A stretch of 64,000 nucleotides of DNA, taken from Pleurocapsa sp. PCC 7319. GTDB taxonomy: Bacteria > Cyanobacteriota > Cyanobacteriia > Cyanobacteriales > Xenococcaceae. The first letter of the stretch is position 1, and each line of letters starts with the position of its first letter. This document shows, one piece after another, positions 1 through 64,000 of this stretch. A program made the translations under genes and the position numbers. The notes under the pieces were generated by a model that saw only the letters and a program-made list of their open reading frames with translations, was not told where the DNA came from and did not search any database. The stretch lies in NCBI RefSeq assembly GCF_000332195.1, contig NZ_KB235922.1, forward strand, positions 5,491,322 to 5,555,321, written 5' to 3'.

Positions 1-340
1 TTATGGGCTCTTCTCCATCTGTTCCAAGAACAAATGTTTTCTCATCGATAATGTAGTTGTTATTGCCCTCAATCCCGACATATTTTCGACCTTCTTTTTG
101 TATTGGAAAACGCTTGTATCCTGTTCCATCAAGGTAAGTGACTACACCTTGATAACTTGCTTCTCCTAAACAAATAGAAATTAAATAATTATTAGTTCTA
201 TAAGATGCTTGCTTTTTATTAAGTCCACATACGCTATGAGCAGTTGCGAATTGATTTGGGTTGGTAAAACAACCAAGTACAGCAGCAGCAAATATGGGAG
301 TAATCTTCTCTGCAAATTTCTTTACTCGTTGTTTAATCAT
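1..340 (-). CDS. Small secreted protein of unknown function (3' end cut by window edge)
   Basis: An open minus-strand frame starts at an ATG at 340 and runs off the left edge of the window; at least 113 residues are visible. The N-terminus is basic (MIKQRVKKFAEKI) and is followed by a short hydrophobic stretch (ITPIFAAAVLGCF) and then FATAHS, which reads as a signal peptide for export. The mature part holds two Cys (in SVCGL and ISICLG) and a pattern of short beta-like strands (YQGVVTYLDGTGYKRF). I do not recognise the family. Its relation to dnaK is unclear: dnaK reads in the same direction but has its own terminator in between. Confidence 0.6.
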   Translation of the reverse strand, partial: MIKQRVKKFAEKITPIFAAAVLGCFTNPNQFATAHSVCGLNKKQASYRTNNYLISICLGEASYQGVVTYLDGTGYKRFPIQKEGRKYVGIEGNNNYIIDEKTFVLGTDGEEPI

Positions 341-558
341 CTACACTCAGTTCAACTTTTTTCCAAGAAGAAATTACTTATTTATCGGGTTTTAGTAGTA
401 ATACTATTGCTGTTTATATTTGTTTTATGAACTCACAAAATTCTTAAAACTTTGATTAAAACAAATCTACTACTGCTCCAAAAATATAGCTTACCATTTC
501 AAATATGTCGATCAACAAGCTTTGTTCTTAGCTAATAGCTATTAGCTTCGATATTCGC

Positions 559-593
559 AAAAAAAAGAGACACATCTATGGTGGTGTGTCTCT
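559..593 (-). terminator. Rho-independent terminator of dnaK
   Basis: Read on the minus strand, a 10-bp stem (583-592 pairing with 567-576, one mismatch near the loop) is followed directly by eight U residues (566-559). It lies about 45 bases past the dnaK stop codon. Confidence 0.85.
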
Positions 594-637
594 ATATATT
601 CATACTTGAGATATTTCTCTAACTATTTCTATTTCAC

Positions 638-2560
638 TTACTTAGTTTCGGAAAACTCAGCATCGATGACATCATCGCCACTACTACTACCTTCAGCATC
701 TTCTGGAGGAGCTTCTGCGCCTGGTGCGCCTCCTGGTGCAGCATCTGCTGCCCCCTCACCTTGTTGATAGATGTTGCTGCCAATGCTGTAGAGAGTTTGT
801 TGTAATTCAGGTAAGAGAGTTTTAATCTTCTCATCATCTTCCGATGCCACAGCTTCTTTAAGGTCTTTAATTAAACCTTCAGCCTTAGTTTTGTCATCGG
901 CAGGTACTTTGTCTCCAAGTTCACTAAGTTGTTTTTCTGCTTGATAAACCAAGGAATCAGCTTGATTTTTGCGATCGATTGCTTCACGACGTTCCTTATC
1001 CGCAGCAGCATTAGACTCAGCTTCCTGAACCATGCGATCGACTTCATCATCGGGGAGAGTTGATGCCCCAGTAATACTAATTGATTGTTCCTTACCAGTA
1101 CCTTTATCCTTGGCAGTCACGTTTAAGATACCATTGGCATCGATATCAAAAGTAACTTCAATTTGGGGTACACCGCGAGGAGCAGGAGGGATACCATCCA
1201 GACGGAATGTTCCCAAACTCTTATTGTCTTTGCCAAATTCCCTTTCGCCCTGTAGAACATGAATTTCTACATTGGTTTGACCATCAACGGCAGTAGAAAA
1301 AGTTTCCGATTTCTTGGTAGGAATAGTAGTGTTACGAGGAATGATCTTGGTCATTACACCACCCAAGGTTTCTACACCAAGAGAGAGAGGTGTAACGTCT
1401 AAGAGCAAGATATCTTTAACTTCTCCAGCCAAAACCCCAGCTTGAATTGCCGCACCAATAGCTACTACTTCGTCAGGGTTAACAGTTTGGTTAGGGTCTT
1501 TATCTAAAACTCTTTTGGTAACTGCAACGATCGCAGGAATGCGAGTTGAACCACCCACCATGACTACTTCGTCGATCGCCTCTTTAGCCAGCTTAGAATC
1601 TTTAAGGGCTTGCTCTACAGGAATACGACAGCGATCGATTAGATCGGAACAGAGTTCTTCAAACTTAGCTCTAGTCAAGGAAACATCTAAGTGTTTGGGT
1701 CCATCCTGAGTTGCAGTAATAAAAGGAAGGTTGATATCAGTTTGAGTCGCGCTGGAAAGTTCAATCTTGGCTTTTTCTGCAGCTTCAGTTAAACGCTGTA
1801 AAGCTTGATTGTCTTTGCGAAGATCGATACCTTCGTTTCTTTGAAATTCTTCTGCTAAATAGTCAACGATTTTTTTATCAAAGTCGTCACCACCCAAGTG
1901 GGTATCACCCGCAGTAGCCAGCACTTCAAATACGCCATCTCCCACCTCAAGGATAGAAACGTCGAAAGTACCACCACCTAAGTCAAACACAAGAATGGTT
2001 TCGTTACTTTTCTTGTCTAAACCATATGCCAGAGATGCCGCGGTAGGCTCGTTAATAATACGTAAAACTTCTACCCCAGCAATTTTTCCAGCATCCTTTG
2101 TCGCCTGACGCTGAGAATCATTAAAGTACGCTGGTACAGTAATAACCGCTTGAGTGACTTTTTCCCCTAGATACTTACTAGCATCTTCAATTAATTTACG
2201 TAAAACTTGAGCCGAAATTTCCTCTGGTGCGAACTGCTTTTCTTGTACAGGACAGTCGAGCTTAACGTTACCATTACTGTCTCTAATTACTTTATAGGCG
2301 ACTTCCTTGGTTTCGTTAGTTACTTCATCGTACTTGCGTCCAATAAAGCGTTTAACTGAATAAAAGGTATTGCCAGTGTTCATTACAGCCTGACGTTTAG
2401 CAATCTGACCAACTAGAAGATCGCCGTTTTTAGCATAAGCGACAACTGAGGGAGTAGTTCTAAAACCTTCCGCGTTAGCGATAACTGTGGGCTTACCCCC
2501 TTCCATCACTGCTACACAAGAGTTAGTAGTTCCTAAGTCAATACCAACAACTTTTGCCAT
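638..2560 (-). CDS. dnaK: Molecular chaperone DnaK (Hsp70), DnaK2-like
   Basis: ATP-dependent cytosolic chaperone that binds unfolded segments and cycles with DnaJ and GrpE. The 640 residues are full length. The N-terminal nucleotide-binding domain shows the phosphate-1 motif GIDLGTTNS, the phosphate-2 motif [12 protein letters not shown] and the adenosine motif [10 protein letters not shown]. The interdomain linker [13 protein letters not shown] is intact, followed by the substrate-binding domain and a lid ending in a Gly/Ala-rich tail with the conserved DDVIDAEF terminus. That terminus and the overall match fit the housekeeping DnaK2 paralogue of cyanobacteria (from family knowledge). No dnaJ or grpE is adjacent, and I see no CIRCE inverted repeat upstream. 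ATG start at 2560. Confidence 0.97.
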
Positions 2561-3005
2561 ACTTTATGTAATACTCCGAAATTTAACAACAAAAACTAAA
2601 ATTTTTTTGAGTCAGTGCAATATACAATGCGATAGATTATTTGTGACTTTAAAATTGGCTTGCTTTACTCGCCTCAGTTTTCACATCATCTTTATACATA
2701 GTGCAAGCTGATGATAGCTCTTAGGTAGTGTAGTTTTCCGAACCTGAGGATGGCGGTTGTAGATAAGTTCTTGACTTTAAGTTACCGATATTAATCTCGT
2801 TAAAATTTTTGAATCTCGCTACTATCGGTATATAGAGCCAAGTAATATTTTTCTATAATTAGTCATTTAAGTGGGTCTTGTGCCAAGAGTTTTGAGATAG
2901 TTTAAATCAACAATGGTGTTTATTTTTGTATGCCGAGCTAATAAAAAGCACAATCTCTTTTACAGTATTAATAAAGTTTAAAAGTATTATTTTGAGATCG
3001 TTTTT
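2561..3005. other. Divergent promoter region between dnaK and gpsA
   Basis: 445 bases without a gene lie between the divergent starts of dnaK and gpsA. The region is AT-rich and should hold both promoters. I see no CIRCE element, tRNA, riboswitch or clear repeat. Confidence 0.6.
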
Positions 3006-3947
3006 GTGAATATTCCATCTTATATTGTCGCTATTTTAGGAACTGGAGTATGGGGTTCTGCTTTGGGCACGATTGCCAAGAACAATAACCATGACGTTCA
3101 TTTTTGGTCACATCGTGGTGACAAATCCCTCGAATCTGTGGTTAAAGAGGCACCTATTGTTATCTCTGCCGTTTCGATGAAAGGAGTAATTCCAACTATT
3201 GCGAAGTTAAAGCAACTCAATTTTCCTTCAGACAAAATAATAGTCACTGCGACTAAAGGATTAGACCCGGAAACTACTCGTACTCCATCACAAATATGGC
3301 AAACAGCTTTTCCTGAAAATCCTGTAGTAGTGTTATCGGGTCCTAATTTATCCAAAGAAATTGCGAAAGGCTTACCTGCGGCGACGGTAGTTGCTAGTAA
3401 TAATTTGACCGCAGCGGAAAAAGTACAAGAGATTTTTGCCTCAGATACTTTTCGAGTTTATGTCAATGAAGATCCTATCGGTACAGAACTAGGAGGTACG
3501 TTAAAAAATGTCATTGCGATCGCCTCGGGGGTTTGTGATGGGATGAAGTTAGGCACTAATGCTAAAGCGGCCTTGCTTACCCGCGCTTTACCAGAAATGA
3601 TCCGTATTGGTACTCATTTAGGAGCATCAGGAGAGACTTTCTTTGGTTTGTCTGGTCTGGGAGATTTAATTGCCACTTGCGACAGTTCTTTATCTCGTAA
3701 CTATCAAGTCGGTTATGGACTAGCTCAAGGAAAAACCTTAGACGAGATTTTAGAAAATCTTGAAGGCACAGCAGAAGGAGTCAATACAGCAAATGTACTG
3801 ATTAAAATGGCAGATTTAGAAGCGATCGCGGTTCCGATCGCGCGGCAAGTACATCGATTATTAAGAGGTAAGATAACCCCTCAGGAGGCTATTCAGGCTC
3901 TTATGGAGCGAGATCTAAAACCAGAATTTTGCGATTTAGATATTTAA
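3006..3947 (+). CDS. gpsA: Glycerol-3-phosphate dehydrogenase [NAD(P)+]
   Basis: Reduces dihydroxyacetone phosphate to sn-glycerol 3-phosphate, the backbone precursor of membrane glycerolipids, in the cytoplasm. The Rossmann motif ILGTGVWGSALG opens the protein. VLSGPNLSKEIAKG and the catalytic-lysine region GGTLKNVIAIASG follow, with SGLGDLIATC and the Asn-rich nucleotide/substrate segment EGVNTA later. At 313 residues it is at the compact end of the family. The start is a GTG at 3006; no ATG fits before the Rossmann motif. Its stop overlaps the stop of the convergent signalling gene by 4 bases. Confidence 0.95.
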   Translation: MNIPSYIVAILGTGVWGSALGTIAKNNNHDVHFWSHRGDKSLESVVKEAPIVISAVSMKGVIPTIAKLKQLNFPSDKIIVTATKGLDPETTRTPSQIWQTAFPENPVVVLSGPNLSKEIAKGLPAATVVASNNLTAAEKVQEIFASDTFRVYVNEDPIGTELGGTLKNVIAIASGVCDGMKLGTNAKAALLTRALPEMIRIGTHLGASGETFFGLSGLGDLIATCDSSLSRNYQVGYGLAQGKTLDEILENLEGTAEGVNTANVLIKMADLEAIAVPIARQVHRLLRGKITPQEAIQALMERDLKPEFCDLDI

Positions 3948-5842
3948 TTAGCTAGATTCTTGGGGAGAAACTGCCATGCAGACTGGACATCTAAAGGTTT
4001 GGCATAAAAAAATCCTTGGGCAAATTCACAACCCCAATCTTTTAATTGTTCTGCCTGTTCTTGGGTTTCTACTCCTTCAGCGACAACATTAAAACCAAGA
4101 TTGTGAGCTAAATCTAATGTCGCTTTAACAATCGTCGAAGCTTGATTTTTTTCATCTAAGCGATTGACAAAAGAACGATCTATTTTGAGAGTATCTACGG
4201 GAAAACGATCTAAATAGCTCAAGGAAGAATAACCTGTCCCAAAATCATCGATTGCCAGCTTGATTTGTCTAGCTTTAAGTTGATTGATTACCCGATCGGC
4301 GATCGCTGCATTCTCCATTAATAATGTTTCGGTAATTTCTAACTTGAGATGCCTAACATCAATCCCCGTATCGTCAATGATTTGGTCTAATTGCTCAATA
4401 AAATCTTCTTGTTCAAACTGCTTGGCAGAAATATTAACGCTAATGGTAAATAAATTCTCCTGATTGACTAATTGTTCTTGCCAGATACTTAATTGTTGAC
4501 AAGCTTGATGGAGAATCCACATTCCTAGCGGCAGAATTAAATTGGTTTGTTCGGCAATCGGAATAAATTTTCCAGGAGAAATTAATCCTTTGTGAGGATG
4601 TTGCCAACGTACTAAAGTTTCAAATCCTCTGGTCTTGCCTGTATGCAAACAAATTATCGGTTGATAATTGAGATAGAATTCTTGACGTTTCAATGCGAGA
4701 CGAAGATCTGTCTCAATTTCGAGGATTTCGAGAGCATTATTTTGAATTGTGGCATCAAATACTTGATAGTAATTACTACTAGAATTTTTCGCTTTTTGAA
4801 TTGCCAAATCTGCATCTCTAAAGATATCTTCTGGTTTTAGATAACTAGAACTATCTAAAACTATTCCCATATTGAATGCAATAAAGATTTCTCTTTGTTC
4901 AACAATAAATGCGGGGGACAAGCATTGCTGTATCCTTTGAGCAAGTTCGATTACACAATTTGTATCTTCTAAATTTTCTAGTAAGAACGCAAATTTGTCT
5001 TCTCCAAAATGAGTGAGATGAATATCTTGAGCTATAATCTCTGATTTTAATCTCTCTCCTACCATTGCCAATAATTTATCTCCTGCTTGACGACCAAGAG
5101 AATCATTAACTATTTTGAAACGATTACAGTCTAAGATAATCAAGCTGAATTGAGACTTTGCTTCTTGAGGTGTCAGAGACAATATTTTGGTTAACTTTTC
5201 AATCAGCCATAATCGATTAGGTAAACCTGTTAATGTATCATTCCAAGCCAAGTATTCTAATTTTTTTTGAATTTTTTGTCGTTCGTTAATTTCAGCTGTT
5301 AATTGAGACGTTCTTTGGACAACTCTTTGTTCTAAATCAAAATTAAGCTGACGTATTTCTACTTCAGCAGCAATTCGATTACTAATTTCTATTTGCAGAA
5401 GCTGATTTTTTTGGATTAACTGCTTTCTCAAATTTTGTAGATTTAATTGATTACTAACTCTAGAGAGTACTTCAGGAATCTGAAAAGGCTTACTAATATA
5501 GTCTACTGCTCCCAGTTCAAATGCTCTAACTTTATCAAAAATTTCGTCTAAAGCGCTAACAAATATAATCGGAATATCTTTAGTTGATTCTGATTGTTTT
5601 AGATGTTGACAAATTTCAAAACCATCCATACCTGGCATATTTATATCCAGCAAAATTAGATCGGGAAGCTTAGTTTTAATCGTCAATAGCGCCATTGACC
5701 CATCGATAGCACAACGAACCTTATAACCTTCTCTAATCAAGGTTTTTGATAATAAACGTAAGTTATCGGGAGTATCATCAACAATTAAAATATCGTTAGG
5801 TAATACGGTAGATTTATTGGTCGCTAATGTCGCCTTTTCCAT
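3944..5842 (-). CDS. Response regulator with degenerate GGDEF and EAL domains (probable c-di-GMP phosphodiesterase)
   Basis: Domains in order: a CheY-like receiver (about residues 15-130; acidic pocket VDD, phospho-acceptor in LILLDINMPGMDG, Lys in ISKPF), a coiled coil (about 135-195), a GGDEF-type domain (about 200-360) and an EAL domain (to the end). The cyclase signature reads FGEDKF instead of GGDEF, so diguanylate cyclase activity is unlikely. The EAL domain keeps ExLxR (as ETLVR), SVNISAKQF, EITETLL, DDFGTGYSS, LKIDRSF and EGVET, so c-di-GMP hydrolysis is plausible. I chose the ATG at 5842 over a TTG at 5851. No partner kinase is adjacent. It converges on gpsA with overlapping stop codons. 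Confidence 0.9.
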   Translation of the reverse strand: MEKATLATNKSTVLPNDILIVDDTPDNLRLLSKTLIREGYKVRCAIDGSMALLTIKTKLPDLILLDINMPGMDGFEICQHLKQSESTKDIPIIFVSALDEIFDKVRAFELGAVDYISKPFQIPEVLSRVSNQLNLQNLRKQLIQKNQLLQIEISNRIAAEVEIRQLNFDLEQRVVQRTSQLTAEINERQKIQKKLEYLAWNDTLTGLPNRLWLIEKLTKILSLTPQEAKSQFSLIILDCNRFKIVNDSLGRQAGDKLLAMVGERLKSEIIAQDIHLTHFGEDKFAFLLENLEDTNCVIELAQRIQQCLSPAFIVEQREIFIAFNMGIVLDSSSYLKPEDIFRDADLAIQKAKNSSSNYYQVFDATIQNNALEILEIETDLRLALKRQEFYLNYQPIICLHTGKTRGFETLVRWQHPHKGLISPGKFIPIAEQTNLILPLGMWILHQACQQLSIWQEQLVNQENLFTISVNISAKQFEQEDFIEQLDQIIDDTGIDVRHLKLEITETLLMENAAIADRVINQLKARQIKLAIDDFGTGYSSLSYLDRFPVDTLKIDRSFVNRLDEKNQASTIVKATLDLAHNLGFNVVAEGVETQEQAEQLKDWGCEFAQGFFYAKPLDVQSAWQFLPKNLAN

Positions 5843-5851
5843 TAAATACAA

Positions 5852-6166
5852 TTGAATCTTGACTTCAATAGTTAGATCTAACTAATTTTGCAGATATATA
5901 GTCCATTTTTAACACGTAAATATCTCCACAGGGTGTGATCTAGTTTCCGAATAATTAATCCCTGTTTTTCCAAAATGGACAATGGATCAGAGACAAATAG
6001 AAATCTTGTAAAGTTTTTTGTGATTCTTAATCTTTAGTTTCCAATTTGAGTTATGTTTTGGCGAGGTTCAAATGACTAAGATTGAAGAATAAAATAATTC
6101 TCCACAAACACATTGAAGGACAGAACTGAAAATTAAATATTTTCAGACCATAAATTTTAATTTGCT
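5852..6166. promoter_or_regulatory. Promoter region of thiL with an 8-bp hairpin
   Basis: This gap separates the divergent signalling gene and thiL. A perfect inverted repeat, CTGAAAAT (6126-6133) and ATTTTCAG (6139-6146) around a 5-base loop, lies 20 bases before the thiL ATG. It could affect translation start or bind a regulator. I do not see the conserved parts of a TPP riboswitch. Confidence 0.4.
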
Positions 6167-7168
6167 ATGAGTGATCGATCGCTTCTCGTTAAAGATCTAG
6201 GTGAACACAGTTTATTAAATAAGCTACAGTGTTTTTGTCCTCAAGATCTTGTAGGAGATGATGGAGCCGTTCTGACAACTAATCCCGATCGCTCTTTAGT
6301 AGTTACTACCGATGTGTTGGTGGATCAAGTTCATTTCAGCGATCGCACCACTACTGCTTTTGATGTCGGTTGGCGGGCTGCTGCCGCTAATTTGTCCGAT
6401 TTGGCAGCTATGGGAGCTGAACCTCTGGGAATTACAGTGGGTCTATCTCTACCAGGGGAACAGGAAGTTAATTGGGTCGAGGAACTTTATCAAGGGATGA
6501 ATGCTTGTTTGGGGATTTATCAGACTCCAATTGTTGGGGGAGATATCTGTCGCTCCACCGTAGCTAGTGTTGCTATTACTGCTTTTGGGCAGGTTTCTCC
6601 CCAGAAAGTAATTCGGCGCTCCCAGGCAAAACCAGGAGATGCGATTGTCATTACTGGTCTTCACGGGCTTTCTCGAGGAGGATTAGAATTATTGCTTGAT
6701 TCTAGCAAAGGAAGTGGTTTAAAATTTCCAGAGCGTGAACGACTAATTTTAGCTCACCAACGACCCAAACCCAGATTGGATATTCTCAGATATTTAGCCA
6801 AAATACCCCCTGAGATTGCGATCGCTGGTATGGACAGTAGTGATGGATTGGCCGATGCAGTCATACAAATTTGCCGGTGTAGTGGTGTAGGGGCAAGAAT
6901 CGATAAAGAAAGCTTAACAATTTTTCCAGGATTAACTAAGCTAGCAGAAATAAAGACAGCCTGGGAATGGTTGCTTTACGGAGGAGAAGATTTTGAACTA
7001 GTTTTATGTCTTCCTAAGGATTTTGCTGCTGTATTAGTGAAAGAGTTGGGTTGTGAAGCTGCAGTTATTGGTGAAGTGACTTTGAATCCAGAAATTCAAA
7101 TTGACAACACCAACGATTTAAATCAAGAACAAGTATTAAATATAGGTAAAGGATTTCAACATTTTTAA
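6167..7168 (+). CDS. thiL: Thiamine-monophosphate kinase
   Basis: Phosphorylates thiamine monophosphate to thiamine pyrophosphate using ATP, the last step of cofactor synthesis. The 333 residues match the family length. The AIR-synthase-like fold shows the metal/ATP-binding segment GDDGAVL near residue 30, TTDVLVDQVHF, and LSDLAAMGAEPLG, with GMDSSDGLAD and YGGEDFELV in the C-terminal half. ATG start at 6167. It stands as a single gene; no other thi gene is nearby. Confidence 0.95.
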   Translation: MSDRSLLVKDLGEHSLLNKLQCFCPQDLVGDDGAVLTTNPDRSLVVTTDVLVDQVHFSDRTTTAFDVGWRAAAANLSDLAAMGAEPLGITVGLSLPGEQEVNWVEELYQGMNACLGIYQTPIVGGDICRSTVASVAITAFGQVSPQKVIRRSQAKPGDAIVITGLHGLSRGGLELLLDSSKGSGLKFPERERLILAHQRPKPRLDILRYLAKIPPEIAIAGMDSSDGLADAVIQICRCSGVGARIDKESLTIFPGLTKLAEIKTAWEWLLYGGEDFELVLCLPKDFAAVLVKELGCEAAVIGEVTLNPEIQIDNTNDLNQEQVLNIGKGFQHF

Positions 7169-7405
7169 TTATGGTGAGTCATCCTAGAATGCTAAATATA
7201 TTACAGTCTATTTTGTGTTGGAGGTAACTAACAAAGTAGATAGAAGTTACTAGCAATAAAACTGGTTTAATCATCTCAGCAAAAATCTTTACCTTGGATA
7301 TAAATTGAGTAGAAATGGGAATGTTAGTACTTGTGAGAGAAACTTATAAGCTTCCTAACTAATCTGTTTCATCTCTGTGTAGAGAATAGATAAATATTTT
7401 AGATT

Positions 7406-9430
7406 ATGAGAAGTAAAACTGATAATAGCTTATCAACATCATCCCCCCCTACAATCTCACCTCTGGTTATGAAGCAGCAAGATTGGTCCAAAACCATGCA
7501 ACAAACCTCAGAGATAGACCAGATTAGCAAGAGTATTCTGCAAGTTATTCTCGACAGCTCAAATTTTTCCAACGTTCTGTTAGCCTTGGCGGGCAGGGTT
7601 GGTGAACTATTTGCAGTAGATACTTGTATTGTTGTTTCTACTAAGGTCAACTCCAGTAGTGCTAACGAAATTAGCTATTGGCAAGAGAAGCCTGATTCTG
7701 AAATTGTTCGCAACCAAATTATTCAGCAATTGTCAAATTTGCCTCTCAAGACTGACGATGCTTGCCAATCTCATATTATTAGCGGTGTAGCATCTCCTAA
7801 TGTCAATTCTCTTGAATACTCACTTCAGAAAATTTTACCGACCAAAACTTGGCTGGGAGTAGCAACCAAATATCAGCATCAAACTAACGGTTTAGTTTTA
7901 TTATTTAAATCTGCTACCTCGGGATGGACCAACTCCGAACAAGAATTGCTGGCCAAGATTGCAGAATCAATGGCGATCTCATTAGCTCAAATACAACTTC
8001 AGCAACAAGTAGCTACCAAAACTCAATATCAAGCTCTGCTGAATAAGCTCAGTCAAGGTATTAGTCAAAATTCCAATCCTCAACTATTGTTTGATAACTG
8101 TTTGGGGGAGATCTGTAAAACTCTCCAAGTAGATCGAGGCATGGTATTAATGTTGAAGTATCAACATCCCTTAAAAGCCCAAGGTCATCGCCAACAGTTT
8201 GTCCAAGGAACAGTTCAAGTTGTCTCTAAGTGGAGTCCTCAGACAGAAAGTTTACCATCTCCAGGTCAACTTTCTTTTAGCTTTGATGATTCCAATTTGT
8301 GTCAGCAAGCTTGGCAAATCGCTCCCCAATGCTCAAAATTTGAGTCAAATGTGGCTTTTCCCGATCTAAGTCCGCAACAGCTTCCCGATGCCATTCAAAA
8401 AACTGGTTCAGCATTATTGATGATGCCTTTAATAGGCAAAAAAAATAGTAAGTCCCAGCCAGGAGTAGTTTTGGGGTTTCTAGTTTTACAACAGAACGCT
8501 GCTCGTCCTTGGTTAGAAGAGGAACTGAATTTAGTTGATTGGGTTAGTGTGCAAATTAGCACTGCTGTTATTCATCACCAAACCTTAACTCAAGTACAGT
8601 CAATTGTTGAAGAAAGAACTGCACAATTGAAATGGAGTCTTGATGTACAAGGCAAATTATCGGCAAAAATGCGCCAACATATTGAGCAGTTGGAAAAGTT
8701 AAATCAGTTGAAAGATGACTTTATGAATAGCATGAGTCATGAGTTAAAAACTCCTCTAACCAGCATGAAAATGGCTATTAAAATGTTGCGTCAAGCTCAA
8801 CTACCTTCCGATATGCAAACCAAATATTTAAATATTCTCGAACAGGAGTGGGAGCGCGAATATAGTCTAATTAAAGACTTGTTAACTTTGCAACAGGTTG
8901 AATCTGGAGAATTGATCTATCGTCCTCAAGAACTGGATTTAGGTCAAATAATTAATAAATTAGCTCAATCTTTTACTGTCCAATGGCAATCAGACATAGG
9001 AGTTCAAATCAAAACTTCAATCTCAGATTCCAATTTAAAAATAGATACTGACGCCGAAAGCCTAGAACATATTATTAATGAATTGCTTTTAAATGCTTGT
9101 AAATACTCTGAGCGTAATACTGTTATTCAATTAACAGCCGAAAGTCACCAGACTACAAAAGGCAAAGATATCGTAATTGCGATCTCTAACTGTGGTGCCG
9201 GAATCACCTCTGAAGAATTGCCCTATATCTTTGATAAGTTTCGTCGTGGCAAAGGTGTAACCGATCATGCAGTACCGGGTACAGGACTGGGCTTGACGTT
9301 AGTCAAGTATCTGGTCGAACATCTTAACGGTAAGATCGAAGTCACTAGCGAACCAATAGAAGATGATTCGTTGCTATTTTTGACCACTTTTATCGTCCGA
9401 TTACCTCAATTTCAACCATCTATCCGTTAG
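7406..9430 (+). CDS. GAF-domain sensor histidine kinase
   Basis: A predicted soluble kinase of 674 residues. Two GAF-like sensor regions (about 30-190 and 210-395) are followed by a helical linker, HisKA and HATPase domains. The H-box is SHELKTPL, with the phospho-accepting His at residue 445. The N-box is NELLLNACKYSE, the G1 box is ISNCGAGI, and the G2 box GTGLGLTLVK is intact, so kinase activity is expected. I see no transmembrane segment. The first GAF region lacks an obvious bilin-binding Cys context, so its ligand cannot be named. There is no response regulator next to it, so it is an orphan kinase. Confidence 0.9.
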   Translation: MRSKTDNSLSTSSPPTISPLVMKQQDWSKTMQQTSEIDQISKSILQVILDSSNFSNVLLALAGRVGELFAVDTCIVVSTKVNSSSANEISYWQEKPDSEIVRNQIIQQLSNLPLKTDDACQSHIISGVASPNVNSLEYSLQKILPTKTWLGVATKYQHQTNGLVLLFKSATSGWTNSEQELLAKIAESMAISLAQIQLQQQVATKTQYQALLNKLSQGISQNSNPQLLFDNCLGEICKTLQVDRGMVLMLKYQHPLKAQGHRQQFVQGTVQVVSKWSPQTESLPSPGQLSFSFDDSNLCQQAWQIAPQCSKFESNVAFPDLSPQQLPDAIQKTGSALLMMPLIGKKNSKSQPGVVLGFLVLQQNAARPWLEEELNLVDWVSVQISTAVIHHQTLTQVQSIVEERTAQLKWSLDVQGKLSAKMRQHIEQLEKLNQLKDDFMNSMSHELKTPLTSMKMAIKMLRQAQLPSDMQTKYLNILEQEWEREYSLIKDLLTLQQVESGELIYRPQELDLGQIINKLAQSFTVQWQSDIGVQIKTSISDSNLKIDTDAESLEHIINELLLNACKYSERNTVIQLTAESHQTTKGKDIVIAISNCGAGITSEELPYIFDKFRRGKGVTDHAVPGTGLGLTLVKYLVEHLNGKIEVTSEPIEDDSLLFLTTFIVRLPQFQPSIR

Positions 9431-9522
9431 GCTGTTAATATTTATTTAACAATTAGCAATGATTATAATCGATCGCTTTCAATTAGTCTCACCTAATATC
9501 CGGTCGAATTAACCATCTTTTT

Positions 9523-11226
9523 ATGAAATGGCATCAAAGTAAAAAGCTCTCCAATTTAAGATCATTCCGATTATCCTTAGGAAGTTACCCTTATACGCCA
9601 TTTTGTCGTCAGCTTAAAATTTTTGGTATTGCCATTAAACTGTTAACTTCTCTATGGTGGGATAAAGTCACTGGTAGTAGTTCACCCCGACGACGACATC
9701 GATTAGCCAGATGGTTGGTCAGAAATATTCTCGATCTAGGACCAACTTTTATTAAACTGGGGCAAGCTCTATCTACCCGCGCTGACTTGATTCCGATTGA
9801 ATTTATCCAAGAATTTAGTCAACTACAAGATCGAGTACCACCTTTTAGTTCCGAGTTAGCGATCGCTGTTATTGAACAGGAACTGGGTAAGTCTGTCTCG
9901 ATACTATTTGCTGAGTTTAACCCTACCCCCTTGGCAGCAGCTAGTTTAGGTCAGGTACATAGAGCTAGGCTGCACACAGGAGAAGATGTTGTGGTCAAGG
10001 TGCAACGTCCTGGTTTAGAGAGATTATTTAATTTAGATTTTGAGATTCTACACCGTTTGGTTAGATGGCTTAATCGTTTAATTAAAGACATCAGAAAATT
10101 TAACTTAGAGGCAATTTATCGCGAATTTTTTGAGCTTTTATATTTAGAAATTGATTATATCCATGAAGGAAAAAATGCTGAACGCTTTCGAGATAATTTT
10201 CAACAGTATCACCGGGTTTCAGTACCTCAAGTTTATTGGCAATATACCACCTCAAAAGTCTTAACTTTAGAATATTTACCAGGTATCAAGATTGACGATC
10301 GCCCTGCTTTAGAAGCCAATAAAATCAATACTAAAGAAGTAATTAAGCTAGGAATTACCTGTTATTTAAAACAGCTTTTAGAAGACGGTTTTTTTCAATC
10401 TGACCCCCATCCAGGTAACATGGCAGTCAGTCAACGGGGAGAAATTATTTTTTATGACTTTGGCACAATGGCAGAAGTTAAAACCATTGCCAAAGAGCAA
10501 ATGGTTAAAACATTTTTTGCCGTCTTAAAAAAAGATGCCGACGAGGTAGTCGAAACCCTGATCTATATGGGATTAATTGAACCCGTTGCTGACATGACAC
10601 CCGTCAAGCGTATGATTGCTTTTATGATTCAAGAGTTTAGCGATAAACCTGTTGATGTTAGAGCATTTGAACAGATAACTGATGAAGTTTATTCTATTTT
10701 TGAGCAACAGCCATTTCGTCTCCCGCCCCAGATGACTTTTATTGTTAAATCATTGACTACCCTCGATGGTATTGCTCGCGCTCTCGATCCTCAATATAAT
10801 CTTCTCGCTGCGGCTCAACCTTTTTTAAAACAAATTGCCTTTTCTCAACAACAAGGTAGTATGCTCAGTACTTTAGCCAGACAAACTAAAGATTTTATTC
10901 AATATCAACTGAAGCAGCCCAATCGCACACAACTATCGATTATGCGCTTGGAATCACGCTTAGATTTGGGAGAATTACAGGTAAAAGTTAGAGCAACTGA
11001 GAGTGAAAGAGCCCTGAAACAAATTCAGTTGGGAATTAAAAGTTTAATCTATACTTGTCTTTCTGGTTTCTGCTTATTATCGGGTTCAGTATTATTAGTT
11101 GGACAGTTACAAGGTGTCGCGATCGCTCTCTTTTGTTTTTCCACCTTTTGGTTTATTCTGCTACTGCGTTCTTTGATGAGTATGACAGTCAAAGAGAAGA
11201 TGTATAAGATGGCTCAGAATAAGTAA
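9523..11226 (+). CDS. AarF/UbiB (ABC1) family atypical kinase
   Basis: A 567-residue member of the UbiB/ADCK family, which is linked to prenylquinone metabolism in bacteria and plastids. Family hallmarks are present: the KxGQ motif (FIKLGQALSTR), the Ala-rich nucleotide loop (AAASLGQVHRA), the conserved Lys in VVVKVQRPG, the catalytic-type segment QSDPHPGNM and the metal-binding YDFG. Two hydrophobic segments near the C-terminus (about 500-545) suggest membrane anchoring. Cyanobacteria carry several paralogues, so the exact substrate or role cannot be assigned. It lies 92 bases after the histidine kinase gene in the same direction. Confidence 0.92.
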   Translation: MKWHQSKKLSNLRSFRLSLGSYPYTPFCRQLKIFGIAIKLLTSLWWDKVTGSSSPRRRHRLARWLVRNILDLGPTFIKLGQALSTRADLIPIEFIQEFSQLQDRVPPFSSELAIAVIEQELGKSVSILFAEFNPTPLAAASLGQVHRARLHTGEDVVVKVQRPGLERLFNLDFEILHRLVRWLNRLIKDIRKFNLEAIYREFFELLYLEIDYIHEGKNAERFRDNFQQYHRVSVPQVYWQYTTSKVLTLEYLPGIKIDDRPALEANKINTKEVIKLGITCYLKQLLEDGFFQSDPHPGNMAVSQRGEIIFYDFGTMAEVKTIAKEQMVKTFFAVLKKDADEVVETLIYMGLIEPVADMTPVKRMIAFMIQEFSDKPVDVRAFEQITDEVYSIFEQQPFRLPPQMTFIVKSLTTLDGIARALDPQYNLLAAAQPFLKQIAFSQQQGSMLSTLARQTKDFIQYQLKQPNRTQLSIMRLESRLDLGELQVKVRATESERALKQIQLGIKSLIYTCLSGFCLLSGSVLLVGQLQGVAIALFCFSTFWFILLLRSLMSMTVKEKMYKMAQNK

Positions 11227-11273
11227 TCAGTCATAAGTAGGTGGGTGAAATTAAATATAAAACGGTTTTGGCC

Positions 11274-11304
11274 GGGGTTAGGGGTTAGGGGATGGGTGAT
11301 AGGG
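11274..11304 (+). repeat. G-rich tract able to form a G-quadruplex
   Basis: Five runs of three or four G (11274-11277, 11281-11284, 11288-11291, 11294-11296, 11302-11304) are separated by loops of 2-5 bases, with two GGGGTTA units. This fits the usual G-quadruplex pattern. It lies between the aarF-like gene and yebC. A similar tract occurs at 38666-38696. Confidence 0.7.
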
Positions 11305-11386
11305 AAAAGATTAACTACCTAGGTTTTATAAATTATTATGCCTACTTACTTATTTGCTATTTGCTACTTTAGCTTCGAAGGAGCTT

Positions 11387-11418
11387 AGTAATCAGTAATC
11401 AGTAATCAGTAATCAGTA
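11387..11418. repeat. Heptamer tandem array (AGTAATC)x4, left of yebC
   Basis: Four perfect copies of AGTAATC (11387-11414) plus a partial copy form a short tandemly repeated repetitive (STRR) sequence of the cyanobacterial kind. It is the exact reverse complement of the array just after yebC (12244-12271). Confidence 0.9.
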
Positions 11419-11487
11419 GCCTCGGTGATTATGTCTAACTTGTAAAATAAAAAAAATAGCTTGATCAAAAAGAGGTAAATATAAACC

Positions 11488-12243
11488 GTGGCAGGACATA
11501 GTAAGTGGGCTAATATCAAAAGACAAAAAGCTAGGGTCGATGCCAAAAAAGGTAAAACATTCACCCAATTGTCTCGCGCTATTATTGTCGCTGCCCGCAA
11601 TGGTATTCCCGATCCTGATGGTAATTTTCAACTTCGCACAGCAATTGATAAAGCTAAAGCAGCAGGGATTCCTAATGATAATATTGAGCGATCGCTAGCT
11701 AAAGGGGCAGGAACATATCAAGATGATGATGCCATCCTCGAAGAAATTCGTTATGAAGGATATGGTGCTGGTGGAGTAGCCGTATTAATCGAAGCCCTAA
11801 CCGATAATCGTAATCGCACCGCTGCCTATCTTAGATCTGCATTTACCAAAAACGGGGGCAATCTAGGCGAAACTGGTTGTGTTAGCTGGATGTTTGAGCA
11901 GAAAGGAGTAATCACTTTAGAAAAAGTTGCAGAAGAAGAACTATTAGAAGCTTCTATGGAAGGAGAAGCAGATAACTACGAAATATATGATGATGGAGAT
12001 GTTGCAGAAGTATTTACCGAAGTTGCCAACTTAGAAAACTTGAATCAGACTTTAAAAAAGTACGATTTTTTAATTAGAGACGTAGAACTCCGTTGGATAC
12101 CCAACAATAATATTGAAGTAACTGACCCAGAACAAGCGCGATCGCTCTTAAAACTCATCGATACTTTAGAATCTCTCGACGACGTTCAAAACGTCACTGC
12201 CAACTTTGAAATGACTGAAAAACTGATGGCAACTAGCAGTTAG
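11488..12243 (+). CDS. yebC: YebC/PmpR family protein (TACO1-like)
   Basis: A 251-residue cytosolic protein with the family N-terminus MAGHSKWANIKRQKARVDAK and the typical segments IPNDNIERSLAKG, YEGYGAGGVAVLIE and NGGNLGETGCVSWMF. The family has been described both as DNA-binding regulators and as factors that help ribosomes through proline stretches; the sequence does not decide between these. The start is a GTG at 11488, supported by an AGAGGT ribosome-binding site. The gene is bracketed by matching inverted heptamer arrays. Confidence 0.95.
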   Translation: MAGHSKWANIKRQKARVDAKKGKTFTQLSRAIIVAARNGIPDPDGNFQLRTAIDKAKAAGIPNDNIERSLAKGAGTYQDDDAILEEIRYEGYGAGGVAVLIEALTDNRNRTAAYLRSAFTKNGGNLGETGCVSWMFEQKGVITLEKVAEEELLEASMEGEADNYEIYDDGDVAEVFTEVANLENLNQTLKKYDFLIRDVELRWIPNNNIEVTDPEQARSLLKLIDTLESLDDVQNVTANFEMTEKLMATSS

Positions 12244-12271
12244 TGATTACTGATTACTGATTACTGATTAC
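12244..12271. repeat. Heptamer tandem array (TGATTAC)x4, right of yebC
   Basis: Four perfect TGATTAC copies begin at the base after the yebC stop codon (12241-12243). The array is the reverse complement of the one at 11388-11415. Confidence 0.9.
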
Positions 12272-12282
12272 TCTCGCTTCCA

Positions 12283-12363
12283 AACTCCGAACTCCGTTGC
12301 GTAGCTTCTCCCGCAGGGAGTACTCCGAACTCCGAACTCCAAACTCCAAACTCCGAACTCCGA
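12283..12363. repeat. ACTCCGA heptamer array interrupted by a small palindromic element
   Basis: About two ACTCCGA copies (12284-12296) are followed by a 25-base non-heptamer block (12297-12321) with the hairpin CTCCC-GCA-GGGAG. Six more copies of ACTCCGA or ACTCCAA follow (12322-12363). The block shares a CCCGCAGGG core with the dispersed repeat at 23163 and 38477, so it may be a small dispersed repeat inside a heptamer array. It lies just before the PHP gene. Confidence 0.75.
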
Positions 12364-12376
12364 AACCCAAATAATC

Positions 12377-13201
12377 ATGATTGAACTACATACCCACACC
12401 ACCTATTCTGATGGCATCTTAACTCCACAACAGTTGGTAGAAAGAGCTGCAAACGCAGGAGTTAAAGCCTTGGCAATTACCGATCATGATACTTTACACG
12501 GTTGGGATGAAGCGATCGCCGCAGCTATTGTCTATGAGATGGAAATTGTACCAGGAGTAGAATTAAGTACTGTTTATAATGGGCGATCTCTTCATATTTT
12601 AGGTTACTATCCTCAAAAAGACCTATTAGAAGCTCCTCTTGCCGAACGTTTAGCCGGCAGAAAGCGCCGAGCCCAAAAAATGGTAGAGAACTTAGCCACA
12701 ATGGGCTATCCTCTAGAATTAGAAAATATTGACGGTAATATGGCTTTAGGTCGTCCCCATATTGCCAATGCGATGGTTAGGGCAGGTTATATTAACTCGA
12801 CGCAAGAAGCTTTTGAACGTTTTATCGGCGAAGACAAACCAGCTTATGTCCATTATGAGAAATTTTCTGCTCAAGAAGGTATTCGCTTGATTCGCTCTTG
12901 TGGAGGTGTTCCTGTTTGGGCGCATCCTTATTTGTTTCGTGGAGGGCAAGTGGAAGAAGTTTTACCTGAACTTGTTGAGGCTGGATTAATGGGTGTTGAG
13001 GTTTATCATCCTCATCATGCTGCTAATAAGGTAAATCGCCTAAAACAACTATGTCAGCAATATGATTTATTAATTACGGGGGGAACGGATTATCATGGCA
13101 GCGATCTAGAACATCCAGAAAATGAACGCTGGCAACTAAATCAGTTCAATCTACCCTTGAGTTTACTGGAGTCAATTAAGCAAGCAGCAAGCCCTAATTA
13201 A
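12377..13201 (+). CDS. PHP-domain metal-dependent phosphoesterase (RNase AM/YciV-like)
   Basis: A 274-residue PHP-domain protein. It shows the metal-binding motifs of the family: HTHTTYSDG at residues 4-12, ITDHDTLHG, GVELST, GRPHIA, WAHPY, and the C-terminal GGTDYHGSD. Close relatives such as E. coli YciV (RNase AM) act as 5'-3' exonucleases or 3',5'-nucleotide bisphosphate phosphatases; that role here is inferred from similarity. ATG start at 12377. It converges on glk across a short AT-rich gap. Confidence 0.85.
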   Translation: MIELHTHTTYSDGILTPQQLVERAANAGVKALAITDHDTLHGWDEAIAAAIVYEMEIVPGVELSTVYNGRSLHILGYYPQKDLLEAPLAERLAGRKRRAQKMVENLATMGYPLELENIDGNMALGRPHIANAMVRAGYINSTQEAFERFIGEDKPAYVHYEKFSAQEGIRLIRSCGGVPVWAHPYLFRGGQVEEVLPELVEAGLMGVEVYHPHHAANKVNRLKQLCQQYDLLITGGTDYHGSDLEHPENERWQLNQFNLPLSLLESIKQAASPN

Positions 13202-13217
13202 TTAATAATTAATTTAA

Positions 13218-14249
13218 TTAATCTTGATGTTGTAAACCATATAATACCGAACCAACTAATCCTACTTGAGGATTGAGAACAATATGAACCGGAACTTCTT
13301 GGATTAAAGGACTAACTCTGCCTTTATCTTTAAAAGTATTCAAAAACCTACCATCTTGCATTAAAGGTAAAATTTTGGCAGCAATTCCCCCTGCAATATA
13401 GATTCCACCATAAGAAAGCAATTTTAGAGCTAGATTTCCTGTTTCTGCGCCATAAGCTTCAATAAATACCTCCATTGTCTTTTCACAGAGGCGATCGCTT
13501 TGTTTGAAAGCTGCCTGAGAAATAATTGCGGCGGGGTCAATATTTTTTTTATTTTCTTGTTCCCAGGCTTTAATCTTTGTCCCTATTTCCAATGATTGCG
13601 GAGCAAAGTCATGATCTCGTAAAAATTGATAAATATTAACAATACCCTGACCAGATACTACTCTTTCTACCGAGATGTGTTCTACATTTAATTTGGTTCG
13701 CAGATATTTCAGCAATTCTGTTTCCAAATCATTGCGAGGAGCAAAATCCGCGTGTCCCCCCTCACTGGCAAAAATTTGATATTTTTTTCCCTGAGGAATT
13801 AAAAAAGCTTCTCCCAAACCTGTTCCCGCACCAATTACTGCTATGGGAGAGTCCTTTCGGGCTTCTCCAGTTTGCAACGTATGTACGTCAACATCTTTTA
13901 ACCCTAAAATACCAAAGCTATTAGCAGCAAAATCATTAATCAAGCTAATTTTGGGTATGTCTAATTCCATCTCTAGGCGTTGTGTATCCAAAACCCAGTT
14001 GAGATTGGTCAAATTGCAAGTATCGTTGACTACAGGTCCGGCGATCGCAAAACAAGCTATTTGAGGCTTGAGATATTTATCTTGTCCCAAGAATTCTTGC
14101 ACCATGGGTACTAAATCAGGGAAATTCGCACTAATATACTGAGCTTCTTTAACGGTCTTAAAAGACTTTTCAGTCAGAGTTACTTCTGTGACTTCTACTA
14201 GACGTAAGATCGTCTTTGTTCCACCAATATCACCAGCTAGTAAAAACAT
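13218..14249 (-). CDS. glk: Glucokinase
   Basis: Phosphorylates glucose to glucose 6-phosphate with ATP. From the ATG at 14249 the protein has 343 residues, the normal length for the Glk (ROK-like) family, and opens with FLLAGDIGGTKTIL. It also shows the Asn-Asp substrate segment LINDFAANSFGI, the ATP-binding segment IGAGTGLGEAF, SEGGHADFAPR and a C-terminal GGIYIAGGIAAK. The frame extends upstream to 14318, but that part would overlap the GNAT gene and lacks family similarity, so I prefer 14249. The GNAT stop lies 17 bases upstream, so the two are probably cotranscribed. Confidence 0.93.
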   Translation of the reverse strand: MFLLAGDIGGTKTILRLVEVTEVTLTEKSFKTVKEAQYISANFPDLVPMVQEFLGQDKYLKPQIACFAIAGPVVNDTCNLTNLNWVLDTQRLEMELDIPKISLINDFAANSFGILGLKDVDVHTLQTGEARKDSPIAVIGAGTGLGEAFLIPQGKKYQIFASEGGHADFAPRNDLETELLKYLRTKLNVEHISVERVVSGQGIVNIYQFLRDHDFAPQSLEIGTKIKAWEQENKKNIDPAAIISQAAFKQSDRLCEKTMEVFIEAYGAETGNLALKLLSYGGIYIAGGIAAKILPLMQDGRFLNTFKDKGRVSPLIQEVPVHIVLNPQVGLVGSVLYGLQHQD

Positions 14250-14266
14250 AGTCCGCTTCTTTCTCT

Positions 14267-14767
14267 CTATTCTTGATCTGTTGAATGGTTGAGCTTTTTG
14301 AGATACACTAAGTCGCACCTTTCTGTTTCCACACCAGTAGCAGGTTGATAGCCATTACGTTCGTATAATTTTACTGCTTCCTCCAGCACAGAAGCGGTTT
14401 CAATCCAAATTTCTTGATAATCCTTAATAGCGATCGCTTTCTCCAATTCTGATAACAGGTATCTACCCAATCCCTTTCCTCTTATTTCTGGTAACAAGTA
14501 CATTTTACGGATTTCTACGGCGTTTTCCCCCCTAGCAATCGGCTGATATGCTGCGGTACCAACTATAGTTGAATCTCTCTCGATAACCCAAAACTCGCCT
14601 CCGATATTTAAATAAGCAGACTCTACTTCTATCACATCGCGATCTGCTAATTCTGGCTGCCAAGGTAAACCATACTCCAGCAATACCTTTCTGATTACTT
14701 CTGCTGCCGCATAGCGATCGCTCTTTTGCCAGTTTCTTACCCAAAAATCGCGATACTTACTGTCCAT
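14267..14767 (-). CDS. GNAT family N-acetyltransferase
   Basis: A 166-residue acyl-CoA transferase fold. The acetyl-CoA-binding motif A is seen as KMYLLPEIRGKGLGRYLL, preceded by VGTAAYQPI and followed by ETASVLEEAVKLYERNGYQP. The acceptor substrate (small molecule or protein) cannot be told from sequence. ATG start at 14767. It lies directly upstream of glk on the same strand and downstream of miaE, so the three may form one transcription unit. Confidence 0.88.
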   Translation of the reverse strand: MDSKYRDFWVRNWQKSDRYAAAEVIRKVLLEYGLPWQPELADRDVIEVESAYLNIGGEFWVIERDSTIVGTAAYQPIARGENAVEIRKMYLLPEIRGKGLGRYLLSELEKAIAIKDYQEIWIETASVLEEAVKLYERNGYQPATGVETERCDLVYLKKLNHSTDQE

Positions 14768-14804
14768 TTTTAATTACTTGCGAATTGCCACTTTTTTGAT
14801 TCTG

Positions 14805-14830
14805 TATGGGCGAACAGCAGTTCGCCCCTA
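14805..14830. repeat. Palindromic GGGCG...CGCCC repeat overlapping the miaE stop
   Basis: An 8-bp perfect stem, GGGCGAAC (14808-14815) with GTTCGCCC (14820-14827), around a 4-base loop; two more outer pairs flank one mismatch. It covers the miaE stop codon (14828-14830) and resembles the element at 53858-53885. It may act as a transcript end or stabiliser. Confidence 0.75.
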
Positions 14831-15442
14831 ACTATGTACTCTGGGCTCGTGATGTAGAGTCGCTAAAATGCTGCTTTCATATTCCCCTAGCTCTGCTAAG
14901 CGGTGTTCAACGGTTAAGCGATCGCTATAGTGTTCTGCTAATACCCAGTAAATTCCATAATGGCGTGCTTCTGATGCCATTAAACCGCAATAAAATTTGG
15001 CTAATTCTGGATCGGGACAGTTGGCACCTATTAAACCGAGTCTTTCGTGAGAGCGAGCTTCAATAATTGCCGAAATTAATAAAGAGTCAATTAAACGATC
15101 TGGTTCTGAGTGACGAATCTGAGATTTCAACTTGGCAAAATAAGGTGGAGAATTCAAAGGTGCCAGGGGAATATTTCGTTTTTCTAACCATTGATTGACC
15201 TGCTCAAAATGTTCTAACTCCTCTTGGGCGATCGCTGTTAACTGCCGTACCAACTTCTGATGAGCAGGATAACGAAACATCATATTAATTGCGACCCCAG
15301 CTGCTTTACGTTCACAATGAGAATGATCTAGTAAAATTGTATCTAGGTTAGCGATCGCCTGCTCGATCCAAGCTGATTTAGTTGGTTGTTGCAGAATTTT
15401 AATTTTGGCAATTGTTGCTGAAGGAACTACTCGATTAGTCAT
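14828..15442 (-). CDS. miaE: tRNA 2-methylthio-N6-isopentenyladenosine hydroxylase (MiaE-like)
   Basis: A diiron ferritin-like enzyme that hydroxylates the isopentenyl group of ms2i6A at position 37 of tRNA, using O2. At 204 residues it is family length. Iron ligands are seen in three blocks: the Glu in HCERKAAGVA, the E-E-L-E-H block in AIAQEELEHF, and EARSHERLG with SEARHYGIYW. The final residues lie next to a palindromic repeat that covers the stop codon. ATG start at 15442. Upstream is an AT-rich gap shared with the divergent metallophosphatase gene. Confidence 0.88.
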   Translation of the reverse strand: MTNRVVPSATIAKIKILQQPTKSAWIEQAIANLDTILLDHSHCERKAAGVAINMMFRYPAHQKLVRQLTAIAQEELEHFEQVNQWLEKRNIPLAPLNSPPYFAKLKSQIRHSEPDRLIDSLLISAIIEARSHERLGLIGANCPDPELAKFYCGLMASEARHYGIYWVLAEHYSDRLTVEHRLAELGEYESSILATLHHEPRVHS

Positions 15443-15635
15443 TGTCCTCTTATACTAAATAAGCATAAATTTTCTGTTTTCTTAATCATTGATATATATT
15501 TTGAGCAAAATATATATATTTGGTCTAATTATTATTCTCAATTAATAGGGAATACTTACTAGTAAGTTAACAATTTACTTTTATGATCTGAAACACAATC
15601 GAGCAATAAGAGTAACCTGTAACGCCACTGCTAAT

Positions 15636-16406
15636 ATGCACATCGTCACAACAGCTAATATGAACTACCGTCGAATTGTCATTGGTGATGTCCACGGACA
15701 CTATGACACTTTAATTGCATTATTAGACTCGATTTCACCTAACAACGAAGATCAAGTATATTTTTTAGGCGACTTAATTGATCGAGGTCCCAACAGCGCG
15801 CAAGTAGTTGATTTCGTTATGCGTAATCAATATCAATGCCTTCGAGGCAATCATGAAGAAATGCTGCTAGATGTGGTGGGGAGTGGAGAGGTGTCAATGG
15901 AACTATACCAAGGCTGGTTGTATAGTGGTGGTCATGCTACGGTAGCTAGCTACGATAACAAGATTCCTCAAGAACATATCGATTGGATAAAAAGCTTACC
16001 CTTATACCTAGATTTAGGAGATTTTTGGTTAGTTCACGCGGGAGTAAATCCTAATCTGCCTCTGCAACAACAAGGCTCTGACCAATTTTGTTGGATTAGG
16101 GATGATTTTCATAGTAGTGAACAAGCTTATTTTTCCAAAAAACTTATTATCACAGGGCATACAATCACCTTCACTTTACCTGGAGTGGAGCCAGGACAAA
16201 TAGCAGCAGGAAAGGGGTGGTTAGATATTGAAACAGGAGCATATCATCACAACAGTGGTTGGATGACTGCCGTAGATCTTAATCATCATAAGGTTTACCA
16301 GGCCAATACTATAGATGGTCGTCTTCGCATTATGCCCCTCAGAAAAGCGATCGCCAAGGTGGATGCTACAAAAATTGTGTCCCGCAGAATGCGTAAGAGA
16401 GCTTAA
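15636..16406 (+). CDS. Serine/threonine-type metallophosphatase (PPP-like, bacterial)
   Basis: A calcineurin-like phosphoesterase of 256 residues. The dimetal motifs are complete: GDVHGHYD, FLGDLIDRGPNS, CLRGNHEEMLLD, VHAGVNP and, later, ITGHTITF. The arrangement matches bacterial PPP-type phosphatases such as PrpA and ApaH-like enzymes. Whether it acts on phosphoproteins or on dinucleotides is not decided by sequence. Start candidates are ATG 15636 and ATG 15660 (MNYRRIVIGDVHG); the second removes eight non-conserved residues and may be the true one. The last residues are basic (SRRMRKRA). Confidence 0.85.
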   Translation: MHIVTTANMNYRRIVIGDVHGHYDTLIALLDSISPNNEDQVYFLGDLIDRGPNSAQVVDFVMRNQYQCLRGNHEEMLLDVVGSGEVSMELYQGWLYSGGHATVASYDNKIPQEHIDWIKSLPLYLDLGDFWLVHAGVNPNLPLQQQGSDQFCWIRDDFHSSEQAYFSKKLIITGHTITFTLPGVEPGQIAAGKGWLDIETGAYHHNSGWMTAVDLNHHKVYQANTIDGRLRIMPLRKAIAKVDATKIVSRRMRKRA

Positions 16407-16486
16407 TTTGCTTAATTTAAAGTAGTGTAATGTTTACTCAAATATTTCTGGGATTTCCTGCTCATACCAATTGACTACAGTATTGT

Positions 16487-17767
16487 CTAAAAACTTCTTT
16501 TTATCTCAGCAATTTTAGTTTTCAACTCCTCTGTCATTCCTAATAAATTACTTTGAGAAAGAGTCTGTTGTTCTCCTGATGCTAACCATTTTAAGTTAAC
16601 AGTCATATTTTCGGCCTCGGCATCGCCTAGGATTAAACAAGCAACTGCACCACTGCGATCGGCACGTTTAAACTGTTTACCAAAGGCACTTCCACTAAGA
16701 TCTAATTCGATACTCAAGCCAGCATTGCGTAGTTTTTGCGCCAAAATTAAACTTTTCGCTTCAGCAATTTCGCCACGAGAAACAAGATATAAATCAGGAT
16801 TATTAACTGGGTTCCCTTGTAGTTCTTGCAGCAATAGCACTAACCTTTCCATGCCGATCGCCCAACCCACTGCTTGAGTCTCAGGACCACCTAGTTCGCT
16901 CACTAAGCCATCATAACGTCCGCCACCACATACCGTTGCTTGTGCGCCTAAGTCAGCAGATATAATTTCAAAAGCAGTATGGGTATAGTAATCTAAACCC
17001 CTGACTAAACAGTGATTGATTTGATATTTGATATCTAAATCAGTAAGTAACTGCAACACAGTATCAAAGTGTTTTTTCGACTCATCACTAAGATGTTCGG
17101 TGATTTTGGGGGCATTGCGCGCAATTTCTTGGGTTTTCGGATCTTTACTATCTAAAATTCTCAGAGGATTACGCGTTAAACGATCTTGTGAATCCTGGTC
17201 GAGTTCCTCTTTATAGGGTTCAAGGTAATTAACTAGTGCCTCCCGATATTGCTGGCGATCGCTACCGTTACCGACAGAGTTGATATCTAACTGGAGATTT
17301 TTTAAACCCAAAGCTTGCAAAATATCAGTTGCTAAAGCAATAACCTCCACATCTGCACGAGGTGCTTTACTACCCAATAATTCTAAACCAACTTGGTGAA
17401 ACTGTCTTTGACGACCAGCTTGGGGACGTTCATAACGAAACATGGGACCTGTATACCAGAGACGCTGGACACCACCCTGACCATAGAGTTTATTACTAAT
17501 ATAGGCTCGCACTACCCCTGCTGTACCTTCCGGGCGTAAAGTTAAAAAGCGATCGCCACGATCTTTAAAGGTATACATCTCTTTCCCTACCACGTCGGTC
17601 GCTTCGCCAATACCACGCTCAAACAAAGCAGTCTGTTCAAAAATTGGCGGACGAATTTCCTGGTAGATCGCTCTACCTAAGATCTCTCTGGCAGTGGCTT
17701 CAATTAACTGCCAGTAACCGACTTCCTCTGGCAGAATATCTCTTGTTCCTCTTAATGCTTGAATCAT
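16487..17767 (-). CDS. hisS: Histidyl-tRNA synthetase
   Basis: Class II aminoacyl-tRNA synthetase charging tRNA-His; 426 residues, family length. It opens with the typical ALRGTRDILPEE. Motif 2 is seen as TLRPEGTAGVVRAYI with FRYERPQAGRQRQFHQ. The histidine-specific segments RGLDYYTHTAFEI and GGGRYDGL are followed by a motif 3 region, AVGWAIGMERLVLL. The C-terminal anticodon-binding domain follows. ATG start at 17767. Degenerate TTATCAGTAA-type repeats follow the start region upstream. Confidence 0.97.
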   Translation of the reverse strand: MIQALRGTRDILPEEVGYWQLIEATAREILGRAIYQEIRPPIFEQTALFERGIGEATDVVGKEMYTFKDRGDRFLTLRPEGTAGVVRAYISNKLYGQGGVQRLWYTGPMFRYERPQAGRQRQFHQVGLELLGSKAPRADVEVIALATDILQALGLKNLQLDINSVGNGSDRQQYREALVNYLEPYKEELDQDSQDRLTRNPLRILDSKDPKTQEIARNAPKITEHLSDESKKHFDTVLQLLTDLDIKYQINHCLVRGLDYYTHTAFEIISADLGAQATVCGGGRYDGLVSELGGPETQAVGWAIGMERLVLLLQELQGNPVNNPDLYLVSRGEIAEAKSLILAQKLRNAGLSIELDLSGSAFGKQFKRADRSGAVACLILGDAEAENMTVNLKWLASGEQQTLSQSNLLGMTEELKTKIAEIKRSF

Positions 17768-17798
17768 TTATTAGTTATCAGTAACCAGTGACCAGTTA

Positions 17799-18077
17799 TC
17801 AGTAAACAATAATTAGGATATCTATGGCAAAGTAATATTCGTAATTTGATTGATTCTCTGACTGAGTATTATGCAAGTTTTTTAAAATTACGGTTAAATC
17901 AAATTTAACCCGAGTACTGAAATTAATTGATCTTCTCTCTGTTGAATCTTCCACTGGTTGGATTGTGTCAGAGTGATTAATATCCAGATAGTAGCGGAGA
18001 TTTTTGGCACCATTTAATTTCAACGGACCGAAAATTTCTCTTTCTTCTATCATTAAAGAAAGATTATCAACTGCCAA
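17799..18077 (-). CDS. Doubtful 92-residue ORF
   Basis: An open frame of 92 codons in the gap upstream of hisS. It shows no recognised domain, no signal peptide, and ends in a hydrophobic tail (YYFAIDILIIVY). Its charged N-terminal half (EEREIFGPLKLNGAKN) is not obviously low quality, so it could be a small gene or a decayed fragment. The rest of the gap (17768-18257) is AT-rich with degenerate CAGTAA repeats. Confidence 0.25.
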   Translation of the reverse strand: MAVDNLSLMIEEREIFGPLKLNGAKNLRYYLDINHSDTIQPVEDSTERRSINFSTRVKFDLTVILKNLHNTQSENQSNYEYYFAIDILIIVY

Positions 18078-18257
18078 ACCTTGTTATCTATTTTACGAAC
18101 ATTTGACAACGCCAATCTACATTATTTATCTATACTTTATCTGTTTGTACAGAAACTAAAAAAACAATTACCAAAGATAGTGTTATTATTTTTTAAAACC
18201 ATTTTGTTGAATATTGAAATGAAAAATATGATTTAACTTGAACGCAATAAAAAAAGC

Positions 18258-18536
18258 TTAATAACCGATATTATTAGCATCTTTATTGTTCTCAAGTAGC
18301 TCTAACTCTTGCAAAGTTTTCCAACCAGGTAACCAGAGAGAGTCATCTTTTAGTTGAATTGCATTTAACCAGAAGCGAGTTTGGGGGTCACAAGATGCTA
18401 CCATTTCCGCAAAAACCCATTTTCCTTGGTTTTTGCGATTAACTACTTGGAAATGTCGCCATCCCCATGTTTTCTGTTTGTTAGTCCATTTCGAGCCAAC
18501 TAAATAAGGGAACTTTTGTTTTTGTTTTTTCGACAT
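18258..18536 (-). CDS. Small Trp-rich protein (TIGR02450-like)
   Basis: A 92-residue protein rich in Trp (GSKWT, TWGWRHFQVV, KWVFAEM, RFWLNAI, SLWLPGWK). This matches, from memory, the cyanobacterial Trp-rich conserved family TIGR02450; its function is unknown. I use the ATG at 18536 (MSKKQKQKF), which has a GGAAG ribosome-binding site six bases away, rather than a TTG four codons earlier. It is divergent from the OPX gene that starts 69 bases away. Confidence 0.8.
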   Translation of the reverse strand: MSKKQKQKFPYLVGSKWTNKQKTWGWRHFQVVNRKNQGKWVFAEMVASCDPQTRFWLNAIQLKDDSLWLPGWKTLQELELLENNKDANNIGY

Positions 18537-18605
18537 TTTAACTTCCAAAGATAATAATGTTAGCCTAGTCGCAATAAACTACCTCTTTTACATTGTGATA
18601 TTTTT

Positions 18606-20198
18606 ATGAAAATTAAGTCCGTTTTGTATCAATTATTTTTAGAACCAGTTAACAAATATAGCGCAATCGCTCTATCTTTACTTTTAGCAATTTCAGCTAC
18701 TCCAGCAATTGCCCAAGACAATACTTTAGAATTACAAGATTCAGATTCTAGCGATTCCCCCACTGAAAATTCAGAAATTAATTATAGAGAATTACCTGAA
18801 CTTAAAGATAGTGAATCACCTCAGTCAGACCCAGCACAAGGCATAGCACCTCTCCCAGCAGAAAGTGCCGATAGTACTGAAAGCATTAATTTTGCCACTC
18901 AAGAAACTGACTATACTCTTGGTGCAGGAGATCAGATTAAACTTGATATCTTCCAAGTAGAGGAGTACAGTGGCGAGTACCCTGTATTAGTAGATGGCAC
19001 CATTAGTTTGCCTCTAGTCGGACGAGTTGATGTCCGAGGACTATCCCTGAAAGAAACCTCTGATGTGGTTTCTCAAGAATATTCAACTTACCTCAAAAGA
19101 CCCATTATTACCGTTGGTTTAGTCGCCCCCCGTCCACTCAAAATTGGCGTTTCAGGAGAGGTTGACAACCCTGGGACATATGAAGTGCCGATTACGGCGG
19201 AGAACCCTCAGTTCCCCAGTGTGACTGGTATTATTCGACAGGCTGGTGGGATTACTACGATTGCTGATGTGCGCAACGTTAGAGTCAAAAGAGAGGTTAA
19301 AGGCAAAGAAGTAGTCTATAACGCTAATCTGTGGCAACTATTAACTGAAGGTAAAGTTAGGCAAGATATCTCCTTAAGAGATGGTGATAATATCTTTGTT
19401 CCTACTACCGACGAAATTAATACTTCGGAGTTGAATCGACTGGCAGAGGCCAGCTTTGGTCTCCAAACAGACAAACCGATCCAAGTGGCGATCGTCGGAG
19501 AAGTATTTCGTCCAGGCTCTCATTTTATTCAGCCAGAATTGCTGAGTAGAAACAACGATAATAATGGCACTAATGCACAGCGGCAAGAATCTATCCCTCC
19601 CAGACTTACTCAGGCGATCAATGTGGCTAACGGAATTAAACCTTTGGCAGATGTTCGCAATGTGGAGGTACGTCGAACTACTTGGGATGATGAAGAGAAA
19701 GTGATCGCGGTCAACTTATGGGAGTTGATTCAGGCAGGAGATACCAAACAAGACGTAATCTTACAAGAAGGAGATAAGATTGTCGTTCCCAAAGCTGATG
19801 CTTTGAGTAAGGAAGAAGTAGATGCCCTGGCTACAGCTAGTTTTAACCGTGAAACAATTACCGTTAATGTCGTGGGTGAAGTGAACTCTCCAGGAGCACA
19901 AGAAGTGCAACCGGGAACACCGCTAAACCAAGCTATTTTGGCTGCTGGAGGTTTTGATAATCAGCGTGCCAATAGTAATAAAGTTGAGTTGGTGAGCCTG
20001 AAACCAGACGGGACAGTAGATAAACGTCAGATAGAGGTCGATCTAGCATCGGGAATTGATGATGTGACTAATCCTACTCTCAATCATAATGATGTTGTGG
20101 TCGTTGGTCGCTCTGGTACAACAGCCGCTACTGATACGGCCGGTCAAGTCTTCAGTCCCCTTGGTGGATTTCTTGGTTTGCTTAATCTCATTTTTTAA
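18606..20198 (+). CDS. Wza-like polysaccharide export protein (OPX family)
   Basis: A 530-residue periplasmic/outer-membrane export component. A signal peptide (hydrophobic core AIALSLLLAISA, likely cleavage after AIA) lacks a lipobox Cys, unlike classical Wza. A Poly_export domain follows (DYTLGAGDQIKLDIFQVEEY to about residue 180) and then three SLBB-type segments, each with a GEV or GEVxxPG turn (around residues 185, 295 and 420). An acidic Ser/Asp-rich linker lies between signal peptide and domain. The downstream gene is the matching inner-membrane co-polymerase, so together they form an export pair for extracellular polysaccharide. Confidence 0.9.
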   Translation: MKIKSVLYQLFLEPVNKYSAIALSLLLAISATPAIAQDNTLELQDSDSSDSPTENSEINYRELPELKDSESPQSDPAQGIAPLPAESADSTESINFATQETDYTLGAGDQIKLDIFQVEEYSGEYPVLVDGTISLPLVGRVDVRGLSLKETSDVVSQEYSTYLKRPIITVGLVAPRPLKIGVSGEVDNPGTYEVPITAENPQFPSVTGIIRQAGGITTIADVRNVRVKREVKGKEVVYNANLWQLLTEGKVRQDISLRDGDNIFVPTTDEINTSELNRLAEASFGLQTDKPIQVAIVGEVFRPGSHFIQPELLSRNNDNNGTNAQRQESIPPRLTQAINVANGIKPLADVRNVEVRRTTWDDEEKVIAVNLWELIQAGDTKQDVILQEGDKIVVPKADALSKEEVDALATASFNRETITVNVVGEVNSPGAQEVQPGTPLNQAILAAGGFDNQRANSNKVELVSLKPDGTVDKRQIEVDLASGIDDVTNPTLNHNDVVVVGRSGTTAATDTAGQVFSPLGGFLGLLNLIF

Positions 20199-20306
20199 GC
20201 TTTAAAACAATTTAAACTCATTGTTTGTCCACATTTCTTGACAGCAATGAGTTATTTTATTATTTGACAAATTAAAAATAGTCTGTGTTGTGAGGATTGA
20301 TCAATA

Positions 20307-22679
20307 ATGCCCGATAGAAGTTCAGATCGTTCTACTTATCCCTCCTTAATGAATGGGAATGGAAGTGGAGTTGGTAGTAGTAATGGAAATGAGCAATACA
20401 TTTATTCTTTGCCGGTTGTTAATCAATCCGGAAATGAGGCTGAAGGGGATAGTATCGATTTACGTCAACTCACGAACATTGTTAAACATCGTCTAAGATT
20501 AATCAGTGCTATTGCGATCGGTGCGACAGCGACAGCAGCAATTATTACATTCAACCAAGAACCCAAATATGAAGGTAGTTTTCAGCTTTTGGTTGAGCCA
20601 GTATCGGAAACACAAGAAGATAGTTTGTCTCCTTTATCTATCTTGCAGCAGGATTTCGGCGGTCTAGATTATGATACTCAGATAGAAGTTCTCCGTAGTC
20701 CTAGTGTTCTTAATCCTATAGTCCAGAGTTTAGCTAGTCGATATCCTGAAATTGCATATCACGAGCTAATCAAACCCAAGAAATCTCCGCTACAAATCGA
20801 GCAACTAAACGATACTAAAATAATAGAAGTATCTTACATTGATACTGATCCGCAGAAGATTCAGTTTATCTTAGATACTTTATCAGAAGAATATTTGCGC
20901 TACTCCCTAGAAGAAAAAAGGCGCGAAGTGAAACAAGGTGTTGAGTTTTTGGATAGTCAATTGCCAGAAGCAAGAGCTAGGGTAGATGAACTGCAAGAGC
21001 AAGTACAAAAGTTTCGCCAAAAGCATAATCTGCTTGACCCCGATAAACAGGCATCTTTACTAGCACAACAACAAGTACGCTTTGAAGAACAGTTCTTTGA
21101 TACGCAAGGTAAATTAAAAGAGACTCAATCTTTGTACGCTCTTTTGCAAAATCAATTAGGATTAGAACCACAACAAGCATTAGCTGCTAGCTATTTAAGT
21201 GAGTCTCCTCGTTATCAAAATCTACTTAATGAGCTTCAACAAGTAGAAGTTGAATTGGCCAAAGAATCTGCTCGTTTCTTGCCCGCCAACCCCACTGTAC
21301 AAGCATTAGAAGATAAGAAAGCTAGATTACTGCCACTCTTGAAACAAGAAGCCTCTGGTGTTCTGGGTAATAGTCTATCGGGGACTGTAGATAATACTCC
21401 TGATTTGGCATCTCCTAGTTCTCTACGTTTAGGACTTAACCAACAATACATTCAAGCAACAAACGAGATTGAATTATTAAAAATTCGCGAGCAAGCTCTA
21501 CAAGAAGCAATATCTTATATCGAAGAACTTGTCCAAGAAATGCCCGTAATTGCTCGTCAATATACAGATCTGCAGCGAGAGCTAACAGTAGCCACCGAAA
21601 GCTTGAATCGTTTTTTAACCGCCCAAGAAGAATTGCAACTTCAGGGAGCACAACAGGCCTTACCGTGGCAGACAATTGCTGAGGCCAAGGTGACAGAAGA
21701 TCCTGTATCCCCTAACCCACCTCGTAATCTGATTTTAGGTTTATTTTCTGGTCTCTTATTGGGTGTGGGGACAGCATTATTAGCCGAACGATTAGATCCA
21801 GTATTTCATTCTTCTGAAGAATTGAAAGAGAGCTTTAATTTGCCAATACTTGGTCTGATTCCGGTTCAGAAAGATCTTCAACCTTTAGATGAGATTAAAT
21901 CTGAACCCAAGATAGAAAAAATGGGTCTTCCTCAATTACAAATTGGGAATAATACTCTCAATGTAAATAGTTCTTCCTCTGAAGCTAAATTACCTAGCTC
22001 AAATAGAAAGCATAAATGGTATGGGGCATCACCATTTTTGGAAGCATTTCGTTCCCTTAATACTAATATCAAGCTGCTGGGTTCTGAATCGGCAATGCGC
22101 TCTTTTGTCATCAGTTCTTCTACTCCTTCGGAGGGTAAATCAACTATCTCTTGTCATTTAGCTCAAGCAGCCGCTGCTATGGGTCAAAAGGTGCTTCTGG
22201 TTGATGCTGATTTGCGTCGTCCCCAAGTACATCGATGGATCGGTGTAGAAAATCAAGAGGGTTTAAGTAATATTCTGGCTACTGGATTGGATGTTGAGTC
22301 AGCAATTATTAAAGTTCCACAATGGGAAAATTTATCGGTGATAACTGCCGGTGATATTCCTCCCGATCCTACTCGTCTGCTTGCTTCTCAAAAGATGTAT
22401 TCTCTGATGGATCATCTCAAGGGTATTAGAAAATATGATTTGATCATTTACGATACTCCACCAATTTTAGGGTTTGCTGATGGTCGAATTTTGTCAACAC
22501 GTACTAATGGAGTAGTAATAGTAGTTAGAATTGGTAAAACTGATCGTTCTTTACTCAAACAAAATATTGACAATATTAAAATGTCTAATGTGCCAATTTT
22601 AGGTCTAGTAGCTAATCACGTAAATCGCACTTCAGGCAGCCATAATTACTATAGTCACTATTACGCGGACCGAAAATAG
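20307..22679 (+). CDS. Wzc-like polysaccharide co-polymerase with tyrosine kinase domain
   Basis: An inner-membrane protein of 790 residues. The N-terminal Wzz-type region has a first transmembrane segment near 60-80, then a long periplasmic coiled-coil part and a second transmembrane segment near 475-495. The C-terminal BY-kinase domain shows Walker A SSTPSEGKST, Walker A' LLVDADLRRP and Walker B LIIYDTPP, and ends with a Tyr cluster (NYYSHYY), the usual autophosphorylation site. It controls chain length and export together with the OPX protein upstream. Kinase and membrane parts are fused in one chain, as in proteobacterial Wzc. Confidence 0.93.
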   Translation: MPDRSSDRSTYPSLMNGNGSGVGSSNGNEQYIYSLPVVNQSGNEAEGDSIDLRQLTNIVKHRLRLISAIAIGATATAAIITFNQEPKYEGSFQLLVEPVSETQEDSLSPLSILQQDFGGLDYDTQIEVLRSPSVLNPIVQSLASRYPEIAYHELIKPKKSPLQIEQLNDTKIIEVSYIDTDPQKIQFILDTLSEEYLRYSLEEKRREVKQGVEFLDSQLPEARARVDELQEQVQKFRQKHNLLDPDKQASLLAQQQVRFEEQFFDTQGKLKETQSLYALLQNQLGLEPQQALAASYLSESPRYQNLLNELQQVEVELAKESARFLPANPTVQALEDKKARLLPLLKQEASGVLGNSLSGTVDNTPDLASPSSLRLGLNQQYIQATNEIELLKIREQALQEAISYIEELVQEMPVIARQYTDLQRELTVATESLNRFLTAQEELQLQGAQQALPWQTIAEAKVTEDPVSPNPPRNLILGLFSGLLLGVGTALLAERLDPVFHSSEELKESFNLPILGLIPVQKDLQPLDEIKSEPKIEKMGLPQLQIGNNTLNVNSSSSEAKLPSSNRKHKWYGASPFLEAFRSLNTNIKLLGSESAMRSFVISSSTPSEGKSTISCHLAQAAAAMGQKVLLVDADLRRPQVHRWIGVENQEGLSNILATGLDVESAIIKVPQWENLSVITAGDIPPDPTRLLASQKMYSLMDHLKGIRKYDLIIYDTPPILGFADGRILSTRTNGVVIVVRIGKTDRSLLKQNIDNIKMSNVPILGLVANHVNRTSGSHNYYSHYYADRK

Positions 22680-22720
22680 ACTATATTTTGTAATGTTCTC
22701 TTGATAATTTAATTAATGTA

Positions 22721-23290
22721 GTGGATATACCAATTATTACTTCAACTTTTTTCCTCACCCTGTTAATGATGATTGGGTTGTTCTTCTTCATTCGGGCTTC
22801 AGTCAAAGACCGAACGACACAAATTCGCTTAATTCCTTCTGAGTCAGAGGATATTCTGCTCAAAAAACTGCAGTCGTATTTTGAAGCTCGAGCTTATCAA
22901 CTAGTTGCTGTGGATGCAGACAAGCAAAAAATAACATTTAGGGGATTTGTGCAACCTAGTCTATTTTTAGCTATTCTTCTCAGCTTTTTAGCAGGAGTTG
23001 GCTTATCTTGTTTAGCTTTAGTTTTGTTGCTGTTATTTCCTAATCCTAATCTTGATAATGTTTTCTGGCTTTTAGTTTTATTAGCACCTCTAGCTGGTAT
23101 ATTTTATTGGCGCAAAGCAGGGCGTTGGGAAGAAATACTACTTCAGGTCATATCTAACCAAAGCGATTACCCGCAGGGCTTGCACTCGAATGGGTGTACG
23201 CTTCGCGATCGCAACTTAATCGGTGTAACTGCCCATAGAGATGAGCTGATTCAACTACAAGCAAATTTGTCTGTACAAACAGCAGAATGA
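22721..23290 (+). CDS. CCB2/CCB4-like cofactor assembly protein for cytochrome b6
   Basis: A 189-residue membrane protein that matches, from memory, the cyanobacterial and plastid CCB2/CCB4 family, needed to attach heme c(i) to cytochrome b6. One N-terminal transmembrane segment (TSTFFLTLLMMIGLFFFI) is followed by a soluble stretch, two further transmembrane segments (about 85-110 and 115-130) and a C-terminal tail with GVTAHRDELIQLQ. The start is a GTG at 22721, 41 bases after the kinase stop. Odd: residues about 148-164 are encoded by a dispersed DNA repeat, giving an in-frame insertion just before the conserved tail. Confidence 0.75.
   Translation: MDIPIITSTFFLTLLMMIGLFFFIRASVKDRTTQIRLIPSESEDILLKKLQSYFEARAYQLVAVDADKQKITFRGFVQPSLFLAILLSFLAGVGLSCLALVLLLLFPNPNLDNVFWLLVLLAPLAGIFYWRKAGRWEEILLQVISNQSDYPQGLHSNGCTLRDRNLIGVTAHRDELIQLQANLSVQTAE
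23163..23212. repeat. Small dispersed repeat inserted in frame in the CCB gene
   Basis: Positions 23163-23209 are identical over 47 bases to the reverse complement of 38477-38523. The unit starts with GCGATTACCCGCAGGG and ends here in a HIP1 palindrome (GCGATCGC, 23205-23212). Its middle can fold into an imperfect 10-bp stem with a GAAT loop. It belongs to the class of small dispersed repeats known from cyanobacteria. Confidence 0.9.
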
Positions 23291-23333
23291 GACTCTGAAA
23301 CCAATTAGAAATAAAGACTTACTTAGATACATT

Positions 23334-23365
23334 AAAAATGGGGATAACTATAGTTGCCATCCCCA
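23334..23365 (-). terminator. Terminator-like hairpin between CCB gene and DUF3155 gene
   Basis: TGGGGAT (23339-23345) pairs with ATCCCCA (23359-23365); a small inner AACT/AGTT stem lies in the loop. Read on the minus strand the hairpin is followed by five U (23338-23334), so it should end the DUF3155 transcript. It may also slow the converging transcript. Confidence 0.65.
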
Positions 23366-23420
23366 AAATTTCCTTGATATTAGGTTGTATTCTGCTGATT
23401 ACTACCTTATGGTTAAACTT

Positions 23421-23753
23421 TCAACGACTAACCATGGTAGCAACAGCTTTCTTACCATTATCCCAGTCTTGCTGGAGTTCAATAGCCTGTAAACTCGGAA
23501 AGAGAAAATGATTCTCCTCAACATACTGTGCTCCAAATAAGCCTTTTTCTGCCCAAAAGTAACGATCTGTAGTGTGTTCGTTCCTTTTAACTACCATGAG
23601 TGCCGGAGGGACAATACCGAGGGAGGATATGTAGTTACGGGCAGCTGTAACTGGCTTGTCTTCACCGCTTTCAATGTGATACTGAGGAACGAGCTCTAAA
23701 ATCTTGCGCCCTTCTTGACGACGGCGGCTCTTACGTTTGCGTTTTCTTGCCAA
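23421..23753 (-). CDS. DUF3155 family protein
   Basis: A 110-residue protein with a very basic N-terminus (ARKRKRKSRRRQEGRK) followed by a conserved body (PQYHIESGEDKPVTAAR, KRNEHTTDRYFWAEKGLFG, QYVEENHFLFPSL). This is the pattern of the cyanobacterial DUF3155 family as I remember it; the function is unknown. The basic N-terminus suggests nucleic-acid binding, which is inference only. The start is a TTG at 23753, backed by a strong AGGAGG eight bases upstream; no ATG or GTG lies before the conserved region. Confidence 0.8.
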   Translation of the reverse strand: MARKRKRKSRRRQEGRKILELVPQYHIESGEDKPVTAARNYISSLGIVPPALMVVKRNEHTTDRYFWAEKGLFGAQYVEENHFLFPSLQAIELQQDWDNGKKAVATMVSR

Positions 23754-24045
23754 CCCTATTACCTCCTAAGTTTTGCTGCTGAAATATTGTGTGATCATAG
23801 CTACTAATTCATCAGTAATTGTATCGTAATGAACAAAAAAACACAACTCCTCATACCAAAAATATTGACGAAAAAGCTAGCTAAAATGCAGACTACAAAA
23901 TATATTATGTATGATTGATAACAAGAGCCAATAGAATTAAGATTAGAAGTTGCGTATTGCCTAGAAAGAAAGATAATTATTGGGGTTGGTATGCTAGATT
24001 TACCATCAGTTATACTTTCTGGGAATTTTTGCCTTTGAAGCATTA

Positions 24046-25362
24046 ATGTCTAATAATCATATTTCCAGCACTGAATTTACTACTTTATGCCAATCCCAAA
24101 TGACACTGTTAAATAGAAGTTTGGGAGCAATTTGGAGTATTGTTTATTTAACAGAAGAATCAACTGAAGATGAACAAACTCAGTTATTTCCCTTTGCAAT
24201 TTTTCCTCAAACGGATCATCACAATTTATCAAAACTTCCTGCTGTTGAATTATCTGAAATCTGGCAACAGTCTCAAAATCATTCTCTAGCCCGGTTGCTA
24301 CCTGCAAATTTTGTCAGTACTCCAAAACTTTCCCCATCAGAGTGGAAGTCTGAGTCTCCAGAGAGAAAACAACTGATATTGCCTCTGATTTATCAAGAAA
24401 ATTTTCTGGGATTATTGGTAACTGGACGAAAAGATCGGGAATGGCATCAACAAGAATTAACCCAAATAGAGGAAATTGCTAGTACATTGGCGATCGCACG
24501 TTTTTTGGAATTACAACGTAAATGGACTCAACAAGAGTTAGCTCTCCAAGAAAATTTGCGCCGAATTGAACACGATCGCTTAGATGACTTATTGCATCAG
24601 TTGCGTAATCCGCTGACCGCTTTAAGGACATTTAGTAAATTACTCATGAAGCGTCTGTTACCAGCAGATCGGAATCTCTCAATCGTCAAAAGCATTTTAG
24701 AACAAAGCGATCGCTTTCAAGAGTTATTAAAACAATTTGAGGCAGAATCAGAGCAAGTAAAAGCAATTAATTCTCCTGCTTTTAAGAAAACTTCGGTTCC
24801 CTATTTAGAAACTAATGATAGTCTAGTTAACCAAAGTAATTTTTTATTACCTAGCTCTAATGCTGAATTTGAAGCCGTTGATTTAGAGCAAATATTGATA
24901 CCGTTGTTAAAGACTGCTGAGGCGATCGCCGCTGAAAGAAATATCCAGTTACAGAGTAAGATTCCCCAGGCTTTACCTAAAATCACGGGAGATCTTGCGG
25001 CTTTAAGAGAAATTTTTAATAATTTAATTGATAATGCCTTCAAGTATACTCCCGCTGGAGGAAAAGTAGAGCTGGATATCCAGACAAAACAATTGAAAAC
25101 CAATTCCAAAATGTTGGGTGTAGTTATTCGAGATACTGGTTATGGTATCCCCAGTAAGGACCAAGAGCGCATTTTTGAACGCCATTACCGAGGTGTTCAA
25201 GCAGAAAGTAGTATCCCGGGGACGGGACTGGGGCTAGCGATCGCTCAAGAACTGGTGATTAAAATGCAGGGAGAAATTGAATTAATCAGTCCTAACAATT
25301 TATTAGAAGATCGTCCTGGGACTACTTTTATTGTTTGGCTACCGATCTCAATTGATAATTAA
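24046..25362 (+). CDS. GAF-like sensor histidine kinase with atypical H-box
   Basis: A 438-residue soluble kinase. A GAF-like region fills about residues 1-155, then HisKA and HATPase domains follow. The H-box reads HQLRNPLTALRTF: the His (residue 184) is followed by Gln, where most HisKA proteins have Glu or Asp. The N-box (IFNNLIDNAFKYTP), G1 (VIRDTGYGIP) and G2 (GTGLGLAIAQ) boxes are intact, so ATP binding is expected. No transmembrane segment and no neighbouring response regulator. The glycosyltransferase gene follows 21 bases after the stop, across a TAATAATTAA-type repeat. Confidence 0.9.
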   Translation: MSNNHISSTEFTTLCQSQMTLLNRSLGAIWSIVYLTEESTEDEQTQLFPFAIFPQTDHHNLSKLPAVELSEIWQQSQNHSLARLLPANFVSTPKLSPSEWKSESPERKQLILPLIYQENFLGLLVTGRKDREWHQQELTQIEEIASTLAIARFLELQRKWTQQELALQENLRRIEHDRLDDLLHQLRNPLTALRTFSKLLMKRLLPADRNLSIVKSILEQSDRFQELLKQFEAESEQVKAINSPAFKKTSVPYLETNDSLVNQSNFLLPSSNAEFEAVDLEQILIPLLKTAEAIAAERNIQLQSKIPQALPKITGDLAALREIFNNLIDNAFKYTPAGGKVELDIQTKQLKTNSKMLGVVIRDTGYGIPSKDQERIFERHYRGVQAESSIPGTGLGLAIAQELVIKMQGEIELISPNNLLEDRPGTTFIVWLPISIDN

Positions 25363-25383
25363 TAATTAATAATTGATCTGTTA

Positions 25384-26469
25384 ATGCGAAAATTATATTT
25401 TTTGTTGCCAGGAACAAAGGGGAAGTTTGGTGGTGGCGGGCTGTGGGCAGAATTGAATACCTGTACATTAGCGCAACAAATTTGTGAGGCGGAGATAGTT
25501 ACTTATCGCCAACGAGAAACAGAGCATTCTTTTTTAGCTGATATATTGCCAGGATGTAAACCTGAATCATCAATTTTTATAATTGGTTGGGGTTTTGATG
25601 TTCCCAAAATCATCCCTAAGTTGAAGGGACAAAATATTATCTATCATGCCCATAGTGCGAACTATGGCTTTAAAATACCGTCAGAAATTCCCATTATCAC
25701 CGTCAGTCGTAACACAATGGGATATTGGGGAGAGCAAGCTGCAAATGGATTAATTTATTATTTACCCAATCAAATTGGCGCTCAATTTCGCAATTTTAAT
25801 CAACCAAGAGATATTGATATTCTGGTACAAACCCGTAAATCTTCTGAGTATTTACTAAAACAATTAATTCCAGCTTTAAAATCTCGTTATCGAGTAGAAA
25901 TTATTGATAGCTATGTTGAAGACCTAGCAGGATTATTTAATCGCAGTAAAATTTACCTTTATGACTCAGCAGAATATTGGGCAGTAAGTGGAGTAACAGA
26001 AGGATTTGGCTTACCGCCTCTAGAAGCTTTAGCTTGTGGTTGTGAAGTATTCTCAAGTGTTAATCATGGGCTGGCAGATTTTCTCGATCCTGGATTTAAC
26101 TGTCACAAAATTGCCGGATATAGCCTAGGATACGATTTGACCAGAATTGCTCACGTTCTAGAACGTCTAGAACAATCATCTTCATTCGTACTGTCAGGGG
26201 GTGAAGATCGCAGCAAGAATGTTACCGTAGCTAACCAATCGCCATCAAAAAAGTTACTTGAATCTTTGCTGGCAGAATATCGTAGTGAAAATTTGATATC
26301 CAAATTAGAAATAATCTTGACCGAGATAAATTGCTTTTTCGATTATTGTTTAGAAGATTCAGAGAATATTAAAGGCTTGAATAAAATTAGGATTGAGAAA
26401 TTAAAAATCCACCGAACAATATCCAAAATACAGCAAAAATTTAAAACCTTAATCAAAGCTAATAGCTAA
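25384..26469 (+). CDS. GT4-type glycosyltransferase
   Basis: A 361-residue protein with a GT-B fold pattern. The N-terminal half has a Gly-rich loop (GKFGGGGLWAEL). The C-terminal half shows the E-x7-E nucleotide-sugar motif VTEGFGLPPLEALACG. This is typical of family 4 retaining glycosyltransferases that build cell-surface glycans or glycolipids. The donor and acceptor cannot be named. About 100 residues after the GT core are charged and probably helical. It follows the histidine kinase gene closely, and polysaccharide export genes lie 3 kb upstream. Confidence 0.8.
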   Translation: MRKLYFLLPGTKGKFGGGGLWAELNTCTLAQQICEAEIVTYRQRETEHSFLADILPGCKPESSIFIIGWGFDVPKIIPKLKGQNIIYHAHSANYGFKIPSEIPIITVSRNTMGYWGEQAANGLIYYLPNQIGAQFRNFNQPRDIDILVQTRKSSEYLLKQLIPALKSRYRVEIIDSYVEDLAGLFNRSKIYLYDSAEYWAVSGVTEGFGLPPLEALACGCEVFSSVNHGLADFLDPGFNCHKIAGYSLGYDLTRIAHVLERLEQSSSFVLSGGEDRSKNVTVANQSPSKKLLESLLAEYRSENLISKLEIILTEINCFFDYCLEDSENIKGLNKIRIEKLKIHRTISKIQQKFKTLIKANS

Positions 26470-26687
26470 CAGCCAAAAAATCAGCCTAGCAACATCAAAC
26501 ACTGGTATCTAAGGGTCTTCGATGGCAGATACAGCAAGCTTTTCCTACTACCAGAAAGCAGCAAAATATGCTAGAATCTATTTACGAAATGCTACTATAT
26601 TGGACTTTATTGGCTATAAAAGAGAAATAATCCGAGTTTTTTAGCCATTAATCCAAATTATCGCATATATTTGGAGTTTTTCACAGT

Positions 26688-29252
26688 ATGACCACTTCCC
26701 AGGAACGGATTATCCCCACTGATCTGAGTAACGAAATGTCTCGCTCCTATCTGGAGTATGCCATGAGTGTAATTGTTGGCCGGGCATTGCCAGATGCTAG
26801 GGATGGTCTAAAACCAGTCCATCGTCGCATTCTTTATGCGATGTACGAACTAGGATTAACTCCAGATCGTCCTTTTCGTAAGTGTGCCCGTGTTGTCGGG
26901 GAAGTATTAGGTAAATATCATCCTCACGGTGATACTGCTGTTTACGATGCTTTAGTCAGGATGGCACAAGATTTCTCCATGAGAAATCCCCTAATTAACG
27001 GACATGGTAACTTCGGCTCGATTGATAACGATCCTCCCGCTGCGATGCGTTATACCGAATGTCGTTTGCAAACTTTGGCAACGGATTCTTTACTGCGAGA
27101 TATTGAGGCAGAAACAGTAGATTTTGCCGATAACTTTGATGGCTCACAGCAAGAACCAGTAGTCTTGCCTGCGAGAATTCCTCAGTTGCTACTCAACGGT
27201 TCATCGGGTATCGCTGTGGGAATGGCAACCAATATTCCACCACATAATTTAGGAGAATTAATTGAAGGAGCGATCGCTCTGATTCATAATCCAGTAATTA
27301 GTGACCTGGAATTAATGCAATACATAAAAGGTCCTGATTTTCCTACAGGAGGGCAAATCATCGGTAGAGCCGGTATTAAAGAAGCCTACACCACAGGACG
27401 AGGCTCAATTACCATGCGGGGGGTAGCAGAAATTGAAACCCTGCAACAAAGCGGTCGAGCCGATAAAGAAGCAATTATTATTACTCAGCTACCCTACCAA
27501 ACCAATAAATCATCTTTAATTGAGAAGATTGCCGATCTGGTCAACGATAAGAAAATCGACGGTATTTCGGATATTCGGGACGAAAGTGATCGCACCGGAA
27601 TGCGGGTGGTGATTGAACTCAAACGAGATGCTTATCCTCGGGTTGTCCTCAACAATCTCTACAAACAAACTGCTGTACAGGCAAACTTTGGGGCTAATAT
27701 GCTGGCATTAGTTAACAGTGAACCCCAATTGTTAACCATTCGTCACTTTCTCCAGGTCTTTTTAGACTTTCGTGTCGAAGCAATCACTAGACGAACTCGC
27801 TACCAGCTACGTAAAGCGGAAGAAAGAGATCATCTCTTACAGGGTTTGTTGATTGCCCTCGATAACATTGATGCCATTATCCATTTAATTAGAGGGGCTG
27901 CCGATACTGCTACTGCTAAGAATGAGTTGGTGGAAAGTTATGGCTTATCTCAAACCCAAGCTGATGCTATTCTTCAAATGCAGTTACGTCGCTTAACTGC
28001 CCTAGAAGCGGAAAAAATTCAAGCAGAACATGAAGATCTTCAGACTCAGATTGCCGACTTAAACGATATTCTGGCACGAAAAGAACGCATCGAAGCGATT
28101 ATCGAATCGGAACTTACCAATATCAAGAATGTTCATGCTACTCCGCGTCGCACTGAGATTGTCCAAGGAGAGGGAGAACTTTTAGACAAAGACCTAATTG
28201 CCAACGAACAGTCGGTAATTCTGCTCACTGAACAGGGCTATATCAAACGGATGCCTGTTAGTACTTTTGAAGCTCAGAGTCGGGCAACGAGAGGGAAAGC
28301 AGCGGCCAAGATGAAGGAAAACGACGGTGTAGAACACTTTATGACCTGTTGTGATCATGATACCGTCTTATTCTTTAGCGATCGCGGAGTAGTCTATTCT
28401 TTCCATGCCTACCAAATTCCTGCTACTTCTCGTACCGCCAGGGGAATTCCGATCGTCCAAATGTTGCCCATTTCTCAGGCAGAGAAAATCACTTCGATGA
28501 TCTCAGTGAGCGAGTTTACCGAAGATGAATATCTAGTGATGCTAACTCGTAAAGGCAATATTAAGAAAACCGCTCTTTCTGCTTTTGCTAATATTCGTTC
28601 CAATGGCTTAATTGCTATTTCTCTCCAGGAAGAAGATGAACTACGTTGGGTACGTTTGGCCACAGAAGAAGATAGCGTAATTATTGGTACACGCCAGGGC
28701 AAGGCAATTCACTTTAAGACTAATAAACAGCAACTCCGTCCTTTAGGTAGATCAACCAAAGGTGTTAAGTCTATGAAGCTAAGGGGAGATGATGAATTGA
28801 TTAGCATGGATATTATTCCTTCCCAGATTGTTGCCACCATTGGTGAAACAGGAGATGAAGAGGAAGACGAGAATGCCGAAGAGTTAGTGGACGAAGGAGT
28901 AGATAATGGCCCTTGGTTATTAGCTATTACCAACAACGGCTATGGTAAACGAGTTCCAATATCCAAATTCCGCCTGCAAAATCGTGCCGGAATGGGAGTT
29001 AGAGCTATTAAGTTTAAATCAAAAGACGATTGCTTAGTAGCAATTGATATTGTTAACCCAGAAGATGAACTGATGATTGTCACCAACCGTGGCATTATGA
29101 TTCGTCAAGCAGTTCAAGCCATATCATTACAATCCCGTACTGCTACTGGAGTCAGAGTCCAAAAGCTCGATCAGGATGATGCGATCGCTGCGGTTGCTCC
29201 CGTTCCTCCTATTGCTGAATCAGAAAATAATGAAGAAGTAGAAGTAGAATAG
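26688..29252 (+). CDS. gyrA: DNA gyrase subunit A
   Basis: Breakage-reunion subunit of the type II topoisomerase that introduces negative supercoils with GyrB. The 854 residues are full length. The N-terminal domain shows [21 protein letters not shown] and the catalytic Tyr in [10 protein letters not shown]. The C-terminal pinwheel repeats follow from about residue 500. The GyrA-box, needed for DNA wrapping, reads QSRATRGK rather than the classical QRRGGKG, and an acidic insertion (about residues 722-742) interrupts the pinwheel. The gene could in principle be a parC-like paralogue, but the overall match fits cyanobacterial GyrA. gyrB is not nearby. Confidence 0.93.
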
Positions 29253-29380
29253 CGGAATTGTTGACCAATCCTCAGGTACAAAATTTATGTTTCAATAGAC
29301 AGGTATTTTCCTCCCGTATTCGTAAAGTAGGTATTAAAATTATGAAGACTTAGATAAAAGCCATAGATGCAACTGTGCCG

Positions 29381-31024
29381 ATGGATGCCAATCTCGTAGG
29401 AAAAACTATTCAGGGACGTTACTATATCGTCAAACAGCTGGGACGAGGTGGCGTTGGAGTCACTTTTTTAGCTCAAGATCAACAGTGCTTTGATAGTCAG
29501 TGTGTCGTCAAACAATTAAAACCAAAATCAGACAATCCCAAAACTTTAGAAATAGCTCGGCGATTATTCAATCGAGAAGCAGAAATTATGAATCGTCTGG
29601 GATACTGCGATCGCATCCCGCGATTATTAGCCTATTTTGAAGATCACAAAGACTTTTTTCTCGTTCAAGAATTAATTGAAGGGCACGATCTAAGTCAAGA
29701 AATAGTTTCTGGCAAACCGTGGTCGGAAGAGAAAACCATTATCCTCCTCAAGGACATTCTCGAGGTACTATTAGTCGTACAACAGCATAGTGTGATTCAT
29801 CGCGACTTAAAGCCCTCCAATTTAATGCGACGGACGAAAGACAACAAAATTGTTTTAATTGATTTTGGCTCAGTTAAACAGGTAAGTACGCAAGTTATCG
29901 ATACGGCAGGACAAATAAAACAAACTGTAGCAGTTGGTACCAAATCTTATATGCCTATGGAGCAAATGATGGGTCGTCCTGGGTTTCATAGTGACATTTA
30001 TGCTGTGGGAATTATTGCCATCCAAGCTTTAACTGGGGTAACTCCCAAACAATTTACTTTCAACCAAAATGGGGAAATAATCTGGCGGAATAAACTCAAT
30101 AAAAAGGTAAATTACCAACCTCGCTTTCTCAATATTTTAGATAAAATGGTTCGCTATCGTTTTCAAGAAAGATATACTTCAGCAGGGGTTGTGCTATCTG
30201 ATTTAGAGCAATTAGACGCAGAACAAAACAATAATAAAGAGACAATTGTAATTTCTAATCAAAATCCACCCGTAACTAAATCTCAACAGCCTCAAGGACG
30301 CTCTAATATCAATCTCACAACCAAAATTATTAGTAAACAGTCAGAGACGGCTAATATTCAGCAACCTCAGCTCGTAAATCATCCAGCTTATCTTTCGAGT
30401 AATCATAATGAATTCCTCAGTGTCAATCGCTCGGAGTCTCAAACGAAATCAAAATCAGGATTGAAATCTAAGGTTGTAGCTGCTGTTTTTGTGGGAGTAG
30501 GTTTACTAGCTGCTTTGGGTACTTGGCTTCATGGGAACAATAGAACTGTCGAACCGGAAATTGAACTATCACTTTATGAAAATCCTAGCCAAGGTTTTCG
30601 GGTCAATTACCCCGAAGTGTGGTCGAAACAAAATCGAGATGATTTTTTTGCTACTGGAGTTGTATTTTTTTCTCCCCTGGAAGATGACTCAGATCGTTTT
30701 AAAGAGCGAGTTAGTGTCTTGGTCGAAAATCTATCGAGTGAGATGTCTTTAGCGCAATATACTGATGAATCAATCGCCGAAATTAAAAGACTATCTGATC
30801 CCAAAGTCGGTGCAGCCCAGTCTATAATTCTGGGTCAAAGTGAAGCTAGACAAGTAGTCTATCATGGGGAAGAAAATGGCAACCGAGTCCAAAGAATGCA
30901 AACCTGGTCGGTCAAAAATAAGCAAGCTTACGTAATTACCTACACAGCAAAACCAGATAGCTATGATAGTTATTTGCCCACGGTAGAAAAAATGATTGAA
31001 TCTTTCGAAACCATTAGCAACTGA
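29381..31024 (+). CDS. Membrane Ser/Thr protein kinase with PsbP-like outer domain
   Basis: Domains in order: an N-terminal Hanks-type kinase (Gly loop LGRGGVGVTF, catalytic Lys in CVVKQL, catalytic loop IHRDLKPSN, metal-binding DFG in IDFGSVKQV), a polar linker, one transmembrane segment (VVAAVFVGVGLLAALGTW, about residue 370), and a C-terminal domain of about 150 residues on the far side. That outer domain (YENPSQGFRVNYPEVWSK) resembles PsbP/Mog1-type folds. It may be a sensor in the periplasm or lumen. Start: ATG at 29381; a GTG two codons earlier is also possible. The convergent lysC gene follows with 14 bases between stops. Confidence 0.88.
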   Translation: MDANLVGKTIQGRYYIVKQLGRGGVGVTFLAQDQQCFDSQCVVKQLKPKSDNPKTLEIARRLFNREAEIMNRLGYCDRIPRLLAYFEDHKDFFLVQELIEGHDLSQEIVSGKPWSEEKTIILLKDILEVLLVVQQHSVIHRDLKPSNLMRRTKDNKIVLIDFGSVKQVSTQVIDTAGQIKQTVAVGTKSYMPMEQMMGRPGFHSDIYAVGIIAIQALTGVTPKQFTFNQNGEIIWRNKLNKKVNYQPRFLNILDKMVRYRFQERYTSAGVVLSDLEQLDAEQNNNKETIVISNQNPPVTKSQQPQGRSNINLTTKIISKQSETANIQQPQLVNHPAYLSSNHNEFLSVNRSESQTKSKSGLKSKVVAAVFVGVGLLAALGTWLHGNNRTVEPEIELSLYENPSQGFRVNYPEVWSKQNRDDFFATGVVFFSPLEDDSDRFKERVSVLVENLSSEMSLAQYTDESIAEIKRLSDPKVGAAQSIILGQSEARQVVYHGEENGNRVQRMQTWSVKNKQAYVITYTAKPDSYDSYLPTVEKMIESFETISN

Positions 31025-31038
31025 CAAGAGATAATAAA

Positions 31039-32850
31039 TTAGGCTGGAATATTTACTTTTTCATCTCCTCCTAAACCAAAAGCTCCATGTACTGCATTCA
31101 GACCTTTGACTCCATCTGCTTCATCGATTACACAACTAATTTTGATTTCCGAAGTAGTAATCATTTGGATATTAATTTGAGCTTGAGCTAGGGCAGCAAA
31201 AAATTTGGCAGCTACTCCTGGATGCCCGATCATTCCCGCACCAACTATGCTCAATTTAGCGATCGCTTTATCTCCAGAAACGTCACCACAGCCAATTTTT
31301 TGGTTTAACTCAGTAATTGCTTCACAGGCTAGATCGGCATCACTTTGGGCAACAGTAAAAGCAATATCGCGGGTAGGAATATTATTGATGATATGACAAC
31401 GTTGGGATTGAATAATAGCATCGACACTGATACTTTTCTTGGCTAGCAAGCTAAATATCTGCGCCGCCATCCCCGGAACATCTGGCACCTGGCGAATAGC
31501 AATACGTGCTTGATTCGTATCGAGAGCTACGCCTCTAACGGGAGGATGTTCACCCTGATACCTATTGGCAGTAATTTCTTTTTGAGAGCTGAGATCGACA
31601 TCAAACGCCTGGGAAAGGATATGCAAGGCACGATCGCATTCTGACTCGTGAACAACACAGCTAACCTTGACTTCTGAAGTAGAAATCATCTGAATATTAA
31701 TTTTGGCATCTGCCAGAGTCTTAAACATCTTAGCCGCAATCCCCGGGCGACCAATCATACCCGCACCAGAAATAGCAACCTTAGCAATTTCTTGATCAAT
31801 CATCACCTCCGCTTCTGTCGAGGCTGCTGGATGGGTACGTAGAGATGGAGCGATCGCTTCAGCCACTGCCTCTGCTTGTTTCAAGACTTGATTGACCACA
31901 GTAAAGGAAATATCGTTAGTGTTACCTTCGTGAATCGATTGAATGATTAAATCAACATCAATATTTTGGTTTGCTATCTCTCCAAATAGCTTTGCGGCAA
32001 CACCTGGAGAATCTGGCACATGTAACATTGCAATTTTAGCCTGATCTCGGTCGATTTCTACACCATCTACTGCTTTAGCAATTTCCATGCCCTGTAGCGA
32101 ACGGGGCTGAGGTAAGCGAGATACTACTTTGGTCCCCGGGCGATCGCTCCAGCTAGATAAAACTATCAATGGCATACCATAATTTCGGGCAATCTCCACT
32201 GCACGGGGATGTAACACTTTAGCTCCCAAACTAGCTAATTCCAGCATTTCATCAGCGGTAATCTCTGACATTAGTTGAGCAGAAGGAACAAGACGGGGAT
32301 CTGTTGTCAAAATACCAGGTACATCAGTATATATTTCACAACGATCTGCCTTCAACGAAGCAGCTAAAGCCACAGCTGAAGTATCAGAACCACCTCTACC
32401 CAAAGTAGTAATTTCTAAATCTTCAGTACTGCTGACCCCCTGAAAGCCGGCTACTACTACCACCTCTCCCTGATTTAGATGTCTTTCCAAACGATCTGTA
32501 CATATTTGCAAAATTCTGGCTCGACTATGTTCTGCTTCGGTGACAATTCCCACTTGTGCCCCTGTCAGGGAAATAGCTGGCTGCCCTAATTCTTGCAATG
32601 CCATACTAAGCAAGGCAATGGTCACTTGTTCCCCCGTAGACAACAGCATATCCATTTCGCGACGACAGGGATTACTCGATACCTCACTTGCCAACTTAAC
32701 TAAAGTATCTGTAGTTTTGCCCATTGCTGAGACCACTACTACTAAATTATTTCCTTGTTGAGCAGTCTTGCGCACTCTATTCGCCACAGCCTGGATGCGC
32801 TCAACTGAGCCAACAGATGTACCACCATATTTTTGAACAACCAAAGCCAT
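31039..32850 (-). CDS. lysC: Aspartate kinase with four ACT domains
   Basis: Phosphorylates aspartate, the first step toward lysine, threonine and methionine. The 603 residues are longer than the roughly 400 of common enzymes because of duplicated regulatory domains. The kinase part shows [11 protein letters not shown], the segment [16 protein letters not shown] and DPRLVPSA. Four ACT-like segments follow (about 280, 350, 450 and 530). The repeated [13 protein letters not shown] / [13 protein letters not shown] blocks show the internal duplication. This architecture is typical of cyanobacteria, and feedback control by end-product amino acids is expected. ATG start at 32850. Confidence 0.96.
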
Positions 32851-33107
32851 AATCTTTTTCTCTCAATCCCACAGAGGCATCGCTTATATTATCAGTTATT
32901 AGCTACAAGTTGCCAGTGATTTTGGTTGATATTTGTTTTTCATTGACTGATTAAGACATTTAACTAAGTCTAATGTCACAGTTATACAACTTATTTGCTC
33001 AGCCTATTTGGTTAGATTTAACTTAATTACTATTCAGCAATTTGGCAATCAACACCAAAATTTGTTAGCCTATACGTAGTCATAACGAGTATGAGTTATA
33101 AGATCAA

Positions 33108-33647
33108 ATGATTAAGATAATTGGCATTACAGGTAGCCTTCGCACCGATTCTTATAGTGCTTTGGCATTGCAGCAAGCGCTAAATCGAGTTCAAGCATTA
33201 GGTGCAGAAGTTGAACTTCTTGATTTGAGAGATATAAAATTACCTTTTTGTGATGGAGGTAGTGAATATCCTGATTATCCCGATGTGAATGTGTTGCGAG
33301 ATCAGGTGAAAGCTAGTGATGGTTTGATTTTGGCAACTCCTGAATATCACGGTAGCGTTAGTGGAGTTTTAAAAAATGCTCTAGATTTGATGAGTTTTGA
33401 ACATTTATCAGATAAAGTGACTGGATTAATTAGTGTCTTGGGAGGGCAATCCAATAGTAATGCGCTCAATGACCTCAGAATTATTTTGCGTTGGGTACAT
33501 GGATTTGTAATTCCCGAACAAATTGCTGTTGGACAAGCATGGCAAGCTTTTGATCAAGATGGTAAGTTGAAGGATGCCAAGCTATCTGAAAGATTTGATG
33601 GATTTGCTCAAAGTTTAGTCGATCACACAATTAAGCTAAGAAAATAG
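33108..33647 (+). CDS. NADPH-dependent FMN reductase family flavoprotein
   Basis: A 179-residue flavodoxin-like reductase. The FMN phosphate-binding loop is seen as GITGSLRTDSYS near the N-terminus, followed by LRDIKLPFCDG and the family motif TPEYHGSVSGVLKNALD. Members reduce flavins, quinones, azo dyes or chromate; the natural substrate is unknown here. ATG start at 33108. The stop codon is overlapped by a short GATTACT heptamer repeat. Confidence 0.9.
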   Translation: MIKIIGITGSLRTDSYSALALQQALNRVQALGAEVELLDLRDIKLPFCDGGSEYPDYPDVNVLRDQVKASDGLILATPEYHGSVSGVLKNALDLMSFEHLSDKVTGLISVLGGQSNSNALNDLRIILRWVHGFVIPEQIAVGQAWQAFDQDGKLKDAKLSERFDGFAQSLVDHTIKLRK

Positions 33648-33663
33648 ATTACTGATTACTGAT
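33647..33663. repeat. Short GATTACT heptamer repeat at the stop codon
   Basis: Two GATTACT copies and a partial third start at the last base of the stop codon of the flavoprotein gene. It is the same heptamer (in another phase) as at 12244 and 57125. Confidence 0.75.
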
Positions 33664-33988
33664 GGGAACATTGTGCTGTCTAAGAGGATATCTTAAAAGT
33701 CTCAATGGCTACTTATGAGTTAATTTATCCTAACGGGATTACTGGGTTTCAACTTCATCATCTACGTATTGGATCTAACTTTTAAGTAACAAAATTTACT
33801 TTTCAGACATCATCTAAAGGAGACTCGCTGAACCAAGAATCCCACTGCTTTAACGACCGACTTAAGGAGGGAGTGTAGCCGTGAGGAGTGACAATGAGTT
33901 AATAATTTATATCTCATCCCATAATTGATTGCCAAAATCTAGATTACTATTAAATATTGATTGCATATGCAACTAGATTCGGACAATC
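33664..33988. other. Intergenic gap with a possible decayed IS200/IS605-type end
   Basis: No supported gene is present. A 26-codon frame at 33705-33785 has no recognisable similarity. The part at about 33828-33895 (AAGAATCCCACTGCTTTAA, then a purine-rich GGAGGGAGTG and GAGGAGTGACAATGAG) recalls the ends of IS200/IS605-type elements in cyanobacteria, but the hairpin is no longer intact. The reading as a remnant is inference. Confidence 0.3.
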
Positions 33989-34195
33989 ATGGGTAAAAAA
34001 GCAAAGCTCAAAAAAATACGGCAACAAGATAAAGCAAAAGTAAAATCTAACCAAAAGTATAATCAGACCGAGTTTGTTGAGCAATTTGAGAGAATGGGAT
34101 ACCAATTACAAATAGATCCTAAACTACAGCCTAAAACCAATAGAGGAAATATTTCTCCGGAAATTCCTCATGATCAAATTGAACCTCAGCTGTAG
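33989..34195 (+). CDS. Small basic hypothetical protein
   Basis: A 68-residue protein with a very basic N-terminus (GKKAKLKKIRQQDKAKVK), then an amphipathic helix (EFVEQFERMGYQL) and a Pro-rich tail. I do not recognise a named family. The Lys-rich start suggests binding to RNA, DNA or ribosomes, but this is only inference. ATG start at 33989. No close partner gene: the next gene is on the opposite strand. Confidence 0.55.
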   Translation: MGKKAKLKKIRQQDKAKVKSNQKYNQTEFVEQFERMGYQLQIDPKLQPKTNRGNISPEIPHDQIEPQL

Positions 34196-34214
34196 TTTAT
34201 CCCAATCAAAAAAT

Positions 34215-34427
34215 TTAGTTCAAAATATTTTTAATAGCTTTGTGGCTTAGTTCCCAACTAGATATAGGCAAGGTAATGGGCCATACTAAAGAAGCAATTA
34301 ACAAAAAAGACCAAGATATCAAATCATTATTGGGTGTGCTTCGATCTTGGTAAAAAAGTATAAACCAATATGTAAAGATCATCAAAGTAATTATCCAGTA
34401 CCAAGTCACAATATTTTCAGACATCAT
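34215..34427 (-). CDS. Small membrane protein of unknown function
   Basis: A 70-residue protein with two predicted transmembrane helices (WYWIITLMIFTYWFILFY and SWSFLLIASLVWPITLPI) joined by a short polar loop, and a short C-terminal tail. No family is recognised. Similar small two-helix proteins are common in cyanobacteria. ATG at 34427. It converges on the small basic protein gene. Confidence 0.5.
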   Translation of the reverse strand: MMSENIVTWYWIITLMIFTYWFILFYQDRSTPNNDLISWSFLLIASLVWPITLPISSWELSHKAIKNILN

Positions 34428-34636
34428 TTTGTAAGCTCAAGTAACTATATTTTCCTTATTATTATTGACAACAATAAAAATAGTAATAAGTACAAATACT
34501 TGCTGTGCTTGTTTACTAATTCAATTGTTAGTTGTTATGTCGAATTAAAATTGAGATAAATCTACTTTTTATTAATGTATTATCTGTTCTTTCTTTGTTT
34601 ATTTTCTTCTTGCTGCTACTCAAATAAATATCTTTC

Positions 34637-35425
34637 TTAGCTTAAGTTTCGTGACTTGTAAACTGACTTAATTCCCCAAAAAACCAGGTTTTGATCGACA
34701 ATTATTTGTGGCATGATTTCAGGAAATTGTATGGATAAATATTGAGCTAGTACATTAGCATCTCCACCTGTAAAAATTACTTTACTGTTTAGAAATTTTC
34801 GTTGCCAATCAATGATATAGCTATGAATACCAGCGATCTGGGTATGAATAACACCACTGGCGATCGCCTGATTGGTATCCAATGTCCAACGAGGGGGCAA
34901 TATTTTGGGGAGAGTTATCTCTGGAAGATTAGCAGTTCTTTGTTTGAGACTAGTAAATTGCAGTCTTAAACCAGGTAAGATTGCTCCTCCAAGTAGTTGC
35001 TTTATAGGGTTTACTGCTGTAAAAGTTAAAGCTGTTCCCCCATCTATAACCAAACAGGGATAACCATAAGTTTCTCCCGCACCCCAAACAGCTAATGCAC
35101 GGTCAATCCCCATAGTAGGATAAATATTTTTGATGTCAACATCTTTGAGAGTAACTAAGTTCAAATCAGCATAGTTTTGCCATAATTTTGTTTGTTTCGG
35201 CACAACTGAAGCCAAATAAATTGGAGTTGGTTTGGTTAAGTTTTGTTGCTTAAAATTAGTCGCTAAAAACTGCTGGGGAATTTGATTTAGTCTGATTTCA
35301 GTTGATAAATGCGGTGTATCCCATTGTTCTATTAAGATATTATGTCTAAACCAAGCCCAATGTAATCTAGAATTTCCAATGGCCACTGCTAACCAATTTT
35401 CTAATTCTAAACATTTATCATTCAC
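34637..35425 (-). CDS. coaX: Type III pantothenate kinase
   Basis: Phosphorylates pantothenate, the first step of coenzyme A synthesis. The 262 residues carry the acetate/sugar-kinase-like fold motifs of CoaX: the N-terminal phosphate loop VAIGNSRLHWAW, the pantothenate segment MGIDRALAVWGA, VIDGGTALTFTAV and LGGAILPGL, with GGDANVLAQYL near the end. In the first motif GNSR replaces the more usual GNTR/GNSN, a change seen within the family. ATG start at 35425. It is a single gene. Confidence 0.9.
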   Translation of the reverse strand: MNDKCLELENWLAVAIGNSRLHWAWFRHNILIEQWDTPHLSTEIRLNQIPQQFLATNFKQQNLTKPTPIYLASVVPKQTKLWQNYADLNLVTLKDVDIKNIYPTMGIDRALAVWGAGETYGYPCLVIDGGTALTFTAVNPIKQLLGGAILPGLRLQFTSLKQRTANLPEITLPKILPPRWTLDTNQAIASGVIHTQIAGIHSYIIDWQRKFLNSKVIFTGGDANVLAQYLSIQFPEIMPQIIVDQNLVFWGIKSVYKSRNLS

Positions 35426-35769
35426 TATTACAATTTACTAAAGTTAATGTGTTTACGTTAAGTTGATTGTCATTAATTAAATATTTTCTCCTCGTTCTGA
35501 ATACAGTTTTTTAATATATCTTAATTGTAGATAGATAGTTAATAACCTAATTATTATTGTTTACTAGGCTTTTATAACTAGGATTTTTGGTTTATTTAGT
35601 AATTAGATAATATTACAAATTACTACAACTTTAATATTTGTCCTGGGAGCAAATAGGATAATCAAGAGCAAGATTATTAGAGAATAAATTGAAGTAACTT
35701 TACGTACAGAAAACTTTAGTTGAAAATCTGATAATTTTTCAAATTACCATTAATGATGGTTGAAAGATT
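35426..35769. other. Divergent AT-rich gap between coaX and gltS
   Basis: 344 bases, strongly AT-rich, must contain the promoters of both divergent genes. I see no tRNA, riboswitch or repeat of note. Confidence 0.5.
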
Positions 35770-37245
35770 ATGTTTAACTTACTTAATGTCCTATTTGCTT
35801 TTATCGTAGTTGGAGTCTTGCTCTTAATTGCAAGGTTCATTAAACATAAAATTAGGCTATTTCAAACACTTTATTTACCAGAATCAATTATAGCTGGTGC
35901 GATCGCTCTGCTACTTGGTTCAGGAGCTTTGGGGGCGATCGCCGTATCATTAGGAGCTAATCCTGACTCTTATTTAGCTGGGGGTTTGTTCCCTGAGGAA
36001 ATGAGGGAAGTTTGGTCGCAATCCCCTGGAGTATTTATCAATATAGTCTTTGCAGCTTTATTTTTAGGAGAACACATTCCCAATCCTAAAGAAATATGGC
36101 GTAAAACCGCTCCTCAGGTAGCTTTTGGTCAAACTTTGGCTTGGGGACAATATGTTATTGGTATTTTAGTTACCTTAGTGGTTTTAACTCCCTTGTTAGG
36201 GGCTAATCCAATTGCAGGAGCCTTGATCGAAATTGGTTTCGAGGGAGGGCATGGTACAGCTGGTGGGATGGCAGACACCATGACCGAGTTGGGTTTTCCT
36301 GAAGGAGGCGACTTAGCATTAGGTTTGGCTACCGTTGGTATTGTCACCGGAATTATATTTGGGACAGTACTGGCTCATTGGGGTCGTCAAAAAGGGTATA
36401 TTGAGTCTGAGCCTGTTTCCGTTACCAGTGGTGATGCCCAGTTCCAAGAAACAGCACCCACCGAACCTAGTAGTGTATTGGCAAAAAGAGCTAGACTAAT
36501 GCAAAACTTGCTAGTCGATCCTCTATCGCTTAACTTCGGTTTTACAGGAATAGCGATCGCGATTGGGTGGGTAATTCTACAAATCATGACCTTAATTGAA
36601 TCAGCTACTTGGGGGCGTAATGGTTTAGAACTAGTAGGAGCAGTACCTTTATTTCCAATGGCATTGATTGGTGGCATCATCATTCAATTGTTCATGAAAC
36701 GCTTAGATCTCGATGTCTTAATTATTAGAAGATTACAAGAGCGAATCGCAGGGGTCGCTTTAGATATTTTAGTAGTAACTGCTTTGGCCTCAATTAACTT
36801 GGCTGTGTTAGGAGCAAATATTGGTGTATTCCTAACTTTAGCAATTGTTGGTATTACGTGGAATGTTCTGGCATTTATTTATATTGCTCCTCGAATTTTG
36901 CCTGTATATTGGTTTGAGCGCGGAATTGGAGACATGGGACAGTCAATGGGTGTAACTGCTACAGGTATTCTGTTGATTCGTATGGTTGACCCCAAAAATC
37001 GTACAGGAGCATTTGAAAGCTTTGCCTATAAACAATTGTTTTTTGAACCTATTGTGGGCGGAGGTTTGTTTACTGCTGCCGCTCCAGCTTTAATCAATCA
37101 GTTTGGCTCGATATCGATTTTATTTTTAACGGCTGGATTACTAGCTTTTTGGCTCATTTTTGGCATCATCAATTGTAAAAGAACTGCCAAGAAGCTACAA
37201 GAAGAACAGGCGATCGCCGAACCTCAAACTAACCCTGTGGGATAG
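35770..37245 (+). CDS. gltS: Sodium/glutamate symporter (GltS family)
   Basis: An inner-membrane transporter of 491 residues with about ten to twelve hydrophobic segments. The family's Gly-rich re-entrant loop is visible as EGGHGTAGGM (about residue 157), with a related motif in the second half (RGIGDMGQSMGVTATG, about residue 382). This two-fold arrangement is typical of GltS proteins, which carry glutamate in with Na+. Exact substrate preference in this organism is not proven. ATG start at 35770; a clear terminator follows the gene. Confidence 0.88.
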   Translation: MFNLLNVLFAFIVVGVLLLIARFIKHKIRLFQTLYLPESIIAGAIALLLGSGALGAIAVSLGANPDSYLAGGLFPEEMREVWSQSPGVFINIVFAALFLGEHIPNPKEIWRKTAPQVAFGQTLAWGQYVIGILVTLVVLTPLLGANPIAGALIEIGFEGGHGTAGGMADTMTELGFPEGGDLALGLATVGIVTGIIFGTVLAHWGRQKGYIESEPVSVTSGDAQFQETAPTEPSSVLAKRARLMQNLLVDPLSLNFGFTGIAIAIGWVILQIMTLIESATWGRNGLELVGAVPLFPMALIGGIIIQLFMKRLDLDVLIIRRLQERIAGVALDILVVTALASINLAVLGANIGVFLTLAIVGITWNVLAFIYIAPRILPVYWFERGIGDMGQSMGVTATGILLIRMVDPKNRTGAFESFAYKQLFFEPIVGGGLFTAAAPALINQFGSISILFLTAGLLAFWLIFGIINCKRTAKKLQEEQAIAEPQTNPVG

Positions 37246-37284
37246 AGAAGTTTACTAAGAAATAATTTTTAATTGTATGAGCGT

Positions 37285-37323
37285 AAAATCCACATCTTTC
37301 GCGAGCAAGGTGTGGATTTTTTT
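37285..37323 (+). terminator. Rho-independent terminator of gltS
   Basis: A 13-bp stem with one G-U pair: AAAATCCACATCT (37285-37297) with AGGTGTGGATTTT (37308-37320), continuing into a run of T to 37323. It lies about 40 bases past the gltS stop and just before the convergent gene's stop codon at 37326, so it may serve both. Confidence 0.9.
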
Positions 37324-37325
37324 GA

Positions 37326-37907
37326 TCAAGCGAAGACGTATGGTTGATATTTATAATATTTTGGACGAGAATCTAATCTGATATGTAGCCAAGGTACTCC
37401 TCCGCCCGCAGTATTCAACCAAATCGGAGCATCACTAAGATTCTTTTGCATAACTGCCCCCACTTTTTGCCATAAATTGTGTTTTTGTTCCTCTGGGGCA
37501 TGGCGTATGAAGCTCGCTAAATGACCATAGGATGATTTTGCTCCTTGCTGAGAAGGCACAATTAAAAGTGCATCTTTACCAAGATTGGCAAAGGTAATGA
37601 TACTTTCCGGCGCATTTTTAACTAAATAATTATTAAAAGCGGTAGAATCAGGAATTTTATTGAGTAGAGGATTATCTAACACCACAAATTCAAATATTTT
37701 ATTTAGAGTATTTTTGGTTGTAGCGGGAGTTTCCCAGCCATAAGCTGAGAAAGGTGCATTAGCTAGTAGTGAAATAAAAAATGTGCGAAAAGTACGATTG
37801 CTCTGCCATAAATCAATTATTTCACTATATCTAAGATAATGATTATCGGTAATAATCCGAATTTGTTGAATCTTGTTATTGATATCTTGAATTTCTGACT
37901 TATACAT
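37326..37907 (-). CDS. Conserved hypothetical protein (DUF6940-like)
   Basis: A 193-residue soluble protein without signal peptide or membrane segment. The middle part (NRTFRTFFISLLANAPFSAYGWETP), a Gly/Ser region and the C-terminal TAGGGVPWLHIRLDSRPKYY recall a bacterial domain of unknown function that I remember as DUF6940; this assignment is tentative. The conserved ending HIRLDxRPKYY suggests a functional site. ATG start at 37907. It converges on gltS, with the gltS terminator between the two. Confidence 0.7.
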   Translation of the reverse strand: MYKSEIQDINNKIQQIRIITDNHYLRYSEIIDLWQSNRTFRTFFISLLANAPFSAYGWETPATTKNTLNKIFEFVVLDNPLLNKIPDSTAFNNYLVKNAPESIITFANLGKDALLIVPSQQGAKSSYGHLASFIRHAPEEQKHNLWQKVGAVMQKNLSDAPIWLNTAGGGVPWLHIRLDSRPKYYKYQPYVFA

Positions 37908-37953
37908 AAATAAATCAATAAGATGTTAAGTGTTTAAATTGGTTTTGAGGAAA

Positions 37954-37983
37954 GGGAATAGGGAATAGGGAATAGGGAATAGG
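37954..37983 (+). repeat. GGGAATA heptamer array x4
   Basis: Four perfect GGGAATA copies (37954-37981) plus GG. The four GGG runs separated by AATA also fit a G-quadruplex pattern. It lies in the gap upstream of the SodX-like peptidase gene. Confidence 0.85.
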
Positions 37984-38082
37984 CAAAGTATTGCATCAAT
38001 ATTCTAGATTTACATGCTACTTAGCTTAATTTTGAATATTTTAATTGCACTAATTTGATTACCAAATTAATAATTTAAAAGT

Positions 38083-38436
38083 ATGGCTCAAATGTTACCA
38101 GAAACTAATTATAGAGAATTATTATTATGGATATTTCGTTGTAGAAAACGGTTGAAAGTAATAGGGAAATCGATGCTTCCTTTGTTAGAGCCAGGAACAG
38201 AAATATTAATTAATCCCAATGCATACCAAAAATTAATGCCAAAAATTGGTGATATTATCGTTACAACTCATCCCTATCATCCAGAACTTAGTATTGTTAA
38301 AAGAATTACAGCAATAAATAAAGATGGAAGTTACTTTTTAACAGGGGATAACCTCACTGAAAGTACCGATAGTCGTCATTGGGGCAGTATAAAACTGGAA
38401 GATATTATTGGTCAGGTAACAAGTAGTTTTAACTGA
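38083..38436 (+). CDS. S26-family signal-peptidase-like protease (SodX-like)
   Basis: A 117-residue peptidase of the S24/S26 clan. The catalytic Ser is in VIGKSMLPLLEPG (about residue 29) and the general-base Lys in LSIVKRI (about residue 70); GDNLTESTDSRHWG matches the C-terminal box. There is no membrane anchor, as in the small proteases that mature nickel superoxide dismutase (SodX). No sodN gene is next to it in this window, so the substrate remains open. ATG start at 38083. Confidence 0.75.
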   Translation: MAQMLPETNYRELLLWIFRCRKRLKVIGKSMLPLLEPGTEILINPNAYQKLMPKIGDIIVTTHPYHPELSIVKRITAINKDGSYFLTGDNLTESTDSRHWGSIKLEDIIGQVTSSFN

Positions 38437-38449
38437 AAATAGTAATAAT

Positions 38450-38558
38450 GCGATCGCTATAGCGGTGGCGAAGCCAATCGCGAAGCGTACACCCATTCGA
38501 GTGCAAGCCCTGCGGGTAATCGCCTCTGGCGGTGGGCGGAGCGCAATCGCTCTGAAGA
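38450..38558. repeat. Composite small dispersed repeat with HIP1 ends
   Basis: This GC-rich block in an AT-rich gap starts with GCGATCGC. It contains the 47-base unit (38477-38523) identical to the reverse complement of 23163-23209, and carries further short GC-rich palindromic pieces (GCGGTGGCG, GGCGGTGGGCGG). Confidence 0.85.
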
Positions 38559-38665
38559 TTTAAATAGATGGGTCAATATTTTAAGGGATAGCCATCAAAA
38601 CGATTGACTTTGTCTGGGAAAGAGTGAAAGGCTCGCGGGGTGACAAGCTAATTAAAAGTGTTACA

Positions 38666-38696
38666 GGGGTTGGGTTTTAGGGGGTAGGGGATAGGG
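38666..38696 (+). repeat. Second G-rich tract able to form a G-quadruplex
   Basis: G runs at 38666-38669, 38672-38674, 38680-38684, 38687-38690 and 38694-38696 with loops of 1-5 bases. It resembles the tract at 11274-11304. Confidence 0.65.
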
Positions 38697-38780
38697 AAGA
38701 TGTAGAGGCAAACAGGTGCAACCAGGAGTAATTAATAACGATAAGATTGAGTCTTTTGTAAGATCGAGGCTGTATGACTC

Positions 38781-38832
38781 AAAAAATACTGTCTCAAATT
38801 TGAAATAATTTAGACGAGACAGTATTGATGTT
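38781..38832. terminator. Terminator, probably of the minus-strand export operon
   Basis: A perfect 11-bp stem, AATACTGTCTC (38785-38795) with GAGACAGTATT (38816-38826). Read on the minus strand it is followed by at least four U and lies about 40 bases past the stop of the secreted protein gene at 38865. A T-run on the plus side (38830 onward) would allow it to work both ways. Confidence 0.8.
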
Positions 38833-38864
38833 TTTTTGGGTTTTGGTGCTTAAATGGCGATCGC

Positions 38865-39239
38865 TTATTCTGAGACTTCCGTTGTTTCAGTTGCTTCTGC
38901 TGGTGTCACCACAGGTTTTTGTTGCTGTTGTTGTTCGAGAATCCTTTGTTGCTGGAGACGCTTAAAATCTGATGCCGAATTATTTAATTGCCCTTGAGAT
39001 TCTTCATCAAATTCTAATGCGCTACGTCGATTTGATTGTTGGGCGCGGTGCATTAAATCGATGGGATCTAAATCTCCTGAAGTTTCACCAAAAAAAGTAC
39101 TTTTTTCATTAGATTGATAACCTTCATTATCAGATCTAGATTGGGCAAAAGTAGCTGAATTCAAACTAGCCACCAAAGTCAATGTCAATCCTAGTCCCAA
39201 ACTAATACTAAGCTGGTTTAATCTACTCTTGCTTACCAT
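38865..39239 (-). CDS. Small secreted protein of unknown function
   Basis: A 124-residue protein with a clear signal peptide (LGLGLTLTLVASLNSATFA, cleavage probably after TFA). The mature part has a conserved-looking core (DLDPIDLMHRAQQSNRRS, then ASDFKRLQQQRILEQ) and a Gln-rich, then acidic tail. I recall similar cyanobacterial proteins but no functional name. The ATG at 39239 has a GAGGTG ribosome-binding site. It is the last gene after an ABC exporter pair on the same strand, 54 bases after the permease, so they may be cotranscribed. Confidence 0.65.
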   Translation of the reverse strand: MVSKSRLNQLSISLGLGLTLTLVASLNSATFAQSRSDNEGYQSNEKSTFFGETSGDLDPIDLMHRAQQSNRRSALEFDEESQGQLNNSASDFKRLQQQRILEQQQQQKPVVTPAEATETTEVSE

Positions 39240-39293
39240 AATTACACCTCACAATAAAAATCAGTTAAAAATCAAATCACTTAAGATTAATTG

Positions 39294-40190
39294 TTAAGCA
39301 AAACGACGACGCAATAGAGGCTGAATTGCTAGAAGTACTAAAGCATCAAAAGCCAATAACACTAGAATAACACCACCAAAACTAAATCCGATCCAAGGTG
39401 TATCCATTACCATGCTGTTGATTGCCCAATCTCCATGACTGTAGATATAGCGAATTGGTTCGATCGCATAAGTTAAAGGATTTAGACTAGCAATCACCTG
39501 AAGCCAACCAGCCATAAAGTCTAGGGGAGCAAGGGCGGTACTAGCAAACAACAAAGGTAAATTAGTTACAAAAATCACGGCAATCAGTTCAATATGACCA
39601 GGTAAAGCAAAAGCTAGACCCAAACTTAATGCAGTTACTCCCAAAACAATCAGAAAGACGAGCAAAGCGATCGCACTTAAGCCCGAAATTCCTGGCAACC
39701 CTGCTCCCAAAATCGCACTAGCCAAGATAATTACTGCGGTTTGAATAAAGCTTAAAGCAATAATATAGACCGTAGAAGCAGCCACAATCGAATATCTAGT
39801 AGACAAAGGTGCTACCAATAAACGATTGAGAAAGCCAAATTCGCGGTCAAACATTACCGGTAGCCCGGCATTTAAGGCTCCAGAAAAGGCGGTAAATACA
39901 ATTACTCCTGGTGCCAGGAATTTAGCATAACTTAAGTCATTCCCAAATAAACCAGAAGGTGCTTTGCTAAACAGCGCACCAAAGAGAATTAACCACATAA
40001 AAGGCTGGATAACTCCCGCAATTAGAGTTGAAGGACGACGTTGTAGTTGAATAAATAGACGCTGGGTAAGGGCTAATGTTTCCTGAATAAAATCCCCTAA
40101 AGAGCTATTTTTCTCGTTACTTTGTTTGCTGATTGCAGGGTTTGGTGCTAAGGCGGATTTGATATTTCTATTGGAAATTGACTGACTCAT
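39294..40190 (-). CDS. ABC-2 type exporter permease (DrrB-like)
   Basis: A 298-residue inner-membrane protein with six predicted transmembrane segments and the ABC-2 permease signature region in the last third (ASLNPLTYAIEPIRYI). It pairs with the ATPase gene just upstream (88 bases apart), as in DrrAB-type systems that export drugs, lipids or other hydrophobic molecules. The substrate is unknown. The N-terminal 35 residues are polar and probably cytosolic. ATG start at 40190. Confidence 0.88.
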   Translation of the reverse strand: MSQSISNRNIKSALAPNPAISKQSNEKNSSLGDFIQETLALTQRLFIQLQRRPSTLIAGVIQPFMWLILFGALFSKAPSGLFGNDLSYAKFLAPGVIVFTAFSGALNAGLPVMFDREFGFLNRLLVAPLSTRYSIVAASTVYIIALSFIQTAVIILASAILGAGLPGISGLSAIALLVFLIVLGVTALSLGLAFALPGHIELIAVIFVTNLPLLFASTALAPLDFMAGWLQVIASLNPLTYAIEPIRYIYSHGDWAINSMVMDTPWIGFSFGGVILVLLAFDALVLLAIQPLLRRRFA

Positions 40191-40278
40191 AATTTATCTA
40201 TCTTGTTGGAGTATTAGTTCTAGAAGAAGTTGAGATAGTTACTAATTGCTAATCGCTAATTGTTAATTGCAGCAACAA

Positions 40279-41298
40279 TTACTTCATTTGCAGTTTTTTC
40301 TCTTTTTTCAGATCTCTGGTACTGGCTGCTGCCATTTCAGCATCCATAATAGTTTGACCAGTAGCAGCAAGATATACATCGTCAAGACTGGGTCGAGATT
40401 GAGCCAAACTAAAGGTAGGCAGATCTATCTCTGATAGTGATTGCTCGATTTTGCTGAGGGAACTTTGACCAGATTTAACGATTAAATTAAGAGAATTTCC
40501 TTGAACAGTATTAATAATTACTTCCTCGACAAAAGGTAAAGATTCGAGGATATGTTTGGCTCGATCTGCTTCTTCATCAGGGGTGAACTCACGAATACGG
40601 AGGGTAACACGATCGCCGCCTAACTTGTTTTTTAATTCTGATGGTGTTCCCTCATCAATCAAAACCCCTTGACCGATAATAGCCAGACGGTCGGCTAGAG
40701 CATCAATTTCTTCTAAATAATGACTAGTAATTAGTACCGTTGTCCCTGCTGTTTGCAATTCTCGTAAAAATTCCCAAACCACCATTCGGCTTTCGATATC
40801 TAAACCGACTGTAGGTTCATCCAGAACTAAAACTTCCGGTTGATGTAATAACCCCGCAGCTAAATCGAGACGTTTACGAATACCTCCAGAATATGTGCCT
40901 GTTTGATTGTCAGCATATTCTGTTAGTCCTAAGACTGCGATTAGTTGCTCAATGCGATCGCTAATCAGTTTTTTGGGTAAGTGATAAAGTGCTGCTTGAA
41001 GCTTTAATAATTCTCTGCCAGTTAACACTTTATCAATCGCTACTTCTTGGGCGACATAACCGAGTCTTTGTCTGACTGCTTTGGGAGATGAGAGAGCTGA
41101 AACCCCTCCTACCTCTATCTTACCGCTATCAGGTTTGGCTAAAGTACATAAACAGCGAATTGTCGTAGTTTTTCCTGCTCCATTAGGACCCAATAAACCA
41201 AAAATTTCTCCTGGTTGAACAGAAAAGGAGATATCTTTTACCGCTTGGACATCGCCATAGCTTTTCCGTAAGTTTTCAATTAAAACGGCAGCAGCCAT
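40279..41298 (-). CDS. ABC transporter ATP-binding protein (DrrA-like)
   Basis: A 339-residue ATPase for the adjacent permease. Walker A GPNGAGKTT, the signature YSGGIRKRLD (a variant of LSGGQ), Walker B VLVLDEPTVGLD and the switch His in ITSHY are complete. A C-terminal extension of about 110 residues (from residue 230) resembles the DUF4162-type tail of DrrA proteins and ends in a Lys-rich stretch (KKEKKLQMK). ATG start at 41298. Confidence 0.9.
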   Translation of the reverse strand: MAAAVLIENLRKSYGDVQAVKDISFSVQPGEIFGLLGPNGAGKTTTIRCLCTLAKPDSGKIEVGGVSALSSPKAVRQRLGYVAQEVAIDKVLTGRELLKLQAALYHLPKKLISDRIEQLIAVLGLTEYADNQTGTYSGGIRKRLDLAAGLLHQPEVLVLDEPTVGLDIESRMVVWEFLRELQTAGTTVLITSHYLEEIDALADRLAIIGQGVLIDEGTPSELKNKLGGDRVTLRIREFTPDEEADRAKHILESLPFVEEVIINTVQGNSLNLIVKSGQSSLSKIEQSLSEIDLPTFSLAQSRPSLDDVYLAATGQTIMDAEMAAASTRDLKKEKKLQMK

Positions 41299-41372
41299 AC
41301 TATTTTATTAAAAAATATTTTTTCTATATATTCATTGTAGTAGTTCAGCCTGGAATAGATATTAAGTGATTG

Positions 41373-42152
41373 CTAAACCTTGGTTGTAATCGAATGGGAG
41401 ATTTTCTCCTCAGGAGCCACACACCCTAAATATTCATCTACCACCTCATTGGTTTGGCCAATCATTTTAATCTGACCCTGTTCCATCCAAATAGTTTTAT
41501 GACAGTTTTGACGAATCATTTCCATGGAATGAGAAACCAGTAACACTGTGACGTGATCTTGCCAAAACTCTTCCATTCTTTGGCTACATTTATTTTTAAA
41601 GCTAACATCTCCTACTGAAAGTACTTCATCTAGAATTAAAATATCAGGTTTCACATCTGTGGCGATCGCAAATCCTAAACGGGCAGTCATCCCCGAAGAT
41701 AATCCCTTAACTGGCACTAGAGCATAGTTTTCTAACTCGGCAAACTCTAAAATAAACTTGGCTCTGGCTCTCATCTCTGACTGAGAATAGCCGAGCATTA
41801 CCCCATAAAGAATAATATTATCCATCACAGCTAATTCTGAATCAAAGCCCGCTCCCAATTCAATTAGAGGTGCAACTTTTCCTCTGACTCTAACTACACC
41901 AGAAGTGGGCTGTAAAATACCTGAAATCAGCTTCAACATGGTGGATTTGCCTGAGCCATTAGCCCCAATAATGCCAATTTTCTCACCGCAGCCGATAGTT
42001 AAATCGATATTGTCTAAGACGGCTTTTCTAGCGGGGTGACGATATTTGCCTTCCAAGAAGGAAAGTATTGTTTTTTTTAGGTCGTAGGAAAATTCTTCTT
42101 GAGTTCTACGCCATAGGGAAACTCCATCTAATCTGATCGATTCTTGCATCAT
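41373..42152 (-). CDS. Wzt-like ABC ATPase for polysaccharide export (short form)
   Basis: An ATPase of about 260 residues that pairs with the permease upstream. It shows Walker A GIIGANGSGKST, the polysaccharide-type signature VKGLSSGMTARLGFA, Walker B DILILDEVLSVGD and VSHSM. The SSGM signature is typical of O-antigen, capsule and teichoic-acid exporters (Wzt, KpsT, TagH). It lacks the long C-terminal carbohydrate-binding domain of full-length Wzt, so chain-end recognition by this subunit is not expected. The frame extends to 42194 and would overlap the permease by 31 bases; I prefer the ATG at 42152 (MMQESIRLDGV). Confidence 0.88.
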   Translation of the reverse strand: MMQESIRLDGVSLWRRTQEEFSYDLKKTILSFLEGKYRHPARKAVLDNIDLTIGCGEKIGIIGANGSGKSTMLKLISGILQPTSGVVRVRGKVAPLIELGAGFDSELAVMDNIILYGVMLGYSQSEMRARAKFILEFAELENYALVPVKGLSSGMTARLGFAIATDVKPDILILDEVLSVGDVSFKNKCSQRMEEFWQDHVTVLLVSHSMEMIRQNCHKTIWMEQGQIKMIGQTNEVVDEYLGCVAPEEKISHSITTKV

Positions 42153-42163
42153 AAATTTATTTT

Positions 42164-42970
42164 TTATAGTAGATCCATAAACTGCGAACGCCAATTAGAA
42201 AAAACAACAGCACCAATAGTGAGAACAATTAAGCCGCTAGCCAAACTATGAATAATTAACATCAGATCGGGAAAATTTCCCGAGAGAGAAATTTGACGAA
42301 TACTTTCAATAATGGGCAAGATAGGATTTAAAATTAAAAATCGAGCAACAGCTTCAGGGACAATATCTGAAGGATAAAAAACAGGCGAACTAATCCACAG
42401 TATAAAAGTTAATAGCTCGTAAAAATAAGACAGATCGCGGAAAAAAACATAGAGCGCACTCATCAACAAACCAACCCCAGTGCAAACTAAAACTAAGCCT
42501 GTAATGGGTAGAGCTAAGGCCGCAACATTAACTAAACTTTTAGAAATAAATAGGGTAACTACAATCAGTAACGGCAAAGTACCCATTAATAATTGGAAGA
42601 CATTCGCTCCAATGGTAGAGAGAGGAAAAATAAATAGAGGTAAACGTATTTTGTTAACCATCCCTCCATTTTCTACAACACTAGCTAGAGCTTGGGCAGT
42701 AGACGAAGAGAAAAAATTAATTACTACTAGTCCAGTAAAAGCTGCTAAGACATAATTTAGGGTAGAGTTGCCATAATATTGAGCGAAAGTCGCACCAAAA
42801 ATTGCCGTATATAAACCAGTCATTGCTAGAGGGTTTAGCAACGACCAATAGATCCCTAAAAATGAGCCTCGATATCTTCTTTTAAGGTTGCGTCTAATTA
42901 AAACAACTAGTAATTCGCGATACCAGGATAATTGTCCATAACCCTGGGTTTTAAAAATAGATGTAACCAT
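42164..42970 (-). CDS. Wzm-like ABC-2 permease for polysaccharide export
   Basis: A 268-residue inner-membrane permease with about six transmembrane helices. It opens with the typical LVVLIRRNLKRRYRGSFLG segment of O-antigen and teichoic-acid exporters, and ends with NPILPIIESIRQ before the last helix. The ATPase gene follows directly, so the two form one export pump for a lipid-linked glycan. ATG start at 42970. The glycan type cannot be told; no biosynthesis genes are next to it. Confidence 0.88.
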   Translation of the reverse strand: MVTSIFKTQGYGQLSWYRELLVVLIRRNLKRRYRGSFLGIYWSLLNPLAMTGLYTAIFGATFAQYYGNSTLNYVLAAFTGLVVINFFSSSTAQALASVVENGGMVNKIRLPLFIFPLSTIGANVFQLLMGTLPLLIVVTLFISKSLVNVAALALPITGLVLVCTGVGLLMSALYVFFRDLSYFYELLTFILWISSPVFYPSDIVPEAVARFLILNPILPIIESIRQISLSGNFPDLMLIIHSLASGLIVLTIGAVVFSNWRSQFMDLL

Positions 42971-43339
42971 ATAGTAATTTTACGAGTGTCACGTGCAGGG
43001 AGTATTGTAAGCAAAAGTTGCCAAGAAAATGATAATGGATAATGAATTTGGTCAATTGTGACCATTATAAGTGGAAAATCAATAACTCATTTGTTAACAG
43101 ACTCGAACATCATAAAAGACTATCAATTACTAGCTATTCAGCAATCTCGAGCCTATCTTGAAGTAAAAATAATTGTCTACTGTCCTTTTTTGATTGTCAA
43201 TTCTTCTTTTTGATTACGAAAAAAATCTGTACTCTAGAGGCTGTTTTTGATTGAAAATAGAAGATTAGCGACTTCAAAGAGGGGGTGTTTTGCTTTAAAC
43301 TGTTGATGGCTCATTAATATTCGGATTAAAGTAATAGCA
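42971..43339. other. Gap between the Wzm-like gene and petP
   Basis: 369 bases without a gene; it should hold the divergent promoters. AT-rich, and I see no strong hairpin, tRNA or tandem array. Confidence 0.5.
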
Positions 43340-43534
43340 ATGGAAATAGGGCAAAAAGTAAAAGTTTGCAGAATCAAAGATCGAGTAAACGGAGGTGTGG
43401 CGAGCAAACTCGGCAAAGTCGGTACTGTTAAAGAATATAAAATGACTGACGGTAGTGGTGTTGGCGTGGTTGTTCAATTTGATGATCGCACTGCTACTTG
43501 GTTCTTTGAGGATGAAATTCAACCTGTCAACTAG
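43340..43534 (+). CDS. petP: Cytochrome b6f accessory subunit PetP (DUF2862)
   Basis: A 64-residue SH3-like protein. The pattern GQKVKVCRIKDRV, LGKVGTVKEYKMTDGSGVGVVV and RTATWFFEDE matches PetP (Ssr2998 of Synechocystis) as I remember it. PetP is a small soluble subunit on the cytosolic face of the cyanobacterial cytochrome b6f complex and affects electron flow. ATG start at 43340. It stands alone; other pet genes are not in the window. Confidence 0.82.
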   Translation: MEIGQKVKVCRIKDRVNGGVASKLGKVGTVKEYKMTDGSGVGVVVQFDDRTATWFFEDEIQPVN

Positions 43535-43767
43535 TCATGCGTCAACCAGCTATTGGCCATTAGCTTGAAGCCAGCTCGAAAGAAAAATTTTAGCAACGGC
43601 AATTATCGGCAAATCTATTCCAATAAGCTGCTACTATTTGGAAACTATAATTACTTCAGCTAAAAATTTTTCAGAGGCATCACTCCTTTCTTGCTGAGTG
43701 CTAAGAGCCAAAAGCTAAAAGCTTTTAGATAAAATAAACTCTATATACAGACTAGATTATTTAAGAT

Positions 43768-44865
43768 ATGTCCTCGATCGTCACCTTTTTGGGTAAAGGC
43801 GGTACGGGTCGCACTACTAGCGCGATCGCAACTGCTAAAAAACTAGCTGCAGCAGGAAAAAAAGTTATTTTGATGGGACAAGATTCTAGCCCTGCTTGGG
43901 GGATGGCATTAGGGATCGATCCCTCCACCGAACCGCAATCAGTCAGTGCTAATTTTGCTGCCATGCAACTAAACACCACTGTATTGCTAGAAAATAGCTG
44001 GGAAGAAGTTAAACGACTAGAAGCCCAATACTTGCGATCGCCAATTCTTAAACAAGTATATGGTCAAGAGTTAGGTATTCTACCCGGTATGGATCGAGCC
44101 TTAGCTCTTAACACAATTCGTGAATACTATCAAAGCAATCAATATGACGTAATTATTTATGATGGTTCAGGAGGAATAGATACTCTAAGAATGTTCGGTA
44201 TGCCAGAAATATTGAGCTGGTACTTCCGGCGTTTCCGAGGTATTTTCACTGAATCAGATATTGTGAAAGCTCTGTCCCCTTTTGTGCAACCAATTTCCAG
44301 TGCGGTGTTGAATACAGCTTGGACCACAGCAGATATTACAGAAAATACAGATAATCCTGCTAGTCAAATGCTAGAAAAAGGAACAGAAGCCTTAAGTCAG
44401 GGCAAGGTCTGGGGTTATTTGGTAACTACTCCTAACCCCATAGCAGTAGCCACAGCCAAGTATCTCTGGGGTAGTGCGCAGCAGGTTGGTCTAAGCGTGG
44501 GCGGAGTCTTGATTAACCAGGGCTCAATTACCGATAGTATCTCTGCGGATTTTGCCCCACTTAATGTTACCGAGCTACCTAATTTCGACGGCAGCAACTG
44601 GCAAACCCTCATGGATGGACTGCCTACTATTGGTGAAGAGATAGATACACCTCAGCCAATAGAATTTGTCATGGCAGAGCGCAAAATAAAAGTATTCTTG
44701 CCTGGATTTGATAAAAAAGACGTAAAACTAACCCAATATGGTCCAGAAATTACAGTTGAAGCAGGAGACCAAAGACGTAATATTACTCTTCCTCCTGCTT
44801 GGCGTGGTAATTCTGTGACTGGCGCGAAATTTCAAAAAGGATATTTAGAAGTAACTATTGGTTAA
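43768..44865 (+). CDS. ArsA/Get3-like P-loop ATPase with Hsp20-like C-terminal domain
   Basis: A 365-residue SIMIBI-class ATPase. The deviant P-loop reads GKGGTGRTT: the signature Lys (K10) is kept but the usual second Lys is Arg (R15). VIIYDGSGGIDTLRM holds the Walker B Asp. The last 60 residues (KIKVFLPGFDKKDVKLTQYG to LEVTIG) look like the alpha-crystallin/Hsp20-like domain found at the end of plant and cyanobacterial ArsA relatives. It is probably a membrane-protein targeting or chaperone factor rather than an arsenite pump, since no arsB or arsenite-binding Cys set is seen. chlG starts 20 bases downstream, so the two are likely cotranscribed. Confidence 0.82.
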   Translation: MSSIVTFLGKGGTGRTTSAIATAKKLAAAGKKVILMGQDSSPAWGMALGIDPSTEPQSVSANFAAMQLNTTVLLENSWEEVKRLEAQYLRSPILKQVYGQELGILPGMDRALALNTIREYYQSNQYDVIIYDGSGGIDTLRMFGMPEILSWYFRRFRGIFTESDIVKALSPFVQPISSAVLNTAWTTADITENTDNPASQMLEKGTEALSQGKVWGYLVTTPNPIAVATAKYLWGSAQQVGLSVGGVLINQGSITDSISADFAPLNVTELPNFDGSNWQTLMDGLPTIGEEIDTPQPIEFVMAERKIKVFLPGFDKKDVKLTQYGPEITVEAGDQRRNITLPPAWRGNSVTGAKFQKGYLEVTIG

Positions 44866-44885
44866 AATCGAAATTTAACACTATC

Positions 44886-45878
44886 ATGTCCGAATCCTCT
44901 TCAACCAAATTAGACAAATCAGATAACTCAGGCAATTCTAAAACTCGTCAATTGCTTGGTATGAAAGGTGCCGCCTCGGGAGAGACTTCTCTCTGGAAAA
45001 TAAGGTTGCAACTGATGAAGCCCATCACATGGATTCCCTTAATTTGGGGGGTAGTGTGTGGAGCAGCCTCTTCCGGTAATTTTTCGTGGACTCTGGAAAA
45101 TGTCCTTTTAGCAGCAGCCTGTATGTTCCTTTCTGGACCATTAATGACTGGATATACCCAAACCGTTAATGAACTATATGACCGCGAAATTGATGCTATC
45201 AACGAGCCTTATCGCCCCATTCCTTCGGGAGCAATTTCTCTACCACAAGTAAAAGTACAGATTTTTGTACTCTTGTTGGCAGGATTAGCATTGGCTTATG
45301 GTTTGGATGTAGCCGTAGATCATGATTTTCCTACTATTCTCTGTATTGCTCTTGGTGGTTCGTTTATCGCTTATATTTATTCTGCGCCACCATTAAAACT
45401 CAAGCAAAATGGTTGGTTGGGCACTTATGCTTTGGGTTCGAGTTATATTGCCTTGCCCTGGTGGACTGGTCATGCCCTGTTTGGTCATCTAAACTGGACA
45501 ATTGTAATTTTGACCCTAATTTACAGTTTTGCTGGATTGGGTATAGCTATTGTTAATGATTTTAAGAGTGTAGAAGGCGATCGCGCTTTGGGTTTAAAAT
45601 CCCTGCCTGTTATGTTTGGAGTAACTACTGCAGCTTGGATTTGTGTCATTGCGATCGATATTTTTCAACTTGGTATCGGCAGTTATTTAGTAGCAATTCA
45701 TGAAAATATTTATGCCATTATTGTTTTTTGCTTAGTCGTACCTCAGATAGTGTTTCAGAATATATATTTTCTCAAGAATCCCCTGGAATACGATGTTAAA
45801 TATCAAGCTAGTGCCCAGCCTTTTCTGGTTTTAGGAATGCTATTTACAGGTCTGGCTTTGGGACATGCAGGAATTTAA
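44886..45878 (+). CDS. chlG: Chlorophyll synthase
   Basis: Membrane prenyltransferase that esterifies chlorophyllide a with phytyl or geranylgeranyl diphosphate, the last step of chlorophyll a synthesis. The 330 residues fit ChlG, with about eight or nine transmembrane segments. The diphosphate/Mg-binding motif is NELYDREIDAINEPYRPIP (DRxxD); the second motif is NDFKSVEGDRALGLKSLPV. The polar N-terminal 40 residues are cytosolic. ATG at 44886, 20 bases after the ArsA-like gene. Confidence 0.96.
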   Translation: MSESSSTKLDKSDNSGNSKTRQLLGMKGAASGETSLWKIRLQLMKPITWIPLIWGVVCGAASSGNFSWTLENVLLAAACMFLSGPLMTGYTQTVNELYDREIDAINEPYRPIPSGAISLPQVKVQIFVLLLAGLALAYGLDVAVDHDFPTILCIALGGSFIAYIYSAPPLKLKQNGWLGTYALGSSYIALPWWTGHALFGHLNWTIVILTLIYSFAGLGIAIVNDFKSVEGDRALGLKSLPVMFGVTTAAWICVIAIDIFQLGIGSYLVAIHENIYAIIVFCLVVPQIVFQNIYFLKNPLEYDVKYQASAQPFLVLGMLFTGLALGHAGI

Positions 45879-45881
45879 AGG

Positions 45882-46514
45882 TTAGTTAGCAATCCAATTC
45901 AGGCTAACAAAGTAACCTGAATTACCAGAGCGATCGACAATTTTGGTTATATTTTTGAGCTTGAGATTGAAGGGAATAGCGGTGGTAATGTACTTCTGTA
46001 CGTACATCCCAATGTCAGGAGCAAGGTAGTTAGCAGTAAAAGCGGCTATTCCTATACCTAGTAGCTGATGAATTGGTTCTCGTGGCAGGGTAAAGTGAGC
46101 TGTTATAGCCATTCCCGTGGTAAGCATTACAGCAACGGAAGAATTTGTACCACATCGAGGATGAAGTGCTAAATTCCACTCTCCTTGCTGGAGGCGAGTT
46201 AAAGCTGAAGCTACTGCCTTTCTTAACTTGTTGGGGTTTATATCACCATAGAGATAAAACCCTTTTTCAGTAGAAAGCCCACCAATAGTTTCATTATCAG
46301 TGGACAAATAATTAATAGAAAATTTATTTTTCTTCGAGTTGAGTGGATTGCTTAACATCCAAACAGTAGCATGTTCCAATGCGTGAACCTGACGTATGAT
46401 AAGCAACTCCTTTAAGCCAGGAATAAAGCCGAGCTGTTTAATTATTTCACTATCTTGATTGGGATTAGTGAGGGCAAAATCAAATCCTGCAATATTGTAA
46501 GTGGCATCGCTCAT
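45882..46514 (-). CDS. Conserved protein of unknown function (DUF6391-like)
   Basis: A 210-residue protein from the ATG at 46514 (MSDATYNIAGFDF). It contains the conserved segment LIIRQVHALEHATVWML, a central part GGLSTEKGFYLYG, HPRCGTNSSVAV and a hydrophobic C-terminal third with two likely membrane segments. I recall this pattern as DUF6391 in cyanobacteria; no function is known. The HALEH pattern could bind metal, which is inference. The frame extends to 46658 but the extra 48 residues look unconserved. It converges on chlG with 3 bases between stops. Confidence 0.7.
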   Translation of the reverse strand: MSDATYNIAGFDFALTNPNQDSEIIKQLGFIPGLKELLIIRQVHALEHATVWMLSNPLNSKKNKFSINYLSTDNETIGGLSTEKGFYLYGDINPNKLRKAVASALTRLQQGEWNLALHPRCGTNSSVAVMLTTGMAITAHFTLPREPIHQLLGIGIAAFTANYLAPDIGMYVQKYITTAIPFNLKLKNITKIVDRSGNSGYFVSLNWIAN

Positions 46515-46791
46515 AATTGTTTCAGACGATCGCTCATGGTATTCAGTATCAGGAATTTTATGGCTATTGCTGCTTTCATTAATACTGAAGATACATAATT
46601 TTATAGTTTTAATCGTTTCAATTATTGTATCGTCTGCAATCGAAGGATTTAAGACCAAATGAGACCATCTAGGCAGTACTTTTCAGTCTTTCGAGTTTTT
46701 TAACTCTCAACACAATATTAATTATTTGTTTGTCATTGAACTCTAAAAGCTAATTTTTACCATTCCTCATACCAAGTAACTACTCCCAACC

Positions 46792-48384
46792 CTAGACTAC
46801 ACTTGGCAAAAGCTGTATCAAAATTTCGATTTTCTGACGTAAGCTAATTAAGATTTTCTTCAACCGGAGCGGTGCTTCTGATTTTGGCTGTAGCTGGGAA
46901 ATATTTGTTGATTCTATTTCAGGAATGGTAAGCGCAACCTGATCTTCAGTTAACTCAACTGATTTGGGTTGGGGTATGTCAATGGTTGCTAACGGTTCTT
47001 CTTTAACAGAATCAACTTTTTCAATTGTCATCGTTTTAGCCGGTTTTTCTGGCTCAACTTCAATATTTGGCAACTCTGGTTTAACAAACTCAGATTCACT
47101 GGTTTCAATATCAGGTATTACTTCTGAATCATTGTTATCTTGAGTTTCTGGCGAGACTTCTGATTCCTTGTTCAAGCTCTCAGCAGGGGATGCTTCCGAT
47201 TCTTCTACTGATTTGGGGCTATCTTGTTTCGTTATTGTCTCTGAGGCAGCATTAGCCTTTGAATTGGGAATTGCTCTTAACTGATTGTCTTCTGTTGTTG
47301 TTATTTCTAATTCTGTTTCTGTTTCTGTTTCTGTTTCTGGTTCTGTTTCTGATTCAGAAGTATCTTCCGAATCTTCAGAGATAATTTCGGATTCAATAAG
47401 ATTATTTTCGGGTTCAACTAATGGTTCAATAATTTCTGCTGCTTCCTCTGGCAGAATATAATAATTCTGCTCAACTATTGCATGAGCTTCTGTGGGAGAA
47501 ATTTTATTTGTAACTAATTTAGCTAAAGTATCGGTTTGTCCCGGAGCGTAATTTATTACCCTAACCGTATTGTTAAAAGTATTTTCAATATTATTTCCTG
47601 TTTCATCAATCAATTCTAGCTGAATCCAATTGTTTCCTTGGTTGAATCCTGTTAAGTAAATTGGCTGCCAATTTTCGAGAATAAAACTTGTTCCGTTAAC
47701 AGTTGCTCTAATACGCCAATCTTGGACTTCTGAACTACTTTGGGCTACGGAATGTAGCGGAGCATTGGTTAAATAATAATCAAGCATCAACGGCTCCGCA
47801 CTATAAGTTCCAGTCGGATTACTATAGGTCAATAAAGGTAAATTTGGATCAGGACGATTATCATTAGTTTCTGTTAAAACACTAAAAGTTGTTTGAGCAT
47901 AAGCACCTTCATTTTTAAAACTTTCTCCCCAAGGACTAGTAGCAAAGACTCTAATGGTGTGTGTTCCTGGAGAGAGGTTCTCTAAGATTATTGGCTCATC
48001 TAGATTGTATAGAGGTCGAGATGGTTCATTGTCTAATATCAAATTGAGATGATTACCAAGCCTGAGTTTATCATCTTGAAATATTGGTAAGTCTTGTACT
48101 TGTAATTCAACAGTAATATCGGTTTGATTCAATACTTGTTCAGCTTCGGGTGAGATAATCTGGACTTGAGGAGCGTATTGTTCCAGCTCTTTATTTAATT
48201 CTTTAATCGTTTTAGGTGTGGCTATTTCAGCTAAGTTGCTGTTTGGAGAAGATGTGGAGTTGATGCTGTTATCGAAACTTTTTCCCAAAATATCCAAAGG
48301 ATTACCAATTCCGACCTGTCCACAACCAACTAAATAACTCAAACAGATGAATAATAAGCAAAATTTAATAGTTTTCATTGACAT
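46792..48384 (-). CDS. Lipoprotein with acidic Glu/Ser/Thr-rich region
   Basis: A 530-residue exported protein. A signal peptide ends in a lipobox (LSYLVGCGQ), so the Cys near residue 21 should be lipid-modified. Residues about 70-290 look folded: two beta-rich, Ig-like stretches (VTVELQVQDLP with LSPGTHTIRVFATSPWGE; later WQPIYLTGFNQGNNWIQLELID). The remaining 200 residues are low-complexity and acidic, with a Glu-Thr run near 350, probably disordered. No catalytic motif is recognised. ATG 48384 or 48378 could be the start. Confidence 0.65.
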   Translation of the reverse strand: MSMKTIKFCLLFICLSYLVGCGQVGIGNPLDILGKSFDNSINSTSSPNSNLAEIATPKTIKELNKELEQYAPQVQIISPEAEQVLNQTDITVELQVQDLPIFQDDKLRLGNHLNLILDNEPSRPLYNLDEPIILENLSPGTHTIRVFATSPWGESFKNEGAYAQTTFSVLTETNDNRPDPNLPLLTYSNPTGTYSAEPLMLDYYLTNAPLHSVAQSSSEVQDWRIRATVNGTSFILENWQPIYLTGFNQGNNWIQLELIDETGNNIENTFNNTVRVINYAPGQTDTLAKLVTNKISPTEAHAIVEQNYYILPEEAAEIIEPLVEPENNLIESEIISEDSEDTSESETEPETETETETELEITTTEDNQLRAIPNSKANAASETITKQDSPKSVEESEASPAESLNKESEVSPETQDNNDSEVIPDIETSESEFVKPELPNIEVEPEKPAKTMTIEKVDSVKEEPLATIDIPQPKSVELTEDQVALTIPEIESTNISQLQPKSEAPLRLKKILISLRQKIEILIQLLPSVV

Positions 48385-48671
48385 CCATCAATAATTTACA
48401 AATAAAAAAATTGTCAAGACTTCAAGCAAATTTGAATCAATCCTTTCCCTTTACTAAATTACATCAGGATCTGAAACATTTTGAGCAAGCTGATCATATT
48501 GCTTTTTGTAAAGATAATTTGTGTTTTGTATACTTTTGCCGAAAAACTTCGGAGGTGGAAACCTTGATAAATCAATAGTCGCGTCCATTTAAAATTTTGT
48601 TAAGCTTTCCCAAGATTGCCGAGTTCTGAGCCTTATGATCATATAAAGTAATGCCTGTAGCTTAAACTCTA

Positions 48672-48807
48672 AACCTAAAGGAGGAAAGCTATCTTAGGTT
48701 ATATAAAAAGCAGTGATTTTCGCTGAACTTTTTACATAATAAAGAACTTATTCTTCGGAATAAGAAAGTCTAAATCTAAAATCTATTGCCCTGAGAGGAG
48801 AATCCTC
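48672..48807 (+). promoter_or_regulatory. psaA leader with two hairpins
   Basis: Two perfect 7-bp stems lie upstream of psaA. AACCTAA/TTAGGTT (48672-48678 with 48694-48700) holds AGGAGG in its loop although no start codon follows. CTTATTC/GAATAAG (48747-48753 with 48758-48764) closes a C(UUCG)G tetraloop. The psaA ribosome-binding site is GAGAGGAG, just before the ATG. I could not place promoter boxes or HLR1 elements with certainty. Confidence 0.55.
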
Positions 48808-51072
48808 ATGACAATCAGTCCTCAAAAAGAAGAGGCGAAAGTCAAGGTAACAGTTGATGTAGATCCAGTTCCTACTTCTTTCGAGAAGTGGGGAAAGCCA
48901 GGTCACTTTGACCGAACTTTAGCCAGAGGTCCTAAGACTACCACCTGGATTTGGAATCTTCACGCTGATGCTCATGATTTTGACAGTCATACCAGTGACT
49001 TAGAAGATATTTCGCGAAAAATATTTAGCGCGCACTTTGGTCACCTAGCGGTGGTTTTTGTTTGGTTAAGCGGAATGTATTTCCACGGAGCCCGTTTTTC
49101 CAACTATGAAGCTTGGTTAAGTGATCCCACAGCGATCAAGCCTAGCGCGCAAGTAGTATGGCCAATCGTTGGTCAAGGAATTTTAAATGGCGATGTGGGC
49201 GGTGGCTTCCACGGAATTCAGATTACTTCTGGTTTCTTCTATTTGTGGAGAGCTTCTGGATTCACCAATAGTTACCAGCTATACTGCACTGCTATTGGTG
49301 GATTAGTGATGGCTGCCCTGATGATCTTTGCGGGTTGGTTCCACTACCACAAAAAAGCTCCTAAATTGGAATGGTTCCAGAACGTGGAATCAATGATGAA
49401 CCACCATTTGGCTGGTTTATTAGGCTTAGGTTCTTTGGGTTGGGCTGGACACCAAATTCACGTATCATTGCCAATCAACAAACTTTTAGATGCAGGAGTA
49501 GCTCCAGCAGATATCCCTCTACCCCATGAATTTATTTTGAATGGTGGTAGTAAAATGGCTGAGCTATATCCTAGTTTTGCCGAAGGGTTAAGACCATTTT
49601 TCACCTTGAACTGGGGTGTATATTCTGACTTCTTGACCTTCAAAGGTGGTTTGAATCCAGTAACAGGTGGATTATGGTTGTCTGACACAGCTCACCATCA
49701 CTTAGCGATCGCTGTACTGTTTATTATTGCTGGTCATATGTACCGTACCAACTACGGTATTGGTCACAGCATGAAAGAAATTCTTGACGGTCATCAAGGC
49801 GATCCTTTGCTGTTTGGTGGTAAAGGGCACCAAGGTCTTTATGAAGTTCTGACAACTTCTTGGCATGCTCAATTGGCAGTTAACCTGGCTCTGCTTGGTT
49901 CTCTGACAATTATTGTTGCCCAGCATATGTATGCGATGCCTCCTTATCCATATCAAGCGATTGACTATGGTACTCAAATATCGTTATTCACTCATCACAT
50001 GTGGATTGGTGGATTTCTGATTGTTGGTGCTGGAGCGCACGGTGCTATCTATATGGTGCGTGACTATGACCCGGCAAAGAATGTTGATAATGTGATCGAC
50101 CGTGTGCTTCGTGTTCGCGATGCGATTATCTCTCACCTGAACTGGGTATGTATATTCCTCGGCTTTCATAGCTTTGGATTGTATATCCATAACGACACCA
50201 TGAGAGCTTTGGGTCGTCCCCAAGATATGTTCTCCGATACAGCAATTCAGCTACAGCCCATCTTTGCTCAGTGGATCCAAAATATCCATACTCTTGCTCC
50301 CGGCAATACTGCTCCAACAGCTTTAGAGCCAGTCAGCCATGCTTTTGGTGGTGGTGTAGTAGCGGTTGGAGGCAAGGTGGCAATGATGCCTATTGCTTTA
50401 GGTACTGCTGACTTTATGGTTCACCATATCCACGCATTTACAATCCATGTAACTGTATTAATTCTGTTGAAAGGTGTTCTCTACGCTCGTAGTTCTCGCC
50501 TTATTCCAGATAAAGGAAACCTCGGCTTCCGCTTCCCTTGCGATGGTCCTGGTCGTGGTGGTACTTGTCAAGTATCAGGCTGGGATCACGTATTCCTCGG
50601 CTTGTTCTGGATGTATAATTCCATCTCTGTGGTGATTTTCCACTTTAGTTGGAAGATGCAGTCGGATGTATGGGGAACAGTTTCTCCAGATGGTACGGTG
50701 TCCCATATAACTGCTGGTAACTTTGCCCAGAGTGCAATTTGTATCAATGGTTGGTTACGTGATTTCTTGTGGGCGCAAGCTTCTCAAGTAATTAATAGTT
50801 ATGGTTCAGCCCTATCTGCTTACGGCATTATGTTCTTAGCCGGTCACTTTATCTTTGCGTTTAGCTTGATGTTCCTCTTCAGTGGACGTGGCTATTGGCA
50901 AGAACTTATTGAGTCAATTGTTTGGGCTCATAATAAGTTAAAAGTAGCTCCAGCTATTCAACCTCGTGCTTTAAGTATTACTCAAGGTCGCGCAGTGGGT
51001 GTAGCTCACTACCTTTTAGGAGGAATTGTTACCACTTGGGCATTCTTCTTAGCAAGGACGCTTTCGTTGTAG
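48808..51072 (+). CDS. psaA: Photosystem I P700 apoprotein A1
   Basis: Core reaction-centre subunit in the thylakoid membrane. With PsaB it binds P700, A0, phylloquinone A1, the FX cluster and most antenna chlorophylls. The 754 residues are full length with eleven transmembrane helices. The FX-binding loop [12 protein letters not shown] gives two of the four cluster ligands (Cys578 and Cys587). Many His residues in helices ([23 protein letters not shown]) ligate chlorophyll. psaB follows 299 bases downstream, the usual dicistronic order. Confidence 0.99.
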
Positions 51073-51161
51073 ATGTACTTAGAAGTTCTGCCAGTCTCTC
51101 AAGATGGTTAAAGCTTAAATAGTTGAATCTGTCTTGTGAGATTGGCTAGTATAACCATAAC

Positions 51162-51231
51162 CTTGAACCTCTGTTCAAGATTAGTATTCGCGAAGAAAAC
51201 TCAGCGGTAAATGACTGAGTCAGTGGACTCA
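51162..51231 (+). other. Two hairpins in the psaA-psaB spacer
   Basis: CTTGAAC-CTCT-GTTCAAG (51162-51179) is a perfect 7-bp hairpin, and TGAGTC-AGTG-GACTCA (51216-51231) a perfect 6-bp hairpin. Neither is followed by a T-run, so they look more like processing or stability elements than terminators. The whole spacer 51073-51371 has no gene. Confidence 0.5.
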
Positions 51232-51371
51232 TTTAGCAGCCGTGTTTTAATAAAATTACCGCCCAGTAATATTTAATATTGAAGGTGGTAACAAAAAGCC
51301 AAAAATGAGTAGTAAATAATAGCAATATTAGCCTCATTTTTCACCCTACAGGAGAATTCTACCCATAACCT

Positions 51372-53600
51372 ATGGCAACTAAATTCCCGAAATTTAGCCA
51401 GGATCTCGCACAAGATCCGACTACTCGTCGGATTTGGTACGGAATTGCCACTGCTCATGACTTTGAGCTGCATGATGGTATGACTGAAGAAAATCTGTAT
51501 CAAAAGATTTTCGCCTCTCATTTTGGTCATATAGCAATCATCTTTTTGTGGACTTCTGGTACCCTGTTCCACGTAGCTTGGCAAGGTAACTTTGAACAGT
51601 GGATAAAAGATCCTTTAAACATAAGCCCAATCGCACATGCGATTTGGGATCCCCACTTTGGTAAAGGTGCGATCGATGCTTTTACTCAGGGTGGTGCTTC
51701 TAGCCCCGTAAATATTGCCTACTCTGGGGTATACCATTGGTTTTATACCATTGGGATGACAACCAACCAAGAGCTTTACCAAGGATCGATCTTCTTATTG
51801 ATTCTTTCCTCTCTATTTTTGTTTGCTGGTTGGTTACACTTGCAACCTAAGTTCCGTCCTAGCTTGGCTTGGTTTAAGAATGCTGAGTCTCGTCTCAATC
51901 ACCATTTAGCTGGCTTGTTTGGGGTTAGTTCATTGGCTTGGACTGGACACCTAGTTCATGTTGCTATCCCCGAATCTCGTGGACAGCATGTAGGTTGGGA
52001 TAACTTCCTGTCTACTCCTCCCCATCCCGCAGGTTTAGGACCTTTCTTTAGCCTTAACTGGGGTGTTTATGCTCAGAATCCTGATACTGCTGGTCATGTA
52101 TTTGGTACTTCTGAGGGAGCAGGAACAGCTATCTTGACTTTCCTAGGCGGTTTCCATCCTCAAACTGAGTCTCTCTGGCTGACAGATATTGCTCATCACC
52201 ACTTAGCGATCGCCGTAATCTTTATCATTGCTGGTCATATGTACCGTACTAACTTCGGTATTGGTCACGATATGAAAACGATTATGGCAGCTCACAGACC
52301 TCCTGAAGGTACTCCCTTTGGTGGAATGTTAGGTGAAGGTCATAAAGGAATATATGACACTTATAACAATTCTCTGCACTTCCAATTAGGTTGGCACTTG
52401 GCTTGTTTAGGTGTAATTACCTCCTTAGTGGCTCAGCATATGTATTCGATGCCTTCTTATGCGTTTATTGCTAAGAGCTATACGACTCAAGCTGCTCTGT
52501 ATACCCATCACCAATATATTGCTGGGTTCCTGATGGTCGGTGCGTTTGCTCACGGTGCAATCTTCCTCGTAAGAGATTACGACCCTGAAGCTAATAAAAA
52601 TAACGTATTGTATCGGGTACTAGAACACAAAGAAGCGATTATTTCCCACTTAAGTTGGGTTTCACTCTTCCTAGGTTTCCATACCTTGAGTCTGTATGTT
52701 CACAATGATGTAGTAGTTGCTTTTGGTACTCCTGAAAAGCAAATTCTCATCGAACCAGTTTTTGCTCAATGGATTCAGGCAGCTCACGGTAAAGTGCTAT
52801 ATGGATTTGATACTTTGCTTTCCAATCCTGACAGTCTAGCTGCAACTGCTTGGCCAAATCACGGTGCAGTTTGGCTTTCTGGATGGTTAGATGCGATTAA
52901 TAGTGGTACTAATTCCCTCTTCTTGACCATTGGTCCTGGCGACTTTTTGGTTCACCATGCGATCGCTCTAGGTTTACATACCACAGTTCTTATCCTAGTT
53001 AAGGGTGCTTTAGATGCTCGTGGTTCAAAACTAATGCCCGACAAGAAAGACTTCGGTTTTGCCTTCCCTTGTGATGGTCCTGGCCGTGGCGGTACTTGTG
53101 ATATCTCTGCATGGGATGCCTTTTACCTTGCCATGTTCTGGATGCTCAACACCCTGGGATGGTTGACGTTCTACTGGCATTGGAAACATCTTGGTATATG
53201 GCAGGGTAACGTTGCTACGTTCAACGAAAACTCTACTTACTTGATGGGTTGGTTCCGGGATTATCTCTGGGCAAACTCTGCTCAACTAATCAATGGTTAC
53301 AACCCCTACGGTGTAAACAACCTTTCTGTTTGGGCCTGGATGTTCCTCTTCGGACACCTAGTTTGGGCAACTGGTTTCATGTTCCTCATCTCTTGGCGTG
53401 GTTATTGGCAAGAGTTGATCGAAACTATTGTTTGGGCGCACGAGCGTACTCCTCTAGCTAACTTAGTTCGCTGGAAAGACAAGCCGGTTGCTCTTTCAAT
53501 CGTTCAAGCTCGTGTAGTTGGTTTAGCTCACTTTACAGTTGGCTATATTCTGACCTATGCGGCGTTCTTAATTGCTTCTACTGCTGGTAAGTTTGGCTAG
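51372..53600 (+). CDS. psaB: Photosystem I P700 apoprotein A2
   Basis: Partner of PsaA in the photosystem I heterodimer; 742 residues with eleven transmembrane helices. The FX loop [13 protein letters not shown] supplies Cys567 and Cys576. Chlorophyll-binding His segments ([33 protein letters not shown]) and the C-terminal quinone-site region ([17 protein letters not shown]) are intact. ATG at 51372. A strong terminator follows. Confidence 0.99.
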
Positions 53601-53633
53601 CAACAGTTACGACATATCAGGTAGTTAAGCAAT

Positions 53634-53669
53634 AAATTCCTTGCCTTCGGGTAGGGAATTTTTATTTTC
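53634..53669 (+). terminator. Rho-independent terminator of psaB
   Basis: A 12-bp stem with two G-U pairs (53634-53645 with 53650-53661) closes a TTCG tetraloop and runs into a T-rich tract. It lies 33 bases after the psaB stop. Confidence 0.9.
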
Positions 53670-53857
53670 TTTCGGGATTAGATTCCACAGATTGGTCGAG
53701 TTTTGCTCGACAAAATAGACTATGAACAGTTACGCTTTAGACTGAAAATTGGTATTCAATTTGTTGTCAATCAATCTTTAAAATTGCACTTAAAACGATT
53801 GACATATCAAAACATATCTTATACCGTTTTAAATTTAAAAGACAACAGATCGTTTGT

Positions 53858-53885
53858 GTAGGGGCGCATGGCAATGCGCCCCTAC
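53858..53885. repeat. Perfect palindromic repeat GTAGGGGCGCA...TGCGCCCCTAC
   Basis: An 11-bp perfect inverted repeat (53858-53868 and 53875-53885) around a 6-base loop, GC-rich in an AT-rich gap (53601-54106) that holds no gene. It resembles the element at 14805-14830 and looks like a dispersed palindrome family. Confidence 0.85.
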
Positions 53886-54106
53886 GATCAATGTGTAGTC
53901 AAAGCTATTCAATTTAGTATTAAGTAATATTGTATTATTTAATAAATATTTTAATGATTCATAAATTGCATTGATAAGTTGAAATAAGTGCATTTGTATT
54001 GTTTTCGCTCAATTTAAACTAATATAATAGAAAGTATGTTCTTATACAGAAATCATACTATTATCGCTAATTTTGTAAGTAAAAGAGTTATTTTGAGCAA
54101 TTGGTC

Positions 54107-54844
54107 ATGAATAATACTCAAATTGAAAATTCCGCAGAACAGGGGCCGTCAGTACCTGATGCGACCGATTTAATAGAATCGCACCAAGTGGAACAAAAAC
54201 TAGAATTATACGAAGATATATTTAAGCATCAGCAGGAACAAATAGATTTATTAACCAGAGAATTAGAACGGCTTAAAAATTCTCCTAGCAAAACTAAATT
54301 TAGTCAGAAAAGTTGGAAAAGTCTCTGGCGGAGATTAACCCAATATTTTGCCAGTATTCATGGAAGCTCTACTTATCAACCTCGGTTTTCACTTGCTCAA
54401 ATTGTATTTTCATATCTAGGTAGTTTTATTGGGATTGGTGCATTAGCATATCTTAGTATTGTTTCCGACTATCCTTTAATTGCTGCTCCTTTTGGAGCTG
54501 CTGCTGTTTTGGTATTTGCAGTTCCCAATAGTCCTTTAGCTCAACCGCGAAATTTGATCTTTGGCAATTTGATTGGTGGAATTGTCAGTATACTGATGGT
54601 CTATCTTTTTGGTTCAGAAGCTTGGGTGATGGCTTTATCAGTGGCGACCGCAATTAAAGTGATGCAGTTAACTAAAACTTTACATCCTCCTGGAGGTGCT
54701 GTAGCTTTAGTAGGAGTGATGAGCGAGGCTGATTTGAGTTTTTTATTGACCCCAGTGTTGGCCGGTTCAATTATTTTGTTATTTTGCACCTTAGGTTTCA
54801 ATAATCTCATGCCAGAGCGTTCTTATCCTCGCCATTGGTTATAA
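54107..54844 (+). CDS. HPP family integral membrane protein
   Basis: A 245-residue protein. The first 90 residues are cytosolic with a predicted coiled coil (VEQKLELYEDIFKHQQEQ to ELERLKN) and a basic segment. Four transmembrane helices then carry the HPP motif LHPPGGAVALVGV and the preceding AQPRNLIFGNLIGG. Members of this family include a plastid and cyanobacterial nitrite transporter; that role is possible but not shown here, and no nitrate genes are adjacent. ATG at 54107; a TTG two codons earlier is less likely. Confidence 0.85.
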   Translation: MNNTQIENSAEQGPSVPDATDLIESHQVEQKLELYEDIFKHQQEQIDLLTRELERLKNSPSKTKFSQKSWKSLWRRLTQYFASIHGSSTYQPRFSLAQIVFSYLGSFIGIGALAYLSIVSDYPLIAAPFGAAAVLVFAVPNSPLAQPRNLIFGNLIGGIVSILMVYLFGSEAWVMALSVATAIKVMQLTKTLHPPGGAVALVGVMSEADLSFLLTPVLAGSIILLFCTLGFNNLMPERSYPRHWL

Positions 54845-54897
54845 GCTGCACAGTCCATATTTAATTCAATAAATCAATATCTAAAATTAGACAACTT

Positions 54898-55311
54898 GTG
54901 GGCAAGTTAAATAATAAAAGAAAGCGAGTTTTAATAGTAGTTTTGGCGGCAGTTATCGGTAACGCTATAGTAACATCTACACCTACTTTAAATATAGAAA
55001 ACAGTAAAAATATTTTCTTGACATTTGCTAATGTAGTAATGTTTTTGATGGTTTGGGATACTTATTTTGATGAAAAAATTAGTCAAAAAGGTGTTCTATC
55101 TTTCTTGCAAGATTTATTATCTATTACTTTAGTTAGCCTTATTACCACCTTTATTATTTCTAAAGTAATTACTAAAAATATTAATAATTTGATCGCTATT
55201 TTAGGTTCTCTGGGTTGGTTAATTGCTGGCTTGATCGCGGGAGGGGTAACAGGGATTTTAGGTATAGGTTGGGCATTATACTGTGACGATCTTTATCGCA
55301 ATTCAACATAA
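54898..55311 (+). CDS. Small membrane protein of unknown function
   Basis: A 137-residue protein with four likely transmembrane segments: RVLIVVLAAVIGNAIV, IFLTFANVVMFLMVW, LLSITLVSLITTFIIS and a Gly-rich last one (LIAGLIAGGVTGILGIGWAL). A basic N-terminus (GKLNNKRKR) suggests a cytosolic start. No family is recognised. The start is a GTG at 54898. It follows the HPP gene by 53 bases on the same strand, so the two may be cotranscribed. Confidence 0.5.
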   Translation: MGKLNNKRKRVLIVVLAAVIGNAIVTSTPTLNIENSKNIFLTFANVVMFLMVWDTYFDEKISQKGVLSFLQDLLSITLVSLITTFIISKVITKNINNLIAILGSLGWLIAGLIAGGVTGILGIGWALYCDDLYRNST

Positions 55312-55388
55312 AACCCGCTAATTTGTTCAATTAACGGGCAAAAGCGTAAGATGATATTAGCTTATCCTCAGTAAAACTGAGATGTCCC

Positions 55389-56234
55389 CTATACTTCTTG
55401 TCTTGCCAAAAGAACAGGACAGGGAGCTTTGATCCGAATATAATCAGACAAGGAACTACCCAACAGACGATCTATATCAGGTAAATTCTTGGCGATCGAA
55501 GGGCGACGTTCAGGAGAACCCAAAATTAATAAATCAATATTTCTCGCTTCAGCTAAGCTACAAATCTTTTGTGCCGGTCTACCACCTGATAGCAGACATT
55601 GATAGTCAAGACCCATTCTTTTCACTTTGGCGATCGCTGGTGCCAGAATGGGATTATTTTCTATATCTTCTTTCGATAGAGCTAGATTGGGATCTAAATC
55701 AGGGTTGACACGAGTTAAGAATATTTCCGCATCTGAATATCCTTGAAGTAAAGACAAAGCTTCATCCAAAGCATATTGAGCAGAGGGAGACTTGTCGATC
55801 GCCACCATAACTCGTTTCAGCTTTTTGACGTAGATATCGTCTTTGATCAGCAGCATGGAACGATCAGTTAATTGAAATACATACTGGCTCACAGAATTAC
55901 TCAAAATAGACTGTAGTTTACCTAAACCTCTTGAGCCCATGATAATTAAGTCAGCATCAGTATCTTGAGCAACTTTTAACACTGTGGTTTTAGTGTCTCC
56001 TTCTTCAACTATATAACTTACTTTGTCTTTGTCTATTCCCAATTTAGTTACCAGGTCATCAATATTCGATTGTGCAGCTTCTTTGACCTCTTCTGTTTCT
56101 TTGGTGGTTTTGGGTGATACAACACGTAGGATTGATAATTGAGTGTTTTTGGTGGCAGGAAGCTCAAGCAAAATTTTGAGCATATCTTGAGCATTATCGG
56201 CACCAGAATCTGCATATAAGATTTTATTAAGCAT
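55389..56234 (-). CDS. Tandem universal stress protein
   Basis: A 281-residue protein made of two UspA domains (about 1-135 and 140-281). The first carries the nucleotide-binding pattern LIIMGSRGLGKLQSILSNSVSQYV; the second carries LLILGSPERR and LLGSSLSDYI, a less complete version. Tandem Usp proteins act in stress survival, often by binding ATP or another ligand; the trigger here is unknown. ATG at 56234. A hairpin at 55314-55338 lies in the convergent gap. Confidence 0.9.
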   Translation of the reverse strand: MLNKILYADSGADNAQDMLKILLELPATKNTQLSILRVVSPKTTKETEEVKEAAQSNIDDLVTKLGIDKDKVSYIVEEGDTKTTVLKVAQDTDADLIIMGSRGLGKLQSILSNSVSQYVFQLTDRSMLLIKDDIYVKKLKRVMVAIDKSPSAQYALDEALSLLQGYSDAEIFLTRVNPDLDPNLALSKEDIENNPILAPAIAKVKRMGLDYQCLLSGGRPAQKICSLAEARNIDLLILGSPERRPSIAKNLPDIDRLLGSSLSDYIRIKAPCPVLLARQEV

Positions 56235-56501
56235 TTCTCACCCTAAATATTTTGATCACATTTGATTTTTCTGATGATTATAGATTACTGCTAATTCCAA
56301 CCCTAAAGATTATTAGCGTGTAGAAAACTTACATTTGTTAAATTAATTTCTAAAATTAACTGGGATAAATTTTCTGTCTCAAAAAGAACAGTACTGCTCT
56401 GAATGAAATTTAATCAACAGCTTGAAATGCTGTGAATAAAATGTATTTTGTGGATTTGTGTCATCTTAATAAAGGCGTAAATTGATTAGTTAAGGTTGGC
56501 A

Positions 56502-57116
56502 ATGGATTACAAAAACAAAATTTTAGACGAAATTGAGACTATTTCCGAATCATTGTTGCCTGAGGTGTTAAATTTTATCCAATCCCTCAAATCGAAATCG
56601 ACGGACGCTCCCAAGACAAATCTGGTTAGCAACTCGCAATTATCCCATCCTAAGGAAGAAGTGATTATCTATACAGATGGTGCTTGCACTGGCAATCCTG
56701 GTGCGGGGGGATATGGTGCAGTACTCATCTTTGGAGATCGACGACAGGAAATTTCTGGTGGGTATCAACTCACTACCAATAATCGCATGGAAATGATGGG
56801 AGCGATCACTGCCTTAAAATCCTTGGAACATAAGTCCAAGGTAAAACTTCACAGCGACTCTAAGTATATTGTCGATGCCATAGTCAAAGGCTGGGCTAAA
56901 AAATGGCAAGCCAACGGTTGGAAAAGAAATAAAAAAGAAATGGCTAAAAATCCCGATCTGTGGCAACAATTACTAGAACTCTGTCAAATCCACGATGTTG
57001 AATTTGTTTGGGTAAAAGGTCATGCCGGAATCCCCGAAAATGAAAGATGCGATCGCCTTGCTGTTAGTGCAGCACAACAGGGAAACTTAGCAACAGATCA
57101 AGGATATATTAGCTAA
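56502..57116 (+). CDS. rnhA: Ribonuclease HI with unusual N-terminal extension
   Basis: Degrades the RNA strand of RNA-DNA hybrids. The RNase H domain (about residues 52-195) keeps all catalytic acids: Asp59 in IYTDGACTGNPG, the Glu in NRMEMMGAI, the Asp in LHSDSKYIVD and the Asp in NERCDRLA. The first 50 residues (NKILDEIETISESLLPEVLNF) are not part of a standard RNase HI and resemble the DUF2281/VapB-like helix often found in antitoxins. ATG at 56502; a TTG two codons earlier is also in frame. A nine-copy heptamer array follows the stop. Confidence 0.92.
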   Translation: MDYKNKILDEIETISESLLPEVLNFIQSLKSKSTDAPKTNLVSNSQLSHPKEEVIIYTDGACTGNPGAGGYGAVLIFGDRRQEISGGYQLTTNNRMEMMGAITALKSLEHKSKVKLHSDSKYIVDAIVKGWAKKWQANGWKRNKKEMAKNPDLWQQLLELCQIHDVEFVWVKGHAGIPENERCDRLAVSAAQQGNLATDQGYIS

Positions 57117-57124
57117 GGCTCTAC

Positions 57125-57190
57125 TGATTACTGATTACTGATTACTGATTACTGATTACTGATTACTGATTACTGATTACTGATTACTGA
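57125..57190. repeat. Heptamer array (TGATTAC)x9 overlapping a gene end
   Basis: Nine perfect TGATTAC copies (57125-57187) plus TGA lie between the convergent rnhA and DUF2854 genes. The right end (57170-57190) lies inside the DUF2854 gene and encodes its last residues and stop codon. Confidence 0.95.
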
Positions 57191-57721
57191 CTTTAAGGCC
57201 AAGTCAATTTTAGATTTTTGAGGTTGGGTAATTTCAGCAATTATGTCGGGGCCAAAAAACTTCTCAATTTTTTCTCGTCTTTCTTGCCATTGTTCTAGGG
57301 AGAAAAATGGTGAATCAAATTCCATCAATAAAGTGTAAGCACCATCTCTAGATTGCTCTTGAATACCAACTAACTCTGGTCTGTCTGCATCTGAAGGACT
57401 TAAACCTAATTTCTCTAAGGATTCGTCTAAATGTGCTTCCTGTCCATAGCGATAGCGAGTCACATCTTTCCGTAACTGTTCTTGGGTTGGAGTAGCCTGC
57501 GATCGCAGTTTTTCAACTTCAGGAGTAGTTTCAGTAGTATAAGGTACTGGCTTTAATTCGGCAGCCTTGAGAGCCAAACCACCTAATAACAAAGGAATTC
57601 CATAAAAGAAACCCGCTAAATTAAGAGTGTTCATGCCGACAGCATAGGCATAAAAACCAACAGCAGTTAGAATTCCTCCAACAGTTAAGCCTACAGCCGC
57701 CAATGGTATTTTACGCAACAT
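57170..57721 (-). CDS. DUF2854 family membrane protein
   Basis: A 183-residue protein with two N-terminal transmembrane segments (AVGLTVGGILTAVGFYAYAVG and LAGFFYGIPLLLGGLAL) and a soluble C-terminal part with a conserved segment (DVTRYRYGQEAHLDESLEKLGL). It matches, from memory, DUF2854, present in cyanobacteria and plants; the function is unknown and a thylakoid location is likely. Odd: its last six residues (SVISNQ) and stop codon are encoded by a heptamer tandem array, so its C-terminus can change when the array slips. ATG at 57721. Confidence 0.8.
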   Translation of the reverse strand: MLRKIPLAAVGLTVGGILTAVGFYAYAVGMNTLNLAGFFYGIPLLLGGLALKAAELKPVPYTTETTPEVEKLRSQATPTQEQLRKDVTRYRYGQEAHLDESLEKLGLSPSDADRPELVGIQEQSRDGAYTLLMEFDSPFFSLEQWQERREKIEKFFGPDIIAEITQPQKSKIDLALKSVISNQ

Positions 57722-57791
57722 AATAAAAAATTGTTTAAATTTGTCAATATTGTCTATTCTAGAGCTATTGGATACTCGAATTAAATAAATT

Positions 57792-57971
57792 ATGGATCAA
57801 GTTGATATTAAAGCGAGAATTACTCAGATAGCCTCAAAAAGAGATTCTCTAGTGGAATTACTGGAAAGACCTAATTTAGGAACTCTGAGAATAGATGTAG
57901 ACCAAGCATTAGAAGAATTAGACGAATTAATTGAAGAGTTTAACGAAACTTTTCCTGAAGAGAATTCTTAG
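57792..57971 (+). CDS. Small acidic helical protein
   Basis: A 59-residue frame starting at ATG 57792 (MDQVDIKARITQIASKRD). It is rich in Leu, Glu and Asp with a heptad-like pattern (ALEELDELIEEFNETF), so it is probably a helical hairpin or coiled coil. No family is recognised. It is divergent from DUF2854 and lies 44 bases upstream of the next small gene, upstream of psbB. Codon use looks like real coding DNA. Confidence 0.6.
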   Translation: MDQVDIKARITQIASKRDSLVELLERPNLGTLRIDVDQALEELDELIEEFNETFPEENS

Positions 57972-58015
57972 AACTAGATCCCAAAATTTAAGAAAGACAC
58001 TTGGAGATTGACACG

Positions 58016-58327
58016 GTGAAATATTTCTTTCTGAGTGATGGCTGGACATATGGTAGAGTATGGGAATTCGGAGGACTTTGGGATCAAAATAGTTGGGGAC
58101 GCAAACCAAAAATCAAACGACTCAATTGTGGCACTAAACAGCAAGGAGAAACTTTATGGCTTCATGCTGTAGAAGATGCTGTGCTGATGGTTGAGGTTCA
58201 ACCTCATACAAAAACTCAAAATATATCTTCTAGTATTGGTCAAGTTGTACTCAAGCGTTTAATTAGTGCTGAACAAGTAATCGAAGTTTTGACTCGTTCC
58301 GAATCAATTTTCAACTCGTCTGAATAA
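58016..58327 (+). CDS. Conserved-looking small protein upstream of psbB
   Basis: A 103-residue protein from the GTG at 58016 (MKYFFLSDGWTYGRVWEFGG). It is rich in Trp in the first half, then has basic and beta-rich segments (GETLWLHAVEDAVLMVEVQP) and a helical end. A GGAG ribosome-binding site lies about ten bases before the GTG; a TTG at 58001 overlaps that site and is less likely. Function unknown. The location next to psbB is suggestive of a photosynthetic role but nothing in the sequence proves it. Confidence 0.6.
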   Translation: MKYFFLSDGWTYGRVWEFGGLWDQNSWGRKPKIKRLNCGTKQQGETLWLHAVEDAVLMVEVQPHTKTQNISSSIGQVVLKRLISAEQVIEVLTRSESIFNSSE

Positions 58328-58657
58328 ATTAGAAACCAAACAACTCAGAATTAATTTATCCTCATCTTTGTCATATAAGTTAACTTTTGTCGATAACTAT
58401 CGATAAATCTTGCAATAGGTTCTAACAATAGTTACACTTCTTTAAATAATAGTAATTTCAAGGGATGCTTGAATAAGCTCATTTTTTTGTTGGTTAGTTT
58501 CAGGATTTCCTGGTCAACCACAAGGTTTGAGGCATAAATACAGATTACAAAATAACAGTCAACGTTGATGCTCTAATTAAACCTATAGCATTTGCGTAAG
58601 CCAGAAATATCTGGTTCAACTAGACAAATTATTTAATGAATAGGAGGAGCGTAGTCT
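58328..58657 (+). promoter_or_regulatory. psbB upstream region
   Basis: 330 bases without a gene. It contains a 14-base inverted repeat TCGATA-AC-TATCGA (58390-58403) that could bind a dimeric regulator, and a strong TAGGAGGAG ribosome-binding site just before the psbB ATG. The promoter itself cannot be placed with certainty. Confidence 0.45.
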
Positions 58658-60190
58658 ATGGGACTACCTTGGTATCGAGTTCACACAGTCGTCCTGAATG
58701 ACCCAGGAAGGCTTATATCAGTTCATCTAATGCACACCGCTTTAGTAGCAGGGTGGGCGGGGTCTATGGCTCTATTTGAGTTGGCAACTTTTGATCCCAG
58801 CGATTCTGTACTTAACCCCATGTGGCGGCAGGGTATGTTCGTCTTGCCTTTTATGGCTCGTTTAGGTGTAGATACATCTTGGGGTGGCTGGAGTGTTACT
58901 GGTGAAACTGGACTAAATCCCGGTTTTTGGTCTTTTGAAGGTGTTGCGATCGCGCATATCGTATTATCCGGGTTGCTGTTCTTGGCAGCAGTTTGGCATT
59001 GGGTGTACTGGGATCTAGATTTATTTGTAGATCCTCGTACTGGTCAGACAGCTTTGGATTTACCCAAAATGTTTGGTATTCATTTGTTCTTGTCTGGTCT
59101 TCTTTGTTTCGGTTTTGGAGCATTTCACCTCACAGGTTTGTGGGGACCAGGAATGTGGGTATCAGACGCATTTGGTGTGACTGGTCATGTCCAACCAGTG
59201 GCTCCTGAATGGGGTCCATCAGGGTTTAATCCCTTTAACCCTGGCGGTGTTGTAGCGCACCACATTGCTGCTGGTGTGGTCGGAATTATTGCTGGTTTAT
59301 TTCATCTCAGTGTTCGTCCTCCAGAAAGACTATATAAGGCTCTCAGGATGGGTAATATTGAAACAGTTCTCTCCAGTAGTATTGCGGCAGTATTCTTCGC
59401 GGCATTCGTGGTGACAGGAACTATGTGGTACGGTAATGCCACTACTCCTATCGAATTGTTTGGACCTACTCGTTATCAGTGGGATTCGGGGTACTTTAAA
59501 CAGGAAATGGAACGACGTGTTGAAACCAGCATGGATGATGGCTTAACTCGCTCCGAAGCTTGGTCAAGAATTCCTGAGAAACTTGCCTTCTACGACTATG
59601 TAGGAAATAGTCCCGCTAAGGGAGGTTTATTCCGTACCGGCGCAATGGATAGTGGTGATGGTATTGCCCAAGAGTGGTTAGGACACGCTGTATTCACTGA
59701 TAGTGAAGGTCGTGAACTGGAGGCTCGTCGTATGCCTAACTTCTTTGAAACCTTCCCTGTTATTTTGACAGATGCAGATGGAGTTGTCAGAGCCGATATA
59801 CCTTTCCGTCGTGCAGAATCTAAACTGAGTGTAGAACAAAGTGGAGTTAACGTCAGCTTCTATGGTGGTGCTTTAGATGGTCAGACATTTAACGATGCAC
59901 CAACTGTCAAAAAATATGCTCGTAAAGCGCAACTAGGTGAAGCTTTCTCGTTTGACACAGAAACTTTAGACTCTGACGGTGTATTCCGTACTAGTCCTCG
60001 AGGTTGGTTCACTTTCGGTCACGCTTGTTTCGCTCTATTATTCTTCTTTGGTCATATTTGGCATGGTTCTCGTACTTTGTACAGAGATGTATTTGCTGGT
60101 GTTGACCCTGAACTAGAAGAGGAGCAAGTAGAATGGGGCTTCTATCAAAAAGTGGGTGATAAATCTACTCGTTCCCAACAAGAAGCCTAG
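58658..60190 (+). CDS. psbB: Photosystem II CP47 chlorophyll-binding protein
   Basis: Core antenna subunit of photosystem II in the thylakoid membrane. The 510 residues are full length, with six transmembrane helices carrying chlorophyll-binding His pairs ([52 protein letters not shown]). The large lumenal loop E lies between helices five and six. It opens with the typical [18 protein letters not shown]. psbT follows 175 bases downstream. Confidence 0.99.
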
Positions 60191-60224
60191 AAATTTCTCT
60201 AAGCTGTTTTAAAGCATAATTTGA

Positions 60225-60277
60225 AGAGGGAAGATGGTAAATGTATAATAGTTTTTATTTTTTATCATCTTCCTTCT
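60225..60277 (+). other. Long hairpin between psbB and psbT
   Basis: A 17-bp stem with two G-U pairs: 60225-60241 pairs with 60261-60277 around a 19-base loop; the core GGAAGATG/CATCTTCC is perfect. No T-run follows. It probably protects the psbB 3' end or tunes read-through into psbT. Confidence 0.6.
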
Positions 60278-60365
60278 GGCTAAGATTTTAATCAGTTGAG
60301 AGAATTCTGAAGAATAGTAATTTTGTTGGTAGAATAACAAGTAAAGGCATTTTAGGAATTTAAAT

Positions 60366-60461
60366 ATGGAAGCTGTTGCATACATTTTAGTTTTGACTAT
60401 GGCACTCGCAGTTCTCTTTTTTGCGATCGCCTTCCGTGAACCTCCCCGTATTGAAAAGTAA
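60366..60461 (+). CDS. psbT: Photosystem II protein T
   Basis: A 31-residue, single-helix subunit of the photosystem II core at the dimer interface. The sequence opens [19 protein letters not shown] and ends [11 protein letters not shown], an excellent match to cyanobacterial PsbT. It is too short for most gene finders. ATG at 60366, 175 bases after psbB. A small hairpin GCTTA-GAGT-TAAGC (60476-60489) before a T-rich stretch may end the transcript. Confidence 0.96.
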
Positions 60462-60631
60462 TTAAATTTTAAGTAGCTTAGAGTTAAGCATTTTGAAGAT
60501 TTTTTCTTTTCTGAGTCTTTTTCCCTCATAGTCTGTTACAAGACAGATTATGATATGGGAAATGGCTCAGATTTGTCGTTTATATTGATTATCATGTAGC
60601 CCATTGATCACAAACATTAATTATTAGATTC

Positions 60632-61162
60632 ATGCATTGTCCGAATTGCCAGCACACAGAAAGTCGAGTTTTAGAGTCTCGTTCTACAGAAAGTGGGCAG
60701 AGTATTCGTCGTCGTAGAGAGTGTCTCAACTGTAAACAACGTTTTACCACCTACGAGAGAATTGAGTTTGTTCCCATTACAGTAATCAAGAGAGATAGTA
60801 GTAGAGAGTCTTTTGACCGTTCTAAGCTTATTCGAGGAATAGTACGAGCTTGTGAAAAGACCACAGTATCATATCAAAAAATTGAAACAATTGTTGATGA
60901 CATTGAAGCTAAACTCCAACAAAATTCAGGTAAAGAGTTCCACAGCAGGGACATCGGAGAACTGGTTTTGAACAACTTGCGTCACGAGAATGAAGTGGCT
61001 TACATTCGCTTCGCTTCAGTTTACCGAAAATTTCAGGGAATTAAAGACTTTATTGAAACTTTAAATCTACTTCAAAGTGAAAATTCTCAAGCGCAAGATT
61101 TAATCTGGCAAGATGGGGAAAACCCAACTTCATCTCCTCAGATTATTGACTGTATTTCATAG
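60632..61162 (+). CDS. nrdR: Transcriptional repressor NrdR
   Basis: Represses ribonucleotide reductase genes in response to ATP/dATP. A zinc ribbon opens the protein ([12 protein letters not shown] with [12 protein letters not shown], four Cys), followed by the ATP-cone domain ([20 protein letters not shown]) and [12 protein letters not shown]. At 176 residues it has a slightly long C-terminal tail. ATG at 60632. No nrd gene is in the window. I recall the order psbB-psbT-nrdR-rpsA from other cyanobacteria. Confidence 0.95.
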
Positions 61163-61352
61163 AATTGAGCAGCTAGTTTTTTAGGTGGTAATACGATAGT
61201 CTGTAAGTGGCGAAACAGTAATGACATCAGTAAAACAAACATCACGATAAAATACCAACTAAACTCAATTTTTTAGGCGACTTTTTCGGTACCAAAAGCA
61301 ACCAAGAATCATAAAAAAAAGTTACAGTTAACCCAATAAAAAGTTAGAATGA

Positions 61353-61549
61353 TATAATGCCATCTTGCCGACAAGCAAATGTATTTCATTTGCAACTACT
61401 TTTTAAAGGTCATACCTTAAATTCATTTTCGGTATCTGAAAACTAAGTGAATGTAGGTGTAGGCTGCACAATAATCAGGTGAGTGTACATCAAGCAGGAG
61501 GCTCATCAATCAAAAATATAAGAAAATACAACAAGGACATCTAACCCAT
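61353..61549 (+). promoter_or_regulatory. rpsA promoter and leader
   Basis: A perfect -10 box TATAAT lies at 61353-61358 without a clear -35 box. A hairpin GCAAATG-TATTT-CATTTGC (61375-61393) lies soon after, near the expected RNA start. The leader to the rpsA ATG would be about 185 bases, long enough for autogenous control by S1. The rest of the gap from 61163 shows nothing else. Confidence 0.5.
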
Positions 61550-62776
61550 ATGGTCAATCAGCAAGCAAACAGTACTCAAGATATTGGTTTCACTCACGAA
61601 GATTTCGCAGCTCTCCTTGATAAATATGACTATCACTTCAGTCCTGGGGATATAGTAGCGGGAACAGTTTTTAGTATGGAACCAAGGGGAGCTCTGATTG
61701 ACATTGGTGCTAAAACAGCTGCTTATATTCCGATTCAGGAAATGTCAATTAACCGCGTTGACAACCCTAGCGAAGTACTTCAAGCAGATGAAACCAGAGA
61801 GTTTTTCATTTTAACTGATGAAAATGAAGATGGACAGCTAACCCTTTCTATAAGACGTATTGAGTATATGCGTGCCTGGGAACGGGTTAGACAACTACAG
61901 CAAGAAGATGCCACGGTGCGCTCCAATGTATTTGCCACTAATCGTGGTGGTGCGTTAGTTAGAATTGAAGGGTTAAGAGGCTTTATTCCTGGTTCTCACA
62001 TCAGCGCGAGGGAAACCAAAGAAGATTTAGTAGGGGAAGATTTACCACTCAAATTTTTAGAAGTAGATGAAGAACGTAATCGATTAGTTCTTAGTCATCG
62101 TCGAGCCTTAGTAGAGCGTAAGATGAATGGCTTAGAAGTAGGTCAGGTCGTCAAAGGTTCTGTGCGTGGTATCAAGCCTTATGGTGCATTTATTGACATT
62201 GGTGGGGTTAGCGGATTACTTCATATTTCCGAGATATCTCACGATCATATCGATACTCCCCACAGCGTATTTGGTGTGAATGATGAGCTAAAAGTAATGA
62301 TTATCGACCTAGATGCCGAAAGAGGTCGTATATCTCTTTCCACTAAGCAGCTAGAGCCAGAACCTGGTGATATGCTCAAAAATAGAGAGATAGTATTTGA
62401 AAAAGCCGAAGAAATGGCTGAAAAGTATCGCCAGAAACTATTGGCTGAAGCGGAAGGAATTACTCTAGAAGAAGAGATTCCCTCAGCATCGGAAGAGCCT
62501 GTTGTAGCAGAAGATGCCGAGGAGACAGTAGTAAATGAGACTACAGATACAGAAGATGTAGAGGAAACAGTAGACGAAACTACAGAGGAAACAGTAGACG
62601 AAACTACAGAGGAAACAGTAGACGAAACTACAGAGGAAACAGTAGACGAAACTACAGAGGAAACAGTAGACGAAACTACAGAGGAAACAGTAGACGAAAC
62701 TACAGAGGAAACAGTAGCAGTGGATTCTACCGAAGATTCTGAAGGAGAGATGGTAGGTGCTGCGGCAGAAGAATAA
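61550..62776 (+). CDS. rpsA: 30S ribosomal protein S1 with repetitive acidic tail
   Basis: An mRNA-binding ribosomal protein with three S1 (OB-fold) domains at about residues 33-100, 118-184 and 197-267 (GDIVAGTVFSMEPRGALIDIGAK; EGLRGFIPGSHIS; GQVVKGSVRGIKPYGAFIDIGG). Three domains is the cyanobacterial and plastid form. At 408 residues it is roughly 80-100 longer than usual because of an acidic C-terminal tail holding six perfect ETVDETTE repeats (residues 339-386). The repeats are identical in DNA too, so the tail length may vary between strains. ATG at 61550; a terminator follows. Confidence 0.95.
   Translation: MVNQQANSTQDIGFTHEDFAALLDKYDYHFSPGDIVAGTVFSMEPRGALIDIGAKTAAYIPIQEMSINRVDNPSEVLQADETREFFILTDENEDGQLTLSIRRIEYMRAWERVRQLQQEDATVRSNVFATNRGGALVRIEGLRGFIPGSHISARETKEDLVGEDLPLKFLEVDEERNRLVLSHRRALVERKMNGLEVGQVVKGSVRGIKPYGAFIDIGGVSGLLHISEISHDHIDTPHSVFGVNDELKVMIIDLDAERGRISLSTKQLEPEPGDMLKNREIVFEKAEEMAEKYRQKLLAEAEGITLEEEIPSASEEPVVAEDAEETVVNETTDTEDVEETVDETTEETVDETTEETVDETTEETVDETTEETVDETTEETVDETTEETVAVDSTEDSEGEMVGAAAEE
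62564..62716 (+). repeat. Perfect 24-bp tandem repeat x6 in rpsA
   Basis: Six identical 24-base units (62564-62707) plus a partial unit encode ETVDETTE. A degenerate older copy (ETVVNETTD) lies upstream at about 62522. The identity at synonymous positions points to recent slippage expansion. Confidence 0.97.
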
Positions 62777-62808
62777 GTTTTATTGTGATTAGTTGCAAAA
62801 TAGTATTT

Positions 62809-62835
62809 AGAGAGGATTATTTTCCTCTCTTTTTT
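62809..62835 (+). terminator. Rho-independent terminator of rpsA
   Basis: A perfect 8-bp stem AGAGAGGA (62809-62816) with TCCTCTCT (62823-62830), then a T-run. It lies 33 bases past the rpsA stop. Confidence 0.92.
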
Positions 62836-62863
62836 ATTAACTGTTTATCATAGGAGAAAGCCC

Positions 62864-63616
62864 TTGTCGATCGCGATCGCTTGCCAAGATCTAAAATTTG
62901 AAGACATATCTGCCATTATTTTTGATAAAGATGGTACTTTAGAAAATTCTTTAGTTTTTTGGCGAGAAGTAGGTATTAGAAGAGCCCGTATAATTGATGC
63001 TCAGATTCCAGGGGTGGGAGAGCCTTTGCTGATGTCATTTGGCATTCAGGACAATGCCTTAGATCCTACAGGTTTGTTAGCAGTTGGTAGCCGACAGGAA
63101 AATGAAATTGCGGCCGCAGCTTACATTGCTGAGACAGGACGAAGCTGGTTCGAGGCGAAACAAATTGCTCAAGAGGCGTTTAGAGAAGTATCAGAATCCA
63201 AATATTTGATTAAAAATCCTGAATCTGCCCCATTATTTCCTGAAGTGAGAGCAACACTTGAATTTTTAGCTAGTAAAGGTTTAAAATTGGGAATTCTATC
63301 TGCAGATTCAACGGAGGAAGTGACAAACTTTGTAGTCAATCATCAGCTTGAGGACTACATCAAGCTAAATATGGGAGTAGACGATGAAATTACTAAGCCA
63401 GATCCCAGACTGTTTATAGAAGCTTGCCAAGCACTAGAGGTTAGTCCTAGTCAAACCCTTATGGTTGGAGATTCTCAAGTAGACATTGCTTTGGGGATAT
63501 CGGCAAATGCCGCCGGGACGATCGCGGTTTGTCGTCACGGAAATCTGGAATTATCTCAAGCAAATATTCAAATTTCTAATCTTTCAGAAATTCAAACTTT
63601 GTCATCCTCAAATTAA
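62864..63616 (+). CDS. HAD-family phosphatase (Gph/PGPase-like)
   Basis: A 250-residue haloacid-dehalogenase-type hydrolase. Motif I is IIFDKDGTLENS with the nucleophile Asp; motif II is LGILSADSTEEV; the Lys of motif III is in DDEITKPDPRLF; motif IV is MVGDSQVDIALG. A helical cap lies between motifs I and II. The substrate, possibly a sugar phosphate or phosphoglycolate, is not decided. The start is a TTG at 62864 with a TAGGAGA ribosome-binding site; the next in-frame Met is far downstream, past motif I. Confidence 0.85.
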   Translation: MSIAIACQDLKFEDISAIIFDKDGTLENSLVFWREVGIRRARIIDAQIPGVGEPLLMSFGIQDNALDPTGLLAVGSRQENEIAAAAYIAETGRSWFEAKQIAQEAFREVSESKYLIKNPESAPLFPEVRATLEFLASKGLKLGILSADSTEEVTNFVVNHQLEDYIKLNMGVDDEITKPDPRLFIEACQALEVSPSQTLMVGDSQVDIALGISANAAGTIAVCRHGNLELSQANIQISNLSEIQTLSSSN

Positions 63617-63696
63617 AACTGTATTATGTAGCTTAATCTCGGATGTTGGGATCAACTCCAGCATCATCATAACATTTCATAGAGGGTTATACTGAA

Positions 63697-64000
63697 TTGT
63701 CTCGCAACTACTTATTTACCTCCGAATCAGTCACAGAAGGTCATCCCGATAAAATTTGTGATCAAATTTCCGACACTATTTTAGATGCTTTATTATCCCA
63801 AGACCCTTTAAGTCGCGTTGCGGCAGAGGTGGTAGTAAATACCGGCTTAGTTTTAGTCACGGGAGAAATTACTACTAAAGCTCAGGTCAATTATGTAGAT
63901 TTAGTCAGAGAAAAAATTGCTGAAATTGGCTATACTCATGCAGAAAATGGGTTCTCGGCTAATAGTTGTTCTATATTAATTGCTCTAGATGAACAATCCC
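63697..64000 (+). CDS. metK: S-adenosylmethionine synthetase (5' part)
   Basis: Makes S-adenosylmethionine from methionine and ATP. The window holds the first 101 codons; the rest lies beyond the right edge. The N-terminal signature [20 protein letters not shown] is intact, with the catalytic-type His and the following AALSQDP-like segment ([14 protein letters not shown]). The start is a TTG at 63697: a stop codon lies nine codons upstream in the frame and no ATG or GTG lies between. A GAGG ribosome-binding site precedes it. It follows the HAD gene by 80 bases. Confidence 0.93.

Follow-up and report, generated by a model that had tools for sequence, protein, structure and literature searches.

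Within the window, i.e. the 64,000-nucleotide stretch of DNA from Pleurocapsa sp. PCC 7319 analysed here (source genome of 7.39 Mb in 10 contigs), a conserved gene contains a short block that recurs between two other genes. This raises the question of what the block is and how it came to lie within a protein-coding sequence. The original prediction described it as a 47-base dispersed repeat inserted into a CCB2/CCB4-like gene. The match was confirmed, as 23163–23209 is the exact reverse complement of 38477–38523. The 50-mer versions of the two copies differ at two positions, and 100 shuffles gave no match. The name of the gene had to be corrected. The ORF at 22721–23290 (+ strand, 189 aa including the insert) matched PF12046 in Pfam with 210.9 bits (cut-off 25, E 1e-62) over positions 2–167 of 168, i.e. 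the whole model, and is CCB1 (cofactor assembly of complex C subunit B). An identity as CCB2/CCB4 was therefore rejected. A single-sequence AlphaFold model of the protein had a mean pLDDT of 56.8 and values below 50 across residues 136–189. Against Rfam, the region 22600–23400 gave nothing but a sub-threshold snoRNA match (E 0.47).

The size of the insert was derived from its flanks. The locus reads ...AACCAA A GCGAT (TACCCGCAGGGCTTGCACTCGAATGGGTGTACGCTTCGCGAT) CGC AACTTAATC..., and excision of the 42 bp in brackets (23168–23209, + strand) leaves GCGATCGC, which is the HIP1 octamer, in frame and coding for S-D-R. Many cyanobacterial genomes are rich in HIP1, whose role is still unsettled. The octamer is split by the module at 23163–23212 (+ strand), with a left GCGAT at 23163–23167 and a right GCGATCGC at 23205–23212; the target can be written as GCGAT|CGC or, equivalently, as GCG|ATCGC. 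As the S-D and R codons at the two ends (AGC GAT ... CGC) are those of the HIP1 target, the inserted unit comprises 42 bp or 14 residues (YPQGLHSNGCTLRD) and not the 16–17 residues initially proposed, and a unit of 47–50 bp was rejected as well. The reading frame of the ORF is preserved across the insert. We consider it highly probable that the 42-bp block belongs to an SDR5-like system, in which mobile repeats of very small size insert into HIP1.

CCB1 was present in all 27 genomes of the family. When the protein was aligned with the 26 others, none of them contained the inserted peptide, so that the proposed gain of protein sequence by an in-frame repeat was upheld. The corresponding loop is exactly 14 residues shorter in the closest relatives (G018, G019 and G020), and its length is variable over the family. 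The 47 identical base pairs of the two copies might also be explained if the block were ordinary CCB1 coding sequence from which the intergenic copy was derived. This is contradicted by the missing peptide in 26 out of 26 relatives, and the module is found elsewhere in the genome adjoining other HIP1-bounded modules; such an origin is practically untenable. As to insertion into HIP1, the octamer is intact in the CCB1 loop of G014 and G016 (AGCGATCGC), while in G017 it is split in frame by another module, which is 24 bp long and lies in reverse orientation (GCGATTTCCCTCTGGGAAAGCTTCGCGATCGC when read on the opposite strand). Thus, the same CCB1 loop was struck twice, once by the 24-bp module of G017 and once by the 42-bp module of the window. 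The empty site of the window is reconstructed from its flanks, as the nearest relatives have no HIP1 in this loop and the HIP1 of G016 and G017 is offset from it by one codon in an ungapped alignment; insertion at the identical base is not claimed. The 42-bp unit would have landed in a length-variable loop directly before the conserved C-terminal stretch. Judged from the sequences, the insert is most likely tolerated as a frame-neutral addition without benefit, since the loop is variable in length and the insert is not retained in relatives.

The second copy of the repeat (38477–38523) lies in an intergenic HIP1 that contains three tandem modules of 27 + 42 + 24 bp when read on the − strand (38450–38550). 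In the reverse complement of 38431–38570, GCGAT is accordingly found at positions 20, 47, 89 and 113. A search of the source genome with up to 3 mismatches yielded four copies of a 41-base stretch and eleven of the 23-base core. The 42-bp unit corresponds to the 24-bp type (GCGATTACCCGCAGGGTACGCTTCGCGATCGC) with 18 additional bases, CTTGCACTCGAATGGGTG, in the middle. These 18 nt (23179–23196, + strand) set the two types apart and form the inner hairpin of the + strand fold. On folding of the 50-mer, z was −2.9 for the + strand and 0.28 for the other strand. Out of six strands folded, the former was the only one that stood out (0.28 to −1.65 for the rest). Folding alone is weak evidence for the modules.

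Over 21–23 bases the core is also identical in G014, G023 and G026, so that identity alone cannot date the CCB1 insertion, for which a recent origin or maintenance by conversion had been proposed. One and the same reading frame of the core is used in three genes from three genomes, namely, CCB1 of the window, an HTH protein of G017 and a SnoaL-like protein of G014. Between the GGC codon and the right HIP1, the copies of G017 and of the window differ at four positions, all of them synonymous by inspection. Both findings would be compatible with a co-option of the insert as coding sequence and with selection for the core peptide GLHSNGC. However, the synonymous pattern stems from one pair of copies. 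Three more codons differ between them immediately upstream, and two of these are non-synonymous (Y to R, Q to L). The copy of G014 diverges after the core (NLAD versus TLRD), copies outside genes keep the core equally well, in a further gene, for a WD40 protein, it is the opposite strand of the copy that is translated and, as mentioned above, no relative has retained the insert in CCB1. Selection on the peptide is therefore regarded as very improbable.

Reading between nearby GCGAT words in 800 kb of the source genome revealed modules of 24, 27 and 42 bp which are bounded by HIP1 and occur singly or in tandem. With a fixed-length search pattern, the HIP1-bounded 24-bp type was detected in 24 of 100 genomes including the source genome (118 places), and the reversed-pattern control gave 0. 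Its distribution is patchy: 9 of 13 genomes in the genus have it, none of the 14 from the remaining genera of the family and 15 of 73 outside the family. A sample drawn from across the class contained it in 17 of 242 genomes (reversed-pattern control 0), and some of the sequences matched there have no stem, e.g. in G142, G176, G187, G121 and G260. The 27-bp type gave 64 matches in the source genome and none in the control. A pattern scan of genome contigs produced two hits, one of which, in a Flavobacteriales record, was set aside as chance as the stretch displayed contains no HIP1.

A search for hairpin and right boundary in 1.6 Mb of three genomes returned 33 hits as compared to 0 in the control. 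A length of 24 was found for twelve of them and of 27 for thirteen, and 29 of the 33 lengths are multiples of three. Three of the four exceptions are intergenic and one is located within an ORF; the latter looks like chance, as do hits of 54 and 60 long. A looser hairpin scan of 800 kb gave 31 hits versus 2 in the control. The 37 GCGAT pairs spaced at 24 include 20 from an unrelated tandem array and 10 modules, and modules account by reading for 9 of 19 pairs at 27 and for 5 of 15 at 42; this spectrum by itself is weak evidence for modules. k-mer surveys were discarded and returned chiefly heptamer tandem repeats and HIP1 itself. Heptamer repeats of the TGATTAC type are present in the window at 11387–11419, 12227–12274 and 57108–57197, and a tandem repeat with a periodicity of 12/24 bases (AGAGGAAACAGTAGACGAAACTAC) is present at 62536–62751. 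The CCB1 insert was read from a single assembly, which would allow for an assembly or sequencing artefact. Many loci in several genomes following one rule and pattern controls of 0 render this next to impossible.

Among the 73 distinct sequences of the 100-genome survey, 93% of the cells in the stems of the 24-bp type were paired, with G-U counted. In 2000 shuffles of the 3' arm, by which relatedness among the sequences is not preserved, the mean was 57% and the maximum 66%, and sliding gave 41–49%. This covariation covers the 24-bp relatives, as the 42-bp unit has too few variants. The units of 27 bp form two hairpins. The hairpin shape would also suit a spread of the modules by a known transposase of the REP/RAYT or MITE type instead of a HIP1-specific route of their own, and a REPIN paper suggests that its approach might be of use in tracing the origin of SDRs. 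In addition, 12 of the 64 27-bp matches in the source genome lie in copies of one IS630-like element, and hitchhiking thus occurs. On the other hand, the sites that were read are HIP1 octamers and to our knowledge HIP1 is not a described target of either type of element. Hitchhiking in one IS also leaves the dispersed sites unexplained, and we consider a known transposase to be unlikely as the cause. In the IS630-like element of the source genome, the module is situated in the transposase region (L264, L265, L268, L270, L276, L284, L288, L330, L333, L335, L340 and L070). Beyond this module, the four copies read all have a broken reading frame; thus, the element gives no evidence that an enzyme containing the insert is functional, and it may be moved in trans.

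For the SDR5-like system, the modules show a precise split of HIP1, GCGAT at both edges (24 and 42 bp) and mainly lengths of 24, 27 and 42, all of which are multiples of three. Candidate routes by which units might be copied into the HIP1 octamer are recombination at this site, a hairpin nuclease or an RNA intermediate. Six modules were checked for stops, and each of them had 5 or all 6 frames open. HIP1 itself lies mostly in genes, with 599 of 699 octamers in ORFs of at least 100 codons (800 kb), and frame-neutral units which are free of stops in five or six frames could hence survive as short added peptides.

It had been assumed that such repeats usually lie between genes, with CCB1 as an exception. 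This did not hold, as 70 of 143 distinct modules of 24 and 27 bp are located within ORFs, for which a minimum of 120 codons and a margin of 15 or more residues on each side of the module were required (50 of 90 and 20 of 53, respectively). With these limits raised to 200 codons and 30 residues, the number was 50 of 143. The 143 modules are those fetched from several genomes, and the ORF calls are mechanical. The 90 modules of 24 bp were counted as distinct by their flanks, and three of them lie in repeats of one ORF (L356), while 11 of the 64 copies of the 27-bp type were merged on account of flanks in common with a copy of an IS630-like element. At L356 (G016:C180), the same 24-bp module occurs in several repeats of one 622-aa ORF and seems to have been amplified together with the protein repeat. 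Compared with HIP1 itself, modules are probably thinned out of genes, yet common there, although the samples and rules of the two counts differ. The CCB1 insertion is ordinary for its genome, and the notable feature is the number of in-frame gene inserts. The interpretation given in the original prediction is partly supported.

Filled and empty sites were also compared in other genes. An SNF2-type gene (Helicase_C and SNF2-rel_dom in Pfam) has the layout GGCGAT(27 bp)CGTTCTGG. Its insert is missing in 12 of 12 members of the genus, nine of which have GCGATCGC at exactly this position; the other three are one or two bases off. In a CoA-ligase-like gene, 9 residues are missing in 24 of 24 aligned relatives, and at least 6 of these have HIP1 there, a lower bound as the pattern search can miss some. 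This alignment does not include G017, in which the frame is broken, or G004, which gave no match. The largest insert is an in-frame array of eight modules (219 bp) in a conserved protein with a below-cut-off match to a glycosyl hydrolase. It is missing in all ten relatives that have both flanks. No HIP1 was found at the junction in the nine relatives read, and the octamer is therefore reconstructed from the flanks of the array. The SnoaL-like gene of G014 (below cut-off) consists of two parts which are contiguous in G016 and split in G014 by an extra stretch; this stretch is not a canonical module and its right edge is not HIP1.

Further in-gene modules of the source genome are found in an HlyD-like protein, in the C-terminus of RelA/SpoT and, as a stack of three, in a WD40 protein. 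Elsewhere, modules lie in a glycosyltransferase of G014 and in the NAD synthase of G063 (Pfam assignment of the G063 copy), with a like insert in G035. The HIP1 module of 8 residues occupies an identical position of NAD synthase in both species (L092 and L198), which suggests vertical retention. With regard to a possible restriction of stacking to HIP1-recreating modules, left neighbours were present for 7 of 90 modules of 24 bp, for 2 of 7 HIP1-recreating modules of 27 bp and for 2 of 46 other 27-bp modules. As a tentative and rather doubtful generalisation, some cyanobacterial lineages might possess protein-editing mini-repeats. HIP1 would then provide the receptor sites, modules would add 8, 9 or 14 residues (up to 73 in arrays), those ending in GCGATCGC would recreate HIP1 and permit stacking, and frame neutrality would be a property of the element under selection.

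SDR5 is said to have been described by Elhai et al. in 2008, in Genome Res 18:1484, as a small dispersed repeat of Nostoc that forms a hairpin with compensatory changes. SDR units are 21–27 nt long. The 42-bp unit of the window is outside this range, and the same genome also has units of 24 and 27 bp. Given this length, the system is named SDR5-like and not SDR5; it is likened to SDR5 by insertion rule, hairpin and very small size and not by sequence. A hairpin with compensatory changes was found for the 24-bp relatives. Insertion within HIP1 was observed in the SNF2-type gene and in CCB1 of G017 in comparison with G014 and G016, whereas the HIP1 of the window is reconstructed from its flanks. 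As the edge bases repeat, the cut point can be placed only to within a few bases. According to a previous study, SDR5 inserts precisely within HIP1, between bases 3 and 4, and directed cutting at HIP1 could partly account for this precision (PMC4390886).

In-frame gene inserts of the SDR5/HIP1 kind were not reported in the literature found on SDR5, Nostoc dispersed repeats, HIP1, cyanobacterial small dispersed repeats and in-frame insertion, which was available in part and did not include the SDR5 description of 2008. Within the same sources, insertion of SDR5 in HIP1 and in-frame insertion of repeats in protein genes (Rickettsia) are already known. REP/REPIN sequences and bacterial MITEs are likewise short dispersed repeats with hairpin potential (PMC3116915, PMC3733652, PMC2229807). 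They differ in that the sections consulted describe no HIP1 target rule for them; MITEs are, in addition, of larger size and bounded by terminal inverted repeats. For annotation, peptides such as that in CCB1 should be treated as inserts and not as domains. With filled and empty orthologous sites, it becomes possible to study the movement of the smallest mobile repeats and the frequency at which they alter proteins. The modules resemble the Rickettsia palindromic elements (RPE; Ogata et al. 2000), which according to PMC2229807 are present between genes and, in frame, within conserved protein-coding genes. RPEs are Rickettsia-specific palindromes of 105–146 bp, whereas the modules have 24–42 bp and a fixed HIP1 target. 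With this octamer, unlike with the Rickettsia elements, every potential site can be counted.
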